Assembly: GCA_003223245.1 (NCBI GenBank)
Contig: QHYI01000129.1
Span: 62,001 to 126,000 of the forward strand
DNA from: Acidobacteriota bacterium
Lineage (GTDB): Bacteria > Acidobacteriota > Terriglobia > Acidiferrales > UBA7541
DNA length: 64,000 nucleotides
Direction: 5' to 3'
Below, piece by piece: positions 1 to 64,000 of the stretch. Position 1 is the stretch's first letter. Each line of letters begins with the position of its first letter. The position numbers and the translations under genes are program-made. The notes under the pieces are model-generated. The model had not been told where the DNA came from. It did no database searches and saw only the letters and a program-made list of their open reading frames with translations.

Positions 1-821
1 TCGGCGACGTCGTGCACGCGAACGATGTGCGCGCCATTCAGGATGGAAGCGGTCACCGTCGCAGCGGTGCCCCAGATGCGCTCCTGCGGCGGAGCGGGCT
101 TCCCATCACGAGCAAGCGCCGCGCCAAGAAACCCTTTGCGCGAAGTGCCGACGAGCAGAGGGTAGCCGAGCTTCGCGAGTTGCGGGAGCTTTTCGAGCAA
201 TTCGTAATTTTGCGCGAAGCTTTTGCCAAAGCCAATCCCAGGATCGAGGATGATCTGCGATTTGGCGACGCCCGCCTTACGCGCAATCGAAACGGATTTG
301 CGTAAACCTTCGGTTACGTCCTTCAAAACGTCGCGCGCAAATTCGCCCTTTTGCATCGTGCGCGGTTCGCCGCGCATGTGCATCAGAACAAGCGGGACAC
401 GGTGCCGCGCAGCGAGTTCGGCGAGATGCGGATCGGACTTCAGCCCGGAAATGTCGTTGATGATTTCGGCGCCAGCATCGAGTGCGGCTTCGGCGACTTC
501 GAGCTTTTGCGTGTCGATAGAGATCGGGATTTTGAGCCGCCCGCGAAGGCCGTGCAAAACTGGGAGCACGTGCGCGAGTTCTTCTTCCGCGGGCGTGCCG
601 CAACTGCCCGGACGTGTAGATTCTCCGCCCATATCGAGCAAATCCGCCCCAGCGGCGCCCATGACCAGTGCATGCTCGATGGCGCGATTGGTATCCAGAA
701 ATTTCCCGCCGTTGGAAAAGCTGTCCGGTGTGACGTTCAAAACGCCCATCACGAGGGTGCGCTCGCCGAGAACCAGTGTGCGCGAAGGAAGATTTAGACG
801 AAAGATTTGTCGGCGATTCAT
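1..821 (-). CDS. folP: Dihydropteroate synthase (3'-truncated by window edge)
   Basis: Folate biosynthesis enzyme that condenses p-aminobenzoate with 6-hydroxymethyl-dihydropterin pyrophosphate in the cytoplasm. The minus-strand frame starting at the ATG at 819-821 begins MNRRQIFRLNLPSRTLVLGE and shows the family signatures: VMGVLNVTPDSFSNGG near residue 25, a D-x-GGESTRPG motif near residue 60, an ISIDT segment, INDISG, a DPGIGFGK segment and a GTSRKGFLG segment. About 273 codons are visible and the frame is open to base 1, so only the last few residues are missing. No RBS as clear as in its neighbours is seen before this ATG. Several longer open frames on both strands here are shadows. Confidence is high because the motifs appear in the right order at the right spacing. 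Confidence 0.95.
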   Translation of the reverse strand, partial: MNRRQIFRLNLPSRTLVLGERTLVMGVLNVTPDSFSNGGKFLDTNRAIEHALVMGAAGADLLDMGGESTRPGSCGTPAEEELAHVLPVLHGLRGRLKIPISIDTQKLEVAEAALDAGAEIINDISGLKSDPHLAELAARHRVPLVLMHMRGEPRTMQKGEFARDVLKDVTEGLRKSVSIARKAGVAKSQIILDPGIGFGKSFAQNYELLEKLPQLAKLGYPLLVGTSRKGFLGAALARDGKPAPPQERIWGTAATVTASILNGAHIVRVHDVA

Positions 822-952
822 GCGGGAAGCAGTTTAGCGCGTGTCGGAAAGAAACAGATAACCCTGAGGCGCAGAGAATACGGAGGTTGTGCCGAGGAAG
901 TTTCCTGGGCAACACGAAGTCGATTCGGCAATGCGCATCGAACTTGCTTCGG

Positions 953-1912
953 TCAGAACGAAAGTCGCTCGGAAAAGATCCAGCGATGATTGTAGGTATG
1001 GAATGTGGTAGCTGCGATCTGCACGCCCACCGCGAAGGAAAAACGAAATCTCCCGGCGACGCGCACTCGTCCAAATCCGAGCCCGGGCGTCAGGAAAACC
1101 TGTTTGTCGCCGGCGTGCGGCCCTGTTTTGTAGAACGTGGAGTTTACTTCGAGTTCAGGCCACACCTTCCATGCTGTGCGGTATTGGAAGGCCGTATTCC
1201 ATTGGAGTTGCCGGCCGAGCTTCTCGGTATCGCCGGCCGGCAAATTGCCTCCAAACGTGGATTGCGCGTCGAATCTCCTGTAGCCTTTTCCGAAGGCCAG
1301 CGTTGGCATGAGCACAGCATCGCCGGCTCCGTAACGATGCGAACCCGTAGGCGCCGTGACGGCAAGGATAAAAGTAAGCAGATAGTTGCCTTCGCTGCGT
1401 TCCCCAGCGGAAATCCGGAATTTCAGTTGCAACGGAAGATCGCCAAATCCGTTCGGCGGACCGTTGGGTGATACTACGGTATAGGTGGGCACACCCACCA
1501 AAAGCTGTGTTCTCGGACTCGTAATGAACTCGAGGCCTTTGCTGCCGCCGAGTTGGTAAGTTCTATTTCCGCCGGCTGACGGCTGGTCAAAAGTGTCAAA
1601 GCGAAATTCCTGCTTGAGGCGTCCGGAGGTGGTGGCCAAAGGCGAAAGCCAATCCGGCTGGGTTGCCTGTGCTTGCTCCGCCATGCAAATCCAGGAATGA
1701 AAGAGCCCGCGTTTTTTCTTTTCCGCGGGCTGCGGCGAGTCCTGGTCAGTCTCTTTTTGAGGAGAGGTAACAGTCTTGTCAGAGGGTTCTGTTTCAGTGC
1801 GCCGTTCCGCAGCTTCTGACCTCTCGGGCGGGTGATCGTTTGCCCACGCGATGCTAGCCATCGGCGCGGCAGCAACGCCGAGTACAACGAGAATTCCTGC
1901 TTTGCATCTCAT
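953..1912 (-). CDS. Secreted outer-membrane beta-barrel-type protein
   Basis: Begins with a signal peptide (MRCKAGILVVLGVAAAPMAS...WAN), then a charged low-complexity linker rich in Glu, Thr and Lys (about residues 25-70). The rest is about 240 residues of alternating polar/aromatic segments (for example QEFRFDTFDQ, TQLLVGVPTYTVV, YLLTFILAVTAPTGSHRYG, WNTAFQYRTAWKVWPELEV), typical of a transporter-like outer-membrane barrel (MetA/phenol-pathway-like family). I chose the ATG at 1912 because GGAG lies 9 nt upstream; an in-frame GTG at 1927 is possible but overlaps that RBS. Function is unknown; the barrel assignment is inferred from composition and the family resemblance is tentative. Confidence 0.75.
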   Translation of the reverse strand: MRCKAGILVVLGVAAAPMASIAWANDHPPERSEAAERRTETEPSDKTVTSPQKETDQDSPQPAEKKKRGLFHSWICMAEQAQATQPDWLSPLATTSGRLKQEFRFDTFDQPSAGGNRTYQLGGSKGLEFITSPRTQLLVGVPTYTVVSPNGPPNGFGDLPLQLKFRISAGERSEGNYLLTFILAVTAPTGSHRYGAGDAVLMPTLAFGKGYRRFDAQSTFGGNLPAGDTEKLGRQLQWNTAFQYRTAWKVWPELEVNSTFYKTGPHAGDKQVFLTPGLGFGRVRVAGRFRFSFAVGVQIAATTFHTYNHRWIFSERLSF

Positions 1913-2155
1913 GTTCGTTTTCTCCACTGAGAGGAAAGAAAAACGCCACCGCCAGATGCAAATCCGACGGTGGCCGCCTAGGAAAAGCTTAGAAACTTTG
2001 TTCTACGCCATCAGCCTCCACGCGTCGATCCGCAAGAATAAACGCAACGCGGACAGTTGCCGGTCCGGTGCGAGCGAAAGTGGCGCATGTGATTCATAGA
2101 GCTTGCGGGTTCAAGAAACCCAATTAGGTTAGTGGGAACGAGGTCTGGCGTCAAA

Positions 2156-2187
2156 TCCAATTTGTGAATCTGTCCAATTTGTGAATC
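2156..2187. repeat. Two 15-bp direct repeats
   Basis: TCCAATTTGTGAATC occurs at 2156-2170 and again at 2173-2187, separated by 2 nt. It lies in the gap between the outer-membrane protein gene and the small CXXC protein gene. No gene or known site is associated; it may be a slippage duplication. Confidence 0.7.
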
Positions 2188-2221
2188 CAATGACACGGAA
2201 AAACGAAGGGTGCCCGAAGCA

Positions 2222-2527
2222 CTAATCTAAGTCCAAGTCGCGGATGGGCTTGCCAGCGGGCGCATCTTTGGCCTTTTTCATGGCCTCTTCAAATTTTTTG
2301 GCGAGAATGTCTTCCTTGTGCGTTTCCTGGAAGAAGGAATCCGCGAACTTGTCCTCACGCTGCCGTTTCTGCTCTTCGAGGATGCTCGAAGCCTTCGTCA
2401 GGTCTACATCCGCCCCGGGTCTTACGTGCGCCTCGTGAGAGAGCACCGCGCCCAAGGCTCGATCAATCACCAGCTTGGCCTGGCAGCACGGGCAAGTCAC
2501 TTTCAGATTTTCGCTCTGTTTTCCCAT
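2222..2527 (-). CDS. Small conserved hypothetical protein with CPCC motif
   Basis: 101-residue cytoplasmic protein. The N-terminus carries a single zinc-knuckle-like cluster, VTCPCCQAKLVIDR (residues 10-23), followed by a long Lys/Glu-rich, probably helical tail ending in acidic RDLDLD. Only one CxxC half is present, so metal binding would need a partner or dimer. It lies 9 nt downstream of the P-loop kinase gene on the same strand and is probably co-transcribed with it. This type of short protein recurs in acidobacterial genomes, but I know no function for it. Confidence 0.75.
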   Translation of the reverse strand: MGKQSENLKVTCPCCQAKLVIDRALGAVLSHEAHVRPGADVDLTKASSILEEQKRQREDKFADSFFQETHKEDILAKKFEEAMKKAKDAPAGKPIRDLDLD

Positions 2528-2536
2528 GGCCGTATT

Positions 2537-3046
2537 CTACTCCCTTTGCGCCGCTATCGCCTCTCGAAGCATCTGGACACTTTGTTCGACTGTCTGGCGG
2601 GCCGTATCGAAGACAAGATGGGGGCGATCCCAGGGATGGTATTCGCGAGAAACAATCTCCTGCCAGGTGGGCAATTTTAGACCCGGGATATCTGAGGTTC
2701 GCATCTCCGTGCGACGGCGATGCTCGTTAACGTCGGAACAAATGATCTCTACTTCCGCGATACGTGCTCCCGTGCGCTTTGCCACCGCCACCCAAGCATC
2801 GCGAGTTACGGTCAGGGGATTGACCGAGTCGGCGATCACCGTTCGAGCGATTCTTAGATTATCCGCGGCGATGGCGTAGGCCACGCGATACCCCGTATCG
2901 TCCATACAGCGGTCAACCGTGCCGTAATCTCTGAGCGCTTGTTCGATCGAATCGATTCGCACGTGGACCGCACCCAGTTGCCGCGCCAATTCGCGCGCAA
3001 TCGTGCTCTTCCCGGTCCCTGGTAAACCTGCGAAGACGATCAGCAT
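2537..3046 (-). CDS. P-loop kinase (AAA_33 / zeta-toxin-like small kinase)
   Basis: The N-terminus MLIVFAGLPGTGKSTIAREL is a Walker A motif at residues 7-14, and VIADSVNPL near residue 87 fits the usual D-containing switch of this kinase group. It is about 169 residues, the usual length for a small nucleotide or small-molecule kinase of the AAA_33 type. The substrate is unknown. I prefer the ATG at 3046 because the upstream in-frame TTG at 3079 adds residues before the beta-strand that normally starts these proteins. The small CXXC protein gene follows 9 nt after its stop. Sequence alone cannot separate an aminoglycoside-type kinase, a gluconokinase-like enzyme or a general ATPase. Confidence 0.75.
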   Translation of the reverse strand: MLIVFAGLPGTGKSTIARELARQLGAVHVRIDSIEQALRDYGTVDRCMDDTGYRVAYAIAADNLRIARTVIADSVNPLTVTRDAWVAVAKRTGARIAEVEIICSDVNEHRRRTEMRTSDIPGLKLPTWQEIVSREYHPWDRPHLVFDTARQTVEQSVQMLREAIAAQRE

Positions 3047-3156
3047 GTAGAGGGTCACGCTCCAACGGCAGGCTACCAATGCTTGAGGGGCAGCTTACAT
3101 GAAAAAAGGGCGCGTTGTTCGCAGCCTTTTCTGTTTCGTAAAAGATCAGATTCTCT

Positions 3157-5103
3157 TCAGGCTTTGGCGGGGTTTTCGCCGCGGGTGAAGCCCGGCGCGG
3201 GCCGCAATTCGGGCCGCACTGTTTTGGGGTCGACGCTTGGTGCGGGAGGGGCCTGTGGAGGCGGCGTGCGCGGTTTTTCCGGAAGCGGCTTACCTTCCAT
3301 GAGCAGCTTCACTTCGGCAGCGTCAATGACTTCGCGTTCGAGCAAAGCCTGCGCAACGCGTTCGAGAACATCCTTGTTGCTAGAAAGAATGTTACGCGCT
3401 TTTTCGTAAGCGCCGTTGACAATGCGCTTCACTTCCTTGTCGATCTGTATGGCGGTGTCCTCGGAATAGTCGCGGTGCTGGGCGATCTCACGGCCAAGAA
3501 AGATGGCTTCGTCCTTCTTGCCGAAGGCCAATGGGCCAAGTCCACTCATGCCCCATTCGCAAACCATGTTGCGGGCGATGTCGGTGGCGCGCTCGATGTC
3601 GTTTCCGGCGCCGGTAGTGATGTGGCCCAGGAAAATTTCTTCGGCGGAACGGCCACCCATCAGCACTGCAAGCATAGCTTCGAGGTATTCGCGTGTGTAA
3701 GTGTGCTTGTCGGCCTCGGGCAATTGCATCGTTAGGCCTAGCGCCATGCCGCGCGGAATGATGGTGACTTTGTGCACGGGGTCCGCGCCAGGGGTCATGG
3801 CGGCGACAAGCGCGTGACCTGCTTCGTGGTACGCCGTGTTTTTCTTTTCCTCGTCAGAAAGAATCATGGATTTGCGCTCGACGCCCATGAGGACCTTGTC
3901 CTTGGACATCTCAAAATCGGCCATAGTGACGTGTTTGCGGTTCTGACGCGCCGCCCAGAGTGCGGCTTCGTTAACGAGATTCGCGAGGTCCGCACCAGAG
4001 AAGCCTGGAGTGCCGCGCGCGATGATGGAAAGATCTACGTCGTCGCCTATAGGCACTTTGCGCGTGTGCACGCGAAGAATTTCTTCGCGACCCTTGACGT
4101 CGGGACGCGCAACCACGACGCGGCGGTCGAATCGCCCGGGACGCAATAAGGCCGGATCTAGAACGTCAGGCCGGTTGGTTGCGGCGATCAAAATCACGCC
4201 TTCATTGGATTCAAAGCCGTCCATTTCGACGAGCAGCGCATTCAAAGTTTGTTCCCGCTCGTCGTGACCGCCGCCCAAGCCCGCGCCCCGATGCCGGCCG
4301 ACAGCGTCAATTTCGTCGATGAAGATGATGCAGGGGGCATTCTTCTTGCCCTGCTCGAAAAGATCGCGGACGCGGCTGGCGCCGACGCCGACAAACATTT
4401 CCACAAAGTCGGAACCGGAAATCGAGAAGAAGGGGACGTTCGCTTCGCCGGCGATAGCGCGGGCCAGAAGGGTTTTGCCCGTGCCTGGAGGCCCAACCAG
4501 CAACACGCCCTTGGGAATGCGGCCACCGAGTTTCTGGAATTTCTGCGGATCTTTCAAAAATTCGATAATTTCCTGGAGTTCTTCCTTGGCTTCATCGGTT
4601 CCCGCGACATCTTTGAAAGTAGCTTTTTTCTGTTGCGCAGAAAGCAAACGCGCGCGCGACTTTCCGAAGCTGAGCGCCTTATTTCCACCGGCTTGCATTT
4701 GGCGCATCAAAAAGAGGCAGAACCCGACGAGGAGGAGGAGAGGGAGACCGTTGAGAAGGAGCAGAACCCAGTCGGCACTTCGTACTTCTTTGATCTTAAT
4801 TTGCACCGCCTTGTCACGCAGTTCTTTGGTGACGGTGGGGGCGTCTTCTTTGGCAATGGTTACCTGGAACTTGCGGTTGGCGGGCCGGATGTACTCGCCT
4901 TGCAGGTCGTAACTGACCTGACCGAGATACATGGTGACTTCTTTGACGTCACCCCCTTCTACCTTGGCCATGAACTCGCTGTAACTGGGCTGATCTTCGC
5001 GCGCCTGTCCGCCGTTCGCGGACACCAATTTCCAGAGCATTACTCCCAGCAGGACAATGGACATCCAGAACAGAATTGTTTTTACCGTAGAACTGGAATT
5101 CAC
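3157..5103 (-). CDS. ftsH: ATP-dependent zinc metalloprotease FtsH
   Basis: Membrane-anchored AAA+ protease that degrades unassembled or short-lived membrane and cytoplasmic proteins. Two membrane segments (about residues 8-27 and 111-133) flank a periplasmic domain. The AAA module has Walker A GPPGTGKT (204-211), Walker B IIFIDEID and an arginine-finger RPGRFDR segment. The zinc-binding HEAGH is at 426-430. The C-terminus is a Pro-rich tail of about 40 residues. Length (648 aa) is typical. The start is a GTG at 5101-5103 with GAGAGG a few bases upstream; an in-frame ATG lies 13 codons inside but would remove the start of TM1. It sits downstream of tilS on the same strand, an arrangement (tilS-ftsH) found in many bacteria. 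Confidence 0.97.
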
Positions 5104-5378
5104 GTTTGCCTCTCTAGTTCCGGAAGCCCCTGCAACCTGCTTCTATCATGCTTTCTTTTTCCGTCCTTTGCCACTATTTCGACAGGCATGGTTCGTTCCC
5201 GAAAGCACGCTGTCGATGATTTCTGCCAGTACCATTGGGGCGGCCAGGCTATACCCGGCCCATACTTGGTTAGATGCAGTCCCGAAGCCAAAGTAATCGG
5301 GCTCCAGGGCCACGCGGCGGTTGCCGGGCTCGCGCCGCTATCGGCACTGCACCCACAACGTGGCCCCGTTGCGCGCGC

Positions 5379-6872
5379 TCAAATCTTTTCCTCAGCAATC
5401 ACAATCCCCGAACGCGTCCCCTCATTCGCGGCGAAGTCCGCCGCCACCGGAAAGCCCCGGGCCCAAACAAGATCGTTACCACTCGTCAGCACTGGCCACC
5501 CCCCCCGCTCCCAGCGGCTGATGTGCTTTTCGTTCAGTAAGCGCTTCAGCTTGTGGGCCTTCTGATGGCCGGAAGGGCGCAGCCGATCTCCCGGACGCCA
5601 GTTGCGCAGGACCAGGGGTGTACGCAGCCTGTCGCGGTCCAGGATCGACTCCCTTTTGTTATTTTCCTCTCCCCCTAAAGGCCAGTCAATCACTCTGAAG
5701 CGGAAGACACAACCCAATTCAGGAACTTTTACTTTGTTCGCGCTGCGAGACAAATCGAGCTTGTAAGAAAATTCGCGGTGCGTATTTTGGGCGCGATTCA
5801 TTTCCTCTTTTTGCGCCGTGCGAAAAATCAACGCGCCACGTTCCTTTCGCACTTCCACACCACCTGGCAAAGAGAGGGAGCTTCCGTTCTGGCCGCTTCG
5901 CGCAAGTTCAAGCACCGCGTCAACGTGGTGTGCGCTCAGTTGGCCGCGCTGTTTTTTCACGCGCTCCACCAGGCCGCGGATCACACGCTTACACATTGCG
6001 ATTGAACCATTCTTCTCCGCGTCTTCTGTGGACTCTGTATTGCACCCTCCTTTGACACCTCCTGCGAACAAATCCGCAAGCGCAATGCGCAAGGCTCCTT
6101 CGCGCTGCGGAACGGCGGCTGCCATGCGCTGCTCCAGTAAAGCATCGAAAAACGCTTCATCTTCGCGCGCAAGATGCGCGAGAGTTGTTAGGTGTTCGAC
6201 GATAGCTGGCTGAAATTGTCTCTTGAGAAGAGGGAGAAGCTCCTTTCGAATGCGCGCGCGCAGGCGCTTCGTGTCGCGATTGGTCACATCTTCGCGCCAG
6301 CTCTGCTTTTTGCGCCGAAGATAACCGCGCAATTCGGAGCGGCGAATGCTCAGAAGCGGCCGAAAGACCGGCGGGGCGACGGGATGAATCCCGCCTAGTC
6401 CAGCGAGGCCGGTTCCACGAAGAATGTGCGAAACCACGGTCTCCGCTTGATCGTCGGCGGTGTGAGCCACAGCGATGCGCGTGCAGGTTCCAGAATCAAT
6501 GAGCGAGCGGAAGTAGTCATAGCGGGCGCGGCGGGCGGCGTCTTCGAGATTGGCGCGTTCCTTTTTTGCCATCTTGGCAACGTCGGCAGAAGTGGAATGA
6601 AATTGCAGGCCGTGCTTGGCAGCCAGCTTGGCGACGAATTTTTCATCGGCGTCGGAAGCCTTGCCGCGTAATTTGTGATTGAAGTGCACCACGCTGAGAA
6701 CGATTCCGAGTTTCTCGCGCAACTCCAGCAACAGGCAGAGCAGCGCGACCGAATCCGCTCCGCCGGAAACAGCCACACCGACACGGTCTCCCGGACGCAC
6801 AAATTTCTGCGCCTTCAGGTGTTGCAGCAGTTTCTGGCTCAAAGAAGAGCGCACGGCTGAAAGATTTCGCAC
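5379..6872 (-). CDS. tilS: tRNA(Ile)-lysidine synthase
   Basis: Modifies C34 of tRNA-Ile(CAU) to lysidine, changing its identity from Met to Ile; essential in most bacteria. The PP-loop SGGADS is at about residues 35-40, followed by HFNHKLRGKASDADE, HTADDQAETV and ILRGTGLAGLGGI, all N-terminal domain signatures. The C-terminal substrate-binding region contains RNWRPGDRLRPSGHQKAHKLKRLLNE. The start is a GTG (6870-6872) that almost abuts a GGGAAGAG stretch; a second GTG 18 nt further in is the alternative. It is 497 aa, slightly long for the family. A stretch near residues 275-290 (GGCNTESTEDAEKNG) looks like an inserted low-conservation loop. It lies about 275 nt upstream of ftsH, with nothing recognisable in the gap. 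Confidence 0.95.
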   Translation of the reverse strand: MRNLSAVRSSLSQKLLQHLKAQKFVRPGDRVGVAVSGGADSVALLCLLLELREKLGIVLSVVHFNHKLRGKASDADEKFVAKLAAKHGLQFHSTSADVAKMAKKERANLEDAARRARYDYFRSLIDSGTCTRIAVAHTADDQAETVVSHILRGTGLAGLGGIHPVAPPVFRPLLSIRRSELRGYLRRKKQSWREDVTNRDTKRLRARIRKELLPLLKRQFQPAIVEHLTTLAHLAREDEAFFDALLEQRMAAAVPQREGALRIALADLFAGGVKGGCNTESTEDAEKNGSIAMCKRVIRGLVERVKKQRGQLSAHHVDAVLELARSGQNGSSLSLPGGVEVRKERGALIFRTAQKEEMNRAQNTHREFSYKLDLSRSANKVKVPELGCVFRFRVIDWPLGGEENNKRESILDRDRLRTPLVLRNWRPGDRLRPSGHQKAHKLKRLLNEKHISRWERGGWPVLTSGNDLVWARGFPVAADFAANEGTRSGIVIAEEKI

Positions 6873-6930
6873 CTCTTCCCGCCATCCTAGCAGCCGCCCG
6901 CAGAAAACTCACGCAAACGGGCTATCGTGG

Positions 6931-8495
6931 TTAGGGTTTGCTTGCGGGAGGTTGCGTTTGTTTGGCTTTGGTCACCATCTCCCGCGCGTCGCGCAGTAAG
7001 GCCTGAGAATCAAAAACCACTCCGTCGCGGATCGTATATTTGACGCATTGTTCGTGCGCTTCCTTCCGGTCTGCGCCCACTCGTGTCACGCCGTTCCCGT
7101 AAAATATTTTCATGTCGGCCAGCGGATTCTCTGTCAATACCACCAAGTCCGCCAGGTATCCGCGGCGGATCAGCCCCAGTTCGGGATTTTTCACTACCTT
7201 TGCGCCGTTCTCGGTCGCCGCATGGATTGCCTCCAAAGGTGTGAATCCCGCTTCCTCAAGCATCTCGAGCTCGCGAATGGTTCCGAATCCCCACAAGCTA
7301 AATAAGAACCCTGTGTCCGATCCCACCGCCACCACGCCTCCCTGATTCTTGTAGTCATTGACAAATTCCATCACTCATAGAAATACGAGGCGTGATGCGC
7401 CGGATTGGGCAAGAACGAATCCATCACCACCGGCAGCGTGTAGGCGGAATGCCACGGCAAATTTGCAGCGCGCGTCACGTCTCGATTCGCCTCGTAAATG
7501 CTGAATGTCGGCACCATGACAAAACCCGTCCGCCGCATCGTGTCCAGCAGCGATTGGATGACGGCGCCATGCAATTTATCGAGGTCCGCCTGCAGCCACG
7601 CCCGCCCCGTTTCCAGGAACCGGTCGGGTTCGCTCGAATAGTTGTAGTTTGGCGGCAAATCCTGAATCGTCCTCGTTGTGAAAGACGACTCCGGATAGCC
7701 GTAATGATGCTCGATCGTCGAAGCGCCTTCCTGCGCCACTCGCACCGCGTTCATCGGATAAACGCCGTCCTGGCCAATGTGAACGGCCACACCCATGCCG
7801 CGCTTCCCTGCTGCATCGGCGATCGCGTGAAAGACGTCTGGCCAAAGTCCAGGCTTACCGATAACCTTGATGCCATCCACTCCGAGGGCGTGCCATTCAT
7901 CGATGATCTGCCGTGCACCTTCCGGGCTCAAATAACGCGGATCGTCCCCGCGACCCCAGAACGGATAGACGTACATGCGAGGCGCGATAATCTGATTCGC
8001 CGCGATCTTCTTCTTCTCTGCCACCATTCCCTTGGGATCTTCATGGCCCACATTAAATGCTCGAACCGCCGTCACACCGTGTCCCAGAAGCAGTTTGTAG
8101 ATGTATTCGGTGGGAACATCTTTGCCCTCGTTGATGTGGATATGCACGTCAATTAGGCCTGGCAGTACGTACATGCCTTTGCCTTCGATGATGCGGTCAG
8201 GCTGCCGCGCTTCTTTTCCGCTCGCTTTCTCCTCCTCTCTCCTCGCGCGAGAAAGCGCGTCGACGGTTCTGACCCACTCGATACGATTGCCTTTGATGCC
8301 GATATTCGCCGGCCCAAAGGCTGGCGCGCCCGACCCATCGATCACGGTGACGTCGCGAATCTCGAGCGCTTCGTAAGGTCCGGCTTGCTCTGCGCCATTT
8401 GCGTTTTGGGCACAAGCACGCGGTGCTGCGATCAGCGTCATCGCGCACGACAGCAAGATCGGCAGGGTCCTGATTTTCGCTTCGGCGGCCTTCAT
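6931..8495 (-). pseudogene. Secreted amidohydrolase, split by a frameshift
   Basis: A metal-dependent hydrolase of the amidohydrolase superfamily (imidazolonepropionase-like), cut into two frames at about 7371-7374. The first part (8495 down to 7371) has a signal peptide ending APRACA, the HxH metal motif in LIDVHIHI, and later metal or substrate histidines (VAVHIGQDG, IEHHYGYPE). The second part (7374 down to 6931) carries the essential metal-binding Asp in VAVGSDTGF and the C-terminal ADLVVLTENPLADM strand. Restoring one G in the GAG-TG-ATG junction would read ...YEWMEFVNDY... as one protein of about 520 aa, the normal size. GAGG sits 8 nt before the ATG at 8495. The first ORF alone lacks the catalytic Asp, so it should be inactive unless a ribosomal frameshift occurs. 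A sequencing error is possible. Confidence 0.85.
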
Positions 8496-8685
8496 TGCTT
8501 TCACCTCTCTTGTATCCCCGTGCGCTTGGTCCGCGCACGACCCGCAAGGCTGGCTTTATGGGCCCAGAGAGTCTAGCGTCGATTGGTGCGAAAGAGGGGC
8601 AAACTTGTGCCTCCTTGCGGCCGATTTACCCTGTGAATCCCTGTGGAAAATGTGAAATTAGCGCGCGAAACCCCGCGAAACGCTG

Positions 8686-8714
8686 TTGACAAGGAGAAGC
8701 GAATTTGACATACT
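8686..8714 (+). promoter_or_regulatory. Sigma-70-type promoter of the 16S rRNA gene
   Basis: TTGACA at 8686-8691, a 17-bp spacer, then CATACT at 8709-8714. This is the best -35/-10 pair seen in the window and it points at the 16S gene, giving a leader of about 210 nt. Confidence 0.8.
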
Positions 8715-8754
8715 CGATGGGCTTTGGAAGTGCCTTTCTGCTGGACAGGGGGGT

Positions 8755-8768
8755 ACGCTCTTTGACAA
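8755..8768 (+). promoter_or_regulatory. boxA-like rRNA antitermination element
   Basis: CGCTCTTTGACAA resembles the conserved rrn boxA core (TGCTCTTTAACA). It lies about 40 nt after the -10 and 165 nt before the 16S gene. It is followed by a perfect 7-bp stem (CCATCCG at 8799-8805 with CGGATGG at 8818-8824). In known rrn leaders boxA recruits Nus factors and makes transcription resistant to termination. Confidence 0.65.
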
Positions 8769-8866
8769 CCGATACGATGTGCCAGAATCTGTTCGAAACC
8801 ATCCGGGTTTTCGAGCGCGGATGGATTGAGTAATTCGAGCGATCAACAATTTGCTTGGGCAAGGCT

Positions 8867-8893
8867 GGCTCCGAAGAAATTCGGGGCTTTTTT
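8867..8893 (+). terminator. Terminator-like hairpin inside the 16S leader
   Basis: GGCTCCGAA (8867-8875) pairs with TTCGGGGCT (8880-8888), allowing two G-U pairs, with a 4-nt loop and then a run of six T (8888-8893). It lies between the promoter and the 16S gene, so transcripts must pass it; the boxA element upstream offers a way. It could instead be a processing structure. Confidence 0.5.
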
Positions 8894-8931
8894 CTGTCTG
8901 CTTCGTGCAGACGAGCTCAAGCGACAGGCTT

Positions 8932-10458
<1,527 letters not shown>

Positions 10459-10669
10459 CTAAAAGATAAATGCCGGTGGAATCCGCTAAGGTGTGCGGGT
10501 GATGCCGGCCACCCTGGCTTACTCTGAGGCTGTCGAAAGACAGCGGAAGGGTTTAGTTAGGGAATGCATGCAAGGTCTCACGGCCTTGTTTGCGCGCTAC
10601 GAATTATTCATCTCGGGCAGGTTCTGGCAGATCGCTGTCGGTTGGCATAAGAGCGAAAATTATGAGGAC

Positions 10670-10700
10670 AGAGGCCGGGCTTCCACCCGGCCTCTTTTTT
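10670..10700 (+). terminator. Intrinsic terminator of the 16S transcript
   Basis: Ten-base-pair stem (AGAGGCCGGG at 10670-10679 with CCCGGCCTCT at 10686-10695), 6-nt loop, then TTTTTT. It is placed 210 nt after the 16S 3' end, with no other RNA gene in between. A smaller GCTGTC-GAAA-GACAGC hairpin lies at about 10530-10545 in the same trailer. Confidence 0.85.
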
Positions 10701-10804
10701 GGTGGTACGTCGTGCATGTTCGGCAGCTAGCCTTGCTAGCCTAACTTCCGCGCTCGTCGGAGCGAACTGTTTTGTTTGCAAGGAGTTGTCATTTCATTCC
10801 GTCA

Positions 10805-11512
10805 CTATGTTGCGGCGTCATGCCAAGTCTTGACCGGCTTCATGACCTCCGCCGGTATCTGCAGCGTCGCATAGATTTCTCGGTGGATCGGTTCCGGAGT
10901 GGTGCCCTTGCGAATCTTCAGCACCTTTCCCTCTTTGGTCGGCAACACCACCGTGACGACCTGGTGCGTGCTCAGTTGTTCGCGCAGGGTCCACCAAGAG
11001 GTGTGCACGCCGCGATCCAGGAAGCGCTTCTCGATGGCTACCAGCAGATGGTAGGCCAGGACACAGAGGAAGATATGCGTCTGCGTGCGCTTTTCCAGAT
11101 GGTGGAAGATGGGCCGCTCCAGTAGCGGACTCTTCATCGCCCGGAAGGCCGCCTCCACTCGCGTGAGCAAGATGTAGGTGCGCCAGATTTCCTCGGCGGT
11201 CAGGTCCTGCCGGTCGCTCTTCAGCACATAGCCGCCGTCCAGTTTTTCCGCAATGGTTTTTTTCTCGCGGTCCTCTTGCCAGGTCAACGTTTTGCGCTCG
11301 GCTTGGTAGTCCATCCGGTAGTAGCGAGCCACCCGCGGGTAGCGTTCCTTGAGCCGACCGATCGCTTGGTGAATGCGTTTCTCCTCCTGCAACTGGCCTT
11401 TCTCAATGCGCGCCTGCAGTTTCCCCAAGTCTTTCTTCAACCGCTGCTCGTGGCTCTCCCGAATGGCCCGGTCCTTCTCTTCGCGCTTCTTTCTTGTTGC
11501 ACCGTGTGAGGG
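10805..11512 (-). pseudogene. IS1634-like transposase, 5'-truncated remnant
   Basis: Open frame covering roughly the C-terminal 235 residues of a DDE transposase of the IS1634 (IS4-like) type. Recognisable parts are a coiled-coil-like RLKKDLGKLQARIEKGQL segment, RYYRMDYQ, the EKLDGGYVLKSDR strand, and the YILLTRVEAAFRAMKSPL block, which contains the catalytic Glu region (the usual Y-x2-R-x3-E-x6-K pattern). The frame is closed by a TGA at 11513-11515, upstream of which no transposase sequence is seen; the only starts are internal TTGs. The N-terminal half with the first two catalytic Asp residues is therefore missing and the element cannot move itself. I could not identify its terminal inverted repeats. 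It lies between the 16S terminator and the next plus-strand gene. Confidence 0.8.
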
Positions 11513-11632
11513 TCACCGTTTGAGTTCGTTCGTCAAAGAAATGCGGTTTACAGAGGCCGCTAGTCGTGCTTGCTCCGCGGCGGGAGTTTCTTGGCCGTCA
11601 AGGTCATTCGCTGATACAATGCCCTTTAGAAT

Positions 11633-12691
11633 ATGGCTGATTGGAAACAAATCACCGCGCGCATCCGCCGCGCGCGGTCTGGCAAGGATCCTTTAGGACA
11701 GCTCACCAATCTCTACCAAAAAACGAGCGACGCCATGGTAGCCTTCGAGCTGGCGAAGCTGTTCGAGAATTCGGGGCAAAACTCGGATGCCGCGAAGTGG
11801 TATTCCACCGCTGCGGCAAAGTTCCGCCGCGCCGAGTGGAAGACCAAAGCGCAGGAGGCGGCGGTGCGGCTTGGCGGGAACGTTGGAGAAACCCATGAGG
11901 AAGGGCCTGCGCCATCCAACGGAGAAATTCCTTTGCTTCCACCCGCTCCCTCTGCGGAAGAAAAAGAGCTGCCGTTTGAGAAAAATCCGGAAGCGCTGGA
12001 ATCGGCGGTAGCGGTCAGCAGCGAGCTTCAAGAAGCTACCAAACCGGATGCAAACCCTGCACCGGAGCCCGGGAAGCAGCGCCGGCGGCGTGGACGTCGC
12101 GGGGGAAGAAACCGTCCGAGAGCGCAAGCTTCAGGCGCGGCTGCGGTCCAAACTCCAACTCGCACCACAAAGACAGAAGAACCGCCCGAAACGGCTGCCA
12201 CAGAACCTGCGCAGGCAAGAATGGTCGACGACCGCGCGGCGCCAACCCTGCCCACAGAAGCGGCGGGAGAACCCGGCGGGCATAGCCTTAAAGGCCGCTA
12301 CGGAGATCCGGGGCTGGCTTCCCGAATCTCTTTGCTCGAAATGCAATTTCGTCGATTGCTTGCTTGCCCTCCCGCGAAGCTGAGCGAAGCCGACCGCGCG
12401 CCCGCAGGACCGGGCGTTTTTGTGCTCACCGATGCCGACCTGACAACTTACTACTACGTCGAGCATTGCCAAACGCTGCGGATTGCCGTGGCCAATTTGA
12501 TTCGCAGCGGTAGCCGCCGCAGCCTAGATTCCATCAAGCCTCGGCTCGCGGAACACTTGGGAATCCCTGAAGCCCGAGTCGCAAAATATCTGGCAGATCA
12601 TTGTGTGGTGCGGTGGTTGCAACTCGATGAAGGAGCGCCCCATTTCGCCCACTTTGCCATCGCCGTCTTGTGTCCTGCCCTCAACGAGTAG
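11633..12691 (+). CDS. Arg-rich protein with degenerate GIY-YIG-like C-terminus
   Basis: 352-residue protein of three parts. Residues 1-85 are helical and TPR-like (LYQKTSDAMVAFELAKLFENSGQNSDAAKWY). Residues 90-225 are disordered and rich in Pro, Glu and Ala, with a strongly basic patch GKQRRRRGRRGGRNRPRAQ near 150 that could bind nucleic acid. Residues 235-352 contain GPGVFVLTDADLTTYYYVEH, which mimics the GIY...YIG core of GIY-YIG nucleases (GVF and YVE in place of GIY and YIG), followed by helices and a final HFAHFAIAVL segment. The key residues look altered, so nuclease activity is doubtful. The frame starts at the ATG at 11633. It is a monocistronic gene between an IS remnant and the radical SAM gene. 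No function can be assigned. Confidence 0.7.
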   Translation: MADWKQITARIRRARSGKDPLGQLTNLYQKTSDAMVAFELAKLFENSGQNSDAAKWYSTAAAKFRRAEWKTKAQEAAVRLGGNVGETHEEGPAPSNGEIPLLPPAPSAEEKELPFEKNPEALESAVAVSSELQEATKPDANPAPEPGKQRRRRGRRGGRNRPRAQASGAAAVQTPTRTTKTEEPPETAATEPAQARMVDDRAAPTLPTEAAGEPGGHSLKGRYGDPGLASRISLLEMQFRRLLACPPAKLSEADRAPAGPGVFVLTDADLTTYYYVEHCQTLRIAVANLIRSGSRRSLDSIKPRLAEHLGIPEARVAKYLADHCVVRWLQLDEGAPHFAHFAIAVLCPALNE

Positions 12692-13048
12692 GAACAGGAA
12701 CTTCCTCGCACCAGAATGGAACTGTCCCCGAACAGAAAATTTGTCTTGATTTGCACCAGGTATAAACCCTATTTCCGGGTCGAGGAAATGACCGTTGGCT
12801 GACCCTGGTTACCATTCAACCCTCAATTTCGACCGTTCGGCGCAACCTGCTAGCCTCCCTCCCTTGCTAAAGTGCAAACTATAGGTGTCCAAAGACTTAT
12901 TGGACGTTCCTGGTGACCGTGGTACGTTTTCGGGCACGCATCACTGAGCCCGGGGGCAGTCGTTTGGGCTTGATGTCCAGCGATTGAGTGGGCTCGCATC
13001 CTCAAGGACTAATTCTGGGCAACTTTCGAAAGAGAGGGATAGAGGTTT
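12692..13048. other. Intergenic region upstream of the radical SAM gene
   Basis: About 357 nt without a credible gene. It contains a TATAAA at 12761-12766 with TTGTCT only 14 bp upstream (a poor promoter), and a 6-bp hairpin GTCCAA/TTGGAC (12887-12905). The end carries the RBS of the next gene: GAGG 6 nt before the ATG at 13049. Confidence 0.5.
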
Positions 13049-15301
13049 ATGCCGAATCGAGTAGGCAGGCAGTTACTGAGGACTCTTGATTGGGCCGTCT
13101 GCAAGGCAGCAGGCGCCACCTTCAACACCGTTCAATTCTTCAATAAGTACAACCCGAATCCGTCTTTTATTCCGAAGTGGTCGGACAAGCCGCTGCTGAA
13201 GTCTTGGGAAAAAACGAAACCAACCCTCGGCTGGCCTCGGCAGACCGACTCGCTTTGTCCGGATTGCGTCAAGGAAGCGCGGGAAGCCATTATCCACGGC
13301 AAAAAGGATTGGCGCGACTTGATGCACGAAAAGGTCGGGGAGATCAAAGCGCAAATTATCGAGCGCGAAGGCCAAATTTGGATGATCAAGGACTGTCCGA
13401 TCCACGGCCATTACGAAGATATGATGGCGCTGGACTCCAAGTTCCTGCAATGGATTGAGGCTCAGTTCCCGGGCCGCGACATTCCCGCGCACAACGACGA
13501 GGACCTCCACAAGCATGGCTCCTCAACCGTGCGCTACGGCCGCGGTTCCGTTTTGACCGTGGACCTCACCAACCGCTGCAACATGATGTGCGATCCCTGC
13601 TTCATGGATGCGAACCAGGTTGGCTATGTCCACGAATTGGGCTGGGATGAGATTAAAGAGATTCTGGACAACGCGCTCAGGATCAAACCGCGCCGCCAGA
13701 TGTCCGTGCAGTTCTCCGGCGGCGAGCCCACCATGAGCCCGTACTTCCTCGACGCCGTGGCCTATGCGCGCAAGATCGGCTACAACAGTGTCCAGGCGGC
13801 CACCAATGGTATCGAGTTCGCCAAGAGCAAGGAGTTTTGCAAAAAGGCTTTCGAAGCGGGCATGCGCTATGCCTACCTGCAGTTCGACGGCATCGGCAAC
13901 GACGCCAACAGTCATCGTCAGGTCGGGAACCTATTTGACGTAAAGCTCCGGGCCATCGAGAACATGCACGAGGCAGGCATCGAGATCGTGCTGGTCGTGA
14001 CCATCGTCAACAACGTCAACAACGACCAGGTCGGCACTATTGTTAAGTTCGCGATGGAGAATCCCAAGAAAATCGCCTTCGTCAGCTTCCAGCCGGTTTC
14101 CTTCACCGGGCGCGATGAAGACATTACCCCCGAGCGCCGCCACCGCCAGCGCTACACGCTTTCGCACCTCGCGCAGGATGTGAGCATGCAAGTAGGCAAG
14201 ATCGAGCCAACCCGTGACTGGTTCCCCATTTCTTTCATCAGCACGTTTGCAGGCTTTTCGGATCTGGTGCACGGGCCCGAATCGCAATGGGGCGCGCTCT
14301 CTTGCGGTTGCCACCCCAACTGCGGCGTGGGCACGGCGCTGATGGTTAACAAAGAGACCAAAGAGTGGGCGCCGGTGCCGCGCTTCATTGACGGGCCACA
14401 GCTGGTGAAGGACGTTACCGCCATCACCGACGCGGCGCGTGGCAGAGGCTTCTCGAACTTCATGATGGCCCTGGCGCTGCTCAAGAACTATCGCCCGTTC
14501 CAGGGACCCAAGGGGTTGACGCTCTACCACCTCTTCCGGAAATTCGACAAGACCTGGGCGCTGACCAAGAAGTCCACGACCAAGTACGGCCGCACCTCGC
14601 CGGACCGCACTTATGAAGACGCCATGAAGCGCCGCCAGACCGATCCATGGAACTTCCTGTTCATCGCAGGCATGTGGTTCCAGGATTTGTTCAACTACGA
14701 CTTCCGCCGCACCGAGATGTGCATCATCCCGTATGCCACGCAGCAGGGCGAAATCTCCTTCTGCGCGTATAACACCGGCATCGGCTGGCGCAAGATCATC
14801 GAGAACATGCACAAGAACGCAACCGTCGCGGAGTGGTACCGGACGCACGGCAAGCACGAAATCTATGCCAAGGGCAAGAATGTCAATCTTGAGTCATACG
14901 CGCACTCCCTGAAGATTGACGCCGAGGACGCGGCTCGCGTGCGCCATCTCGAGCACGACATCCCGCTGACCGCGGCCGAAGAGGATCGCATCCGCCGCAA
15001 GAAGGCCTACGAAGAGCTGGCCGCGGTCCGCGCCATTTACGAAGAGCTGGTGCTGAAGAAGGCCCAGCCCGCTGTGGTGCAGATCGGCACGGTCGAGGAC
15101 ATCGCCAAGGCGGTACCGGCGAATTTTGCCAACGTCGGCAAGCCTATCTCTATCGCCCCGGCCGAGACGGCCTCTGGTGTAGGGGCGGGCTTTAGCCCGT
15201 CCCACTCTGGCAATGGCAATGGTCATTCGAATGGCAACGGAAACGGGGCCGCCAGCAAGCCTCAGACCGAAAAAGCCGCCGAAGCCGTCGCCGGCGACTG
15301 A
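13049..15301 (+). CDS. Radical SAM protein of the Tes/Mss lipid-crosslinking type
   Basis: 750-residue enzyme. The N-terminus has a rubredoxin-like metal site (C70-P-D-C73 ... C116 in KDCPIHGHYE). The radical SAM cluster is C177-NMM-C181-DP-C184, followed by GGEPT (224-228) for S-adenosylmethionine. Auxiliary Fe-S cysteines follow: C419, C421, C425 in SCGCHPNCG, plus C558 and C572 in a SPASM-like region. This order matches archaeal tetraether synthase (Tes) and its bacterial relatives called membrane-spanning lipid synthase (Mss), which join two fatty-acyl tails at their ends. Acidobacteria make iso-diabolic acid and branched tetraethers, so that chemistry is the best guess, by homology only. 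The C-terminus (from about 690) is a low-complexity Asn/Gly/His tail, unusual for the family. GAGG 6 nt upstream supports the ATG. Likely cytoplasmic face of the membrane. Confidence 0.8.
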   Translation: MPNRVGRQLLRTLDWAVCKAAGATFNTVQFFNKYNPNPSFIPKWSDKPLLKSWEKTKPTLGWPRQTDSLCPDCVKEAREAIIHGKKDWRDLMHEKVGEIKAQIIEREGQIWMIKDCPIHGHYEDMMALDSKFLQWIEAQFPGRDIPAHNDEDLHKHGSSTVRYGRGSVLTVDLTNRCNMMCDPCFMDANQVGYVHELGWDEIKEILDNALRIKPRRQMSVQFSGGEPTMSPYFLDAVAYARKIGYNSVQAATNGIEFAKSKEFCKKAFEAGMRYAYLQFDGIGNDANSHRQVGNLFDVKLRAIENMHEAGIEIVLVVTIVNNVNNDQVGTIVKFAMENPKKIAFVSFQPVSFTGRDEDITPERRHRQRYTLSHLAQDVSMQVGKIEPTRDWFPISFISTFAGFSDLVHGPESQWGALSCGCHPNCGVGTALMVNKETKEWAPVPRFIDGPQLVKDVTAITDAARGRGFSNFMMALALLKNYRPFQGPKGLTLYHLFRKFDKTWALTKKSTTKYGRTSPDRTYEDAMKRRQTDPWNFLFIAGMWFQDLFNYDFRRTEMCIIPYATQQGEISFCAYNTGIGWRKIIENMHKNATVAEWYRTHGKHEIYAKGKNVNLESYAHSLKIDAEDAARVRHLEHDIPLTAAEEDRIRRKKAYEELAAVRAIYEELVLKKAQPAVVQIGTVEDIAKAVPANFANVGKPISIAPAETASGVGAGFSPSHSGNGNGHSNGNGNGAASKPQTEKAAEAVAGD

Positions 15302-15520
15302 CGCAGGTAAATTCCTTTATTCTGGGCCGCCCTGCAGAGCCGCCCCTTTTTGTTTACGTAGTGACCGAAGTTTAGGTTGGCTCTCTGTGCGCGGGCCGGA
15401 GTACCCCTGCGCTTTTTTGGAGTGCGGCAGCTTGACGCCGGTTTGCTTTTCTTCTCATTTGTGGCGATCGTCTTCGATGTAGTCCTCGTGGGTATGACGG
15501 CCTACGGTCGTGCCTTCACT

Positions 15521-15529
15521 TGATATAAT
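15521..15529 (+). promoter_or_regulatory. Extended -10 promoter for the FabG-like gene
   Basis: TGATATAAT (TGn followed by a perfect TATAAT at 15524-15529), about 60 nt before the chosen GTG start. No good -35 is visible, as is usual for extended -10 promoters. Confidence 0.5.
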
Positions 15530-15590
15530 TCTTCAAAAATACGGCCCTGGCCCCGCTAGCGCCGTTACTTTTTGGCGAGGACAGATTCAC

Positions 15591-16322
15591 GTGTCGGAAT
15601 TGTCGGGAAAAGTGGCTTTGGTAACGGGGGCTAGCCGGGGAATCGGCAGAGCCATTGCCGTGGCTCTTGCATCGGCCGGTGCAGATGTGGCCGTCAACTA
15701 TCGGAAAGAAGCCGGCAGAGCCGAAGAAGTCTCAGCTAAAATTCGAAGTCTGGGCCGCAAGACTTTGCCTGTCCAAGCCGATGTCTCGCGAGCTTCCGAA
15801 GTCGAGCGGATGGCACACACGGTAGAGAAAGACCTGGGAATAATAAGCGTGCTCGTCAACAACGCGGGAATCGCCCAGCCACGGCTGCCCGAAAAAATCA
15901 CCGAGTCGGATTGGAACGAAATGATTCGCGTCAATCTCACTTCTGTATTTGTCGTCACGCAGAGAGTCCTTCCGGCCATGCGCGCGCAGCGCTGGGGACG
16001 CATTATCAATCTCTCCTCCGTGGCGGCCCAGGTTGGGGGCATAGTGGGACCACATTATGCGGCCTCCAAGGCGGGGATCCTGGGATTGACGCACTCCTAC
16101 GCTTCGCTGCTTGCCAAAGAGGGCATCACCGTGAACACGATCGCTCCCGCGTTGATCGAAACGGACATGATTCGCGAGAATCCAAGCGCATCGCCAGAGC
16201 GGATACCCGTGGGCTTCTTTGGCCCGGCTTACGAGGTGGGCCGCATTGCTGTCATGCTGGCCGAGAGCAGCTACATCACCGGGCAAACCATTCACGTTAA
16301 CGGCGGCTGGTACATGAGCTGA
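15591..16322 (+). CDS. SDR-family oxidoreductase, FabG-like (3-oxoacyl-ACP reductase type)
   Basis: NAD(P)H-dependent short-chain dehydrogenase. TGASRGIG cofactor motif, ADV, NNAG, catalytic Ser in NLSSVA and Tyr-x3-Lys in HYAASKAG, ending GQTIHVNGGWYMS, which is typical of FabG-like enzymes. I chose the GTG at 15591 (VSELSGKVALVTG), with GAGG about 10 nt upstream, because the longer frame from 15510 would start ahead of the likely promoter TATAAT at 15524. It gives 243 aa, the usual length. Fatty-acid keto-reduction is likely but many SDRs with this look act on other substrates. It follows the Tes/Mss-like gene by 290 nt on the same strand, so a role in lipid synthesis is possible but not shown. 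Confidence 0.85.
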   Translation: MSELSGKVALVTGASRGIGRAIAVALASAGADVAVNYRKEAGRAEEVSAKIRSLGRKTLPVQADVSRASEVERMAHTVEKDLGIISVLVNNAGIAQPRLPEKITESDWNEMIRVNLTSVFVVTQRVLPAMRAQRWGRIINLSSVAAQVGGIVGPHYAASKAGILGLTHSYASLLAKEGITVNTIAPALIETDMIRENPSASPERIPVGFFGPAYEVGRIAVMLAESSYITGQTIHVNGGWYMS

Positions 16323-16331
16323 CGGTGACCC

Positions 16332-16340
16332 TGTTATAAT
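16332..16340 (+). promoter_or_regulatory. Extended -10 promoter for fmdB-like gene
   Basis: TGTTATAAT at 16332-16340, 31 nt before the ATG at 16372. The -35 region is weak. Confidence 0.5.
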
Positions 16341-16371
16341 GGATTTCTAAAACCCTTGAGGTAATTGTCGA

Positions 16372-16593
16372 ATGCCGATTTACGAATACATTTGCGAAGA
16401 TTGCCAGACGCGCTTCGAAAAGATTGTGCTGAACAAGCAGCAGGAGATCTCCTGTCCGAAGTGCGCGAGTAAGCACAACGCGATCCAGCTTTCTGTTTTT
16501 AGCGCCGGCCCTTCGGACGGCTCAACCACAAAATCCTCTGGGGGGTTCTCGAACGGCGGCGGTTGCTGCGGAGGCAGTTGCGCCTGCCACTAG
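16372..16593 (+). CDS. FmdB-family zinc-ribbon protein
   Basis: 73 residues. MPIYEYICEDCQTRFEKIV and SCPKC form the classic FmdB putative regulatory zinc ribbon (two CxxC pairs). The tail is Gly/Ser-rich and ends with a Cys-rich GGCCGGSCACH. GAGGT lies 9 nt before the ATG, and an extended -10 is just upstream. FmdB was first linked to regulation of formamidase and amidase genes; the family's general role is unknown. It is probably monocistronic. Confidence 0.9.
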   Translation: MPIYEYICEDCQTRFEKIVLNKQQEISCPKCASKHNAIQLSVFSAGPSDGSTTKSSGGFSNGGGCCGGSCACH

Positions 16594-16815
16594 CCTCTCT
16601 CAACACGACTTGTGGGATAGATTTTAGGCTGCCCCCTTCCGAGCGAAGACGATCAGCAGGTAGCGCGGGCGATAGCCCTGCGGTTTTTCCTTTCGGTGCG
16701 CCGAGGACTGCGAAAGCCTGTTGCCAAAAGAGTCCGCGAGGCTCCGCCTCGCGCTACAGCACGCTCACCAATCCTCGCTTCCATACGTCTTTTAGCTATC
16801 CTGGGGGAACTGCCA

Positions 16816-17454
16816 ATGTTGATCAGCCATTCTTCTCTGTTGCTGTTTGCCGGCGGCGCCGCTGTTCTGCTGGTGATTCCCGGACCGGCGGTGACCTACG
16901 TCGTCAGCCGCAGCATCGGGCACGGACGCGCCGCCGGCCTCGTTTCCGTCCTGGGCATTGTGCTAGGGACGCTAGGTCACGTCGTTGCTGCCGCCCTGGG
17001 CATTTCGGCCGTGTTAGCTTCTTCTGCGCTGGCCTTTCAGTTTGTGAAGTATTTGGGCGCGGCTTATCTGATTTATTTGGGAATTAAAACTTTGCGCACC
17101 AAGGATCACCAACTGCTTGCCACAGTGGCAGGTGAAGCCCGTTTGGCGCGAATTTTTGGCCAAGGCTTTCTGGTCAATTTGCTCAATCCGAAGACCGCGC
17201 TCTTTTTCCTGGCCTTTTTGCCACAATTCGTCGACCCGGCGCGCGGACACGTCACGCTCCAAATCCTGCAACTGGGCACTCTGTTTGCGCTGATGGGCTG
17301 ATGCAGCGATTCCACCTACGCCTTGATTGCCGGAACCGTAGCCGAGCGCATTCGCGGGAGCTTGCGGCTGCGCCGTATCCAGCGTAACGTTTCTGGCAGC
17401 GGCTTGATCGCACTGGGCTTGGCGTCCGCCTTTTCCGGCGCAAGAACGCAATAG
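16816..17454 (+). pseudogene. LysE/RhtB-family amino-acid exporter with in-frame TGA
   Basis: Inner-membrane exporter of amino acids or their derivatives. It starts MLISHSSLLLFAGGAAVLLVIPGPAVTYVV, the LysE opening with its conserved PGP. GIVLGTLGHVVAAALG, KYLGAAYLIYLGIKTL and NLLNPKTALFFLAFLPQF follow, all in family positions. At 17299-17301 a TGA replaces the codon that should be Trp (LMG-stop-CSDSTYALIAGTVAERIRG), and the same frame then continues with the normal C-terminus to a TAG at 17452-17454. With readthrough the protein is 212 aa, the normal length. One G-to-A change explains the lesion. The truncated 161-aa product would lack the last membrane helices. A sequencing error cannot be excluded. 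Confidence 0.85.
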
Positions 17455-17540
17455 GTGGCTTTCCTGTGGGTTCGGCCTGTCCCAATTATTTCCGGCGTTC
17501 TCTGTTTGGGTCTCGCTATTTATTTGTTTTTCTTTGGCCG

Positions 17541-17822
17541 GTCGACCTCCGGCAGGCGCTCAACGCCGCGCGGCCAGGAACATCGCACGAAAGACATAGG
17601 CCGCGCCGTCGAGCGCGAAGTGCGTTGCCGTGGATTTCACGTGGTCAAAGAACAGGCGCCCACGGCATCGGCCGCACCATTCACGAACCGCCGTCCGTGC
17701 CGAATTACGCGGATTGCTCCGCGCAGCACCAATTGACCGAGGGCCTGGTCATTACCATCGAGCCGATCATCGCCGCAGGCACAGGCAACGTCTCGCTCGA
17801 CAAAGACGGCTGGATCAATTGA
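17541..17822 (+). pseudogene. Remnant of a type I methionine aminopeptidase
   Basis: Three pieces of a methionine aminopeptidase (map-like) occur in two frames. QALNAARPGTSHER and later HGIGRTIHEPPSVPNYADCS plus QLTEGLVITIEPIIAAGTGN are in one frame. KDIGRAVEREVRCRGFHVVKE, which belongs between them, is in another, so there are at least two frameshifts. The N-terminal half and the C-terminal metal-binding segment are absent; the frame stops at a TGA after KDGWIN (17820-17822). The conserved metal-binding His (GHGIG) and Glu (IEP) regions are still visible. It lies directly after the lysE-like pseudogene, so this 1-kb patch is decaying DNA. The cell must have another map gene. Confidence 0.8.
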
Positions 17823-17858
17823 CCGTATCGCGTCGAACCTGCTTCGACTCCGGCCGAG

Positions 17859-18530
17859 TCACTGCGGCCGGGAATAATGCTGGATATTTGCGGGCGCAGA
17901 GATCGCCGGGTTGCCGCGCGGGTCCGGGACCGGTGGTTGCGAGACCCACTTCATGGGAATGACGCCGGTCCAGCCGGGCGCAGAATAGTCTTTTTCGTCA
18001 TTCACTGCAAAGCCCGCGCGAACTTTGGCAGAGGCCTCGACCAGCGGAACGGCCAGCACCAGCGTGCCTTTTAACTCTTGTTCGGTCGGCGGAAGCACCG
18101 TAGCCCAGCGGCCGCGGATCACGTATTCAACGAAGTCGCGCATGGCAGCAAGCTTCGCGGTTTCGCCTTCCACGACTTCCGCTTTGCCCATCACCACCAC
18201 AGAGCGGTAATTGACGGAGTGGCCCGTCGCGCTCGGCGCGCAAACGATGCCATCAAGGAGCGTGACGTTCAGGCAGAAGGGCGCACCACTCGCGAGCGTC
18301 TTCATCAGCCGGCTCGCAGTCGAACCGTGGAGAAACAATTTGTCGCCCACACGCACGTAATTGGTAGGCACGACAACAGGCAGGCCGTTGTCGATGAACG
18401 CGACTTGGCAGACAAAAGCTTCATCGAGGATAGAGTAGATCAATTCGCGATCGTAGCTGCCGCGGTCCGGCTTGCGGCGAACCTTGGTTCTTTCGGTTGG
18501 CACAAAGTTCTTCATCGTTGGATTGCTCAT
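17859..18530 (-). CDS. Pyridoxamine 5'-phosphate oxidase-like flavin-binding protein
   Basis: 223-residue protein of the split-barrel flavin-binding fold (nitroimidazole-resistance NimA-like branch). KVRRKPDRGSYDRELIYSILDEA (15-37) is the usual opening of this group, followed by VCQVAFIDNGLPVVVPTNYVRVGDKLFLHGSTASRLMKTL and NYRSVVVMGKAEVVEG. Members bind FMN or F420 and reduce small compounds; the substrate is not predictable. The start is the ATG at 18530 (no clear RBS); MKNF five codons later is equally possible. It is a single gene, convergent with the pseudogene patch. Confidence 0.88.
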   Translation of the reverse strand: MSNPTMKNFVPTERTKVRRKPDRGSYDRELIYSILDEAFVCQVAFIDNGLPVVVPTNYVRVGDKLFLHGSTASRLMKTLASGAPFCLNVTLLDGIVCAPSATGHSVNYRSVVVMGKAEVVEGETAKLAAMRDFVEYVIRGRWATVLPPTEQELKGTLVLAVPLVEASAKVRAGFAVNDEKDYSAPGWTGVIPMKWVSQPPVPDPRGNPAISAPANIQHYSRPQ

Positions 18531-18676
18531 GCACGCAGACTAACTGGCGCGCCCGCGGTGCGGCAAGTGCCAATCTGGATTCCCGTAGGAGTCGACTTGC
18601 GGAGAATTGACCGCGCGCCCCAATGGTGTAGGCTGTGGTGCCCAGCCCCACTGGGGAAGCAAGGACGCAAGCTTAT

Positions 18677-19366
18677 ATGGCCAAGGACTCGCCAATTTTT
18701 ACTCGAGAAACGTTTCAATTTTTTGAGCAACTCGGCCGCAACAACACGAAGGCATGGATGGACAAGAACCGCGAGTGGTATCAATCCGCCGTCGTGCAGC
18801 CGTTCCGCAAGCTACTTGAGGAGCTTTCCCCGGCGATGCTAAAACTCGACTCGGGCTTCGACGTTTCCGGCCGTACCGGGCCAAATTTTTCGCGCATCAA
18901 CCGTGACATTCGCTTCGCAAAAGACAAAACACCTTACAAAACGCAGATGTACTTGAAATTTTCCGTGCCCCCTCCCGGCAACGGAGAGACCGGCCAACTC
19001 TATGTCGGCCTCTCCGCAGACACGGTCACCGCGGGCTTTCGCATTTATTCCGGCGGAAAACGCAAAGGATCGGTGCTCGCGACAGTCGGTCAAGCACGGG
19101 TACAAACCGAACCAAGCTGGGTGACCAAGCAGAAAAAGCGTCTAAGCCCGCGCTATCGGAGCTACTGGTACACGATGCAAAAAGGCGCGTGGACCAAGCA
19201 TTCTGGCTGGCCCGTCGCGACAGAAAACTGGGACAAGATTCTCGCATGGATTGTGCGGCGCAAAATGAGTCCGGCGTTTGCAATGCGCGCTTCCTTTCCC
19301 GGCGATCTGACAGAAGTTTTCGGCGAACTCTACCCGCTCCTGCGCTACACTTCGCTGCCAGATTAG
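18677..19366 (+). CDS. DUF2461 family protein
   Basis: About 229 aa. MAKDSPIFTRETFQFFEQLGRNNTKAWMDKNREWY, NFSRINRDIRFAKDKTPYKTQ and SADTVTAGFRIYSGGK are hallmarks of the DUF2461 (TIGR02453) family, whose function is unknown. The ATG at 18677 is preferred because homologues begin just before the FF.L motif; a GTG at 18635 would add 14 weakly conserved residues. It ends 16 nt before the FMN oxidase gene, so the two may be co-transcribed. Confidence 0.88.
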   Translation: MAKDSPIFTRETFQFFEQLGRNNTKAWMDKNREWYQSAVVQPFRKLLEELSPAMLKLDSGFDVSGRTGPNFSRINRDIRFAKDKTPYKTQMYLKFSVPPPGNGETGQLYVGLSADTVTAGFRIYSGGKRKGSVLATVGQARVQTEPSWVTKQKKRLSPRYRSYWYTMQKGAWTKHSGWPVATENWDKILAWIVRRKMSPAFAMRASFPGDLTEVFGELYPLLRYTSLPD

Positions 19367-19382
19367 CCGACGGAGACAACCC

Positions 19383-20711
19383 ATGAATCCGATGCCCCGG
19401 CGCGCCAGGACCCGCAGGAAATTTCTGCAAATGCTTGGAGTCAGTCCGTTGATTGCCAGTTCGAGCGTCCTTGCAGGCGGCCTGGCAGACCTCCTCCGCG
19501 CCGAGCCGCTGCAGGAAGAACATTTTCTCGGCTGGCTAGGCACTCTGCAACAGCAAGATGACGCAATAATCTCAGCGCCTGACCAAGCCCTTGACGTCAT
19601 GGATTTTGAGCCCGCGGCACGTAAAAACATTCCCCCAGCGCATTGGGGCTATCTTGCGACCGGAGTTGATGACGACGCGACGGTACGCGCGAATCGCGAC
19701 GGCTATTCGCACATTCAAATTCGTTCGCGCCGTCTGGTGGACGTCACGAACATCGACATGTCGCGGATCATCTTCGGCACCAAGTGGGACACGCCCATCG
19801 TGCTCTCGCCCGTAGGAGCGCAGAAAGCGTTTCATCCGGACGGTGAACTGGGTGTAGCGCGGGCGGCAGGGAAGAAGGGCAACCTGATGATGCTGTCCAC
19901 TGTTGCGAGCGCGTCCATCGAAGACGCCCTCGCCGCGCGCGGCGGGCAGGTCTGGCAGCAGCTTTATCCAACGAATGTTTGGGAAGTCACGCGGGCCATT
20001 ATCAAGCGTGCCGAAACCGCGGGTTCGCCCGCGATCGTCCTGACGGTGGATCTGCACGACGGCAGCAACCGCGAAACCCTTTTCCGCGCGCAGCGCGTCG
20101 ACAGACGGCAATGTTCCTTGTGCCACGGGGGATACTCACCCTTCGCTCGCGGGAAGACCGGGGCAACCTCAGCTTCAGAAGGCTTCGCGAAATACGTCGC
20201 GCGGAAACCAATGTTCGACGGCCTGGACGTTTCAAAGGTCACGCAGCTGCATCCCCTGGCGATGAGCTGGGATCTTGTCAAGCGCTTGCGCGACACGATT
20301 ACAGTGAAATTTCTGATCAAAGGCATTGTCACGCGCGAAGACGCCGAGCTTGCGGTCGAGCATGGCGTAGACGGGCTGGTTGTTTCGAATCACGGCGGGC
20401 GCGCGGAAAACACTCTGCGCCCTACCATTGAGAGCTTGCAGGAAGTGGTCGAAGCCGTCGCAGGAAAACTGCCAGTGATTGTCGACGGCGGCGTGCGCCG
20501 CGGCACGGACATTTTCAAAGCGCTCGCACTGGGAGCGGCGGCGGTCGGTTTCGGAAGGCCCCATTCTTGGGGGCTTGGGGCTTTTGGCCAGGCCGGCGTC
20601 GAAGCCGTTTTGGAGATTTATCGCCGCGAATTGCGCGCCATCATGCGCCAGGCAGGAACCACTTCGCTCGATAAAATCACGCGCGAATACGTCATCCCGC
20701 GCTCATCCTGA
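19383..20711 (+). CDS. FMN-dependent alpha-hydroxy-acid oxidase with Tat signal
   Basis: 442 aa. The N-terminus RRARTRRKFLQMLGVSPLIASSSVLAGG is a twin-arginine signal (RRKFLQ), so the folded flavoenzyme is probably exported. The (alpha/beta)8 domain shows the family's FMN and substrate elements: GTKWDTPIVLSPVGAQ, LYPTNVW, the catalytic SNHGGR motif near residue 330, and PVIVDGGVRRGTDIFKALALGA. Relatives oxidise L-lactate, glycolate, mandelate or long-chain hydroxy acids; the substrate is not readable from sequence. The start ATG has GGAG 7 nt upstream. Exported members of this normally cytoplasmic or membrane-bound family are uncommon. Confidence 0.9.
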   Translation: MNPMPRRARTRRKFLQMLGVSPLIASSSVLAGGLADLLRAEPLQEEHFLGWLGTLQQQDDAIISAPDQALDVMDFEPAARKNIPPAHWGYLATGVDDDATVRANRDGYSHIQIRSRRLVDVTNIDMSRIIFGTKWDTPIVLSPVGAQKAFHPDGELGVARAAGKKGNLMMLSTVASASIEDALAARGGQVWQQLYPTNVWEVTRAIIKRAETAGSPAIVLTVDLHDGSNRETLFRAQRVDRRQCSLCHGGYSPFARGKTGATSASEGFAKYVARKPMFDGLDVSKVTQLHPLAMSWDLVKRLRDTITVKFLIKGIVTREDAELAVEHGVDGLVVSNHGGRAENTLRPTIESLQEVVEAVAGKLPVIVDGGVRRGTDIFKALALGAAAVGFGRPHSWGLGAFGQAGVEAVLEIYRRELRAIMRQAGTTSLDKITREYVIPRSS

Positions 20712-20729
20712 CGCACCGCGTGAAGGGAG

Positions 20730-22655
20730 TTAGGGCGCCCAGAGGCGCAGCCCGATCAGATGCCACGCGGAGAGAAATAGCATCACGGTGCAACAAGCCA
20801 TCGAGACGAGCAAGGAATGGATGCGCGCCCAGTTGTGAATCTCCTCACGGGGCACGCTGACCGCAAACGTCAGTCCAGCGAGCGATAACAGAGTGAACGC
20901 AGGAGTCCACACAAAAACGAGAATCGACCAAAAATTGAATGTTCCGATATCGTCTGTGGCTTTGGTAAATGCGAACACCGCCATCATCAGGCTCAGCACG
21001 GCAAAGAGCGGCACAGCGCACACGCGGACGTGCTTCATTCGCCGGACTCTCTTGATGAATTTCGCGAGGAGCAGCCAGAATCCCCAAAAGATCGCGTAGG
21101 GCAGGGCGCTCGCCATCACAATCGCGGAGGCAGCCAAAAGCAGCAGTCGCGTGAATACCCAAATCGGAAAAACTCTTTCTCCGTAAGGCTCGTTTGGTTC
21201 GCCGTTCTGATCGAAGCGGACATAAATCATTCGGCCGCTTGAGTCGGGGAAGAAAACTACGGAAGCCTCCGGGTCCTTTTCTCCCCGAAAAAGGTTTTTG
21301 CCGACAGGGAGTAATACCTCGCGGTTTTTTCCAAAAAGCGACGAGGATTCGAGCTTGCCATCCGCCACGCGAATCCACGTGCCGCCTGTCAACTCTTGCA
21401 TAAACGCAAGCAATTGGTTGCGCGGCGCGCGCGGCGCGTAATAGCCGGAAAAGTTCTTGAGATCTTTCCCGCTGAGCGAAATAACCGGCTGTTGCGGCTT
21501 GGGGAAGTCCTTGGACAAAAAGTCGATCGCCAGATGGTTCAAATCTCCGAGGGCTTTTCCCGAGACCGTGCTGTTCAGCAAAACCACGTAACCCCAGTTT
21601 TGCTCCGGCATATACCGGTAGCTGGAGATGAAGCCATCAATCCCACCGTCATGTCCGTGCGTGATGACGCCGCCGTCGCTTTCCGTGTAGTTCGCGAGTC
21701 CATAGCCGAGAGGGAGGCCGTGCTTTGCAGAAGAATCAGTCTCGGGATATTCCATCCGCGCAATCGAATCTGGTTTCACAAGTTGAAGGTTTCCAGCTTT
21801 ACCCCGACGCAGGAAGAATTGCACCAGCTTGGCTAATTCGCCCGGTGAAGCTTTCATATCGCCCGCAGGACGCAAATAGATATTTTTGTAGGGAACTGCG
21901 CGCGGCGGATGGCCTTGGTAACCTTGCGCGAGCGCAGCGTGATTCGCGTCCGTGAGCCGAAAATCGCCGACGGTAATCTCTAGCGGCGCAAGAATGTTTT
22001 GCCTTATATACGCGTCGAAAGGTTGGCCGGTGATTTTTTCGATCAGGTAGCCCGCGACGCCATAGCCGGGATTCGAATACGAAAACCGCGTGCCGGGAGG
22101 CCAGCGCACGTTCTGCGGTTCCTGGAAGCGCTTGAAAACGTCCAGCAGCGGATAATCCACGCGGTCATGGCGGTTGTAAACTTCGCTCGGCTCCATGTCG
22201 TCGAAACCTGCCGAGTGCTCCAGAAGGTTCACGATGCGCACGGGATTCCTACTCGCCCAGCGGTTTTTCATCGGGATTTCGGGGGCCACATCCTGCAAGC
22301 GCGCGTATAGGTTGATTCTTCCTTCCTCCTCCAATTTCAGGAGCGCCAGCGCTACAAAAGTCTTGCTAATCGACCCGACGCGAAACTCCGTATCGCAGGT
22401 AATATCGCGGTTCGCAGCGAGATCTGCCTTGCCGATTCCGCCGCACCACAGCAATTGACCGTTCGAAACAAGCGCAACCCCTGCTCCGGTCACGTGGTGT
22501 TTCTCCACCACCTCTTTCATGGCCCTTTGCAATTCTTCCAGCGTTTTCGGATGCGGCAGCTCTTCCTTTCTCTGTTCTGCCTGCGGAAAGGTGGAGACCG
22601 AAAACCCGGAAACAAGAAAACACAAAACAAACGCTGGCAACAAAATGCGCCGCAT
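20730..22655 (-). CDS. Secreted serine hydrolase, class C beta-lactamase fold, with C-terminal membrane helices
   Basis: The signal peptide MRRILLPAFVLCFLVSGFSVSTF is followed by the penicillin-binding-protein-like domain: S-x-x-K in RVGSISKTFVALALL, Y-x-N in FSYSNPGYG and H-x-G in ITHGHDGG. A linker region (about 390-480) precedes four hydrophobic helices (LLLLAASAIVMASALPYAIFWGF, VCAVPLFAVLSLMMAVFAF, FWSILVFVWTPAFTLLSLAGL and LLVSMACCTVMLFLSAWHLIGL), so the enzyme faces the periplasm and is anchored at its C-terminus. Function could be an esterase, D-aminopeptidase or peptidoglycan hydrolase. The ATG at 22655 has AAGGAG 7 nt upstream, better than the ATG at 22673. Confidence 0.9.
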   Translation of the reverse strand: MRRILLPAFVLCFLVSGFSVSTFPQAEQRKEELPHPKTLEELQRAMKEVVEKHHVTGAGVALVSNGQLLWCGGIGKADLAANRDITCDTEFRVGSISKTFVALALLKLEEEGRINLYARLQDVAPEIPMKNRWASRNPVRIVNLLEHSAGFDDMEPSEVYNRHDRVDYPLLDVFKRFQEPQNVRWPPGTRFSYSNPGYGVAGYLIEKITGQPFDAYIRQNILAPLEITVGDFRLTDANHAALAQGYQGHPPRAVPYKNIYLRPAGDMKASPGELAKLVQFFLRRGKAGNLQLVKPDSIARMEYPETDSSAKHGLPLGYGLANYTESDGGVITHGHDGGIDGFISSYRYMPEQNWGYVVLLNSTVSGKALGDLNHLAIDFLSKDFPKPQQPVISLSGKDLKNFSGYYAPRAPRNQLLAFMQELTGGTWIRVADGKLESSSLFGKNREVLLPVGKNLFRGEKDPEASVVFFPDSSGRMIYVRFDQNGEPNEPYGERVFPIWVFTRLLLLAASAIVMASALPYAIFWGFWLLLAKFIKRVRRMKHVRVCAVPLFAVLSLMMAVFAFTKATDDIGTFNFWSILVFVWTPAFTLLSLAGLTFAVSVPREEIHNWARIHSLLVSMACCTVMLFLSAWHLIGLRLWAP

Positions 22656-22845
22656 GCAGTTCTCCTTGGCCATGTTTTTCTTCGGTGCGCAGTATTTTAT
22701 CCGTGAATTTGCTTAGCTCCAAAGGATTTGCCGCGCCCCTTGCCAAGTCTTTCCGGCAATCGCAATTGACGCTGCTCGGAGTCTCGAATAGGATGCCGCA
22801 CGCCGCTTTTTGCGTTTAAAAAGGCGACGGGGAGCTGCTGGCAAA

Positions 22846-24954
22846 ATGAAACGTGTCCTTGCCATTCTTGCCTGGATCGTCACCGCGCTGCTGGGCGCCA
22901 GCGCATTGGGAGCCATCGCCATCCACCGCGGCGAACCACTCAACGCCATGTGGTTTGTCATTGCCGCGCTTTGCTGTTTCCTCGTGGCCTTCCGACTGTA
23001 TTCCGCCTTCGTGGCAGCTAAGGTTCTGGCGCTAGACGACACTCGTGCTACTCCCGCGGAACGTCACGACGACGGCCGTGACTTTGTGCCTACCAACAAA
23101 TGGGTCCTCTTCGGCCACCATTTCGCGGCGATCGCAGGGCCTGGCCCGCTGGTCGGCCCCACGCTGGCTGCGCAATTTGGGTATCTCCCCGGCACGCTTT
23201 GGCTGATTGCGGGCGCAGCTTTCGGAGGTTGCGTCCAGGACTTTGTGATTCTCTTTTGTTCCATTCGCCGCGACGGGAAATCGCTCGGCCAAATGGCGCG
23301 CGAAGAGGTAAGCAAGCGCGGCGGGATCATCGCGCAACTTGCCGTGCTCGCCATCATTATCATCCTTCTGGGCGTTATTGCCCTGGTTGTGGTGAACGCG
23401 CTGAAAGCTTCGCCTTGGGCCACCTTTACCATCTCGATGACGCTTCCTATTGCTTTGCTGCTCGGCGTCTACTTGCGATTCCTGCGGCCGGGCAGGGTTG
23501 TGGAAGCTTCGGTTATCGGTTTCGCCTTGGTGCTATTTGTCGTTGTTGCCGGGCGGTGGGTGGCGGAAGCTCCGTCCTGGGCACACGTGTTCACATTAAG
23601 CGGCGTATCGCTCGCGATGGCCATCATTGTTTACGGTTTTATCGCTTCGGTCTTGCCGGTTTGGCTGCTGCTCGCGCCACGCGATTATTTGATCGCGTTC
23701 ATCAAAGCCGGAGCCATTTTCTCGCTTGCCGCGGGCATCTTATTCGTCCGCCCGCCAGTCTTGATGCCCCCGCTGACTCGTTTCATTGATGGAACGGGGC
23801 CCGTGTTTGCCGGGAAAATCTTCCCGTTTTGCTTCATCACCATTGCTTGTGGCGCGATTAGCGGATTTCATTCGCTGATTTCCTCGGGGACCACCCCGAA
23901 GATGATTCTCCGCGAGAGTCAGGCGCGGTTTATCGGCTATGGCGCCATGCTGCTGGAATCGTTCGTCGGCGTGATGGCCATGGTCGCGGCTTGCGCTATG
24001 ACGCCGGGAGTTTATTTCGCCATCAACAGTCCCGCAGGAATCGTCGGCCGTACCGCGGAAGCAGCAGCGACCACCATCAGCAGTTGGGGCTACCACCTCG
24101 ACGCGCAGGGAATCACAGAGCTGGCGCGCTCAGTTGGCGAACAAACTCTGCTGAACCGCACAGGCGGTGCCCCGTCGCTTGCCGTGGGCATGGCCCAAAT
24201 TTTTTCGAGCACCATTGGCGGCGGACGCCTGCTCGGCATCTGGTATCACTTTGCCATCATGTTTGAAGCGCTTTTTGTGCTCACGGTGCTGGATGCCGGC
24301 ACGCGCGTAGGACGGTTCATGATCCATGAAATGAGCGGGCGCATCTGGAGACCGCTCGCACGCAGCAATTGGCTGCCCGCGGTTTTCTTTTGCAGCGCGG
24401 TCATTGTCGGGGCCTGGGGCTATTTTCTCTACCAGGGTGTGATCGATCCCTTAGGGGGCATCAATTCTCTCTGGCCGCTGTTCGGGATTTCCAATCAATT
24501 GCTTGCTGCGGTCGCGCTAGTGGTGGCCACCACGATTCTGATGAAAATGGGACGACTGCGGTGGATCTGGGTGACCATGATTCCCATGGCGGCTCTCATC
24601 GTCATCACCATGACCGCCAGTTACCAGAAGATTTTCAGCCCAAACCCGCGCATAGGTTTTCTCTCTGGCGCGAACGAGTTAGCGGCGCAAATCGCCAGGG
24701 GCCAGGTAGCAGCGGCAAGAATCGTGGAGACCCATCGGCTGATGTTCAATTTGCGCCTCGACGCCGTCGTTACGTCCATTCTCGCTTTGATGATCTTGCT
24801 GCTCATCATCGAAGCGCTTTTCCAGTGGTACGGAATTCTCAGCCGCCGCGAAGCCATGCTGCACGAATCGCCCTACATTGCGACGCGTTGGGCCAAGAAT
24901 TTCTCTGGTGCTGGCCGGGATTTGGTAGTTGGTGATGCCATAGGAGACGACTGA
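22846..24954 (+). CDS. cstA: Carbon starvation protein CstA (pyruvate/peptide transporter family)
   Basis: About 702 aa with many membrane helices. Family blocks: WFVIAALCCFLVAFRLYSAF, FVPTNKWVLFGHHFAAIAGPGPLVGPTLAAQFGYLPGTLW, GGCVQDFVILFCSIRRDGKSLGQ, CGAISGFHSLISSGTTPKMI, and LWPLFGISNQLLAAVAL near the end. CstA homologues take up pyruvate or peptides when carbon is scarce. The ATG at 22846 is taken because GGGGAG lies upstream and the protein then begins at its first helix. Its TGA overlaps the ATG of ybdD, so the two are translationally coupled, as in other bacteria. Confidence 0.95.
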   Translation: MKRVLAILAWIVTALLGASALGAIAIHRGEPLNAMWFVIAALCCFLVAFRLYSAFVAAKVLALDDTRATPAERHDDGRDFVPTNKWVLFGHHFAAIAGPGPLVGPTLAAQFGYLPGTLWLIAGAAFGGCVQDFVILFCSIRRDGKSLGQMAREEVSKRGGIIAQLAVLAIIIILLGVIALVVVNALKASPWATFTISMTLPIALLLGVYLRFLRPGRVVEASVIGFALVLFVVVAGRWVAEAPSWAHVFTLSGVSLAMAIIVYGFIASVLPVWLLLAPRDYLIAFIKAGAIFSLAAGILFVRPPVLMPPLTRFIDGTGPVFAGKIFPFCFITIACGAISGFHSLISSGTTPKMILRESQARFIGYGAMLLESFVGVMAMVAACAMTPGVYFAINSPAGIVGRTAEAAATTISSWGYHLDAQGITELARSVGEQTLLNRTGGAPSLAVGMAQIFSSTIGGGRLLGIWYHFAIMFEALFVLTVLDAGTRVGRFMIHEMSGRIWRPLARSNWLPAVFFCSAVIVGAWGYFLYQGVIDPLGGINSLWPLFGISNQLLAAVALVVATTILMKMGRLRWIWVTMIPMAALIVITMTASYQKIFSPNPRIGFLSGANELAAQIARGQVAAARIVETHRLMFNLRLDAVVTSILALMILLLIIEALFQWYGILSRREAMLHESPYIATRWAKNFSGAGRDLVVGDAIGDD

Positions 24955-25154
24955 TGCGCAAAGCTGCAAAACGCACGAAACGCTTCCTTCGCCGCTTCTG
25001 GCGCGGCGTGCGCGAATGGAGTGGCGATGCCGCGTATGAAACCTACCTGCGAGCAAAAGCCTGTCATCGCGATTCCTGTCGCACCCTGGGTCCGGCGGAG
25101 TTTTATGTGGACCAGCTCAATCGCCGCTATTCGCGCCCCCATCGCTGCTGCTGA
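24954..25154 (+). CDS. ybdD: YbdD/YjiX-family small protein (DUF466)
   Basis: 66 aa. The frame RRFWRGVREWSGDAAYETYLRA with a later LGPAEFYVDQLNRRYSRPHRCC matches the short DUF466 proteins that sit directly after cstA-type transporters and are thought to be needed for transport. The TGATG overlap with cstA supports coupled expression. Confidence 0.9.
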   Translation: MRKAAKRTKRFLRRFWRGVREWSGDAAYETYLRAKACHRDSCRTLGPAEFYVDQLNRRYSRPHRCC

Positions 25155-25207
25155 AATTCTCAGCAGTAGATTTCTTGGCTAGCTAGCTAGAGCAGGATTG
25201 CCAGGGC

Positions 25208-26389
25208 TCAGATTTCTTCCTCGTCCTCGCTTTGATGCCTCAGGACCGTCGTTTTGTGCGTGATGCGGATGCTGTTGTTGCGGATCCCGGAGAGAATGGC
25301 TCGTCGTGTTTCCTCAGGCAGCATTTCTGGAGCAAACACGCCTGCGAGTTCGCGAGGGAAGAACTTGATGAATAGCGCTGCAATGTGCGCCGTGGCATAG
25401 GCCACCGGCGTCGTAAATCGTCCTTGCTGACGAATCTGGTAAAGGGTCGGAAACATGCAATCGCTGCGCAACAGTAAACATTCGTCGGCAGTTTTGCCGT
25501 GATTCACTCCTTTAACTAACACGGCGGCGGCGAACCGCGCATTCTGCAGAATCCCTTGCCGAATCAGCTTGGCAATTCGCTTTGGGGAAAATGTTTGGGG
25601 GAAACGCTGCCGCGCCATTCCCCGCGACTTCGACAATTTTCCTTGCCTGTGCCAACGGCGCAGGCGGTCAATCTCGTTTCCGCCGATTTTTACCTCCAGA
25701 TCCCGGATTGGGATGAAGTAAGGCAGCGTGGCTGCCTCGTCTTGCGCCGCGAGCACCACGCGAACTGCTCCAATAGGGTCAGGGAAACGGAATTTCTCGA
25801 TCTCCGAGAACCGTTTGGCCAGTTCAAATCTTCCGTTGCGATAGACGCGGGGGTGAGAAACCGCTTCGTCAAAGGAAACTTCCGGTGACCATTGCGAAAT
25901 GGGATCTTCACTTTCGCTGCTTTCATAGAGCCGGATATGTACGGAGCGCACTTCATCCAGCATGTCGGCGGCGCGTTTCACCAGCAGGTTCGTCAGTCCG
26001 GGCGCCGCGCCGGCATTGATCACCGCCGCGCGGTTCTTTTCTTCGAATCTCTTGGTGTAGCGAAGCTGTTCGGCTTTGAAGGGGTTTCTCGTGAGGTGGG
26101 AACTGAGGTCCAGGTAATGGGAACGCAACCGCAGGGCCGCTCGAAGCACGATTTCATTGAATACCGAAGCGGAGGCGTTGACGATGAGCTGGCAGCCCTT
26201 CGCGGCTTTCACGATGCCACGGAGGTTTCGTGCATTCACCTCCGTGACCGCGATGGTGCTTCTTCTGCCCAGGAAGCGCCGTGCCCGCTCTGGATCGCGA
26301 TCTCCACACCAGACCGTATGTCCTTGGCGTTCCAGTAATTGTGCGAGAAGCGAGCCGGTCGCCCCGGCCCCTAAGACGAAGATCCGCAT
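25208..26389 (-). CDS. Saccharopine-dehydrogenase-like NAD(P)-binding protein
   Basis: 393 aa. MRIFVLGAGATGSLLAQLLERQGHTVWCGDRDPERA is a Rossmann dinucleotide-binding start. IVNASASVFNEIVLRAALRLRSHYLDLSSH and NAGAAPGLTNLLVKRAA place it with saccharopine dehydrogenase-type carboxynorspermidine or trans-acting reductases. The C-terminal half contains a large Arg/Lys-rich domain and an acidic tail (SEDEEEI). The true substrate is unknown. It is convergent with ybdD and 160 nt from the methyltransferase gene on the same strand. Confidence 0.8.
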   Translation of the reverse strand: MRIFVLGAGATGSLLAQLLERQGHTVWCGDRDPERARRFLGRRSTIAVTEVNARNLRGIVKAAKGCQLIVNASASVFNEIVLRAALRLRSHYLDLSSHLTRNPFKAEQLRYTKRFEEKNRAAVINAGAAPGLTNLLVKRAADMLDEVRSVHIRLYESSESEDPISQWSPEVSFDEAVSHPRVYRNGRFELAKRFSEIEKFRFPDPIGAVRVVLAAQDEAATLPYFIPIRDLEVKIGGNEIDRLRRWHRQGKLSKSRGMARQRFPQTFSPKRIAKLIRQGILQNARFAAAVLVKGVNHGKTADECLLLRSDCMFPTLYQIRQQGRFTTPVAYATAHIAALFIKFFPRELAGVFAPEMLPEETRRAILSGIRNNSIRITHKTTVLRHQSEDEEEI

Positions 26390-26548
26390 GGCGTGGGCAA
26401 AACTCTATCACAGAGTTGAAGCTCAGCGCCGCGCGGTCGAAATTCGACCGCACGGAGATGAGCGTGATTTGCATCAGCGGAATGGGGTTCGGAAAACGCT
26501 GAGAATCGGACCGCAAATGTTAACAGACCGATGAGAGCAAAGGCTTTC

Positions 26549-27418
26549 TTACTTTCTCCCTAACAGGCAGACGCCGGACCAGGGGCGGTTTCCCGCGGGC
26601 CCTTTTTTCTGCGGCAGCCGCGCGAGCAAGCGCAGCAGCAGAGGAGGCCGCTTGAATTGCGCGGCGGTCTGTAGCACGGGCTTCACTTCCATCGCGTTCC
26701 AGCCATGCGGGGTGAAAAATTCTGGTCCTTGCGCAGGAGCGAATTTGAACGGTGCCCCAACCTGGCTCAGATGCTTGCCCATGGTCTTCTGCATCATTTT
26801 CAGCAGGCCCGGCGACGCAATGTCCAGAATCCAGCGCTGAAAACTTGCGCCATTAGCAAGGTCGCGGGCCAATGCTGCCACCTCCTCCCCGCTCAAGTAA
26901 ATGAGCAGTCCCTCGGTCAGGATGAGGATTCTCTTCGCGCGACTGTTGAGTTCTGCAAAGAGAGCCCGGCGCGCGTGGGCATCCGCCAAATTCAACCGAA
27001 TGCGTTGAAGCGCGCAAATCGGGTTTTCATTGGCCAGAATCCCTTCTTTGTAGGAGAGGATTTCCGGTAGATCGATTTCAATCCATTGCAGTGACGCGGG
27101 GAGGTTCATGCGGTAGGGGCGCGCATCCAATCCGGCGGCGAGATTCAACACCAGATCCGTGCCTTGCTGCAGCTCGTGGGTGATGAAATGGTCGAAGAGG
27201 TAAGTGCGCGTGACCCAGGCCCAAGCATGCTTGTTACCGTCGGGAAGCGTGTTCGCGATGTCGACGCCGTGTTGGCCGCAAAGACGCTGCGCGAAGGGGT
27301 CGCGGAAGATGGCATCGGGCCGCTTGGTCTCTTCGGCGCGAAAATAGGCCGCCCAGCGCGCGGTATCTGAAACATTGCGCACTATTCCTGGACTTGCTGC
27401 CGGCGGCATTTCCGCCAT
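26549..27418 (-). CDS. Class I SAM-dependent methyltransferase (LCMT/PPM1-like)
   Basis: 289 aa. VRNVSDTARWAAYFRAEETKRPDAIFRDPFAQRL is the typical start of bacterial leucine-carboxyl-methyltransferase-like enzymes. GTDLVLNLAAGLDARPYRM is the SAM-binding loop, WIEIDLPEILSYKE the acidic site, and RILILTEGLLIYLSGEEVAALAR the later motif. Bacterial members often methylate polyketides or small acids; the substrate is unknown. GGAGG 8 nt upstream of the ATG at 27418 supports this start. It is probably a single gene. Confidence 0.9.
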   Translation of the reverse strand: MAEMPPAASPGIVRNVSDTARWAAYFRAEETKRPDAIFRDPFAQRLCGQHGVDIANTLPDGNKHAWAWVTRTYLFDHFITHELQQGTDLVLNLAAGLDARPYRMNLPASLQWIEIDLPEILSYKEGILANENPICALQRIRLNLADAHARRALFAELNSRAKRILILTEGLLIYLSGEEVAALARDLANGASFQRWILDIASPGLLKMMQKTMGKHLSQVGAPFKFAPAQGPEFFTPHGWNAMEVKPVLQTAAQFKRPPLLLRLLARLPQKKGPAGNRPWSGVCLLGRK

Positions 27419-27511
27419 TGCGAAATCCTCCCGGTTTTGTCAATCAAATCCAGTCTTGAACTCAGGCGTTCCGATCCCAGTTAAACATAACGGTTGTGCT
27501 GCCTGAAAATT

Positions 27512-28435
27512 CTATTCGAGCGGCCAGAGCCACGCCGCGCCGCGCACACCGCTCGAGTCCCCGTGCTTCGCGGGAACTAGGGGAGTGTCTGCTTCTTTTC
27601 CAAAGACGTAATCTTTCAGGCGCGCGGGAACATATTTGTAGATGCGGGGAATTTGCGAAGCGCCGCCACCCATCACGATCACGTCCGGGTCGAGCAAATT
27701 GATGACGCCAGCGAGCCCGCGAGCGAGGCGGTCCTCGAAACGATCCAACACCGCAAGCGCGGCGGGCTCGCCCGCTTCGCCGCGAGCGAGAATCTCCGGC
27801 CCACGGAGGGAAAGTTTCGTGGCGCGCTCGTAATCCTTCTCCAAGCCAGTGCCAGAGATCCAGGTTTCGATACAGCCGTTTTTACCACAGTAGCAGGGAG
27901 GCCCGGGAAATTCGTCAGCGCGCATCCAGGGCAGCGTGTTGTGGCCCCACTCTCCGGCGACGCCGTTCGAACCGCTGTGCACACGGCCATCGACGGCGAT
28001 TCCGCCGCCGCAGCCCGTTCCGAGAATCACTGCAAACACAACATGTGTGCCCACTCCCGCACCGTCCGTAGCCTCGGAAACTGCCAAGCAGTTCGCATCG
28101 TTGGCGCAACGAACTTCGCGGGCGAGAGCGCGGCTCAAATCTTTGTGGAAAGGCTTGCCGTTCAGCCAAGTCGAGTTGGCGTTTTTCACCAGGCCGCTTC
28201 GCGTGGAGACAGTTCCTGGAATTCCGACGCCCACGGTGACGGTGCGGCCGAGTGTTTTCTCCATTCCTTTGACGCCGTCGGCGATAGCGCGCACGGTCCC
28301 ATCATAATCGAATCGCGGCGTGGCGATGCGATGCCTGTGCAATTCGGCGCCGTCGCGCTCGAGGGCGACAAATTCGATTTTTGTGCCGCCGAGATCGACG
28401 CCAACGCGAAGGGAATGGTTTTTCGCCGGAGCCAT
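27512..28435 (-). CDS. ROK-family sugar kinase (fructokinase/glucokinase type)
   Basis: 307 aa. The ATP-binding phosphate-1 motif is [16 protein letters not shown] (10-25), with the substrate region [13 protein letters not shown] and the [12 protein letters not shown] motif. Then come [10 protein letters not shown] and the ROK zinc-binding cluster in [17 protein letters not shown], ending [15 protein letters not shown]. It phosphorylates a hexose (fructose or glucose, perhaps mannose) at C6. The ATG at 28435 has a G-rich AAGGGGGG stretch 6 nt upstream; the TTG at 28453 is rejected. Confidence 0.92.
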
Positions 28436-28537
28436 TACGCGCCCCCCCTTCAAACGCGCAGCATTCTACTCCGTGAAGGGACTTGCTTTCGTTTCATTTT
28501 TGAATCGGCCGGTTTACTGGTCGGTAGGCGGCCATGG

Positions 28538-28810
28538 ATGACAAAGATACCGAACTTTACGCCGTTCGAAGGCGCGATTCTTGGCTGGGAAGTGGACGAC
28601 ATTCAGGCGACAGCTAAGTGGCTCCGCGAGCGCGGCGTGAACCTGGAAAACTATCCGTTCGCACAAGACCGGGATCTCGGAATCTGGACTTCGCCGAGCG
28701 GCGACAAAGCAGCGTGGTTCAAGGATCCGGATGGCAACGTCCTTTCTGTGACGCACCTCATTAGCCGGGCGTGCCGCGGTTGTGGGCGAGCAGCGCGCCT
28801 CCTGTGGTAG
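28538..28810 (+). pseudogene. C-terminal half of a VOC (glyoxalase/bleomycin-resistance) protein
   Basis: TPFEGAILGWEVDDIQATAKWLRERGVNLENYPFAQDRDLGIWTSPSGDKAAWFKDPDGNVLSVTHL is the second half of a vicinal-oxygen-chelate protein, including its metal-binding Glu region. The first half is missing: upstream in the same frame there is only antisense of the ROK gene. The first usable ATG is at 28538 and has no clear RBS. It is probably a gene fragment left by deletion, though a 91-aa product could still be made. MFS transporter genes follow 16 nt later. Confidence 0.7.
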
Positions 28811-28825
28811 CATTTTTGGACCTTG

Positions 28826-30148
28826 ATGCAGCAAACCAAGAAGAACGGCGTCCTTTTCGCAGTCCTCGTTTTATTTGCCATCAACATTCTGAATTTTTAC
28901 GACCGGCACGTCCCCGGAGCGCTGGTCGAGCCCATGCGCAAGGAATTCCACCTGAGCGACATGCAGATTGGCCTGCTTGGAAGCGCGTTCATCTGGCTGT
29001 ACGCGATTATGGGCGTGCCGCTGGGACGCATCGCGGATTCCGGAAGCCGCAAGAAGCTGCTGGCCTGGGGATTGGTCGTGTGGGCGTCGCTCACGGCGTG
29101 CGCGGCGATTGCAACGAACTACACGGTACTTCTGATTTCGCGCGTGGGCGTGGGGCTCGGAGAAGCAACGTGCGCTCCGTCGGCGACGAGCTGGCTGGGA
29201 GATCTTTTTCCAGCGGAGAAGAGGTCCCGCGTGCTGGCGCTTTTCATGCTGGGCGTGCCCTTTGGCGGCGCGCTGGCGTACTTCTGCAGCGGTCCGCTGG
29301 CACAAGCGCACGGGTGGCGAGCAGCGATGGTCTTGGCGGCAGCGCCGGCGCTCGTGCTGGTTCCCGGATTGCTGATGCTCACGGAACCGCGGCGCGGCGC
29401 GAGTGAAACGAATCAAAGTGCGGTGGCGCGCACATCGGTGTGGAACTTGCTTCGCCTTCCGACGATGTGGTGGATCATCGCTTCCGGAGTTTTTCTCAAC
29501 TTCAATATGTACGCGATCGCGACTTTCCTTCCTGCGTTTTTGAGCCGGGTTCATGGCCTTTCGCTGGCCTCGTCGGGCATCGCGACGGGAGTGGTTTTTT
29601 TGCTTGGAGGGCTGGCTGGAGGTTTGGCCGCGGGGTACGTGGGCGATTTTATCGTTCGGCGGCGCAAAGACGGACGCATGCTGTGCGCTGCAATCGCGGC
29701 GCTAATTGCAGCGCCGCTGTCGTATTTGGGAATTCTGCAGCCTGCCGGATCGCTGCTCAAGGGAATTGCTCTTTTCTTGCTGACGTACGCGGTTCTGACG
29801 AGCTACTACGGCCTGGTGTACTCCGCGATTCAAGACATTGTGGCGCCGAATCAGCGCGGCATCACCATGGCGATTTATTTTATGGCGATGTACTTGTGTG
29901 GCGCGTCGTTCGGCCCGCTCTTGACCGGCCGCCTAAGCGACCTGCTGGCGCATCGCGCGGCGGTGCTGGCAGGTTCGACGGTGGTGACCGAATCGTTTCG
30001 CGCAATTGGTCTGCAGCGGGCCATGCTGATTATTCCCATTTTTTCTGTGGTTTTGGCGGGAGTGCTGTATATGGGTTCGCGAACGATAACTTCGGATATC
30101 GCGCGGCGGCAAATGCCGGCTTTCGAGCCTGCGCTTAGCTCGGATTAG
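28826..30148 (+). CDS. MFS transporter (Spinster/ACS-like)
   Basis: About 440 aa with twelve hydrophobic segments. The N-terminal signature INILNFYDRHVPGALVEPMRKEFHLSDMQIGLLGSAFIWLYAIMGVPLGRIADSGSRKK carries the MFS loop 2-3 pattern (G-x-x-x-D-x-x-x-R-K/R). SRVGVGLGEATCAPSATSWLGDLFP is the second MFS hallmark. The substrate is unknown; relatives move organic anions, sugar acids or lipids. The ATG at 28826 directly follows an in-frame TTG; no strong RBS is visible. Confidence 0.9.
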   Translation: MQQTKKNGVLFAVLVLFAINILNFYDRHVPGALVEPMRKEFHLSDMQIGLLGSAFIWLYAIMGVPLGRIADSGSRKKLLAWGLVVWASLTACAAIATNYTVLLISRVGVGLGEATCAPSATSWLGDLFPAEKRSRVLALFMLGVPFGGALAYFCSGPLAQAHGWRAAMVLAAAPALVLVPGLLMLTEPRRGASETNQSAVARTSVWNLLRLPTMWWIIASGVFLNFNMYAIATFLPAFLSRVHGLSLASSGIATGVVFLLGGLAGGLAAGYVGDFIVRRRKDGRMLCAAIAALIAAPLSYLGILQPAGSLLKGIALFLLTYAVLTSYYGLVYSAIQDIVAPNQRGITMAIYFMAMYLCGASFGPLLTGRLSDLLAHRAAVLAGSTVVTESFRAIGLQRAMLIIPIFSVVLAGVLYMGSRTITSDIARRQMPAFEPALSSD

Positions 30149-30223
30149 CGCAAGAAGACCGTAGGTTCGCAAGATCGATTCGACCGGCTCATGGGGTCGC
30201 TTCTTGCTGACAGGGAAGAAAGG

Positions 30224-30658
30224 ATGGTGAACGAAGGCGCTGGATTCTGGGATGCCAGTGCCTTAGTTCCTCTTTGCATTCACGAGACGCGGACTGCTCA
30301 AGCTCGTTCCTGCCAACGGAAGTCTAGGCAGGCGGTGTGGTGGGGAAGTCTTGTTGAAGTTTATAGCGCTATCAACCGCCTCCGTCGTGTCAAGGAGATT
30401 TCCGGTCTCGACCAGGCTAATGCCCTGCGACGCCTGTGGCAGATGAGCAGCGCTTGGCGCGAGATTCTTCCTGACGAGCGGGTTCGCGATTTGGCGGTGC
30501 AGTCATTGGATAAATATTCCCTGAGGGCGGATAGCTTACAACTTGCGGCTTCCCCGGTGTGGTGCGCGGAGCGTCCGTCAAACAGGACGGTCCTTTGCGC
30601 CGATCAACGGCTGGCAAAGGCGGCAAGCGCCGCAGGGTTTTCCGTCATCGAATTCTAG
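30224..30658 (+). CDS. PIN-domain protein, VapC-like toxin without visible antitoxin
   Basis: About 144 aa. The PIN acidic residues are present: D in FWDASALVPLCI, E in SLVEVYSAINRL, D in RADSLQLAA and D in VLCADQRLAKA. Such proteins are Mg-dependent ribonucleases, usually the toxin of VapBC pairs. A normal antitoxin gene (about 80 codons) should lie just upstream, but only 75 nt separate this gene from the MFS gene. The upstream in-frame stretch (FDRLMGSLLADREER, from about 30170) looks like an antitoxin tail. It may be an orphan toxin or a remnant whose antitoxin was lost. The ATG at 30191 is an alternative start. Confidence 0.8.
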   Translation: MVNEGAGFWDASALVPLCIHETRTAQARSCQRKSRQAVWWGSLVEVYSAINRLRRVKEISGLDQANALRRLWQMSSAWREILPDERVRDLAVQSLDKYSLRADSLQLAASPVWCAERPSNRTVLCADQRLAKAASAAGFSVIEF

Positions 30659-30798
30659 CCATCAAACCTTGGTTGCGCCCCGCCTGTGCCCCGGGGCAAA
30701 GCCCTTTTGCCGGGCCATGAAAACCTAGCGTACGAAAATAGCCCGGCGTAGGCAGGCGGAGATGAGTATACAGTTTTGGTGTGTTTTTTGATCGGCGC

Positions 30799-31611
30799 TT
30801 ACGGCGCGAGGGACAGGCGGTTGGCGTTGACCAGGGTGGTGAGGTCGGCCGCGATTTTCGTTGCGACTTTCTTGAGTTCGTCACCCGAGGGATCGCGGGA
30901 CAGTTCAAAGCGCTCGGCAGGAGCGTAGGAACTCACGGTGATGACTGGGCCGTGACGAGGGTCAGGGGCCGGAGGATTGGCCAGCGCGTAGAGCGGCTGC
31001 TCAGGGCTTTTGAGGTTGTTCACACCAACATAGAGAATGATGTTTGAACCGGTCGGTTCGCCTCCCACAAGAAGGCGACGCGCGCGATTTTGCTCATCGG
31101 CCTCAGCGAAAACGCCGAGGATTCGCACCCCCTGCTGAGGAGGTGGCGCGCCTGCAGCCAAACGGCGAACATCGTATCCGGCCTCCTTGAGCGCGCGGAT
31201 TATGTGCTCGGAAACAGCGTTCACCAGGGCGTGGGCCTGCTTGTCCGGCGTTTCTTCCATGGAATCGTCCGAAGAATCGGAAGTCTGAGGTGCGGACGAC
31301 TCAGGAGTTGAAGCCGAGGCCGAGGACCAGGCGCCCATTCGGGGCACACCGGAGGGAGAGCGTGCGGCGCCTCCTGTCTTCGTTTTTGCGGGTGGGGAAG
31401 TGCGGGATGGCGCAGGCTTAGGAGCGGGCTTGCGCCGAACGACGTCCAGATCGAAGTCGCTGACATACACCGTCATGTTTCCCGCGGGCGCGGCAGTTGT
31501 AGATTGAGCCTGAGGAGTGTCCGGTTCGGGCGGTGCTTGCTGAGGAGCCGGACGGGCGGCTAGGGAGAAAGCAACAAAAGGCAAAAAAACCAAAAAGCGA
31601 AAAGCCATCAT
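30799..31611 (-). CDS. Secreted DUF4410-like hypothetical protein
   Basis: About 270 aa. The signal peptide MMAFRFLVFLPFVAFSLAARPAP is followed by a short strand VYVSDFDLDVVRRKP, a Pro/Ser/Thr-rich spacer (about 60-120), then a folded domain: LVNAVSEHIIRALKEAGYDVRRLAAGAPPPQQGVRILGVF, FELSRDPSGDELKKVATKIAADL. The pattern (short-lived TVYVxDF, a helix with two basic residues, a final predicted ADLT helix) matches DUF4410. Probably periplasmic or outer-membrane associated; function unknown. The ATG at 31611 has GAGGA 5 nt upstream. Confidence 0.7.
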   Translation of the reverse strand: MMAFRFLVFLPFVAFSLAARPAPQQAPPEPDTPQAQSTTAAPAGNMTVYVSDFDLDVVRRKPAPKPAPSRTSPPAKTKTGGAARSPSGVPRMGAWSSASASTPESSAPQTSDSSDDSMEETPDKQAHALVNAVSEHIIRALKEAGYDVRRLAAGAPPPQQGVRILGVFAEADEQNRARRLLVGGEPTGSNIILYVGVNNLKSPEQPLYALANPPAPDPRHGPVITVSSYAPAERFELSRDPSGDELKKVATKIAADLTTLVNANRLSLAP

Positions 31612-31763
31612 GCAAATCCTCAAAGCCACAGCTTACCAGCAATTTGATGAGCCAGGGCGGAGAACCGGCACATCTTCATGCAGATGAAGAGACGACGCCA
31701 CGGTTGCCTCGGCACTGCCGAGCGGCGAGAAAAATCCTCCGAACAAAAGACCCCCATGCGGTG

Positions 31764-33180
31764 CTACGTAGGGTTAAGAATCTGCCGTGTGGCGGGGTAG
31801 ACGCGGCGGAAAGCGTCGTAGCTACCTCTGAGAGTAGCCACCGCGGCAGGGTGCGGATCGATGCGCGCGGCGACGCGAACTGCAGCTGCGCAGGCCGCGT
31901 CTACGGAGTGCCAGATGCCTGCTCCAACCGCGGCAAGAAGTGCCGCGCCATAGGCGGCACCTTCTTCCGCCTCGACGATTTCCACAGAATGGCCGTAAAC
32001 ATCGGCCTGAATCTGTCGCCAAAGCGGCGCGCGCGCGCCGCCACCACCGAGACGGATGCTTTGGACGGGAACGTTCATTTCGTTGAAGAGCGTAAAGGTG
32101 TCGCGCAAGCTGAAGGCAACGCCTTCCAGAATGGCGCGTACAATGTGGCCGCGCGTGTGCGAAGCGGTGATGCCCACGAGCGCGCCGCGCGCGCTGCCGT
32201 CGAGATGGGGGGTGCGCTCGCCCATGAGATAGGGAGTCCAGAGAAGGCCGTCGGAACCGGGGGGAATTTTGGCAGCTTCGGCGGTGAGGCGATCGTACGA
32301 TTCCGGCGTGCCCGAGGGATTGATCGTGAACGTGTCGCGGAACCAGCGTAGAGAAAGACCGGCGGCTTGCGTGACGCCCATAACGTGCCAGCGGCCGGGA
32401 ATCGCGTGACAGAAGGTGTGCACGCGTCCACGAGAATCGAGCGCAGGGCGATCGGTGGTGGCAAAGACGACCCCCGAAGTGCCAATGGTGGCGCTGACCG
32501 TGCCGGGAGAAACGATGCCCATGCCCACCGCGCCAGCGGCTTGATCGCCGGCACCTGCAACAACAGGAGTGCCAACGGCGAGGCCGCAAGTCGCAGCGCC
32601 CTCAGCGGAAACTTTGGCGCAAACCTCGGGTGATTCATAAACCGCAGGGAGCAGATTTTCCTCGAGTGCCGCGGCGTCGAGCATTTCGGCGGACCAGCGA
32701 CGACGAGTCACGTCGAGGAGCAAAGTACCGGAGGCGTCGGCCATGTCCGTGGCTCGCTCGCCGGTCAGGCGGAAGCGGACATAGTCTTTGGGAAGCAGAA
32801 GGTGGCGAACGCGGCTCCAGTTTTCAGGTTCGTTTTCGCGAACCCAGAGCACTTTTGTCAGCGTGAAGTTGGGGAGCGCGGGATTGCAAGTGAGCTGAAT
32901 CAGCCGCTGCAAGCCGAGGGCCTTCGTGAGCGTGCATTTGGCCGGAGAAGCCCACGCAAGCGATGTCTTTGGCGGAGAGATGCAAGCTAGAAAGAGCTTT
33001 GCGCACGGCGAGGGAAGCGGCGCGCCACCAATCCTCGGGTTGCTGTTCGGCCCAACCAATTTGTGGCGAGGCAAACGGCTGATGATCTTCCGTGGCGGAA
33101 GAGACCACGCGGCCGCTTTGATCGATGATGATCGCGCGCGTGCCGCCAGTGCCGACGTCAATCCCTAGTCCGTGAATAAA
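31764..33180 (-). pseudogene. xylB: Xylulokinase with internal deletion and lost start
   Basis: FGGY carbohydrate kinase. The N-terminal part (frame from about 33180) reads GLGIDVGTGGTRAIIIDQSGRVV and later CVGFSGQMHAH; the remaining part is in another frame and reads LTKALGLQRLIQLTCNPALPNFTLTKVLWVRENEPENW onward through GDQAAGAVGMG, TIGTSGVVFA and LGGGGARAPLWRQI to the end. In intact XylB about 25-30 residues lie between SGQMHG and this second block, so a deletion of some 80 bp with a frame change lies near 32945. No ATG, GTG or TTG precedes the first block in frame. Both lesions argue for true decay rather than sequencing error. It is convergent with the DUF4410 gene. Confidence 0.85.
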
Positions 33181-33311
33181 GCCCCTCGAAAATTTCAGGA
33201 AGCGAGTGCGGGAATCATCATATCCATTCGATTATCGATGGCAAGAGAATAGCTCGTCGCCAGCAGTTCGCTTAGGGGGCAGGGTAAGAAGCGGTCAGTC
33301 TCAATGAGGAA

Positions 33312-34520
33312 TTAAGCCTGTTCGCTGGTCATAATGAAAAGCGGCTTCATCTCAAAGCTGGCGTAATGCGGGCGAAGGCGCTCGGTGTTGTAGTGCTCCT
33401 TGACGTTGACCACTTTTTTCGAGGCCGTGACCGTGTCAATGGGCATGTTGTCGTAGCGGCCGCTTTTCAGAACGACCAGGCGGCCCTGGATCTTGTTCAG
33501 GATGAGATCCAGAGCGAGGTTGCCGAAAGCCATGGGAACAATGGAGTCAATGGCGTCGGGCTCGCCACAGCGCACCAAGTAGCCCAGTTTTTGGTTGATC
33601 ACCTCGATCTTCTTGCCCTGGTTATATTTCGGAGAAAGCTCCGTGAGTTCTTCGGAGACCAGATCGCCGATGCCCCCCAGCTTTTTATGGCCAAACGCGT
33701 CCGCGGCTTCTTTTTGGAAGACCATTTCGCCGCCCTGGAACATGGCGCCTTCAGAAACCAAAACGGTGGCGTAATGACTGGGATTGTGTGTGCGATCCGC
33801 GCTCAGCAATTCACAGAGCTGCTCGATATCAAATTTGTGTTCCGGGATGACGCAGCGGTTCGCGGCCCCGGCCATGGTAGGCAGCATGGCCGTGAAGCCC
33901 GCATAGCGGCCGAAAACTTCGAGCACCATGAAGCGTTCGTGCGAGCCTGCCGACGTGCGCAGATCGTTGGCGAGCTGAATCGTGCGCGTGATGCAGGTGC
34001 TGAAGCCGATGCAGTAATCCGTGCCAGGAACGTCGTTGTCCATGGTCTTGGGAATACCCACGACTTTGAAGCCTTCCTGGTAAAGACGCACGGCATAACT
34101 GAGCGTGTCGTCGCCACCAATGGGAATCAGGTATTCGATGCCTAACCACTCCAGGTTTTTCAGTACTTCGTGGGTGAGATCGTTCTTGTCGGTGGTATAG
34201 GTGCTTCGCATGTGTTCCGGGACGCCGGATTTGCTGACGCGGCTCGGGTTGGTGCGCGAGGAATGCAGAAAAGTGCCCCCGGTGCGTCCCGCGCGGTTGA
34301 CGATTTCCTCGTTCAGGAACTGGAAATTGTCGGAATTGTCGTAATTCTTGTCGCGAACCATTTCCACGAGGCCTCCCCAGCCGCGGCGAATTCCAATAAC
34401 ATCGTAACCTTCGCGGAGCGCGCGGAAGGTGACGGCGCGGATCGCGGGATTGAGGCCGGGAACGTCGCCGCCCCCAGTGAGGATGCCGATGACCCCTTTC
34501 TTGCTCTTGACGTTTGCCAT
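33312..34520 (-). CDS. 6-phosphofructokinase, PPi-dependent type
   Basis: About 402 aa, the length of the bacterial PfkA/PFP group. ILTGGGDVPGLNPAIRAV opens the protein. The nucleotide/pyrophosphate site reads IPIGGDDTLSYA: the second Asp in GGDDT marks PPi-dependent enzymes (ATP enzymes have GGDGS). The fructose-6-phosphate site is IPKTMDNDVPGTDYCIG, where Lys in PKTMDND also fits the PPi type. The start is the ATG at 34520 (MANVKSKKG); the longer frame from 34604 adds a poorly conserved leader. PPi use makes the step reversible, so the enzyme may work in both glycolysis and gluconeogenesis. Confidence 0.9.
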   Translation of the reverse strand: MANVKSKKGVIGILTGGGDVPGLNPAIRAVTFRALREGYDVIGIRRGWGGLVEMVRDKNYDNSDNFQFLNEEIVNRAGRTGGTFLHSSRTNPSRVSKSGVPEHMRSTYTTDKNDLTHEVLKNLEWLGIEYLIPIGGDDTLSYAVRLYQEGFKVVGIPKTMDNDVPGTDYCIGFSTCITRTIQLANDLRTSAGSHERFMVLEVFGRYAGFTAMLPTMAGAANRCVIPEHKFDIEQLCELLSADRTHNPSHYATVLVSEGAMFQGGEMVFQKEAADAFGHKKLGGIGDLVSEELTELSPKYNQGKKIEVINQKLGYLVRCGEPDAIDSIVPMAFGNLALDLILNKIQGRLVVLKSGRYDNMPIDTVTASKKVVNVKEHYNTERLRPHYASFEMKPLFIMTSEQA

Positions 34521-34726
34521 GAGTGGATAGCTCGCTTCTTCGTGAGATGGGAAACAAAGAATTATCTCCTTTGCCGCGAGATTTAGGAAGGGCCGGGGAA
34601 TCATTCGTTTTTTCGCACGAATGCATGAAAAAAAAGAACAGAGAACCGAAGCCCGCCCTTTTCGCGCTTCACATTATTTCCATCGCTCAGAAGGGAGTGC
34701 TCGTCGGTTTCCATAGCACGATGATG

Positions 34727-34754
34727 AAAGGGGCGGACCGAAGTCCGCCCCTTT
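34727..34754 (-). terminator. Perfect 12-bp hairpin after the HAD gene
   Basis: AAAGGGGCGGAC (34727-34738) pairs perfectly with GTCCGCCCCTTT (34743-34754), with a 4-nt loop. It lies 36 nt after the stop of the minus-strand HAD gene, in the right place for its terminator. Only a short T-run follows on the minus strand. Confidence 0.6.
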
Positions 34755-34789
34755 GCTATTCAGACAAAGTGAGTGCCGCCTGGGGAGTG

Positions 34790-35611
34790 TTAAGCGTTGC
34801 TGGAGGAGGCGGGCGTGGCGGCCATCGGCTTCGCGGATTCCTGGATCGTCAGCATGTCCGTGCGCACTTTGTCCCATTCGAGCAGAGTGAGTCCATGCGC
34901 CGCAAAGAACTTTCGGATCTTTGCAGAGTCCCAATTCATGACTTTCTCCATCACCGGAACGAGCACGCTCATGGCGTTGTCGCTGAGCACCGTGCGCTTG
35001 GCCACGCGTGTAATGAACTTGGCCTCGCTGACCGCGATGGTCAATCCGTCGTACTGGTTGATATGCATCATCACCGGCAAATCCGAGCTGCCGTCGCCCA
35101 TGTAAATAATCTGGTCGTGGCTGATGCCGAGGCTCGCGCGCAGTTCCTCAAGCACGGTGATTTTGCCCCAGCCTGCGGAAGCGCGAATGATGGAGGCGAC
35201 TTCTCCCGCTTCGTTGTAGCGGAAGCGCGTGCCGAGAATATGATCCGGCGGAACGATGCCTTCGAGCGCCGATTGAATAATCTCCTGCGGTGCCGCGGAG
35301 ATTACGTGGAAATGGAATTTGTAGCCTTCGCCGAGCGTGTCGAGCGCGCGAGCAAACAAGGCCACATTGTGCTTCAGGCGAATGCGCTTGCCAGTCTCGA
35401 TCAGATGCTCGCCCCGGACACGCCGAAAATCCGGGTCATGCAGAATGAGATAGCTTAGCTCCGCGCCCTGTTGGACGAGGTTCATTTCCGCCAAGCCTTT
35501 GACCTTGTCGTGAAACCCGTGAAAACCGATGAGCTCGCTCAGAACGACTCCAGAGTCGTTGAAGCTGAGTGTCTGGTCGAAGTCGCTCGCCAGCAAGTAT
35601 TGTTTCACCAT
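34790..35611 (-). CDS. HAD-superfamily phosphatase
   Basis: 273 aa. The DFDQTL motif (residues 10-15, D-x-D-x-T) is the HAD nucleophile site; [11 protein letters not shown] is motif II and [11 protein letters not shown] the Asp-rich motif IV. The cap region [23 protein letters not shown] fits phosphoserine-phosphatase-like enzymes acting on small phosphorylated metabolites. A Ser/Ala-rich tail ends the protein. Start ATG at 35611. A perfect hairpin follows its stop. An IS630 element lies about 235 nt upstream of its start, in its promoter region, and could have changed its expression. Confidence 0.85.
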
Positions 35612-35846
35612 GCACTAGTACCCCTTTCTACCTTTCTTCTTGGTAGGGCTGGCTCTGGGAAGCTTGCACCCCTCTACTGACACCTTAACCGCGTTTCCCC
35701 AGAATCCCTCACGAATTATCTTAATGGGTGCGATGCGATAAAAAGGTCAACGATTCATTATACCGTGGTTTAGATGCTGGGTCATGATAAGGGGTTAGAA
35801 AGAAAGGAGATGCATGTACAAAAAGGAACAGCAGTGTACAAATTCC

Positions 35847-36926
35847 CTAGTGTAGCGTCTCCAACGCTTCTTTACATTTGGCGATTTTGGCCATAATTCG
35901 TTCTACAGATGCGCTCCAGACGAAAACCTTGGGATTCTGATTGTGGGTTTGGATGTAGTGGTTGATAGCGGCGATCAAATCCGGGACGTTCTGGAAGGAG
36001 CCTCGACGGATGCGCTTGTCGGTAATCTCGCGGAACCAGCGCTCCACCATGTTCAGCCAAGAGCTGGAAGTGGGAATGAAATGCAAGTGGAAGCGGGGAT
36101 GGCGTTTCAGCCAAGATTGCACGCGAGGATGTTTGTGCGTCCCGTAGTTGTCGACGATCAGATGCAAGTCCAGCTCGAGTGGTGTCTTGACGCTGATCAG
36201 CTGCAGGAAACGGATAAATTCTTGATGGCGATGCCGCGGCATGCAATCGCCAATGACCGTCCCATCCAGCATGTTCAGCGCAGCGAACAAGTTCGTCGTG
36301 CCATTGCGTTTGTAGTCGTGCGTTTGCCGGGCCGGAACTCCCGGCCTGAGAGGCAAGAGCGGTTGAGTGCGGTCGAGGGCCTGAATTTGACTTTTCTCGT
36401 CGACGCAGAGCACCAAGGCTTTGTCGGGCGGATTCAGATACAGTCCCACCACGTCGTGGAGTTTCTCGACGAAACGCTTGTCGCGGCTGAGCTTGAAGGT
36501 CTCGAGTAAGTGCGGTTTCAGATGGTGCTGCTTCCAGATTCGGTGAATGGTGTCTTTGCTCAGCCCCTGAGCCTGGGCCATACTTCGCGCGCTCCAGTGG
36601 GTGGCGTCGGGCGGCGTCGTGTGCAGGGTGGCGTGGATCGCGGCTTGGACCTTGCGGTGAGAAATCCGGGGAATACGCCCCGGACGAGGCGCATCCTTTT
36701 CGAGCACCGGCAGCCGAAGCGCCAGAAAGCGTTGACGCCAGAGTTGCACAGTAGGTCGCGAGATGTGCAAGGTACGTGCAATATCTTTGCTCAACAGCCC
36801 CTGGGCAGCTTTGCAAATAATCTGGGCGCGCTGAACCAATCGAAGCGGGACGCGTCGTCCCGCGGCCCATTTGTCCAGCACCGCTCGTTCCTCGGGGGAC
36901 AAGCGGATGGCTTCTGCGACTCTCAC
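35847..36926 (-). CDS. IS630-family transposase
   Basis: 359 aa. Helix-turn-helix N-terminus (ARTLHISRPTVQLWRQRFL) and DDE catalytic core: D in LVLCVDEKSQIQAL, D in LDLHLIVDNYGTHKHP, and E in SSWLNMVERWFREITDK, the pattern of IS630/Tc1-mariner enzymes. It is a full-length, undisturbed frame, so the element may be active. The protein's TAG stop overlaps the terminal TA of the element. Confidence 0.95.
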   Translation of the reverse strand: MRVAEAIRLSPEERAVLDKWAAGRRVPLRLVQRAQIICKAAQGLLSKDIARTLHISRPTVQLWRQRFLALRLPVLEKDAPRPGRIPRISHRKVQAAIHATLHTTPPDATHWSARSMAQAQGLSKDTIHRIWKQHHLKPHLLETFKLSRDKRFVEKLHDVVGLYLNPPDKALVLCVDEKSQIQALDRTQPLLPLRPGVPARQTHDYKRNGTTNLFAALNMLDGTVIGDCMPRHRHQEFIRFLQLISVKTPLELDLHLIVDNYGTHKHPRVQSWLKRHPRFHLHFIPTSSSWLNMVERWFREITDKRIRRGSFQNVPDLIAAINHYIQTHNQNPKVFVWSASVERIMAKIAKCKEALETLH

Positions 36927-36984
36927 TGGTAGACAGCATAAGAACGCGGCCGTTATAAGTCAAGCTATTTATGCGACACCCCAC
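35850..36984 (-). mobile_element. IS630-type insertion sequence
   Basis: About 1.1 kb, flanked by TA on both sides (35848-35849 and 36985-36986), the target duplicated by this family. Reading inward, both ends begin TAGTG: the left end CTAGTGTAGCGTCTCC and the right end, read on the other strand, CTAGTGGGGTGTCGCATAA. The terminal inverted repeats are imperfect but recognisable. The single transposase gene fills the element. It sits between the HAD phosphatase and arsR genes. Confidence 0.8.
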
Positions 36985-37094
36985 TAGCGAAAACGAGATG
37001 GCCGCAGCAAAGAAAAGGAGAAAGCGCTAGGGCCGTTCGAACGGAAAGGAAGGCCGCGATCCCGGAGAGGTAAAACGAGGCCTGCCCACCCGCA

Positions 37095-37388
37095 TCAACG
37101 GCTCCGCGTTTTTTTCCGCTTCGCGATTTGCCCGAGCGCCCGGGTAAATTCCTCGACCGTCTCTGGCAGCGCTTCACTGTAAACAAACTGCCCTTCGCGG
37201 CGGCAGGAAATCAGCCGCGCTTCGCTCAGAATTTTCAGATGATGGGAGACCGTCGCCGGCGTGACTCCGCGCATCGAAACAATCTCCCCGCAGTTCATCT
37301 GCCCGGAGCGCGAGATAGCCTCGAAGATGCGTAGCCGCGTTTCGTCGGCCAGCGCCTTGGAGATCTTCTCGATTTGCGCGCGGTTCAT
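37095..37388 (-). CDS. ArsR-family transcriptional regulator
   Basis: 97 aa, winged helix-turn-helix. ADETRLRIFEAISRSGQMNCGEIV and the recognition helix VTPATVSHHLKILSEARLISCRREGQFVYSEAL match the ArsR/SmtB family. The usual metal-binding ELCVCD motif is absent, so the signal may be something other than a metal. Divergent from the SDR gene at 37596; the 207-nt shared region probably contains their operator and the two genes form one unit. Start ATG at 37388; a GTG three codons upstream is possible. Confidence 0.9.
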   Translation of the reverse strand: MNRAQIEKISKALADETRLRIFEAISRSGQMNCGEIVSMRGVTPATVSHHLKILSEARLISCRREGQFVYSEALPETVEEFTRALGQIAKRKKTRSR

Positions 37389-37595
37389 GAGCGCCACATT
37401 CAGGGGATTGGCCGAAGTCTAGCGAATTACGGCCTCTGCCGCCAGAGAATTATGCCCCGGGCTTCCCATGGGCCAAGAATGCTGTAACCGCAGACTTCGA
37501 CAGTCATCTAAATATCGAAATCCCGAAGGCCGCGCGGATGCGTTCGCCGGATAGAGGGCTTTCGAGCAAACCCCATACAACAAGGGAGACCAAAC

Positions 37596-38354
37596 ATGAG
37601 CAGCAGCAAAAGACTCGAAGGGAAAGTCGCGGTAGTGACCGGCGGCAACAGCGGCATCGGGCTGGCTACGGCAAAACGCCTGCAAGAAGAGGGCGCGCGC
37701 GTCGCTATTTCGGGGCGCAACAAGAAAACCCTCGACGAAGCCGTGAAGACCATTAGCAACGGCGTCGTGGCGGTTCAGGCCGACGTGTCCGAGACCTCCG
37801 GAGTGGACAAGCTGTATTCCGAAGTTTCCAAGAAGCTTGGGAAAATTGATGTTTTGTTCGTGAACGCGGGAATCGCAAAATTCGCTCCACTTGCGGAGAC
37901 GCCCGAAACCCTTTTCGACGAGCAGTTCGACACTAACATCAAAGGCGCATATTTCACCGTGCAGAAAGCAATTCCGTTCCTGAACGACGGCGCATCGATC
38001 ATTCTGAATACCAGCGTTGCCGACCAAAAGGGCACTGCGGGGGCAAGCGCGTATGCCGCAACGAAAGCGGCTTTGCGTTCGCTGGCCAGAACCGCTGCGG
38101 CGGAACTCGTCGGGCGAGGGATCCGCGTGAACGCCGTGGCGCCAGGGCCGATCGCGACGCCCATCTTCGGGCGAACCGGTCTCCCCAAGGAATCGTTGGA
38201 TGAATTTGCCAAGGGCATTGTTGGAAAGGTGCCGATGAAACGCTTTGGACAGCCGGAGGAAGTCGCGGGCGTGGTCGCCTTCCTGGCCTCGCAGGACGCG
38301 TCGTATATCACCGGCGAAGAAATCAACGTCGATGGTGGGTTAGGCCAAATCTAA
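37596..38354 (+). CDS. SDR-family oxidoreductase
   Basis: 252 aa. Cofactor motif TGGNSGIG, structural VNAG in place of NNAG, catalytic Tyr-x3-Lys in SAYAATKAAL, and a SITGEEINVDGGLGQI-type C-terminus. Its substrate is unknown; relatives act on glucose, polyols or quinones. Divergent from arsR, so probably repressed by it. ATG at 37596 (MSSSKRLEGKVAVVTGG). Confidence 0.9.
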   Translation: MSSSKRLEGKVAVVTGGNSGIGLATAKRLQEEGARVAISGRNKKTLDEAVKTISNGVVAVQADVSETSGVDKLYSEVSKKLGKIDVLFVNAGIAKFAPLAETPETLFDEQFDTNIKGAYFTVQKAIPFLNDGASIILNTSVADQKGTAGASAYAATKAALRSLARTAAAELVGRGIRVNAVAPGPIATPIFGRTGLPKESLDEFAKGIVGKVPMKRFGQPEEVAGVVAFLASQDASYITGEEINVDGGLGQI

Positions 38355-38531
38355 ACAAAGGCACTTCCCGGAGTGCAGCAGCCTGGCTGCCGCTTTTACC
38401 TAAGTCGGGCCCGGCACAATTTGCCTTACGAATGAGGGCCGCGCAAGTGGCCCTTCTCTTCGTCGGTGTAAGGGTGCGCTTCAGCATGTCCCCTTTCTTG
38501 TTTCGTCAGAGCCAACTCCGGCGCGCGAAGT

Positions 38532-39410
38532 TCATTTTGCTCCTCCCGACGGATCAGGCGAAGTGGCGGAGTCTACGTCCAGAAACCAAGAGTGAGCCGT
38601 GTCCCCGGGCGCATAACAATTTCCGTCGCGAGAATAGGTCCGCGCGCAACGAGCGGTAAATTCTTTGCGCCGGGGAGACTGAGCGAATTGCCAGACCGCG
38701 GCGTAAGGAAATCTGCTTCTTGCGGGAGGCGGCGGTTCGTGGGGAAAAGTGCATCCGGGAGAAGGGGGACAGGCGTCATTATAGGCCCAGACGGAGATGC
38801 CGCGTGTTGCAGCATGATTCCGAATATCGTCCGCCGTGGTAATGCTGACGCCGGGCTCTTCCCTGACCGGCATGCCTGAACAATAGACCCCGGCTCTATA
38901 TCCCGCATGACTGAGCGCCTCGGTCCACGCCGCGAGATAGGCATGGTACATATCCGGCAGTCTCCCGCCTTCTTCAATATCTAAGAAAATGATTGTCCCT
39001 GCGGAGAAGCCCTCTGCTTTCGCTGAGCCTGCGGCATCTTGTCCCTCGTGGGCGCCCCTTGCTTTAGCGGAAGCCTCCGTCTTGAGTTCACTGCTGTCGG
39101 GGCCGCGACAGAGCAGCAAAAAACCGAAACCGAGTGAGCGAAGAAGTCCGCGCTTTCTGCTCCAGGTGTTGGTTTTTTCGCCCGGCGGTGGAGTAAGCCA
39201 GTAGCTCGAGAAGGCAAACGTTTTGCGGAAGATGGGCAAGGCCTCGTCGCCGGGATAAATGTTGCGGTCGAAACCCAGGTAATTTTTCTCGGTTCCGACA
39301 GGAACTGGGGAAACCCCGCTTTCCGGCCCAAAAGCGAAGAGCATGGCGAGAGCAACGAGGCTTAGGGAAAAAAGTCCCGCTAACGCCAACTTTCGAACTA
39401 GCCTGATCAT
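38532..39410 (-). CDS. DUF1906 glycoside-hydrolase-like secreted protein
   Basis: About 292 aa. The start MIRLVRKLALAGLFSLSLVALAMLFAF is a signal peptide or anchor. The rest, GFDRNIYPGDEALPIFRKTFAFSSYWLT, TIIFLDIEEGGRLPDMYHAYLAAWTEALSHAGYRAGVYCSGMPV and ISVWAYNDACPPSPGC, is the DUF1906 fold (TIM-barrel, related to lysozyme-like GH25). The acidic DIEEGG carries the likely catalytic residues. Substrate unknown; probably a cell-wall glycan. The start codon at 39410 is chosen because upstream residues are low-complexity. Confidence 0.85.
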   Translation of the reverse strand: MIRLVRKLALAGLFSLSLVALAMLFAFGPESGVSPVPVGTEKNYLGFDRNIYPGDEALPIFRKTFAFSSYWLTPPPGEKTNTWSRKRGLLRSLGFGFLLLCRGPDSSELKTEASAKARGAHEGQDAAGSAKAEGFSAGTIIFLDIEEGGRLPDMYHAYLAAWTEALSHAGYRAGVYCSGMPVREEPGVSITTADDIRNHAATRGISVWAYNDACPPSPGCTFPHEPPPPARSRFPYAAVWQFAQSPRRKEFTARCARTYSRDGNCYAPGDTAHSWFLDVDSATSPDPSGGAK

Positions 39411-39655
39411 CGGATTGTCGCCAAATTCTTCATTGCCAGCCGCAGACCGGCTACCACACTCCAAATCAGGGACGATTCTAAAGGATGAGCGTCAGCAGCG
39501 AACAGAATAATGAGGCCTTGGTGCTCGATGGCAAGCGGCTACTGCGTTGGTTTCTAAGGTAGATTCTTGAAAATTCGGAGTGAAACGCCGGGCACGCCAC
39601 CGCAAGCACGCTCAGTGCATCTAAAGAATACGGAGTGGCGGAGGGACAATGGACA

Positions 39656-40096
39656 ATGTCGCCACAGGCTAAGAGACCTGCGCTGGTAGCGGCGTGCGGG
39701 CTCCTGGTCACCGTCCTCGCTTCGCGATCTTTCTATTTCCAAGAACTGTTTTTTGCCTTTCTTCTGTTTGCCATAGTGTTCCTGGTTCTGTGGCTGCTGG
39801 CGGGCTTAGTCGTTGTGGTGTGGATGCTCTACGCAAGGGCGGTCGTGTACCTTGCCACGCGGACCGTGAGGCAGGCGCAGCGCACCCTGCCGGTGTTTCA
39901 AGCAGTGGTTCTGTGGCTGGCGCCCATGGTCACCAAGTCCGCCGGACTTGCTTCGGCTGGCCGGTGGGTCTTGCTTCATCCCCTCGGTGGTTGGCTCCGC
40001 GAAGGGGCGCGGTCTTTCCGGCTGGAGGGGTCCCACTTCCGCGAAGACGCCCAGCGCGCCGTTAAGCATTTGCGGCTCCTACTAAAGCAGAGTTGA
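39656..40096 (+). CDS. Hypothetical membrane protein
   Basis: About 146 aa. Two predicted membrane helices: PALVAACGLLVTVLASRSFYFQ and the long LFFAFLLFAIVFLVLWLLAGLVVVVWMLYARAVVYL, which may span twice. The C-terminal half is amphipathic and basic. GGAGGG lies 11 nt upstream of the ATG. Not recognised; divergent from the DUF1906 gene. Confidence 0.6.
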   Translation: MSPQAKRPALVAACGLLVTVLASRSFYFQELFFAFLLFAIVFLVLWLLAGLVVVVWMLYARAVVYLATRTVRQAQRTLPVFQAVVLWLAPMVTKSAGLASAGRWVLLHPLGGWLREGARSFRLEGSHFREDAQRAVKHLRLLLKQS

Positions 40097-40251
40097 AACT
40101 AGCGAAGCGCCCCTTAACGTCGTCGTCCATCCATCCCCAACCCAACGCTGTTCGCTCACCTGTATAGCGCCGCCTAAGCTGCAAGTCGGTGTTCGCGCCC
40201 CTCTAGGCAAAGCCTCTTTGGGCAGCGGCGAAACTGGACTAGGATACCGTC

Positions 40252-41367
40252 GTGCAAGGAACCCAACCGGTCCACAAAGGCAGGTTGTTGCGCTGGCAAT
40301 GGAAGGCCATCACCCCGCTGATCGGAGTGTTGCTGCTGGGCTTGATCGCGTTTCAGGCCATCGTGGTCGCGCTCGATATTCCTAGTGGGCACTGGATCGT
40401 CATCATTGCGGCTGCCGGTGCCGTAGCGATTTGTTTCGTAACTTTGTCGGTCTTATTTGTGTTGATCGAGCGGCCGTTGAATGAATTAAAGAAAATTATC
40501 CGGCGAGTGCGTGAAGGCGATCTGAATGCGAGAGTCGAATTCTCGAAACGCAACGATGACGTCGGGCAACTGGGCCGCCAGTTCAATGAAATGATTCAGC
40601 AACTCGCGGAGAATCGCGCCGAAATCGAGCGGTTGCATCAATTCGAAATGGCCCGCGCGGAGCACTTAGCCACGATCGGAGAGCTCGCGGCCGGGCTGGC
40701 CCACGAAATTCGCAATCCCCTCGCCGGAATTGCCGGAGTCGTCGAAGTAATGGGGCGGGAGCTGCCCAAGGAAAGCTCCAGTCGTGCGGTTCTGCCCGAA
40801 GTCCAAAGCGAGATTCAACACATTCAAGCGATTTTAAACGATCTGCTGGCGTATGCGCGGCCGCGCCCGCCGGAGTTTCATCCCGCGGATCTCAATGCCA
40901 CCGTCGAACAAGCCGTGTTTCTGGCGCGCCAGCAAGTGCGCACCAAGCCCATCGAGATTAACCTGACGGCGGAGAAGAAGTTGCCGAGAATCTTGCACGA
41001 TCCGGTTCAAATTCAGCAAGTCGTATTGAATTTGCTCCTCAACGGCATACAGGCGATCCAGAAACAGGGAAAGATTGATCTCGCTTTGCAGCAGGAAGGC
41101 GAATTCGCAGTGATACGAATCCGGGATACCGGGAAGGGGATTGCGCGAGAGTCTCTGTCAAAAATTTTCAAGCCCTTTTTCACGACACGGAAAGAAGGAA
41201 CCGGATTGGGGCTTCCGTTGGCGAGAGGCATCGTGGAGTCACACAAGGGAAAAATCGAAGTGACCAGCGAGCCGGGGCAAGGCGCGCAGTTTGAGGTGTG
41301 GCTGCCAATGGCGCGGGCGGCGGAAGAGGTCAAAAGTCGGCAGTGGAGGGACGAAGGAAAAAGCTAA
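40252..41367 (+). CDS. Membrane sensor histidine kinase
   Basis: 371 aa. Two transmembrane segments (about 20-41 and 48-72), a HAMP linker (PLNELKKIIRRVREGDLNARVEF...), then the HisKA dimerisation domain with phospho-His at residue 151 in AGLAHEIRNPLAG. The catalytic domain has N-box LLNGIQAI, G1 DTGKGI and G2 GTGLGLPLARGI. The periplasmic part is too short to sense much, so the input may be within the membrane or cytoplasm. GTG start at 40252. The sigma-54-type response regulator follows 81 nt later, and the pair probably form a NtrB/NtrC-like system. Confidence 0.92.
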   Translation: MQGTQPVHKGRLLRWQWKAITPLIGVLLLGLIAFQAIVVALDIPSGHWIVIIAAAGAVAICFVTLSVLFVLIERPLNELKKIIRRVREGDLNARVEFSKRNDDVGQLGRQFNEMIQQLAENRAEIERLHQFEMARAEHLATIGELAAGLAHEIRNPLAGIAGVVEVMGRELPKESSSRAVLPEVQSEIQHIQAILNDLLAYARPRPPEFHPADLNATVEQAVFLARQQVRTKPIEINLTAEKKLPRILHDPVQIQQVVLNLLLNGIQAIQKQGKIDLALQQEGEFAVIRIRDTGKGIARESLSKIFKPFFTTRKEGTGLGLPLARGIVESHKGKIEVTSEPGQGAQFEVWLPMARAAEEVKSRQWRDEGKS

Positions 41368-41448
41368 GGACCAACTGCAAGATACAAACGGCGCGGGAGC
41401 AGAACAGTTTCCGCGCAGGCTGTTGGCGGGAGTGATAAAGTAGGAATC

Positions 41449-42933
41449 ATGGCGCAAAAGAAAGTCTTGATCGTGGACGACGAAAAGCTGGTGCGCTGGG
41501 CGCTCGCGAAGAAATGCGCAGAATACGGCTACCAGAGCGTGGAAGCCGTCGACGGAGAGGAAGCGCTGCGTATGATGCAGAACGAGTCGCCCGACGCGAT
41601 TTTGCTGGATGTCCACCTCCCCGGCCAGAGCGGCATCGAGGTTCTGGAAAAACTGAAGCACAACGGCGACACACGCAGCGTGATCATGATGACCGCCGAT
41701 CCACAACTGGAAGACGTGAAGGCGGCGCTGCGTCTGGGCGCGTACGACTTCGTCAGCAAGCCCATCAATTACGAAGAGCTTGGCGTAACGCTGCAAAACG
41801 CCCTGGAAGCGGGCGCGCTGCGCGCGGAAGTGGAATCCCTGCGCGGAGAAGTGCGCCGGCGCACCGGCTATCACGACGTGATTGGCGTGTCGCGAAAAAT
41901 GACCGAGCTGATGAAGTTCGTCCAAAAAGTCGCGGCCAGCGAAGCTAGCACAATTTTGATCCAGGGCGAAAGCGGAACCGGCAAGGACCTGGTGGCCAAG
42001 GCGATTCATTATCAAAGCGCGCGCAAAGACAAGCCGTTTGTGGCCATCAATTGCTCCGCGATTCCGGAAACGCTGATGGAGGCGGAGCTGTTTGGCCATG
42101 AGCGCGGCGCGTTCACCGACGCTAAGGCGATGAAGAAAGGCCTGTTCGAAGTGGCTGACGGTGGAACGCTGTTTCTGGATGAAATTGGCGAACTCTCCCC
42201 GCTGCTTCAAGCAAAGCTTTTGCGCGTTTTGGAGGACCAGGTCCTCCGGCGCGTCGGCGGCGTGCGCGATATTCAAGTGGATGTTCGCGTGATCGCCGCA
42301 TCCAACCGCGATCTCGAGCGCGCCGTGCGTGAAGGCCATTTTCGTCAGGATTTGTATTACCGGCTGGCCATTATTTCGATTTTTCTTCCGCCTTTGCGCG
42401 AGCGAAAAGAAGACCTGCCTGCGCTCGTCGATTTCTTCGTGGAGCATTACAACCGGAAGTTTCGCAAGAATGTGCAAGGGCTGAACGAGGAGACGCGGCG
42501 GCTGCTGTTGAATTACAGCTGGCCGGGAAATGTGCGCGAGCTGAAGAATGCGCTGGAGCGCGCGATGCTTCTCGAGGATGGCACGCTGCTGAAGCCGGAC
42601 GATTTGCCGTTTGCCGTGGCCAGCGGGCGCAGCGGAACGGCTGGGAGCGCGCCGACGGCGATGGAAGCGAGTTCGTCGGGAACTGGAACGATAGATTCCG
42701 TGGAGGGCGGATCGAAGCGGCGCTTGCCGCCTCTTTCCATCCCGGACGGTGGAACCTCGCTGGAAGACATCGAGCATGCCTTGGTCGAACTCGCGCTGCA
42801 GCAATCGCACGGGAACCAAATCAAAGCGGCGAAGTTGTTGGACATCAGCCGCGACGCCCTGCGCTACAAGATGAAAAAGTTTGGCTTGGCCCACGGAGAA
42901 CAAGAACAGCAGCCTTCCACCACTCGCTCGTGA
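41449..42933 (+). CDS. Sigma-54-dependent response regulator (NtrC family)
   Basis: 494 aa. Receiver domain with phospho-Asp at D54 ([10 protein letters not shown]) and Lys in FVSKP. The AAA+ domain has Walker [22 protein letters not shown] (the sigma-54 contact loop, with D in place of the usual second G of GAFTGA), [12 protein letters not shown] and [17 protein letters not shown] Fis-type DNA-binding C-terminus reads [26 protein letters not shown]. It activates sigma-54 promoters after phosphorylation by the kinase encoded just upstream. Target genes are unknown. A long antisense frame across it is a shadow. Confidence 0.95.
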
Positions 42934-43247
42934 AAGAAGCTAACGAAATGCAGTCGTTCGTCCTGCCTTGAGGTGTGAGCGCGATCAGACTGCCCATTGC
43001 ACTTTGTCCGGGAGTCACGACCGTCCTTTTGGCGCAGCAAAAGACCAGGTTGTCCCCTGCGGCAGCCACGCCGCATCGGCCGAGCGAGTTTGAGAACCAA
43101 TTCTTGGCGATTCCTATCGTGCCCGGATGAACGGTTGCGACTTCCACGGGCCACACGTTGATTCTGGCGCCGGAGTCCTTGCATTATAATAGGCTGCGTC
43201 GGCCCGACAGCCCCGCCCTTTGCGTTCCACCATGTTCGTGGCCCTGA
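42934..43247. other. Intergenic region, no gene seen
   Basis: About 314 nt between the regulator and the minus-strand VOC gene. A TATAAT occurs at 43185-43190 on the plus strand with no good -35 and no plus-strand gene after it. Nothing else is recognised. Confidence 0.4.
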
Positions 43248-43667
43248 TTACGATTCCTTTTTCTCGCCCTGGAAGAACCAATGAACGCCATATTTATCGG
43301 CAAGATGCCCGTAGCTTCCAAACGGCATATCTCGCAAATCGTCAAGCAGCTCTTTGTCCGCTCCCGCTGCGAGTCTGTCGAAGACGGCTCTCAGCTCTTT
43401 GTACTCGCCCCCGTTAATATACATCGCGACGGTGTTACCCTGTTTCGGCCTTCGCGTGGGATGGAGCCAGTCTGTGGCCGAAAACTCAATGACACCACTT
43501 TTCAGGCGGGCGTGAGCCACTTTGTGATGCTGCTCGGGCGGCATTTGGTGCCTCATAGGCGTATCAGCGACTTTCGTGGTGGTCAATTCGCCACCTAAAC
43601 AAGATCGGTAAAACTCCATGGCTTCGGCACAATTCCCGTCAAATAGCAGGAAGGGTGTGAGATTCAT
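43248..43667 (-). CDS. PhnB/VOC-family protein
   Basis: About 139 aa. MNLTPFLLFDGNCAEAMEFYRSCLGGELTTTKVADTPM is the PhnB-type glyoxalase-fold opening, followed by VAHARLKSGVIEFSATDW and GSYGHLADKYGVHWFFQGE. Such proteins (3-demethylubiquinone-9 3-methyltransferase-like annotation) have unknown substrates. The ATG at 43667 follows AGGAACAGGATA; the longer frame from 43826 adds a non-conserved leader. Confidence 0.88.
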   Translation of the reverse strand: MNLTPFLLFDGNCAEAMEFYRSCLGGELTTTKVADTPMRHQMPPEQHHKVAHARLKSGVIEFSATDWLHPTRRPKQGNTVAMYINGGEYKELRAVFDRLAAGADKELLDDLRDMPFGSYGHLADKYGVHWFFQGEKKES

Positions 43668-44493
43668 TATCCTGTTCCTTTCTTGTTTAGCTGCTTGAGG
43701 TTGCGCTTGCGTCATCATCTCAGAACTACGGGCCTTTATGATCGGCAAATCGTTTTTTCTTTTGTACGGCGCAGCACGCTGCGCCGCGCGGCTTTGTGTC
43801 GTGCGAACGGAGTGGCTCGCGGCCAACTGGTGAGAAGACGCCCGTTCCGAGTGAAAAGCCCCATTTGAAAAAACACGCTGTCGCCTCCAGGATGAAGGAC
43901 GCGTGTAAGTTGTTTCTCATATGGAGGATAGAGGTTATTGGATCGGGTAAGAATTTGGAACAGCAGATGCAAGTTGTCACATTGCTCAGAAGGTGGGCAA
44001 TGGAGCGATTGTCAACCTTCTGACCTGTGGGCGTCCTCACTGTGACGGCGGGCAGGCGGTGAATAGCTCGAAAGGATACGGTACAGAAAAAGACGCCCAC
44101 GGAATAGCCGGTCAAAACCCCCAGTTGCCGGCTAGCCGATCGAGTCAGGCAGCGGCAGAGCACGGATCGCTAAGGAGCGTCGAGGTTCGGATGCGACGGG
44201 GCGATGGCCCGTACAACGGGCCTCCACCAGTGCCCGCCGCTGCCTCTTGTTTTGGCCGAATCCTGACGGTCACCCTGTCTTTTGGCGCGATTTTGTTGGT
44301 TTTCTCGCGCAAGTCATTGTGCCAATGCGCGCAACGTGGCTCCTGCTCAAAGCAAACCTTCCGCATGTTCTTTGTTTGCTATGCGATGCGCAGGTTTGAC
44401 TGTGGAACGCTGCGTGCACCCTCATCACATGGACAGAGGAAGAGAGCGATGGGAGGGCGTAAAGCCTAGGGGCATCGAAGCGAGGAGGTATTT
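43668..44493. other. Long gene-poor intergenic region
   Basis: 826 nt between the PhnB-like gene and the universal stress protein gene. No ORF here looks protein-coding. The middle (43987-44100) holds two consecutive stem-loops, listed separately. Confidence 0.5.
43987..44100 (+). ncRNA. Candidate structured RNA (two stem-loops)
   Basis: The first hairpin pairs CAGAAGGT (43987-43994) with ACCTTCTG (44015-44022). Five nt later GTGGGCGTC (44027-44035) pairs with GACGCCCAC (44092-44100), enclosing a second stem, TCACTG (44037-44042) with CGGTGA (44057-44062, one G-U pair). All pairings are perfect apart from that wobble. The strand is not determined. It could be a small RNA, a leader element about 390 nt upstream of the universal stress gene, or a mobile-element end. 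No family is recognised. Confidence 0.35.
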
Positions 44494-45405
44494 ATGGCAC
44501 AGGTGCTGGAGCGGAAGACAATCCACGAGATTTCCAGGAAAGTTGCGCTCACGAAGATTCTGGCAACCACAGATTTTTCGCCCGAATCGGATCGCGCGTT
44601 GGACTATGCGCTGGCATTGGCGCGGCGCTATGACGCGCGGATCTATCTGACGCATGTGCTGGCGCCGGATCCGTTCCTGTATGCCGAGCCGGCGCTGGCC
44701 GAAGCGACTTACGAGAAGGTTCGCCAGGCAGCGGAGCAGGGGATCGCGGACATTCTCGTTTCGGGAAAGCTCCGGGGCGTTCCTCACGAAGTCCTCTTAG
44801 AAGAAGGAAATGTTTGGGCGGTGATCGCGAAGCTGATCGAGAAGCATGAAATCGATTTGGTGGTGACGGCGACGCATGGCCGGGGCAAGGTGCAGAAGGT
44901 GCTGATCGGCTCGGTGGCGGAGGAAATTTTCCGTCAGGCGGATTGCGCCGTGCTGACCGTGGGACCGCGCGTCAAAGATGGGCCGCCACGCGAAGTGGAG
45001 CTGAAAAACATTCTCTTTGCCACGGACTTTGGGCATGGCGCGGAGAAAGCGGCGGCGTATGCTTTCTCGCTGGCGCAGGAGCACGGAGCAAGGCTCACCG
45101 TGCTGCACGTGATTCAGGAAGCCACGGCGTTTACGGAGGAGAGCGTGCGCAGGCAGAGAGAATTTAACGTGCAAAACCTAGAGCGGTTGGTGCCGGAAGG
45201 CGCGGAAAATTGGTGCAAGCCGGTGTTCCGCGCGACGTTTGGCGAAGCGGTGGAAGAGATTATCACCATGGCCCGCGAAACGAACGCCGACCTGATTGTG
45301 ATGGGGGCGAAGCCGAGAAGGAGCCTGGCGGGGCATGTTCCGGCTACCATCGCTTACAGTGTGGTCACCAAGGCGCGGTGCCCCGTTCTGACCGCTCGCG
45401 GCTGA
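44494..45405 (+). CDS. Universal stress protein with two UspA domains
   Basis: 303 aa. Domain 1 (about 15-155): KILATTDFSPESDRALDYALALARRYDARIYLTHVLA and the ATP-binding G-x2-G-x9-GS-like motif in ATHGRGKVQKVLIGSVAEEI. Domain 2 (about 165-303): NILFATDFGHGAEKAAAYAFSLAQEHGARLTVLHV, with the equivalent motif altered (GAKPRRSLAGHVPATIA), so it probably no longer binds ATP. A strong RBS (GAGGAGG) lies 5 nt before the ATG. A clear terminator follows at 45519. Confidence 0.93.
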   Translation: MAQVLERKTIHEISRKVALTKILATTDFSPESDRALDYALALARRYDARIYLTHVLAPDPFLYAEPALAEATYEKVRQAAEQGIADILVSGKLRGVPHEVLLEEGNVWAVIAKLIEKHEIDLVVTATHGRGKVQKVLIGSVAEEIFRQADCAVLTVGPRVKDGPPREVELKNILFATDFGHGAEKAAAYAFSLAQEHGARLTVLHVIQEATAFTEESVRRQREFNVQNLERLVPEGAENWCKPVFRATFGEAVEEIITMARETNADLIVMGAKPRRSLAGHVPATIAYSVVTKARCPVLTARG

Positions 45406-45518
45406 ATTTGGCAGACGGCAGGCGAAGAGCTCAAGCGGGGCAGAATAGCAGCGAGCCGCAGCAAGAAAATGGAGGACCGGAGCTCGGCCGGAGCAGAATC
45501 CGGATCCACTCCAGGTCG

Positions 45519-45572
45519 AAGGACGGAACTGATAGCGCAATGGCGCGAAGCGGTTCCGTCCTTTTGTTTTTT
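45519..45572 (+). terminator. Intrinsic terminator after the universal stress gene
   Basis: AAGGACGGAAC (45519-45529) pairs with GTTCCGTCCTT (45553-45563); a T-rich tail (TTTTGTTTTTTTT) runs to 45572. Long internal loop of about 23 nt. Confidence 0.8.
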
Positions 45573-45672
45573 TTCAGCGATTCCTTTGGAAATCCGCCCC
45601 TTCCTGGTGTAGGCTGCGGTTTTTCCGGAAAGTCCAGGTTCCGGCGAAAAAAAAAGAAAAAGGCCGCCAAAA

Positions 45673-46428
45673 TTGCAGATTAAGATCCTTGAAAATAAAC
45701 ATGCATTGAGCCAGGCAGCCGCCGCACATGCCGCAGACTGTCTCCGCGCTGTGCTCCGCGACCAAGGTCTAGCGCGCATCGTCGCCGCTACAGGCACTTC
45801 CCAAATGGAATTCCTGGAAGCTCTGACCACTGCGCCGAACATGGATTGGAGCAGGGTCGAGCTTTTTCACCTCGATGAATACGTTGGGCTGCCCATCACG
45901 CATCCGGCCAGTTTTCGCAAGTACTTGCTCGAACGGCTCATTCGAAAGACCGGCATCACGCAATATCACTTTCTGGATGGCGAGGGGAATCCACACGCGG
46001 TAGCAAAGAAAGTCGGGAAGGAGCTGCGTTCCAAGCCGGTAGACATCGCTTTTGCAGGGATCGGTGAGAATGGGCACCTGGCGTTCAACGACCCTCCGGC
46101 AGATTTTCAAACCGAGGAGCCATATCTGGTGGTCGATCTGGATGCGGCTTGCCGGCAGCAGCAAGTGAACGAAGGATGGTTCGCGAAGTTGGCAGACGTT
46201 CCCGCACGCGCGATCTCCATGTCCATCCGTCAACTTTTGCGCGTGAAGCAAATCCTTGTGGTCGTGCCGGAGGCGCGGAAAGCGCGAGCCGTGAAATCGT
46301 GCTTTGAGGGCGAAATTAGCCCGATGGCGCCGGCGTCGATCCTGCGTACGCATCCGAATGCCACCGTCTATCTCGACAGAGATTCGGCCGCATTATTGAG
46401 TTCGGCCTTCCTGGAGAAGACGCTGTAG
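45673..46428 (+). CDS. nagB: Glucosamine-6-phosphate deaminase
   Basis: 251 aa. [50 protein letters not shown] and ISMSIRQLL are the NagB motifs: substrate phosphate-binding loop, catalytic DEY, and the GIGENGH(L/I)AFNDP active-site block. It converts glucosamine-6-phosphate to fructose-6-phosphate plus ammonia, linking amino-sugar use to glycolysis (and to the phosphofructokinase encoded at 33.3 kb). The start is a TTG (45673) because the homologous N-terminus begins there; AAGG is about 9 nt upstream. Confidence 0.93.
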
Positions 46429-46630
46429 TGTGCTGTCCCTCCGATTCGCGGCATGGCTGGGGACGCGCTGAAGCGCGCCCCTACAGCAGGGTCATTTCGC
46501 GGAACAAGACGAAGGATGACTTACTGCCTTCTGGGAGTTTCAGAAAAGCAGATCCTTTACGCCCGTTCTCCAAAACCGGTGACTGGGTTCGGGAGCCAAG
46601 CAAGTCGATTTCAGCCAACTGCCAGGCGAT

Positions 46631-47953
46631 ATGTCTACGACGTTACCATCCGCACCATCCGGAGACCGGCCGATTCCCCATCTGAGGTGGTGGATTGGGG
46701 GATTGCTGTTCGCTTCGACGGTGATCAATTACATCGACAGGCAAACCTTGGCGCTGCTCGCGCCGTTCCTCAAGCAGAGCTATCACTGGACGAACAGCGA
46801 CTATGCGAATTTGCTGATCAGCTTTCGGATTGCTTATTCAATCGGCCAGGCTGTCTGCGGAAGGCTGGTGGATCGCGTGGGCACGCGGCGCGGCCTGAGC
46901 CTCTCTGTCTTTTGGTATTCCGTCGTGTCCGTGGCCACGTCGCTAGCAAGAGGGTTTTACAGCTTTGCGGCGTTTCGCTTTCTCCTGGGGGCCGGCGAGT
47001 CCGCGAATTGGCCCGGGGCGGCCAAGGCAGTTTCCGAATGGTTTCCAAAGCGCGAACGGGGTCTGGCCGCGGCTCTATTTGATAGCGGGTCGTCCATAGG
47101 CGGCGCTATTGCACCGTTCCTGATTTTGCCCATCTATTTTCGTTGGGGATGGAGACCCGCGTTTGTGATTCCGGGATTGCTGGGTTTTGTTTGGCTGTTC
47201 GTTTGGCGCCGAATGTACTACGTGCCCGCCGAACATCCCCGCATTCGTCCTGCCGAGCGGGAGATGATTCTGGCCGAGACGTCTGGACTCATGGTCTCGG
47301 CCGAGCGCGACTCGCAATGGAGCACCCTACTGAAATTGCCGCAGACTTGGGGAGCGATTGTGGCGAAAGCCTTGACGGATCCCGTGTGGTTTTTTATCAC
47401 TGATTGGTTTCCACTCTACTTGGTAGCCAAGGGAATTTCGCTGAAGACCGGCTTAATCGCCGTGTGGATTCCCTTCCTTGGGGCGGACCTGGGCAATTTC
47501 TTTGGAGGAGCGGCCTCAGGATACTTGATCAAACGCGGCTGGCCGCTCGGCGCAGCGCGGAAAGCGCTGGTGGTCTTCGGAGGAATCGGGGTGATGCTGC
47601 TGATCCCCACGATTTTTACGGCGAATCTGGCGGCGATTGCGGCGTTGTTCGGAGTGGCGACTTTTTGTTATGCGGCCTTTTCCACGATTGCGAACGTGCT
47701 GCCGTCCGACCTCTTCACCGGCGGTGCGGTCGCTTCGGTGTTCGGACTGAGCGGAGCAGGGGCGGGGATTGGAACCATCATCGCGTTTGAGCTGATTGGC
47801 TATTTTTCTGACGCCAGCCGAGCCCTGCCAGGGCATTCGTTCGATGTGGTCGTGCTGGTCGCCGGGGTGGTTCCGTTTGTCGGAATGATTCTCGTGCTTT
47901 TGCTGGTGCGCAACACGCGCGCGACCGAGCAAGGACTGGTACGCCCAATATGA
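46631..47953 (+). CDS. MFS transporter, hexuronate (ExuT/ACS) type
   Basis: 440 aa, twelve helices. LRWWIGGLLFASTVINYIDRQTLALLAPFLKQ is the signature of anion:cation symporters for hexuronates and similar sugar acids, with GRLVDRVGTRRGL in the first loop, FRFLLGAGESANWPGAAKAVSEWFPKRERG in helix 4-5 and TDPVWFFITDWFPLYL in the second half. It imports a sugar acid or amino sugar. It follows nagB by about 200 nt, so both may serve sugar uptake, though the carrier's exact substrate is not readable. The ATG at 46631 lacks a strong RBS. Confidence 0.92.
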   Translation: MSTTLPSAPSGDRPIPHLRWWIGGLLFASTVINYIDRQTLALLAPFLKQSYHWTNSDYANLLISFRIAYSIGQAVCGRLVDRVGTRRGLSLSVFWYSVVSVATSLARGFYSFAAFRFLLGAGESANWPGAAKAVSEWFPKRERGLAAALFDSGSSIGGAIAPFLILPIYFRWGWRPAFVIPGLLGFVWLFVWRRMYYVPAEHPRIRPAEREMILAETSGLMVSAERDSQWSTLLKLPQTWGAIVAKALTDPVWFFITDWFPLYLVAKGISLKTGLIAVWIPFLGADLGNFFGGAASGYLIKRGWPLGAARKALVVFGGIGVMLLIPTIFTANLAAIAALFGVATFCYAAFSTIANVLPSDLFTGGAVASVFGLSGAGAGIGTIIAFELIGYFSDASRALPGHSFDVVVLVAGVVPFVGMILVLLLVRNTRATEQGLVRPI

Positions 47954-48481
47954 CGGGCGTGCCTGCCGCTCCCGTACAGCGATCCCGAGCCTGCATCCGG
48001 ACATTCTGCATGCCCCGGGCGCACTGGATCGTTCGCCGATCGAAAAACGCCGAGCAGCGAATTACCACGCATTCGCAGCTCCGTTAGTGTTTGTAGATGA
48101 ACTGAGGTGGAGCGCCCTCTGGCTCTGGCAGCATTCCATACACGCCGACCGTGTCCGACGGAAAGCAGGAAAATCCGGTTTCTTTTTATACCTTGAACAC
48201 CTGGTATTGCCCCCTCCGGAATGGGGTGTTCACCTGCTATTTTTACGCTCCTATCCCCGCTCCTAATTATCGGGGAAGAACTGGATTGAGGGGCCAGGCT
48301 GCCTGGGTCTGGCGACGTCCTCTAGGACCGAAGGGGCCCATGCCGTCCGTCCGCAAGTCGTTGATGGGCAAAGGTTAATTGTGTTCTGGAGAACGAACAG
48401 GATTCCTTTAAAACCAAGTCTCGACGCAATCCCCCGCTTCCTGGTGGGACGCCGGACATTTGATGGGGAGGAGACCTCGTG
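47954..48481. other. Long 5' region of the subtilase gene with several hairpins
   Basis: About 528 nt with no gene. Local stems: TGAACACC (48194-48201) with GGTGTTCA (48225-48232); CCCCG (48255-48259) with CGGGG (48271-48275); GTCC/GGAC near 48317-48328; GCCCAT (48336-48341) with ATGGGC (48364-48369). These could form a structured leader. No known riboswitch consensus fits. Confidence 0.4.
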
Positions 48482-50659
48482 ATGAAACGCAGAATGGGGT
48501 GGGCAGGTGCACTCATCGCCCTTATGTGGGCCGCGCCGGCAAAGGCGGACACCGGAGTTATCGTGCGCACCTCGAATCTGCAGGCGCTTCAGGCGCTCTG
48601 CGCTCTACCCACCACCTGCACCGTGGTCGAGGGGCTCGACGGCACGCTGAGCCAAGTCTTCCTTGTGAGCACGCCCCTTCCCGTTCAGAGTTTGCTCGGG
48701 CTCCTCTCACCGTTGCCGGGATTCGTGGAAGCTGAGGTGGATCAGGTGATCAGCTTGGTTGGTCCGCTGCTGGTTCCCTCGCCAATTCCCGCCACGCTGC
48801 TGCAGGACAGGACGCTTGTGCCCTACCCGGCAAATTCAACAACGATGGTGTGGAACAGCTATGCGAATCAGGAGGCGGCGACGATCGTAGAGGTCCAGAA
48901 CGCGCAAAGCACCTTCAACGTGACCGGGACAGGAATTGTTGCGGACATTGACACGGGAGTGGATCTCACGCATCCGGCACTACAAGGTGTTCTTTTGCCG
49001 GGCTACGACTACACGCGAGGCCAGCCGAATGGTTCAGAATTAAGCGACGTCGCGCCTTGCCCTTTTAGTTCCTGCCCACCTCCCCCATGCAGCTCTGCCA
49101 CTTGCCCCGCACCGGCACAAGTGAATCAGTCCACTGCGGCGGTTTTGGATCAGTCGACGGCAGCTGTTCTTGACGGCAATCCGCAATATGCGGCATTCGG
49201 CCACGGGACGATGGTGATGGGCATCATCCACCTGGTGGCCCCCACAGCCAAACTGTTGCCCCTGAAGGCGTTCAAGTCGGATGGGACGGGCGCTCTCTCC
49301 GACATATTGCGCGCGATTTATGACGCGGTGCAGAAGTACAACGCCAACGTAATCAACATGAGCTTTGATTTCAAGACCGCCTCGACAGAATTGCAGAATG
49401 CGCTCAATTACGCGAGCGGGTTGGGCATCATTTGTGCGTCATCGGCGGGAAACGACGGGATGCAAGAGACGGTTTATCCCGCCGCGCTGCAAAGCGTCGT
49501 GGTGGGCGTCGCATCGGTGGGCTCAACAACTGCCACCGAAAGCACGCGATCCTCGTTCTCGAATTTTGGGAACGCGATCGTGTGGGTGGCGGCCCCGGGG
49601 GAAGCCATTGTGAGCACCTATCCCTACAACTCGTACGCGGCGGGATGGGGAACTTCGTTCAGCGCGCCATTTGTTTCGGGCGGAGGAGCCCTGCTGCGCG
49701 GACTAAAGACGACCATGAATCAGCCAGAGGCGGCCGCTGCGATAGCACATGCCGCACCGCTCTCCGACCCGGGCATGGGCAATGGGCGGTTCGATCTGGT
49801 TCCTGCACTCCAGTCTGTGTCCGGCGCGAGCGGTTCACCGGGCTACAGCGTTTCTGCGCTGCCGGCCACCCAGGCCATAGCAGCGGGAGGAACGGCAAAT
49901 TACACGGTGTCTGCTGCACCAGCGAACGGATTCAATCAAACGATAACCTGGAGCTGTACCGGCGCCCCAGCGGCAGCCACTTGCACGGTCACCCCGCCGA
50001 CGGTGACGTTAGACGGGTCGAGCACGGCGACTGCAACAGTTACATTAACGACGACGCCGCGGTCGGTGGCGCGGCCTCTGGTTTCTCCGCGTTCCGGGCC
50101 TCGAAACGATCTACCTGTAGCGCTGGCGGTGGGAATCGCGTGGCTGGCGATGGCCTTGGTATTTGGGACCCTCAACAACGCTTCGCGTCGCAAACGCAAT
50201 CTTGCTGTAGCAACCGCGGTGCTTGTTGTCGCACTCTACGGCCACGCTTGCGGCGGCTACGGCTCTGTGATGGGACCGGTGTCGCCAATGCTGTCTTCTG
50301 TGACGCTTAGCCCAAGCAGTGTAAACGGTGGCTCTTCCACGACCGGGACGGTAACTCTCAGCGGAGCGGCGCCGAGCGGCGGGGCTACAGTGAACCTCTC
50401 GAGCAACAGCGCGTCGGTGACCGTCCCGTCGAGCGTGGCTGTCACTGGCGGAGCCACAAGTGCGACGTTCCCAGTGAATACCAGCGCGGTGAGCGCTTCG
50501 ACTGCAGTCACGATCTCTGCTTCCTATGGCGGCGCCAGCATGACGGCTTCGCTCACGGTAAAACCCCTAGGAACTCCCGCCGGAATTTACACACTGACGA
50601 TTACAGGAACGTCCGGCAACCTCAGCGATTCCACGACGGTCGCAGTAACAGTGAATTAG
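48482..50659 (+). CDS. Secreted subtilisin-like serine protease (S8) with Ig-like tail
   Basis: 725 aa. The signal peptide MKRRMGWAGALIALMWAAPAKA precedes an inhibitor-like propeptide (about 25-100). Catalytic triad: D in VADIDTGVDLTHPAL, H in FGHGTMVMGI, S in GWGTSFSAPFVSGG. An inserted loop near residue 215 has a tandem duplication, QSTAAVLD repeated twice. After the protease domain come an Ig-like repeat (about 455-545), two hydrophobic helices (LPVALAVGIAWLAMALVFG and LAVATAVLVVALYG) and a second Ig-like repeat ending TPAGIYTLTITGTSG. So it is exported and probably anchored or surface-bound. GGAGGAG lies 8 nt before the ATG. A secreted nutritional protease is likely. Confidence 0.9.
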   Translation: MKRRMGWAGALIALMWAAPAKADTGVIVRTSNLQALQALCALPTTCTVVEGLDGTLSQVFLVSTPLPVQSLLGLLSPLPGFVEAEVDQVISLVGPLLVPSPIPATLLQDRTLVPYPANSTTMVWNSYANQEAATIVEVQNAQSTFNVTGTGIVADIDTGVDLTHPALQGVLLPGYDYTRGQPNGSELSDVAPCPFSSCPPPPCSSATCPAPAQVNQSTAAVLDQSTAAVLDGNPQYAAFGHGTMVMGIIHLVAPTAKLLPLKAFKSDGTGALSDILRAIYDAVQKYNANVINMSFDFKTASTELQNALNYASGLGIICASSAGNDGMQETVYPAALQSVVVGVASVGSTTATESTRSSFSNFGNAIVWVAAPGEAIVSTYPYNSYAAGWGTSFSAPFVSGGGALLRGLKTTMNQPEAAAAIAHAAPLSDPGMGNGRFDLVPALQSVSGASGSPGYSVSALPATQAIAAGGTANYTVSAAPANGFNQTITWSCTGAPAAATCTVTPPTVTLDGSSTATATVTLTTTPRSVARPLVSPRSGPRNDLPVALAVGIAWLAMALVFGTLNNASRRKRNLAVATAVLVVALYGHACGGYGSVMGPVSPMLSSVTLSPSSVNGGSSTTGTVTLSGAAPSGGATVNLSSNSASVTVPSSVAVTGGATSATFPVNTSAVSASTAVTISASYGGASMTASLTVKPLGTPAGIYTLTITGTSGNLSDSTTVAVTVN

Positions 50660-50974
50660 CAAGAGTCTCGGAGCCCGTTCGTTTCGAACGACGCAGGTAA
50701 ACTCACCGTTTGCACCAGTAAGGCAGTGTTACAATATTTGACGATTCTGTTTCCCCGGGACTACCCATTTGCATCTGGCGAGTTCCCAGCTCGAAATTCC
50801 GTATCCGTTTGCCCGCGACCGGATCTTTGCTCGGAATTCTTCTTCTTGGTTCATGACCTCCCGAGCCGACTTACAGCCGCCGCAAAAAATGGTTTCTTCG
50901 ATGAGCGCAAGAGATGGCAGAATCTTTAGAACTCATTCTGTTGGGGAACGGAAATTCAGCGGAAGGTCCAGTCT
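50660..50974. other. Intergenic region, no gene seen
   Basis: About 315 nt between the protease and the next plus-strand gene. AT content rises from here to 56.8 kb. No promoter stands out. Confidence 0.4.
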
Positions 50975-51805
50975 ATGTCCCAAACTCCCGGTGCTTTTTC
51001 ATTGGAAACATGGTGGGAAAAGCTTATTGAACGAACGCCTGTCAAATACATTTCGCTAGTCTTGGGCGCCATCGGGATATGGCTCGTTTGGGAATTTCCC
51101 CCCGGGTATTTCCGGTACTCCATCGGGGAGGCCGCCGTTATCGCGGCTCTCCTCATGCTTCTCGTAGATCCGTTCTTGAAAGCTAGGCTGCTAAAGGAGG
51201 CGGCCAGAGACATTTTTGAATATCTCCTAGGATTCGACCAGCAACCACAGTTAAAGGAGCGCCTCAAGAGACTGGTTTTTGATACGAAGCTGTTCCGCAA
51301 GAATTTCAACGGGCGGTATAAGCTCGTTCCCCAAGCCGATTTCATGCAGATTGAGATGGAGTTTGACTTCGAGCTGGTTAATCCCACCGAAGAAGCAATT
51401 GAGTTCCAGTACAAAATTGATTTCGAGCAGGCCGAGAACCCCCGTCTTGATTCTGTAACCCTTGTGTCTTCAGAAAAGAATTATGCATGGCGGCCCACGT
51501 TACAAACTAAGGAAGATGAACCTTGGGTTCTTCAAGGGTTCGCGGATCCTGTGGAGATTCAGCCTGCATCCAAGGGGATAAGCTACAGGTTCGACGGCAA
51601 ATGCGCAGTAAGTTACCCACTGTCTTTTTACTACGCTCAGCATTTCGGCTATCCGACGATAGGCGTGACCATCACAATTGAGTACCCGGAAACGCTGGAA
51701 GTTGATGCCGCTCCTACTCCGTCGCACGAAGGGAATGTTTGGCGATACGAAAGGCTATTCATGCCCGGAGATCACATCAGTATTCGTTGGAAGCAGACGA
51801 AGTAA
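50975..51805 (+). CDS. Hypothetical membrane-anchored protein
   Basis: 276 aa. Two close hydrophobic segments (YISLVLGAIGIWLVWEF and AAVIAALLMLLVDPFL, about 25-67) anchor a cytoplasmic domain of about 200 residues with alternating strands (FMQIEMEFDFELVNPTEEAIEFQYKIDFEQ, YPTIGVTITIEYPETLEVDAAP). Not recognised. GC content and codon use look lower than in the core genes to the left, consistent with transfer. No clear RBS at the ATG. Confidence 0.6.
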   Translation: MSQTPGAFSLETWWEKLIERTPVKYISLVLGAIGIWLVWEFPPGYFRYSIGEAAVIAALLMLLVDPFLKARLLKEAARDIFEYLLGFDQQPQLKERLKRLVFDTKLFRKNFNGRYKLVPQADFMQIEMEFDFELVNPTEEAIEFQYKIDFEQAENPRLDSVTLVSSEKNYAWRPTLQTKEDEPWVLQGFADPVEIQPASKGISYRFDGKCAVSYPLSFYYAQHFGYPTIGVTITIEYPETLEVDAAPTPSHEGNVWRYERLFMPGDHISIRWKQTK

Positions 51806-52023
51806 GTTTGCTCCTCGGACTGCGACGAGCGCAAGATTTTCTGTACAAAATTCCTTAATCAGACCTTCGGGAAATTCGCCGGTCAATCATATCGCCGTTT
51901 TCTCAACGCGCGGCCGCGCGCTCCAGAGCGCTACGCGATCCGTTTTCGCAAAAGAGCCGAGGGTCTGAAGCATGTCGAGAAAATTCCCCCACGGCATTCG
52001 AAAACAAATCAGGCCACCTTTCC

Positions 52024-52440
52024 TTAGTCGACGTACCCTGGGCGGCCTGGCTGGCGTGAGAGGAAGCCTATCCAATCGACCCGTCGACACAGAAGGAAAA
52101 TTCGACTGGCCCTGGCGAGCGCGCCGGGAAATTCGATGGCGAGCGAGATCAGAGCACCGAACAACCCGCCTAGTAGGGCCGATGCGACGTTCGGTAGCGT
52201 GAACCAGAGTGTGACTCTACCGATCGTTAGTGCGTGGAGGGACCCAGCCGTCAAGGCATGGCTGGTGGCCACTCCGGACCTAAGAAAACTTGGAGCTACG
52301 ATGCCGGCAAAGAACAAACTGAGCGTAACGCAGCCAGCGAGTTCCAAGACGGAAAGAGCCTTTTGTATCTTTCTATTGTCAGCGCCCATTGCCGGCTGAC
52401 CGACTGAGTGGCTTTGAATTTGCTCCGCGCTATAAGACAT
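52024..52440 (-). CDS. Hypothetical small membrane protein
   Basis: About 138 aa. Two predicted membrane helices, VLELAGCVTLSLFFAGIVAPSFL and LPNVASALLGGLFGALISLAIEF, and a basic C-terminus (SRIFLLCRRVDW). AAAGGGGCAGGT sits just upstream of the ATG at 52440, supporting this start over the longer frame at 52596. Not recognised. It lies just outside the tRNA-flanked segment. Confidence 0.45.
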   Translation of the reverse strand: MSYSAEQIQSHSVGQPAMGADNRKIQKALSVLELAGCVTLSLFFAGIVAPSFLRSGVATSHALTAGSLHALTIGRVTLWFTLPNVASALLGGLFGALISLAIEFPGALARASRIFLLCRRVDWIGFLSRQPGRPGYVD

Positions 52441-52932
52441 ACCTGCCCCTTTCCGGAATGCTGCTCTTGACGTTGGATTTTCCAAGCACCGAGATCCTGG
52501 GGAATTGCCCATTGATGTATGGCGCGTGGAGTTTGTCGGTTGCCGGAACTCTTGCTCAACCAACGCAGCTTGTTCTTGAGTTCGCTGGCTCATCACCTAG
52601 TTCCCGGTGCTCAAAGTGAAGGGCATAAAGACGCAGGCGCGATATTGCGATAAACACTGCAAGATCGCCTAGGCTGAATACCCTACAGCCTCGAAAATCA
52701 TGATCCGGTATTGAAAACAAAGTGGTTACTGACAGGACTTTCCTGAACTTTCGGGCCGCAGGCCCTGACCGACAGCAGGTTGAGATTTGGCAGCGATACC
52801 GGGATTGTCCGGCAGAATCTTCGAAAAAAGGGGGCAAAAACGACGGAAACCGTGCTGTTCCATCCACTTGGCGCGCAGAGACTTTCAATCGCTGATAGCT
52901 CCCTTTAGCGCTTGGCAAGCCGTGCCTTGCGA
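52441..52932. other. Intergenic region containing the distal att-like copy
   Basis: About 492 nt without a credible gene. It holds the 20-bp copy of the tRNA-Glu 3' end (52787-52806). The open frame covering 52556-52936 on the minus strand has no family resemblance and is left out. Confidence 0.4.
52787..52806 (-). repeat. att-like copy of the tRNA-Glu 3' end
   Basis: TTGGCAGCGATACCGGGATT is identical to 56817-56836, which is the 3' end of tRNA-Glu (its CCA, acceptor strand and T-stem). Bases on either side differ. Its position, 4.03 kb downstream of the tRNA 3' end and in the same orientation, is where an integrase-made attachment-site duplication would fall. Confidence 0.75.
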
Positions 52933-55900
52933 TCAAATGCTATGCCTGTCTATGACCCTAGACATCTCGGCGAACTGACAAAATGCATTAGCAAGCTGCA
53001 TCTGCCTGGGAGTCCGGCAGTCGGACTCGAACAGCAACGGGCTGCCTACCAAAATCACGGTCGACATAGCCCTGGAAGTTGCGACATTCAAGCGATTCAA
53101 GCTATACAGAAACTCCATGCCTCTTGGCGCGTCCTCTGGCGATGAAGTCGTCAGGGAATAGACCACCACTGGAGCTTCCTGCCCCTGGAATTTGTCAACT
53201 GTCCCAACCCGCATGTTAGGCAGCCTCGCCGACAAATCTGCCACTTGAGCGTTGTACGGTGCCACGATCAAGATATCTCCTGGTTTAAGGGGCCGCTTAT
53301 GGCCCTTTTCGTAAAACCATTTCACCTCCGGCTTGAGCAACCCCTCCACAATCCGCGCAACGGCCTCCACTTCCTCGGAGGAGGAATTGCGATTCCCCTG
53401 GTGCTTCACCCTGACAAACCACAATCCCGCTCCGTCCAGCCATGGATGTCCTTCCACAACCCTGCTACTCGTGATTGGGTGTGGACTCAGCTTATCCTCG
53501 TAAAAAACAGCGGAGGTAAATTTGCAAACCTCCGGATGCAACCTCCAGCTTTTGGGCAGCAAAAATCCCAGCTCCGGCGGTATGGTCTTCCGGCCGTCCA
53601 ACAGATGCTCTAACGCCGATTTCTCCGCCCCGTCGGGATGACTGCCCTTCAACGGACGTTCCAATTGCTGAGGGTCGCCAAGTAAGACCAGTTTTTTTGC
53701 AGCCTGGGAAAGAGCTAGAACGTCAGCCAAGGACATCTGGCCTGCCTCGTCTACAAAGAGGACATCGACTGCTTCGGAAGCTTCCGCCGCCGACCATAAC
53801 CATGCCGTGCCGCCGACGACATTGGCTTTGCCTGACCGTAATGCATCCAGTGCTTCATCATTATCCTTCCTGGCTACTGCAACACCGGCGCTCTGTTCGC
53901 CGTCGTTGTCCCGATGTAAACACCGCACTCCCTGAACACTCTTCTCTTGTGCCGCTTCAACCACGGACTCCAGCAGGTTGCGAATTACTTTGTGGCTTAG
54001 TGCCGTGACGCCGACTTTGTCCCCCCTTTTCAGCAGTTCGCATATCATCCTGGCACCGGTATACGTCTTTCCTGATCCGGGAGGGCCCTGTATGGCAAAA
54101 ACCGAGTCCTCGAGGGCCAGCGCGATCCGGCTCGCCGTGTTTTCAGGCGTCTCCGAAGCGCGCTGCTCCAGTTTCTCTCCATCCGGCAAACGTGGTGGCT
54201 TTCGCAACAACAAATCGCGGGCCGCGCGGTATCGGCCGGCCGCATCGATTCCGTTTGCCTCAATCCACTTGCCAATCCGATAGAGTGAATCCGCAAGTGG
54301 GCCCGTATTGAGTGGACGATCCCACATGAACACCGACGGCGGATGAAACTCAGCCGTCTTTTTTGTTTTCCTGATATCCACAGTTCCGCTGACCGGGTCT
54401 AGGTCTACTACTTCGCCCACCTTTTGATTGACGTCTCCGAAGTAGACATCCTTGCCAACCCGCACGTTGGTTTTTTGTGGATCAAAGACGTAGCGATCCG
54501 TTGGCACCTGCTTTCCAGGATCGATTCTTTTCACAAAGCGCAGATTGGTGAGCGCCACTCGCTCATCGAGTAGGTCTTCAACATCCATATTCGCGAGCCG
54601 ATATCCTTCCTGCCAGACACATTTATCCTCGCGGCGATGCCAGCTTAACAACTGTGCGAGTAACCATTGGCCCGATTGCTCGTTTGACCGCAACTTCGGG
54701 TCGGCTGGGATGCCGGCACAAAGGCGCTCCGTCAAAGCAGCTGTTCTGTCCAACTTTTCTTGTAACTTTGCCGATGGATCACCGGTTTTTTCTGGTGGCC
54801 TCGGTACAATGATTCCTGACTGCAACAGCTTCTCGCGTTCTGCTTCGAGCCAGTCCCGCAGCACCGCTGCCGAAAAGCAATCCTCGCTGTTGTATCCCTC
54901 CATCGTGGAGCGGATCTCGTCCGGCAGTTGCTCATTTCCCCAGCCCAACTCCAGCCTGTGCTCCACGTACCGCATCGCCGCCCGCGACTGATCAAGTGGA
55001 GTATTCCGAACAAAACTGCAAAAGGCCTCCAATTTTTTCAGAGAATATTCTTCCACGCTTGCTCGAAAGCCCTGCTTGAAGGCTTGGTGCAGATCTACCA
55101 GAGCGTCAGCCCGCAGCAACTTGTCGACTTGATCTTCGCGCGTCGCATGCATTCCCATGAGCCGCTTCAACGCTCCCGATTCATAGCCACCGAAATGATA
55201 GACATGCATCCGCGGATTCGCTTCCCATCGCTTCATGATTTCGTCGATCAACCATTCAAAACCCTGTTTCTCTTCCTCACGGTTTAAGGCCCAACGTTTT
55301 TCGTAACTCAGTTTGCCCCTAGCGTTCTTGAAAGCAAACCCAAACAGGTATTGCAGGCCGAATTCGCCTACGAACGGGTCACCTTCCAAATCCAAAAACA
55401 CATCTTCTAGCGAAGGCTCCGGCAATCTACAAAGACCCATTCCCTCCACCACTGGCAAGAGCGGCTCGTGTACCAATTTCTTCTCCGTGCGCCCCTGAAC
55501 CTGCACGCGTGCCTGCTCACGAACGTGCTCGATTGCCTCACGCGATCCGTGCTCAGGCCGCTGCTTCAGAGGTATGGGCAACACAGCGAGCTTCGCTACG
55601 GTAGGTGTATGCCATGCTTCCAACTGCTTTGTCTGTAGCCGCCGCATTCCAGCCACAAGCGAGAGATGGTCGTCTCCACGTCGCTGTACGTCACACTCGC
55701 GAAACCAACGGCATATGTCGCAATGGGGCACGGGCTCTGGATATGTGCCGCTGTCTGCGCTATTCCGCACGGCCCCCATTAGTCGGCGTTTCACGTAGCG
55801 GAAATACGCGGCGTACTCGGCCACACGGTACCCCTCACCCTCAAAATCATCTCCAGGGGGGATTACCCACATCCATTCCGGTCCTGAGCCCTGGACTTTT

Positions 55901-56370
55901 TCAAGCAGCTCCGAATATAGCGACAGCTGCAAAATTGTGGCCGCCTTTGTCTCCCGTGCCAGCTTCGTGTCTGCTACCTCGTACGACCAGTCCCATTTCC
56001 CACTGCGTTTTGCCATCCGCCGTAGCACATCGGGCCGGCCAAACCATTCACCGTCGGCCAAAGCTCCCTGCGCAATCACCTCCACAGCCTGCGCCATGCA
56101 CTTTTGTGTTTCTTCGAGAAGCTCCTTCTCGTCCTTTATTGTGGAGAGGTTCACCACAGTCAGCTTTTCATTTTGTGCTAAATGCCCGAGGTAGGCTTTT
56201 TCGTGCCGCTCACCGCGTTCGCGTATCACTACTAGGTCGGGTGCGGCCCAATCCGGCGCTGATCTCTCGCCACGCGCCACCTGCAAATCCAGGGTGGTTA
56301 CATGGCGGCACGCTAGATGATTACTTAGGTCGGTCGCTGCTAAGCGAATTCCAGAGAGCTGAACTTTCAT
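52933..56370 (-). CDS. TM0106-type RecB-like nuclease / RNase H-like exonuclease / SF1 helicase
   Basis: 1145 aa with three enzymatic parts. (1) Residues 1-230: Fe-S RecB/Cas4-like nuclease, with D114 in GRPDVL, D134-x-K136 in YEVADTKLA, the Q148-x3-Y152 motif and four cluster cysteines C21, C217, C220 and C226. (2) Residues 320-510: RNase H-like 3'-5' exonuclease, D327-x-E329 in VFLDLEGD, HFGGYESGAL, and YNSEDC near 493. (3) Residues 740-1130: SF1 (Upf1/Dna2-like) helicase, Walker A GPPGSGKT (762-769), DEAGQ (874-878), GDPQQL (899-904) and VATSRA near 1111. Members of this TM0106 group are standalone helicase-nucleases; related proteins occur in defence islands. ATG at 56370, weak RBS. It fills the segment between the tRNA-Glu repeats. 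Confidence 0.93.
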   Translation of the reverse strand: MKVQLSGIRLAATDLSNHLACRHVTTLDLQVARGERSAPDWAAPDLVVIRERGERHEKAYLGHLAQNEKLTVVNLSTIKDEKELLEETQKCMAQAVEVIAQGALADGEWFGRPDVLRRMAKRSGKWDWSYEVADTKLARETKAATILQLSLYSELLEKVQGSGPEWMWVIPPGDDFEGEGYRVAEYAAYFRYVKRRLMGAVRNSADSGTYPEPVPHCDICRWFRECDVQRRGDDHLSLVAGMRRLQTKQLEAWHTPTVAKLAVLPIPLKQRPEHGSREAIEHVREQARVQVQGRTEKKLVHEPLLPVVEGMGLCRLPEPSLEDVFLDLEGDPFVGEFGLQYLFGFAFKNARGKLSYEKRWALNREEEKQGFEWLIDEIMKRWEANPRMHVYHFGGYESGALKRLMGMHATREDQVDKLLRADALVDLHQAFKQGFRASVEEYSLKKLEAFCSFVRNTPLDQSRAAMRYVEHRLELGWGNEQLPDEIRSTMEGYNSEDCFSAAVLRDWLEAEREKLLQSGIIVPRPPEKTGDPSAKLQEKLDRTAALTERLCAGIPADPKLRSNEQSGQWLLAQLLSWHRREDKCVWQEGYRLANMDVEDLLDERVALTNLRFVKRIDPGKQVPTDRYVFDPQKTNVRVGKDVYFGDVNQKVGEVVDLDPVSGTVDIRKTKKTAEFHPPSVFMWDRPLNTGPLADSLYRIGKWIEANGIDAAGRYRAARDLLLRKPPRLPDGEKLEQRASETPENTASRIALALEDSVFAIQGPPGSGKTYTGARMICELLKRGDKVGVTALSHKVIRNLLESVVEAAQEKSVQGVRCLHRDNDGEQSAGVAVARKDNDEALDALRSGKANVVGGTAWLWSAAEASEAVDVLFVDEAGQMSLADVLALSQAAKKLVLLGDPQQLERPLKGSHPDGAEKSALEHLLDGRKTIPPELGFLLPKSWRLHPEVCKFTSAVFYEDKLSPHPITSSRVVEGHPWLDGAGLWFVRVKHQGNRNSSSEEVEAVARIVEGLLKPEVKWFYEKGHKRPLKPGDILIVAPYNAQVADLSARLPNMRVGTVDKFQGQEAPVVVYSLTTSSPEDAPRGMEFLYSLNRLNVATSRAMSTVILVGSPLLFESDCRTPRQMQLANAFCQFAEMSRVIDRHSI

Positions 56371-56464
56371 GATTGCAACGAATCTTGAGCACTCACCTTT
56401 TAGCCCGAAGTTCCGGGACCTGCCACAGAGTATTCTGCTGATTCCTGGAGGGATAGCAAAAAAT

Positions 56465-56767
56465 TCAACTTCCGGTTACTGGGAACGTCCGCAGTAACTC
56501 GTAGGCCCGGGCTTGCACCGGCGTCGGATCCGGCACTTGCCAGAATGTCACAGGAGTCTTGTCAGCGGTCTTCTGCTCCGTCTTCTCTTTGAACACGTAA
56601 GTCACTCGCGCCCGAGAGGCCAACGCGCCGAGCAAGTCCTCAAAACTGTACACGGGAAGATCATAGGCCGTTTCCTGGGAGAGCTTCTTGCGCTCCGCGG
56701 AAGCCGACGGTTGTGCCCCCCTGTTCAATACTCGCTTTCCGGGCAAAGTCTCGATGGTTTGGGACAA
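56465..56767 (-). pseudogene. C-terminal transposase fragment (IS1634-like)
   Basis: A 100-codon frame ending VPDPTPVQARAYELLRTFPVTGS. The pattern of a hydrophobic FEDLLGALASRARVTYVF strand-helix followed by P-x-P-x-Q-x-A-x-x-LL is the usual C-terminus of IS1634/IS4-like transposases. The frame starts with a TTG and has no catalytic residues, so it is a remnant. It lies between the tRNA-Glu gene and the helicase-nuclease gene. Confidence 0.6.
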
Positions 56768-56816
56768 GCTCAGAGGTAGGCTGTCAACTGTACTGAAATG
56801 GATCGGTTAGGGAGGG

Positions 56817-56836
56817 TTGGCAGCGATACCGGGATT
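56817..56836 (-). repeat. att-like proximal copy inside tRNA-Glu
   Basis: The same 20 bases as at 52787-52806, here forming the tRNA's T-stem/acceptor strand and CCA. The intact tRNA keeps its sequence, as expected for an integration that restores the gene. Confidence 0.75.
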
Positions 56837-56892
56837 CGAACCCGGATTTTAGCCTTGAGAGGGCTACGTCCTAACCCTTAGACGATATCGCC
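56818..56892 (-). tRNA. tRNA-Glu (anticodon CTC), CCA encoded
   Basis: Cloverleaf on the minus strand: acceptor GGCGATA (5', 56886-56892) with TATCGCT (one G-U pair), a D arm in GTCTAAGGGTTAGGAC, an anticodon stem TAGCC/GGCTA enclosing loop CTCTCAA with anticodon CTC (56857-56859), and a T arm CCGGG-TTCGAAT-CCCGG. G73 fits tRNA-Glu identity and CCA is encoded (56818-56820). Its 3' end is the integration-type site described at 52787-52806. Confidence 0.95.
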
Positions 56893-57069
56893 AGGGACCA
56901 AAAGAAGATACGGGGATCTGCCGGGCACAACCGAGCGCGCGAACTCATTTTCGCATGGTCGAGCGAGACGAGCAAGCAAAGGTTCGAATGGGATGTTGAA
57001 ATTGCGCGTTCGAAGTAGCCAAGAGCGTTAGCTTTGCACACCTAGCGGAGCCGCCGGGGTAGCGTTGTG

Positions 57070-57075
57070 TATAAT
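57070..57075 (+). promoter_or_regulatory. -10 element for the radical SAM gene
   Basis: Perfect TATAAT at 57070-57075, 28 nt before the ATG at 57103. No convincing -35. It argues against the upstream GTG at 57067 as the start. Confidence 0.5.
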
Positions 57076-57102
57076 GAACGGCTGGGGGGAATCCTAACTT
57101 TC

Positions 57103-58164
57103 ATGGCCAGGGGCTACGGAAAATCGCATGCTTCGCTGAAGGTGTGGTTTTGGCGCGCTGAGCGCTTCTTCCACACACGCAGGCGAGAAGTGCGCGCGAT
57201 CGCCAAGGCGCTGATTTCGACCAAGCATCCTTTCCTGGTTCATATTATCCCGATCCGCCGATGCAACCTGGCGTGCGCGTACTGCAACGAATTCGACGAT
57301 TTCTCGCCGCCGGTGCCGCTAGAAGAAATGAAGAAGCGGCTGGACATTCTGGCGGACATGGGGACGTCCATCATTACGATCAGCGGTGGTGAGCCGCTGC
57401 TGCATCCAGAGCTGGATGAAATTATCCGGCATATCCGGCGTCGCGGCATGATCGCGGGGATGATCACGAACGGATTCCTGCTGACACAAGAACGCATTGA
57501 GGAACTGAACGATGCCGGGCTGGAGCATTTGCAGATTAGTATCGACAACACAAAGCCCGACGAAGTTTCGAAGAAAAGCCTGAAGACGCTGGACCAGAAG
57601 CTCGAGCTGCTGGCGAATTACGCGTATTTTCAGGTGAACATTAATTCGGTGTTGGGGAGCGGAGTGAAAGATCCCGAGGATGCGCTGCGCATTGCGCACC
57701 GGGCCGTGGACTTGGGACTCACCAGCACGGTGGGAATCATTCACGACCACAACGGGCAATTGAAACCGCTGGGCCCGCGTGAAATCGAAATTTTCGAAGA
57801 GATCATGACGCTTAGCAAGCGGTCGTTCTCGCGATTCAACCATTTTCAGCACAACGTGGCGCGCGGGAAAGAGCACCCGTGGCGATGCCGGTCGGGCTCG
57901 CGGTATTTGTACGTTTGCGAGGACGGATTGGTGCATTGGTGCTCGCAGCAACGGGGATATCCGGGGATACCGCTCGCCCAGTACACGCCCGAAATGCGGC
58001 ATCGCGAGTTTTACACGGAAAAGTACTGCGCGCCGCTGTGCACGGTTTCCTGCGTGCAGCAGGTCGGCATGCTGGACAACTGGCGAGCGCCGCAGACACT
58101 GAAGCCCATGCCCGTGGCGCAGCCGGAACTGGTGCAAATTGAATCGGCAGGCAGCGACTCCTGA
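57103..58164 (+). CDS. Radical SAM protein with SPASM-like C-terminus
   Basis: About 353 aa. The radical SAM cluster motif CNLACAYC (C-x3-C-x2-C) lies in [17 protein letters not shown] near residue 60, with [12 protein letters not shown] after it. The C-terminal part has further cysteines ([24 protein letters not shown] and [13 protein letters not shown]), fitting auxiliary Fe-S clusters. The product class is unknown; related proteins modify peptides or hopanoid-like lipids. Start is the ATG at 57103 ([15 protein letters not shown]). The ABC-transporter operon begins 103 nt after its stop on the same strand. Confidence 0.9.
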
Positions 58165-58266
58165 TTTCGAAGAGCCTTCGGCTATTTTCGCTCCCTATTT
58201 TCACTCCACGCACATTCCATTATTGGCGGGATTGACGGTTCAGCGAGCGCTGCTGAAAATGTAAGC

Positions 58267-59220
58267 ATGAGTGCACCAGCAATTGAAACAGAGAATCTCA
58301 GCAAAGAATATCCGCACGGATTTTTGAACCTGAAGAAGAGAACGTCGCTCGAGCGTTTGAGTATGCAAGTAGAAGAGGGCGAAATCTTCGGGTTCATCGG
58401 ACCAAACGGCGCAGGGAAATCAACCACCATTAAATTGTTAATGAGGCTGATTTTTCCCACTGCGGGAAGCGCGCGCATTCTCGGAAAACCCATCAGCGAC
58501 ATCGAAATGCACCGCGACGTGGGCTACCTGCCGGAACAACCGTATTTTTACGACTATCTGACTGCGGCGGAACTACTGGATTATTTCGCGCGAATCCACG
58601 ATCTGTCAGCGGCCCAGCGGAAAGAGCGCGTGCAAACGACGCTCAAAAAAGTTGGGCTGGAAACGGCCGGAAAAATCCAACTCCGCAAATACTCGAAAGG
58701 GATGCTGCAACGTGTGGGGATGGCGCAAGCGATCCTGCACGACCCCCAATTGGTGATCCTGGATGAGCCGATGTCGGGTCTGGATCCCGTGGGGCGGCGC
58801 GAAGCGCGCGACATCATTCTGGATTTGAGGCGCGAGGGCAAGACGGTGATGTTTTCCACGCACATTCTCAGCGACGCTGAGATGTTGTGCGACCGCGTGG
58901 GTGTCATTGTCGGAGGAAAACTCCGTGGAGTCGGCACACCGGGGCAGTTGGTGGACGTAACCACACAAGGAATGGAGATTTTGTTTGAGCTGGCGGGGCC
59001 GTGTACGGCGCCGTTGTTGGCGAAAGCGACGCGTACGGGCGACCGCTACCGGCTGCAGGTTCCTGAGACAGGGCTGTATGACGCGATTGAACAATTACGC
59101 GCGGCGGGGGCAAAAATTCTCGCGGTGGCGCGAGTGCGAGCGACGCTCGAAGAGTTTTTCATGAACCTTGTGGAAGCGGACCGCGCGCAAGCGGCTGCGG
59201 TCGAAGTGAGCGGGAAGTGA
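58267..59220 (+). CDS. ABC transporter ATP-binding protein
   Basis: 317 aa. Walker A GPNGAGKST, the signature motif in the variant form YSKGMLQRVGMAQAI, Walker B LVILDEPMSGLDPVGRRE, and the switch His in FSTHILSDAEML. A C-terminal domain of about 80 residues (GTCTAPLLAK-type) is typical of ABC-2 exporters. Its GTGA overlaps the permease start at 59217, so translation is coupled. Energises an exporter with the permease encoded next. Confidence 0.95.
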   Translation: MSAPAIETENLSKEYPHGFLNLKKRTSLERLSMQVEEGEIFGFIGPNGAGKSTTIKLLMRLIFPTAGSARILGKPISDIEMHRDVGYLPEQPYFYDYLTAAELLDYFARIHDLSAAQRKERVQTTLKKVGLETAGKIQLRKYSKGMLQRVGMAQAILHDPQLVILDEPMSGLDPVGRREARDIILDLRREGKTVMFSTHILSDAEMLCDRVGVIVGGKLRGVGTPGQLVDVTTQGMEILFELAGPCTAPLLAKATRTGDRYRLQVPETGLYDAIEQLRAAGAKILAVARVRATLEEFFMNLVEADRAQAAAVEVSGK

Positions 59221-59993
59221 AGCGCGCGGGCGTGGTGGCGTTGAATACGTTTCGTGAGGCCGTGCGCGACCGGGTGCTCTATAACCTATTGTTGTTCGCT
59301 CTGGTGATGATGGCGGCGTCCATCATCGCCGGGCAGATTTCGATCGGCATCGAAGAAACGGTCATCATCACGCTGGGCCTGAGCGCGATCTCGCTGATCG
59401 GGCTGCTGATTGCCATTTTTATCGGCGTGGGCCTGGTTTCCAAGGAAATGGACAAGCGAACGCTGTATGCGCTGCTGGCCAAGCCAGTGCGGCGGTGGGA
59501 GTTCCTGCTGGGGAAGTTTGGCGGGCTGGCGCTGACGCTGGCGCTCAACGTGGCGGCGATGGGAGTTGGTCTTTTTCTGGCGCTGGTCTATGTCAAACCG
59601 GTGTTCGAACGCGGCGACCTTACGGTTTTGATCGCGGTGTACTTCATCTGGCTGAAGCTGGCGCTGGTGGTAGCGCTGGCGCTGCTGTTCTCGTGCTTCA
59701 CGACGCCGCTCCTGGCGATTTTGTTTACCACGGGCATCTACATTGTCGGTCTGTACGTGCAAGAGCTGCGGAATATGCCCATGCAGGTGATGAGCCCCGG
59801 GATGACGCTGTTCACCAAATGGCTGTCCTACCTGCTGCCGAATTTCGAGAATTTCAACATCATGGCCATGGCCGCGCACAGCCGGCAGGTGCCCGGGGCG
59901 CTCATCGCGCAGAATACTCTGTACGCGGCGATTTACTGCACGATGGTGCTTACCGGGGCGATTCTGGTCTTCTCCAGGCGGAATCTGAAATGA
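59217..59993 (+). CDS. ABC-2-type transporter permease
   Basis: 258 aa, six predicted helices: LLLFALVMMAASIIAG, IGLLIAIFIGVGLV, LALTLALNVAAMGVGLFLALV, LIAVYFIWLKLALVVALALLFSCF, LLAILFTTGIYIVGLYV, and the last AAIYCTMVLTGAILVF. N-terminal start FREAVRDRVLYNLLLFAL is typical of ABC-2 permeases. GTG start inside the previous stop (GTGA), and the next gene overlaps by ATGA. The exported molecule is unknown. Confidence 0.92.
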   Translation: MKRAGVVALNTFREAVRDRVLYNLLLFALVMMAASIIAGQISIGIEETVIITLGLSAISLIGLLIAIFIGVGLVSKEMDKRTLYALLAKPVRRWEFLLGKFGGLALTLALNVAAMGVGLFLALVYVKPVFERGDLTVLIAVYFIWLKLALVVALALLFSCFTTPLLAILFTTGIYIVGLYVQELRNMPMQVMSPGMTLFTKWLSYLLPNFENFNIMAMAAHSRQVPGALIAQNTLYAAIYCTMVLTGAILVFSRRNLK

Positions 59994-60883
59994 AGGCTGC
60001 GAAAACCATCGTAAGTGTGCTGGTGATCTTACAGGCCGGCTTCCTGGGAGTTTGGAAACTGCAGCACACCCTCGACAAGGAGCGCGCCGAATTGCGCGAG
60101 GAACGGGATTATGTGCTGCTGAGCTCGGCGAAGTTGGTGAAGGCCGTAAGCCTGGAATATGCGCCGCTGATGGCGGATTTTTATTGGACACGGGTGGTTC
60201 AGTTTTACGGAAACAAGCACGTGCGGGGCGATGCGAACCTCGAGGAATTGTGGCCCTTGCTGGACATCACCACGACGCTTGATCCGAATTTGATCGTCGC
60301 CTACCGGTTTGGCGCGATTTTTCTCAGCCAGCGCGCACCAGGCGGAGCAGGGAGGCCGGACCTGGCGGTACAACTGCTTCAACGGGGCATAAAGGCGAAC
60401 CCCGATTACTGGCGGCTTTACGAGGATCTCGGGTTTGTCTACTACATGGATATGAAGGATTACCGCAAGGCGGCGCAGGCCTTCGAGGAGGGTAGCAAGA
60501 ACCCCAAGGCACTCATCTGGATGAAAGTGATGGCGGCGAAAATTGCGGCGGAGGGGCAATCCTTTAGGACCTCTTATTTCCTGTGGAACGACGTCTATAC
60601 GACGACAACCGATCCACAGATCAAAGAAAATGCAAAATGGCATCTGCAACTGCTCCAGGCTGAGGAGGATTGCAGACAACTCGACCGGCTAGCGGATGAA
60701 TACGAGAAGCGCTTCGGACATCGCGCGAAACGCGTCAGCGAACTGGAGGAGGCTGGAATGCTTCGAGGGCCAGTCCGCGATCCCCTGGGCTACGTTTACG
60801 TTTTCGACGAAAACGGAAAAGCGGCGCTAAACCCGAAAAGCCCGCTGGTGGAAAAACAAAAATACCAAGAGCACTTTAGATAG
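59990..60883 (+). CDS. TPR-like protein coupled to the ABC exporter
   Basis: 297 aa. An N-terminal membrane helix (KTIVSVLVILQAGFLGVWKL) followed by a periplasmic helical repeat domain (YRFGAIFLSQRAPGGAGRPDLAVQLLQRGIKANPDYWRLYEDLGFVYYMDMKDYRKAAQAFEEG). It starts within the permease stop (ATGA), so the three genes form a coupled operon. Function unknown; likely an accessory to the exporter. Confidence 0.85.
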   Translation: MKAAKTIVSVLVILQAGFLGVWKLQHTLDKERAELREERDYVLLSSAKLVKAVSLEYAPLMADFYWTRVVQFYGNKHVRGDANLEELWPLLDITTTLDPNLIVAYRFGAIFLSQRAPGGAGRPDLAVQLLQRGIKANPDYWRLYEDLGFVYYMDMKDYRKAAQAFEEGSKNPKALIWMKVMAAKIAAEGQSFRTSYFLWNDVYTTTTDPQIKENAKWHLQLLQAEEDCRQLDRLADEYEKRFGHRAKRVSELEEAGMLRGPVRDPLGYVYVFDENGKAALNPKSPLVEKQKYQEHFR

Positions 60884-60886
60884 TTT

Positions 60887-60906
60887 TGAGGGGCCAAAAG
60901 CCCCGA
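60887..60906. terminator. Small convergent hairpin
   Basis: GGGGC and GCCCC with loop CAAAA lie between the plus-strand TPR gene and the minus-strand peptidase gene. The stem is short and no strong T-run follows on either strand. Confidence 0.3.
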
Positions 60907-60908
60907 CT

Positions 60909-63347
60909 CTACTCCGTTGTGCACAGCAGGGTCATCTGCGGATCGATGAGGATTTTGTGTGGAAGGCTGGAAGTGTGAAAGTGGAAGGGAGTTTCCGGGC
61001 CAGCCGCGACAACGTTCCCGAGATGCGCGTGATTGCCGCCGCTCCCGGCCGCATATAAGGGAACACTGGCGAGAAACCAGCGTGGGACGCCGCTTTGGAA
61101 AAGCTTACCGCGAACCGCATATCCATTCTCTTCCCGGTGAGCGGTAAACTCGGCGCGGTAATGCGGAATTCCCGTGCCGCGGACCCATTCGTCGAAAAAC
61201 CAATCCATGGAGCGCCCGCCTTCCAGATCCATCGCAGGAGTCATGACGGACTCCACTTCGTGCTGAAAGTCGTTCGTGGAGAGCGCGCGGTAAGCGTACT
61301 TGGTCACCATTTTTTGCAGCAGCGCAATGAAACGCTCGTCCGGCTGCTTGCCGCCGTGCTCGCGGAGCATTTCGCGGAGCATGTGGATGACCCAGGAACC
61401 TTTGCTATAGACAAGGCGTTCATAGCCCGTAGGTGATTTTGAGGAATTGAGGCGCAAGCCCAGAGTAAGCGCGCCAATGTCGCCCACGGGACCATCGGCA
61501 TCGGGGGATATTTCGGTGAGTTGACGGCGGTAGCGCGAGAGCCAGACGCGAAGCGTGTGCTCGGGATTCCCGCGGGTGTCGGCAAACAGTAGGGCGAGAT
61601 AGTTGGAGATCGCTTCGTCAATCCACTGATCGCGGTAACTGGACCAACCCACCACGTTGCCCCACCACTGATGGGCAACTTCATGATAAGGAACGAGCTC
61701 GGTAAAGTGCTCTTGACCGGTGGGTGTGAGCCCGGCGCGCCGTTGCACTTGCGGCGAAAGAAAGGACAAAGTCGAAATATAGAGAAGGCCCGGCCAGCCC
61801 TGGCCGAAAGTGCCGGGAATTTGCGAGACGCTGAGATTGTGAAAAGGAAATGGACCGGAGAAAGCTTCGTAAAAATGGATCGAAGAGTCGATCTCTTTCC
61901 CCAGTTGCTTGAGCGCATCGGCGGGACTGGGCGGGGACGAGGGAAGCGTTAGCGCCAGTCTTGAGGAAGGAGCGCCAAACGTGTTGGAAGGAAGAGCGAT
62001 CTCCCCGGTGGGCGGAGGCGTCAGACGGGCCTTCAAGTTGTCTTCGAGTTCGCGATTGGCATAAACATCCACGGAGTGGGCGCGGGAAGTCACCGAAAAT
62101 GTAGCGTACTCGCCCAAATTGAATCCCGCCACCGCTACGGGCTTCTCCGATTTCCAGTGTCCGACACGAAAGTCGCCGTTTTCTTGTTCGTCAAGTTTGG
62201 ACCCTGTGGCGACAAGACGAAGCCTACGAGGCCAGCGAATGGCCAAGTCATAGGTCGCGAAGTCTGAGGGATCGCCCAGATGCGGGTACCAACTTTCCCT
62301 GGCGCTGACGAACAAGACGCCGTTTCCCGCATCTTGGATCACATTTCCGTGATAGTGAAACTGGAGAGTGAATTCCTGATTTTGCGGCATGGCAGCGTTG
62401 AGCACCACGCACAAATAGTCGTTTCCGCGGGTGCTGCGTTGCTGCAAGGTCATGCCCTCGTTTTGAAAGAACGCCAAAGGTTCGCCGTGCTCCCCCGTTA
62501 CGCGGTCGACGGTCAAGGCGCGGGAGAGTTCAAAAGACAGAATGCGCGCTCTGCCCGTTTCCGCCTGAATGCGAACGGCAGCGATGGCGTCGAGGGAATT
62601 GTTGTTGAGAATCGAAGGCTCTAGGGAATAGTGCAGCGCACGGAAAGCAGCCGTGTGCGCGGGGAAGTTGGGGATTTTGTGGGACGTCCAGGTATCGAAA
62701 AAAGTCCCGGAGGCGTTCTTAACCGTTTGTCCGAGGAGAAATTGTTCCTCGCGGCGGACGTCCAGGACGATGTCGAAAAGGCCGGTGGTTGCGCCATCCA
62801 GGCTGGCGTAGAAGGCGGGGCTGGCATCGGACGATAGGAAGGAGATAAGAATACGAAGGGTGTAATTCGGATTGACGCGGGCAACGGTGGACTCCCATTG
62901 AAATGTAAAGGAGGCATCGCTGTTCGGCGCGAGGTTGGCCTTGCGAAACTGCGAGAGCAGTTCGTCAGCGGTTTCCTCTGTGAAGCGAAAATAAGCGCTA
63001 CTGAAGACTTGATCGAGGATCGGAGCGACAAGGAATCGTCCCATCTGCTGCTTCTCGACCGGATCGCGCGGTGCGGCAACGACATGGCCACGGCCGGAAA
63101 AAACCGCGCCGGTAATTCGTCCTTCGAAGGGGGCAAAGAATCCCAGGATACCCTCTTCCAAGGAAATGACGGCGTCGCCGCGGCGAAGCTCAATGCGATT
63201 TTCGGGGGCCAGGTGATAGACCTGCGAGGAGTCCACCGTCAGTGTGTTAATGGCATCGTACCGTTCGTGCGGTGATTGTTCGCTCGCCCCGACAGCAACG
63301 GGCGCAAGCAAGCACCACAGCGCGAAGACTCTGGCCCCAACCCGCAT
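60909..63347 (-). CDS. Secreted M1-like zinc metallopeptidase
   Basis: About 812 aa. Signal peptide MRVGARVFALWCLLAPVAVGA. The zinc site HEVAHQWWGNVV (residues 555-566) with the downstream Glu in WIDEAISNYLALLFA is the HExxH-x18-E gluzincin pattern of family M1. The N-terminal half is a long beta-rich domain. The usual M1 GAMEN motif is not obvious; the region before HExxH reads GQGWPGLLYISTLSFLSP. So it may be an aminopeptidase-like enzyme with altered specificity. Start ATG at 63347; the extra 12 codons upstream are rejected because they spoil the signal peptide. Confidence 0.9.
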   Translation of the reverse strand: MRVGARVFALWCLLAPVAVGASEQSPHERYDAINTLTVDSSQVYHLAPENRIELRRGDAVISLEEGILGFFAPFEGRITGAVFSGRGHVVAAPRDPVEKQQMGRFLVAPILDQVFSSAYFRFTEETADELLSQFRKANLAPNSDASFTFQWESTVARVNPNYTLRILISFLSSDASPAFYASLDGATTGLFDIVLDVRREEQFLLGQTVKNASGTFFDTWTSHKIPNFPAHTAAFRALHYSLEPSILNNNSLDAIAAVRIQAETGRARILSFELSRALTVDRVTGEHGEPLAFFQNEGMTLQQRSTRGNDYLCVVLNAAMPQNQEFTLQFHYHGNVIQDAGNGVLFVSARESWYPHLGDPSDFATYDLAIRWPRRLRLVATGSKLDEQENGDFRVGHWKSEKPVAVAGFNLGEYATFSVTSRAHSVDVYANRELEDNLKARLTPPPTGEIALPSNTFGAPSSRLALTLPSSPPSPADALKQLGKEIDSSIHFYEAFSGPFPFHNLSVSQIPGTFGQGWPGLLYISTLSFLSPQVQRRAGLTPTGQEHFTELVPYHEVAHQWWGNVVGWSSYRDQWIDEAISNYLALLFADTRGNPEHTLRVWLSRYRRQLTEISPDADGPVGDIGALTLGLRLNSSKSPTGYERLVYSKGSWVIHMLREMLREHGGKQPDERFIALLQKMVTKYAYRALSTNDFQHEVESVMTPAMDLEGGRSMDWFFDEWVRGTGIPHYRAEFTAHREENGYAVRGKLFQSGVPRWFLASVPLYAAGSGGNHAHLGNVVAAGPETPFHFHTSSLPHKILIDPQMTLLCTTE

Positions 63348-63425
63348 ACAACGAGTGTAGTCAGATTCGGCATCGGGGAACAAGACGGACGGAAAAAAAC
63401 AGACGTGAGGAATTAAAATAAGCGC

Positions 63426-64000
63426 ATGGCACTTACGGCAGTTTCTCCTAGAACGCGGTTTCTTTTGTTTGGCACCGCCCTCCTTTTTCTGGGTTCGCAG
63501 GCCGCGCCGGATACGATCGTCCTGAAAAACGGCCGGCGCATTGCGGCGCTGAGTGCCATGGAAGAGGGAGACAAAGTCAAATACATGACCTCGGCGGGCG
63601 AATTAAGCCTTCCGAAATCCATTGTGGACCATATCGAAAAGGGAGGATTTGCCGGCACCGCGAGCCCGCCGGGAGATGCGACAGCGAATTTGACCATCGC
63701 GCCGCCGGAAATTCATCCTGCGGGAGGCGGAATCGAGGACATGCAACGTGCTGCCGTGCACAACGGGTCCATCGATCGCGAATACATTGGAAAGCTTGAA
63801 AGCGAAGCGCGACTGGGCAATGCGCGAGCAAATTTCAATGCCGCCCTGGGCCATCACGCGGCGGCGATCTTCGAAATTTCGCGAGGCGATTTGGAGCGCG
63901 CGCTGTCGGACGAGCGAACCGCGGTGACCTACGCTCCGGATGAGCCCGCGCTGCTGATGAACGTGGCGTACATCTACCTGAGGCGGAACGAATACAAGCA
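63426..64000 (+). CDS. Secreted TPR protein (3'-truncated by window end)
   Basis: At least 191 codons, no stop before base 64000. MALTAVSPRTRFLLFGTALLFLGSQAAPDTIVLKNGRRIAAL starts with a signal peptide. The following DTIVLKNGRRI...VKYMTSAGELSLPKSIVDHIEKGG is a small strand-rich unit, and ALGHHAAAIFEISRGDLERALSDERTAVTYAPDEPALLMNVAYIYLRRNEYK is the beginning of a TPR array. Probably periplasmic. Divergent from the M1-like peptidase (79 nt apart), so they share a promoter region. Confidence 0.85.
   Translation, partial: MALTAVSPRTRFLLFGTALLFLGSQAAPDTIVLKNGRRIAALSAMEEGDKVKYMTSAGELSLPKSIVDHIEKGGFAGTASPPGDATANLTIAPPEIHPAGGGIEDMQRAAVHNGSIDREYIGKLESEARLGNARANFNAALGHHAAAIFEISRGDLERALSDERTAVTYAPDEPALLMNVAYIYLRRNEYK

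What the first reader, a model, noticed from the sequence alone, without database searches (positions are those of the whole stretch)
52787..56892. Possible tRNA-Glu-integrated 4-kb island with no integrase
The 3' end of tRNA-Glu (56817-56836) is repeated exactly, 20 of 20 bases, at 52787-52806 in the same orientation and on the correct (3') side of the tRNA. Between them lie a helicase-nuclease gene and a transposase fragment, and base composition looks lower in GC than in the flanking core genes. This is the layout of an attL/attR-bounded island that kept its tRNA intact, but it carries no integrase, suggesting loss of the integrase or mobilisation in trans.
Basis: partly seen in the sequence, partly recalled or inferred. 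Interest (0 to 1): 0.8.

Follow-up and report, generated by a model that had tools for sequence, protein, structure and literature searches.

The report
Decayed tRNA-Glu island without integrase
A 4-kb piece of DNA beside a tRNA gene still carries what look like the end marks of a once-mobile element, but no enzyme to move it; relics of this kind are well known, and this one is well preserved.

Summary
The 3' end of tRNA-Glu(CTC) is repeated exactly (20/20) at 52787-52806, same orientation, on its 3' side. The 6.3-Mb genome has two exact copies; 200 simulated windows reached 16 nt at most.

Best reading: a decayed integrative element (CIME-like; an Islander-type island without integrase). Strongest evidence: in G030 the same 20-mer continues into the same inner sequence (62 bp, 89%; first 36 bp identical) and similarity stops at the repeat's outer edge: a shared element end with different cargo.

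The cargo is an open TM0106-type nuclease-helicase gene that pairs with a distant genome's gene in a tree. A truncated transposase gene (56401-56717) lies near the tRNA, where an integrase could have been. Contig C20 has no Pfam integrase match.

Not confirmed: an empty site. In six relatives tRNA-Glu lies about 150-190 bp from glnA, but here glnA lies behind tRNA-Lys, and the left flank was not found linked to tRNA-Glu in 35 other genus genomes; the outer flank was probably rearranged. Low GC does not delimit the island. Mobilisation in trans is untested.

Side finding: in G018 and G011 this tRNA-Glu is split at the anticodon by elements whose integrase gene is followed by another complete tRNA-Glu.

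The parts
56818..56892 (-). tRNA-Glu (CTC), intact; the integration target
   Evidence: ARAGORN, Rfam RF00005; 100% identical full-length copies in G008 and G012
56817..56836 (+). tRNA-side copy of the 20-bp repeat (attL-like), within the tRNA 3' end
52787..52806 (+). distal copy of the 20-bp repeat (attR-like)
   Evidence: exact 20/20; one of two exact copies in the 6.3-Mb genome
52807..52848 (+). inner element end next to the distal repeat; with the repeat it forms a 62-bp stretch shared with G030:C338 at 89% (first 36 bp identical)
52933..56370 (-). cargo gene, 1145 aa: RecB/Cas4-like nuclease domain (TIGR03491), RNase_H_2 domain, SF1-type helicase domains (AAA_11/AAA_12)
   Evidence: its place in a tree conflicts with the close-relative group
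56401..56717 (-). truncated 3' end of a DDE transposase gene (IS remnant), 96% identical DNA to a longer copy at G000:C120
   Evidence: PF01609 in the longer copy; the fragment's own 100-aa ORF has no family match
56718..56816 (.). 99 bp between IS remnant and tRNA; would be the surviving tRNA-side arm of the element; no relative among the loci held at that time
52685..52775 (+). interspersed repeat of about 85-95 bp, copies in G000:C232 and in G018, G024, G030, G032; lies between the left flank and the distal repeat
48113..52688 (+). left flank, colinear in several pieces with G030:C86 (76-91% identical DNA) up to 52688; not linked to tRNA-Glu there
57067..58164 (+). radical SAM gene on the tRNA's 5' side, near this tRNA-Glu in close relatives too

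Best explanation
The 4-kb stretch 52807-56816 is what is left of an element that integrated by site-specific recombination at the 3' end (T loop to discriminator base) of tRNA-Glu(CTC). Integration kept the tRNA whole and left a 20-bp copy of its 3' end on the far side (shown: the repeat and the shared inner end; inferred: that a tyrosine recombinase made it). The tRNA-proximal part, where such elements often carry their integrase, was lost; an IS insertion followed by deletion is the likely cause, because only a truncated IS (56401-56717) and 99 bp remain there (inferred). The surviving cargo is one open nuclease-helicase gene of a kind that moves between genomes. At some time the chromosome was rearranged just outside the distal repeat, so glnA, the neighbour in relatives, is no longer there. 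The islet cannot move by its own genes; if it still moves, a foreign integrase must act on its two end sites (not tested).
For: The 20/20 repeat is in the right place and orientation and has no other exact copy in the genome. The inner flank is shared with G030:C338, 62 bp at 89%, ending at the repeat's outer edge. The 24 bp 52783-52806 (repeat plus four outer bases) equal the tRNA-Glu 3' end plus its next bases in G024 and G018, as expected if the outer flank keeps pre-integration bases. The tRNA is an integration site in the genus: integrase genes (PF00589) in the split-tRNA elements of G018 and G011, and in G024 an integrase-like frame starting about 265 bp from the tRNA 3' end (phrog_1, E 2.8e-11; Pfam below cut-off). 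Six relatives have tRNA-Glu about 150-190 bp from glnA with no room for a helicase gene. The helicase is 64-65% identical to those of G030, G024 and G018, which are 82-84% identical to each other, while the neighbouring rSAM protein is 88-91% identical to those of the close relatives; a tree of 20 proteins pairs G000 with G021 (100/100).
Against: No empty site with the present left flank (0 of 35 other genus genomes). No integrase in the islet. In G030 the tRNA and the shared element end are on different contigs, so an island spanning them is unproven, and beyond its end lies an inositol-phosphatase-type gene, not glnA. The helicase wanders as a single gene across the genus, and the rejected clade (p-AU 1.1e-61) is broken by other close relatives too (G008, and G032/G012 against G030/G024/G018), so its odd tree place does not show that it came with this element. 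The four extra matching outer bases are weak evidence; G032 shares two of them and G012 one.
Confidence: 0.82

Rival explanations
1. The distal 20-mer is the scar of a partial tRNA-Glu duplication or other recombination, not an attachment site; the helicase came in separately.
For: Only 20 bp are shared and no integrase is present; the helicase wanders as a single gene among relatives.
Against: The copy ends in the T loop, a usual crossover region (Islander, passages), and its other side is a sequence shared with G030, not tRNA sequence.
Confidence: 0.06
2. The islet belongs to a family of short, integrase-less elements with conserved ends that are moved in trans by a resident integrase.
For: G000 and G030 share the end but not the cargo. 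In the G030 stretches beside the tRNA (3.5 kb) and beside the end (4.7 kb) none of the six frames scanned with Pfam is an integrase. G000 has 26 PF00589 matches elsewhere, 23 over Pfam's cut-off.
Against: Only two copies of the end were found in 36 genomes. G030 has an assembly gap that may hold an integrase, and not every short frame there was scanned. No G000 integrase resembled the G024 one beyond 27% over 148 aa.
Confidence: 0.08
3. The shared 62 bp are a fragment of a protein gene that happens to match the tRNA 3' end. In G006 a permease-like frame matches 41 bp of it at 80%, and the peptide FGSDTGIV resembles a motif of such permeases (motif recalled).
For: G006:C119 match, inside a 767-aa frame.
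Against: The frames over the stretch are short (48 aa in G030; at most 127 aa in the window). blastx of both stretches against the G030 permease and against 3963 frames of held loci gave no shared protein match; its one hit under E 0.01 is the interspersed repeat. Pfam found nothing in the window peptide and only a sub-cut-off match (E 0.037) to an unlikely family in the G030 one. The similarity ends at the tRNA-derived edge, and an exact copy 4 kb from the tRNA in the right orientation would be a large coincidence.
Confidence: 0.03
4. Chance match.
For: 2-mismatch copies do arise by chance in coding DNA (4 of 36 genomes).
Against: Simulated maximum 16 in 200 windows; only two exact copies in the genome; shared inner flank.
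Confidence: 0.01

Closest known systems
CIME (cis-mobilizable element), a decayed ICE/IME that keeps only its att sites
   Same: Two att-like repeats and cargo, no recombination or transfer gene found; at a tRNA 3' end. Published classical CIMEs are 1.2-13 kb (PMC7563491, passages); definition in PMC5704250 (passage).
   Different: No sign that the ancestor was an ICE or IME (no relaxase or conjugation gene found); it could as well have been a phage satellite or another island.
Islander-type genomic island in a tRNA gene (PMC4383910, passages)
   Same: tRNA gene plus its 3' fragment downstream in the same orientation, longer than 2 kb, site in the T-stem/T-loop region.
   Different: Fails the integrase filter, so Islander would discard it.
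Flexible island bounded by repeats of the last 20 bp of tRNA-Lys in Methylopumilus (PMC10872708, passages)
   Same: 20-bp repeats of a tRNA 3' end mark the island.
   Different: Much larger and still variable among strains.
TM0106 family RecB-like nuclease-helicase (TIGR03491)
   Same: The cargo scores 224.6 bits against a cut-off of 97.45; relatives in genomes of several phyla (record titles) and on plasmids.
   Different: Nothing unusual seen. A search for 'TM0106' with 'nuclease' found no paper in the library.

Membership tests
CIME / decayed tRNA-integrated element | Two flanking att-like repeats, one inside the tRNA | tested here: met
CIME / decayed tRNA-integrated element | No integrase, relaxase or transfer gene inside | tested here: met
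   no PF00589 match on contig C20; of the ORFs in the islet only the helicase has family matches, and the other annotated piece is an IS remnant. Frames antisense to the helicase were not scanned.
CIME / decayed tRNA-integrated element | Derives from an ICE or IME | not testable with these tools
   no ICE/IME gene survives; no intact relative of the element found
CIME / decayed tRNA-integrated element | Can be mobilised by an element integrating at its att site | not testable with these tools
   needs an experiment
Islander-type island | 3' fragment lies 3' of the tRNA in the same orientation | tested here: met
Islander-type island | Integrase gene within the interval | tested here: not met
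   no PF00589 match on contig C20
Islander-type island | Empty site in a relative | tested here: inconclusive
   tRNA-Glu next to glnA in 6 relatives, but the window's left flank was not found linked to tRNA-Glu in 35 other genus genomes
TM0106 / TIGR03491 nuclease family | Score above the NCBIfam cut-off over the domain | tested here: met
   224.6 bits vs 97.45, profile positions 2-462 of 462

The most novel reading that the evidence does not exclude
G000 and G030 carry members of a small family of integrase-less cassettes with a conserved 62-bp end that use tRNA-Glu(CTC) and exchange cargo, moved in trans by integrases encoded elsewhere in the cell.
Probability: 0.1. Interest if true: 0.55.

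Novelty: new member of a known kind. Interest (0 to 1): 0.3.

Why it matters
It adds to the evidence that tRNA-Glu(CTC) is an integration hotspot in this genus (probably Acidobacteriota: the closest named helicase relatives are Acidobacteria MAGs at 61%), and gives a clear case of an island that lost its integrase while its cargo gene stayed open. The same tRNA in relatives hosts elements with a replacement tRNA, which may deserve a study of their own.

Tried and rejected
Low GC as a boundary marker: rejected, the left flank is lower still. glnA beyond the distal repeat: not there; it is at G000:C80 behind tRNA-Lys. A swap of glnA with the window's left flank at tRNA-Lys: the nine relatives' tRNA-Lys regions fetched (L110-L118) gave no match to a window protein at the thresholds used. 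A distal tRNA copy in G024, G032, G012 or G008: only the tRNA itself, genus-wide with up to 2 mismatches. A shared tRNA-side arm: 56718-56816 matched nothing else among the loci held. The element end in viral contigs: a 23-bp pattern gave 0 hits. Helicase in viruses: 4 of 50,697 phage records, all partial, but 2 IMG/VR contigs carry near full-length relatives at 52-55% (not examined further). A G000 integrase like the G024 one: only 27% over 148 aa. A coding origin of the shared end: no support. ORF 52556-52936 spans the repeat and has no family match; not taken as a gene.

Limits. The glnA and tRNA searches covered 37 genomes, of which 22 are relatives of the same genus; five of the six tRNA-glnA neighbours are among these 22, the sixth (G032) comes from a fetched locus. 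In others, such as G004 and G009, tRNA-Glu and glnA are on different contigs. No tRNA-Glu copy was found in G003. The helicase tree used 20 of 22 extracted proteins (those over 1000 residues); the rSAM table lacked G021. My Walker B pattern gave no match, although LFVDEAG is present by eye.
Full report
Observation. The window contains one tRNA gene, tRNA-Glu(CTC) at 56818-56892 on the minus strand. The 20-mer TTGGCAGCGATACCGGGATT lies at its 3' end (56817-56836) and again at 52787-52806, in the same orientation and on the tRNA's 3' side. In the whole 6.3-Mb genome there are two exact copies and one with three mismatches, and none of the reversed control. Without the distal copy the longest match of the tRNA region in the window is 12 nt; 200 simulated windows reached at most 16. 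Across 36 genus genomes, exact copies outside a tRNA gene were seen only in G000, in G030 and as a displaced tRNA half in G018. Copies with two mismatches and no tRNA found in the stretch fetched around them occur in G022, G018, G033 and G004; they lie inside long open frames (380-1072 aa), so chance can make such near-copies in coding DNA. The exact repeat 4 kb from the tRNA is not of that kind.

What lies between. One long gene, 52933-56370 minus, encodes 1145 aa with a TM0106-type RecB-like nuclease domain (TIGR03491, 224.6 bits, cut-off 97.45), an RNase_H_2 domain and SF1-type helicase domains. A RecB-type nuclease motif and a Walker A motif were found by pattern (motif meaning recalled). 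Against the G021 gene there are far more synonymous than non-synonymous differences (pS 0.69, pN 0.135), so the gene has been under long-term purifying selection; this says nothing about the time since integration. Upstream of it, 56401-56717 is the 3' end of a transposase gene, 96% identical in DNA to a longer copy at G000:C120 that matches DDE_Tnp_1. It is cut off on the side facing the tRNA, leaving 99 bp (56718-56816) that matched nothing else among the loci held then. A genome-wide search with the Pfam integrase family gave 26 matches, none on contig C20.

The element end. A genus-wide search for the 20-mer found a second exact copy in G030, at C338. There the similarity to the window runs on past the T-loop side: 52787-52848 aligns over 62 bp at 89%, the first 36 bp identical, and stops at the outer edge of the repeat. 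The cargo beside it differs: a MacB/FtsX permease and a SnoaL protein. Shared end, different insides and different outsides is what an integrative element family leaves. I tested whether the 62 bp could be a piece of a protein gene, because a G006 permease frame matches 41 bp of it at 80%: the frames over it are short, and searches against the held frames and Pfam gave no support. In G030 the tRNA is on another contig (C3), followed by a BlaI-type repressor and an M56 peptidase, so the two ends are not linked by assembly; outside the G030 end lies an inositol-phosphatase-type gene, not glnA.

The site in relatives. In G008, G012, G013, G014 and G022 and in G032 tRNA-Glu lies about 150-190 bp from glnA. 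In the close relatives the radical SAM gene lies on the tRNA's 5' side, at distances from a few hundred bases to about 4.5 kb. In G024 about 3 kb lie between tRNA and glnA, with an integrase-like frame (phrog_1, E 2.8e-11; Pfam integrase only below cut-off and over part of the profile). In G018 and G011 the tRNA is split at the anticodon (see below). Where both genes were located, the helicase was never on the contig that holds tRNA-Glu; the assemblies are fragmented, and no tRNA-Glu copy was found in G003.

The missing empty site. The window's left flank was found in G030 (C86, C96) and in smaller pieces in G018 and G017, not beside tRNA-Glu (35 other genus genomes). Similarity to both G030 copies ends at 52683-52688, where an interspersed repeat begins (52685-52775), 11 bp from the distal tRNA copy. 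In this genome glnA lies at C80 behind tRNA-Lys. The simplest reading is that the outer flank was rearranged. The 24 bp 52783-52806 equal the tRNA end plus following bases in G024 and G018, which fits retained pre-integration sequence, though four bases are weak evidence.

The cargo's history. The neighbouring rSAM protein is 88-91% identical between G000 and G032, G030, G024, G012, G008 and G018, and 75-77% to the six other genomes in the table; G021 was not in it but scored 79% on a partial match. The helicase of G000 is 64-65% identical to those of G030, G024 and G018, 72% to G032, 71% to G012, 60% to G008 and 76% to G021. A tree of 20 proteins pairs G000 with G021 (100/100) and the AU test rejects G000 and its six close relatives as one clade (p 1.1e-61); other close relatives break that clade as well. 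Among the eight relatives whose helicase surroundings were compared, only G030 shares neighbours with others (with G032 on one side, with G024 on the other; G012 and G008 contigs are short). Relatives covering at least 80% of the protein occur in 58 of 72,556 plasmid records, 4 partial ones in phage records, and 2 near full-length ones in IMG/VR contigs. The gene is prone to transfer; that it arrived with this element is likely, not proven.

Verdict. The layout, the repeat and the shared element end make a decayed integrative element the best reading (0.82). It matches the published idea of CIMEs (PMC5704250, PMC7563491; passages read) and the Islander signature except for the integrase (PMC4383910; passages read). 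One of those passages counts 215 CIMEs in 303 Streptococcus agalactiae genomes at a single tRNA-Lys, so interest is modest.

Side finding. In G018 the tRNA-Glu 5' part (positions 1-39) and 3' part (28-75) lie on different contigs, and in G011 (1-37 and 29-75) about 9.3 kb apart. In both, an integrase frame (PF00589; in G018 only a 239-aa C-terminal part is open) is followed within about 20 bp by a complete, different tRNA-Glu(CTC). ARAGORN also still calls a 70-nt tRNA over the displaced 3' half in G018, so that it is dead is not shown. This resembles tRNA-dependent lysogeny of mycobacteriophages, in which the prophage supplies a replacement for the tRNA that it breaks (PMC10865867; abstract and outline read). 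In G000, 10 of the 26 integrase loci have a tRNA gene in the stretch held; in five of them a complete tRNA (Leu, Thr, Asn, Arg, Met) follows the integrase gene or fragment on the same strand. Half-tRNA fragments were found near the Thr, Arg and Met genes, none near Leu and Asn.

Noticed in passing
G018: L068 9165-10643 and L108 2726-2773; G011: L121 10775-12099 and G011:C130:20132-20168: tRNA-Glu(CTC) is split at the anticodon loop by elements whose integrase frame is followed by a complete, different tRNA-Glu(CTC); resembles phage tRNA-dependent lysogeny (PMC10865867, abstract). G017 has a partial tRNA copy (positions 1-34) near a second tRNA-Glu.
   Followed up: partly
G000 loci L214, L215, L216, L217, L218 (wider: L360-L364): Integrase genes or fragments followed on the same strand by complete tRNA-Leu, Thr, Asn, Arg and Met genes; half-tRNA fragments of Thr (28-75), Arg (1-39) and Met (32-74) lie 0.4-8 kb away, none found for Leu and Asn.
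   Followed up: partly
G000:C80:57164-58970 (L104): glnA lies behind tRNA-Lys(CTT) here, whereas in six relatives it lies behind tRNA-Glu(CTC): a rearrangement with a break near tRNA 3' ends.
   Followed up: partly
window 52685-52775: Interspersed repeat of about 85-95 bp with a GC-rich hairpin-like stretch (GGGCCGCAGGCCC); copies in G000:C232 and in G018, G024, G030, G032.
   Followed up: partly
G000 contigs C12 and C166 (three each), C8 and C144 (two each): Runs of neighbouring tyrosine recombinase genes, reminiscent of recombinase-in-trio elements (name recalled).
   Followed up: no
window 50884-51836; G030:C86 and C96; G018:C20: A low-GC hypothetical protein gene (49.6% GC) that exists in two copies in G030.
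   Followed up: no
IMG/VR loci L329 and L330: Two contigs labelled viral carry near full-length relatives of the nuclease-helicase at 52-55%.
   Followed up: no
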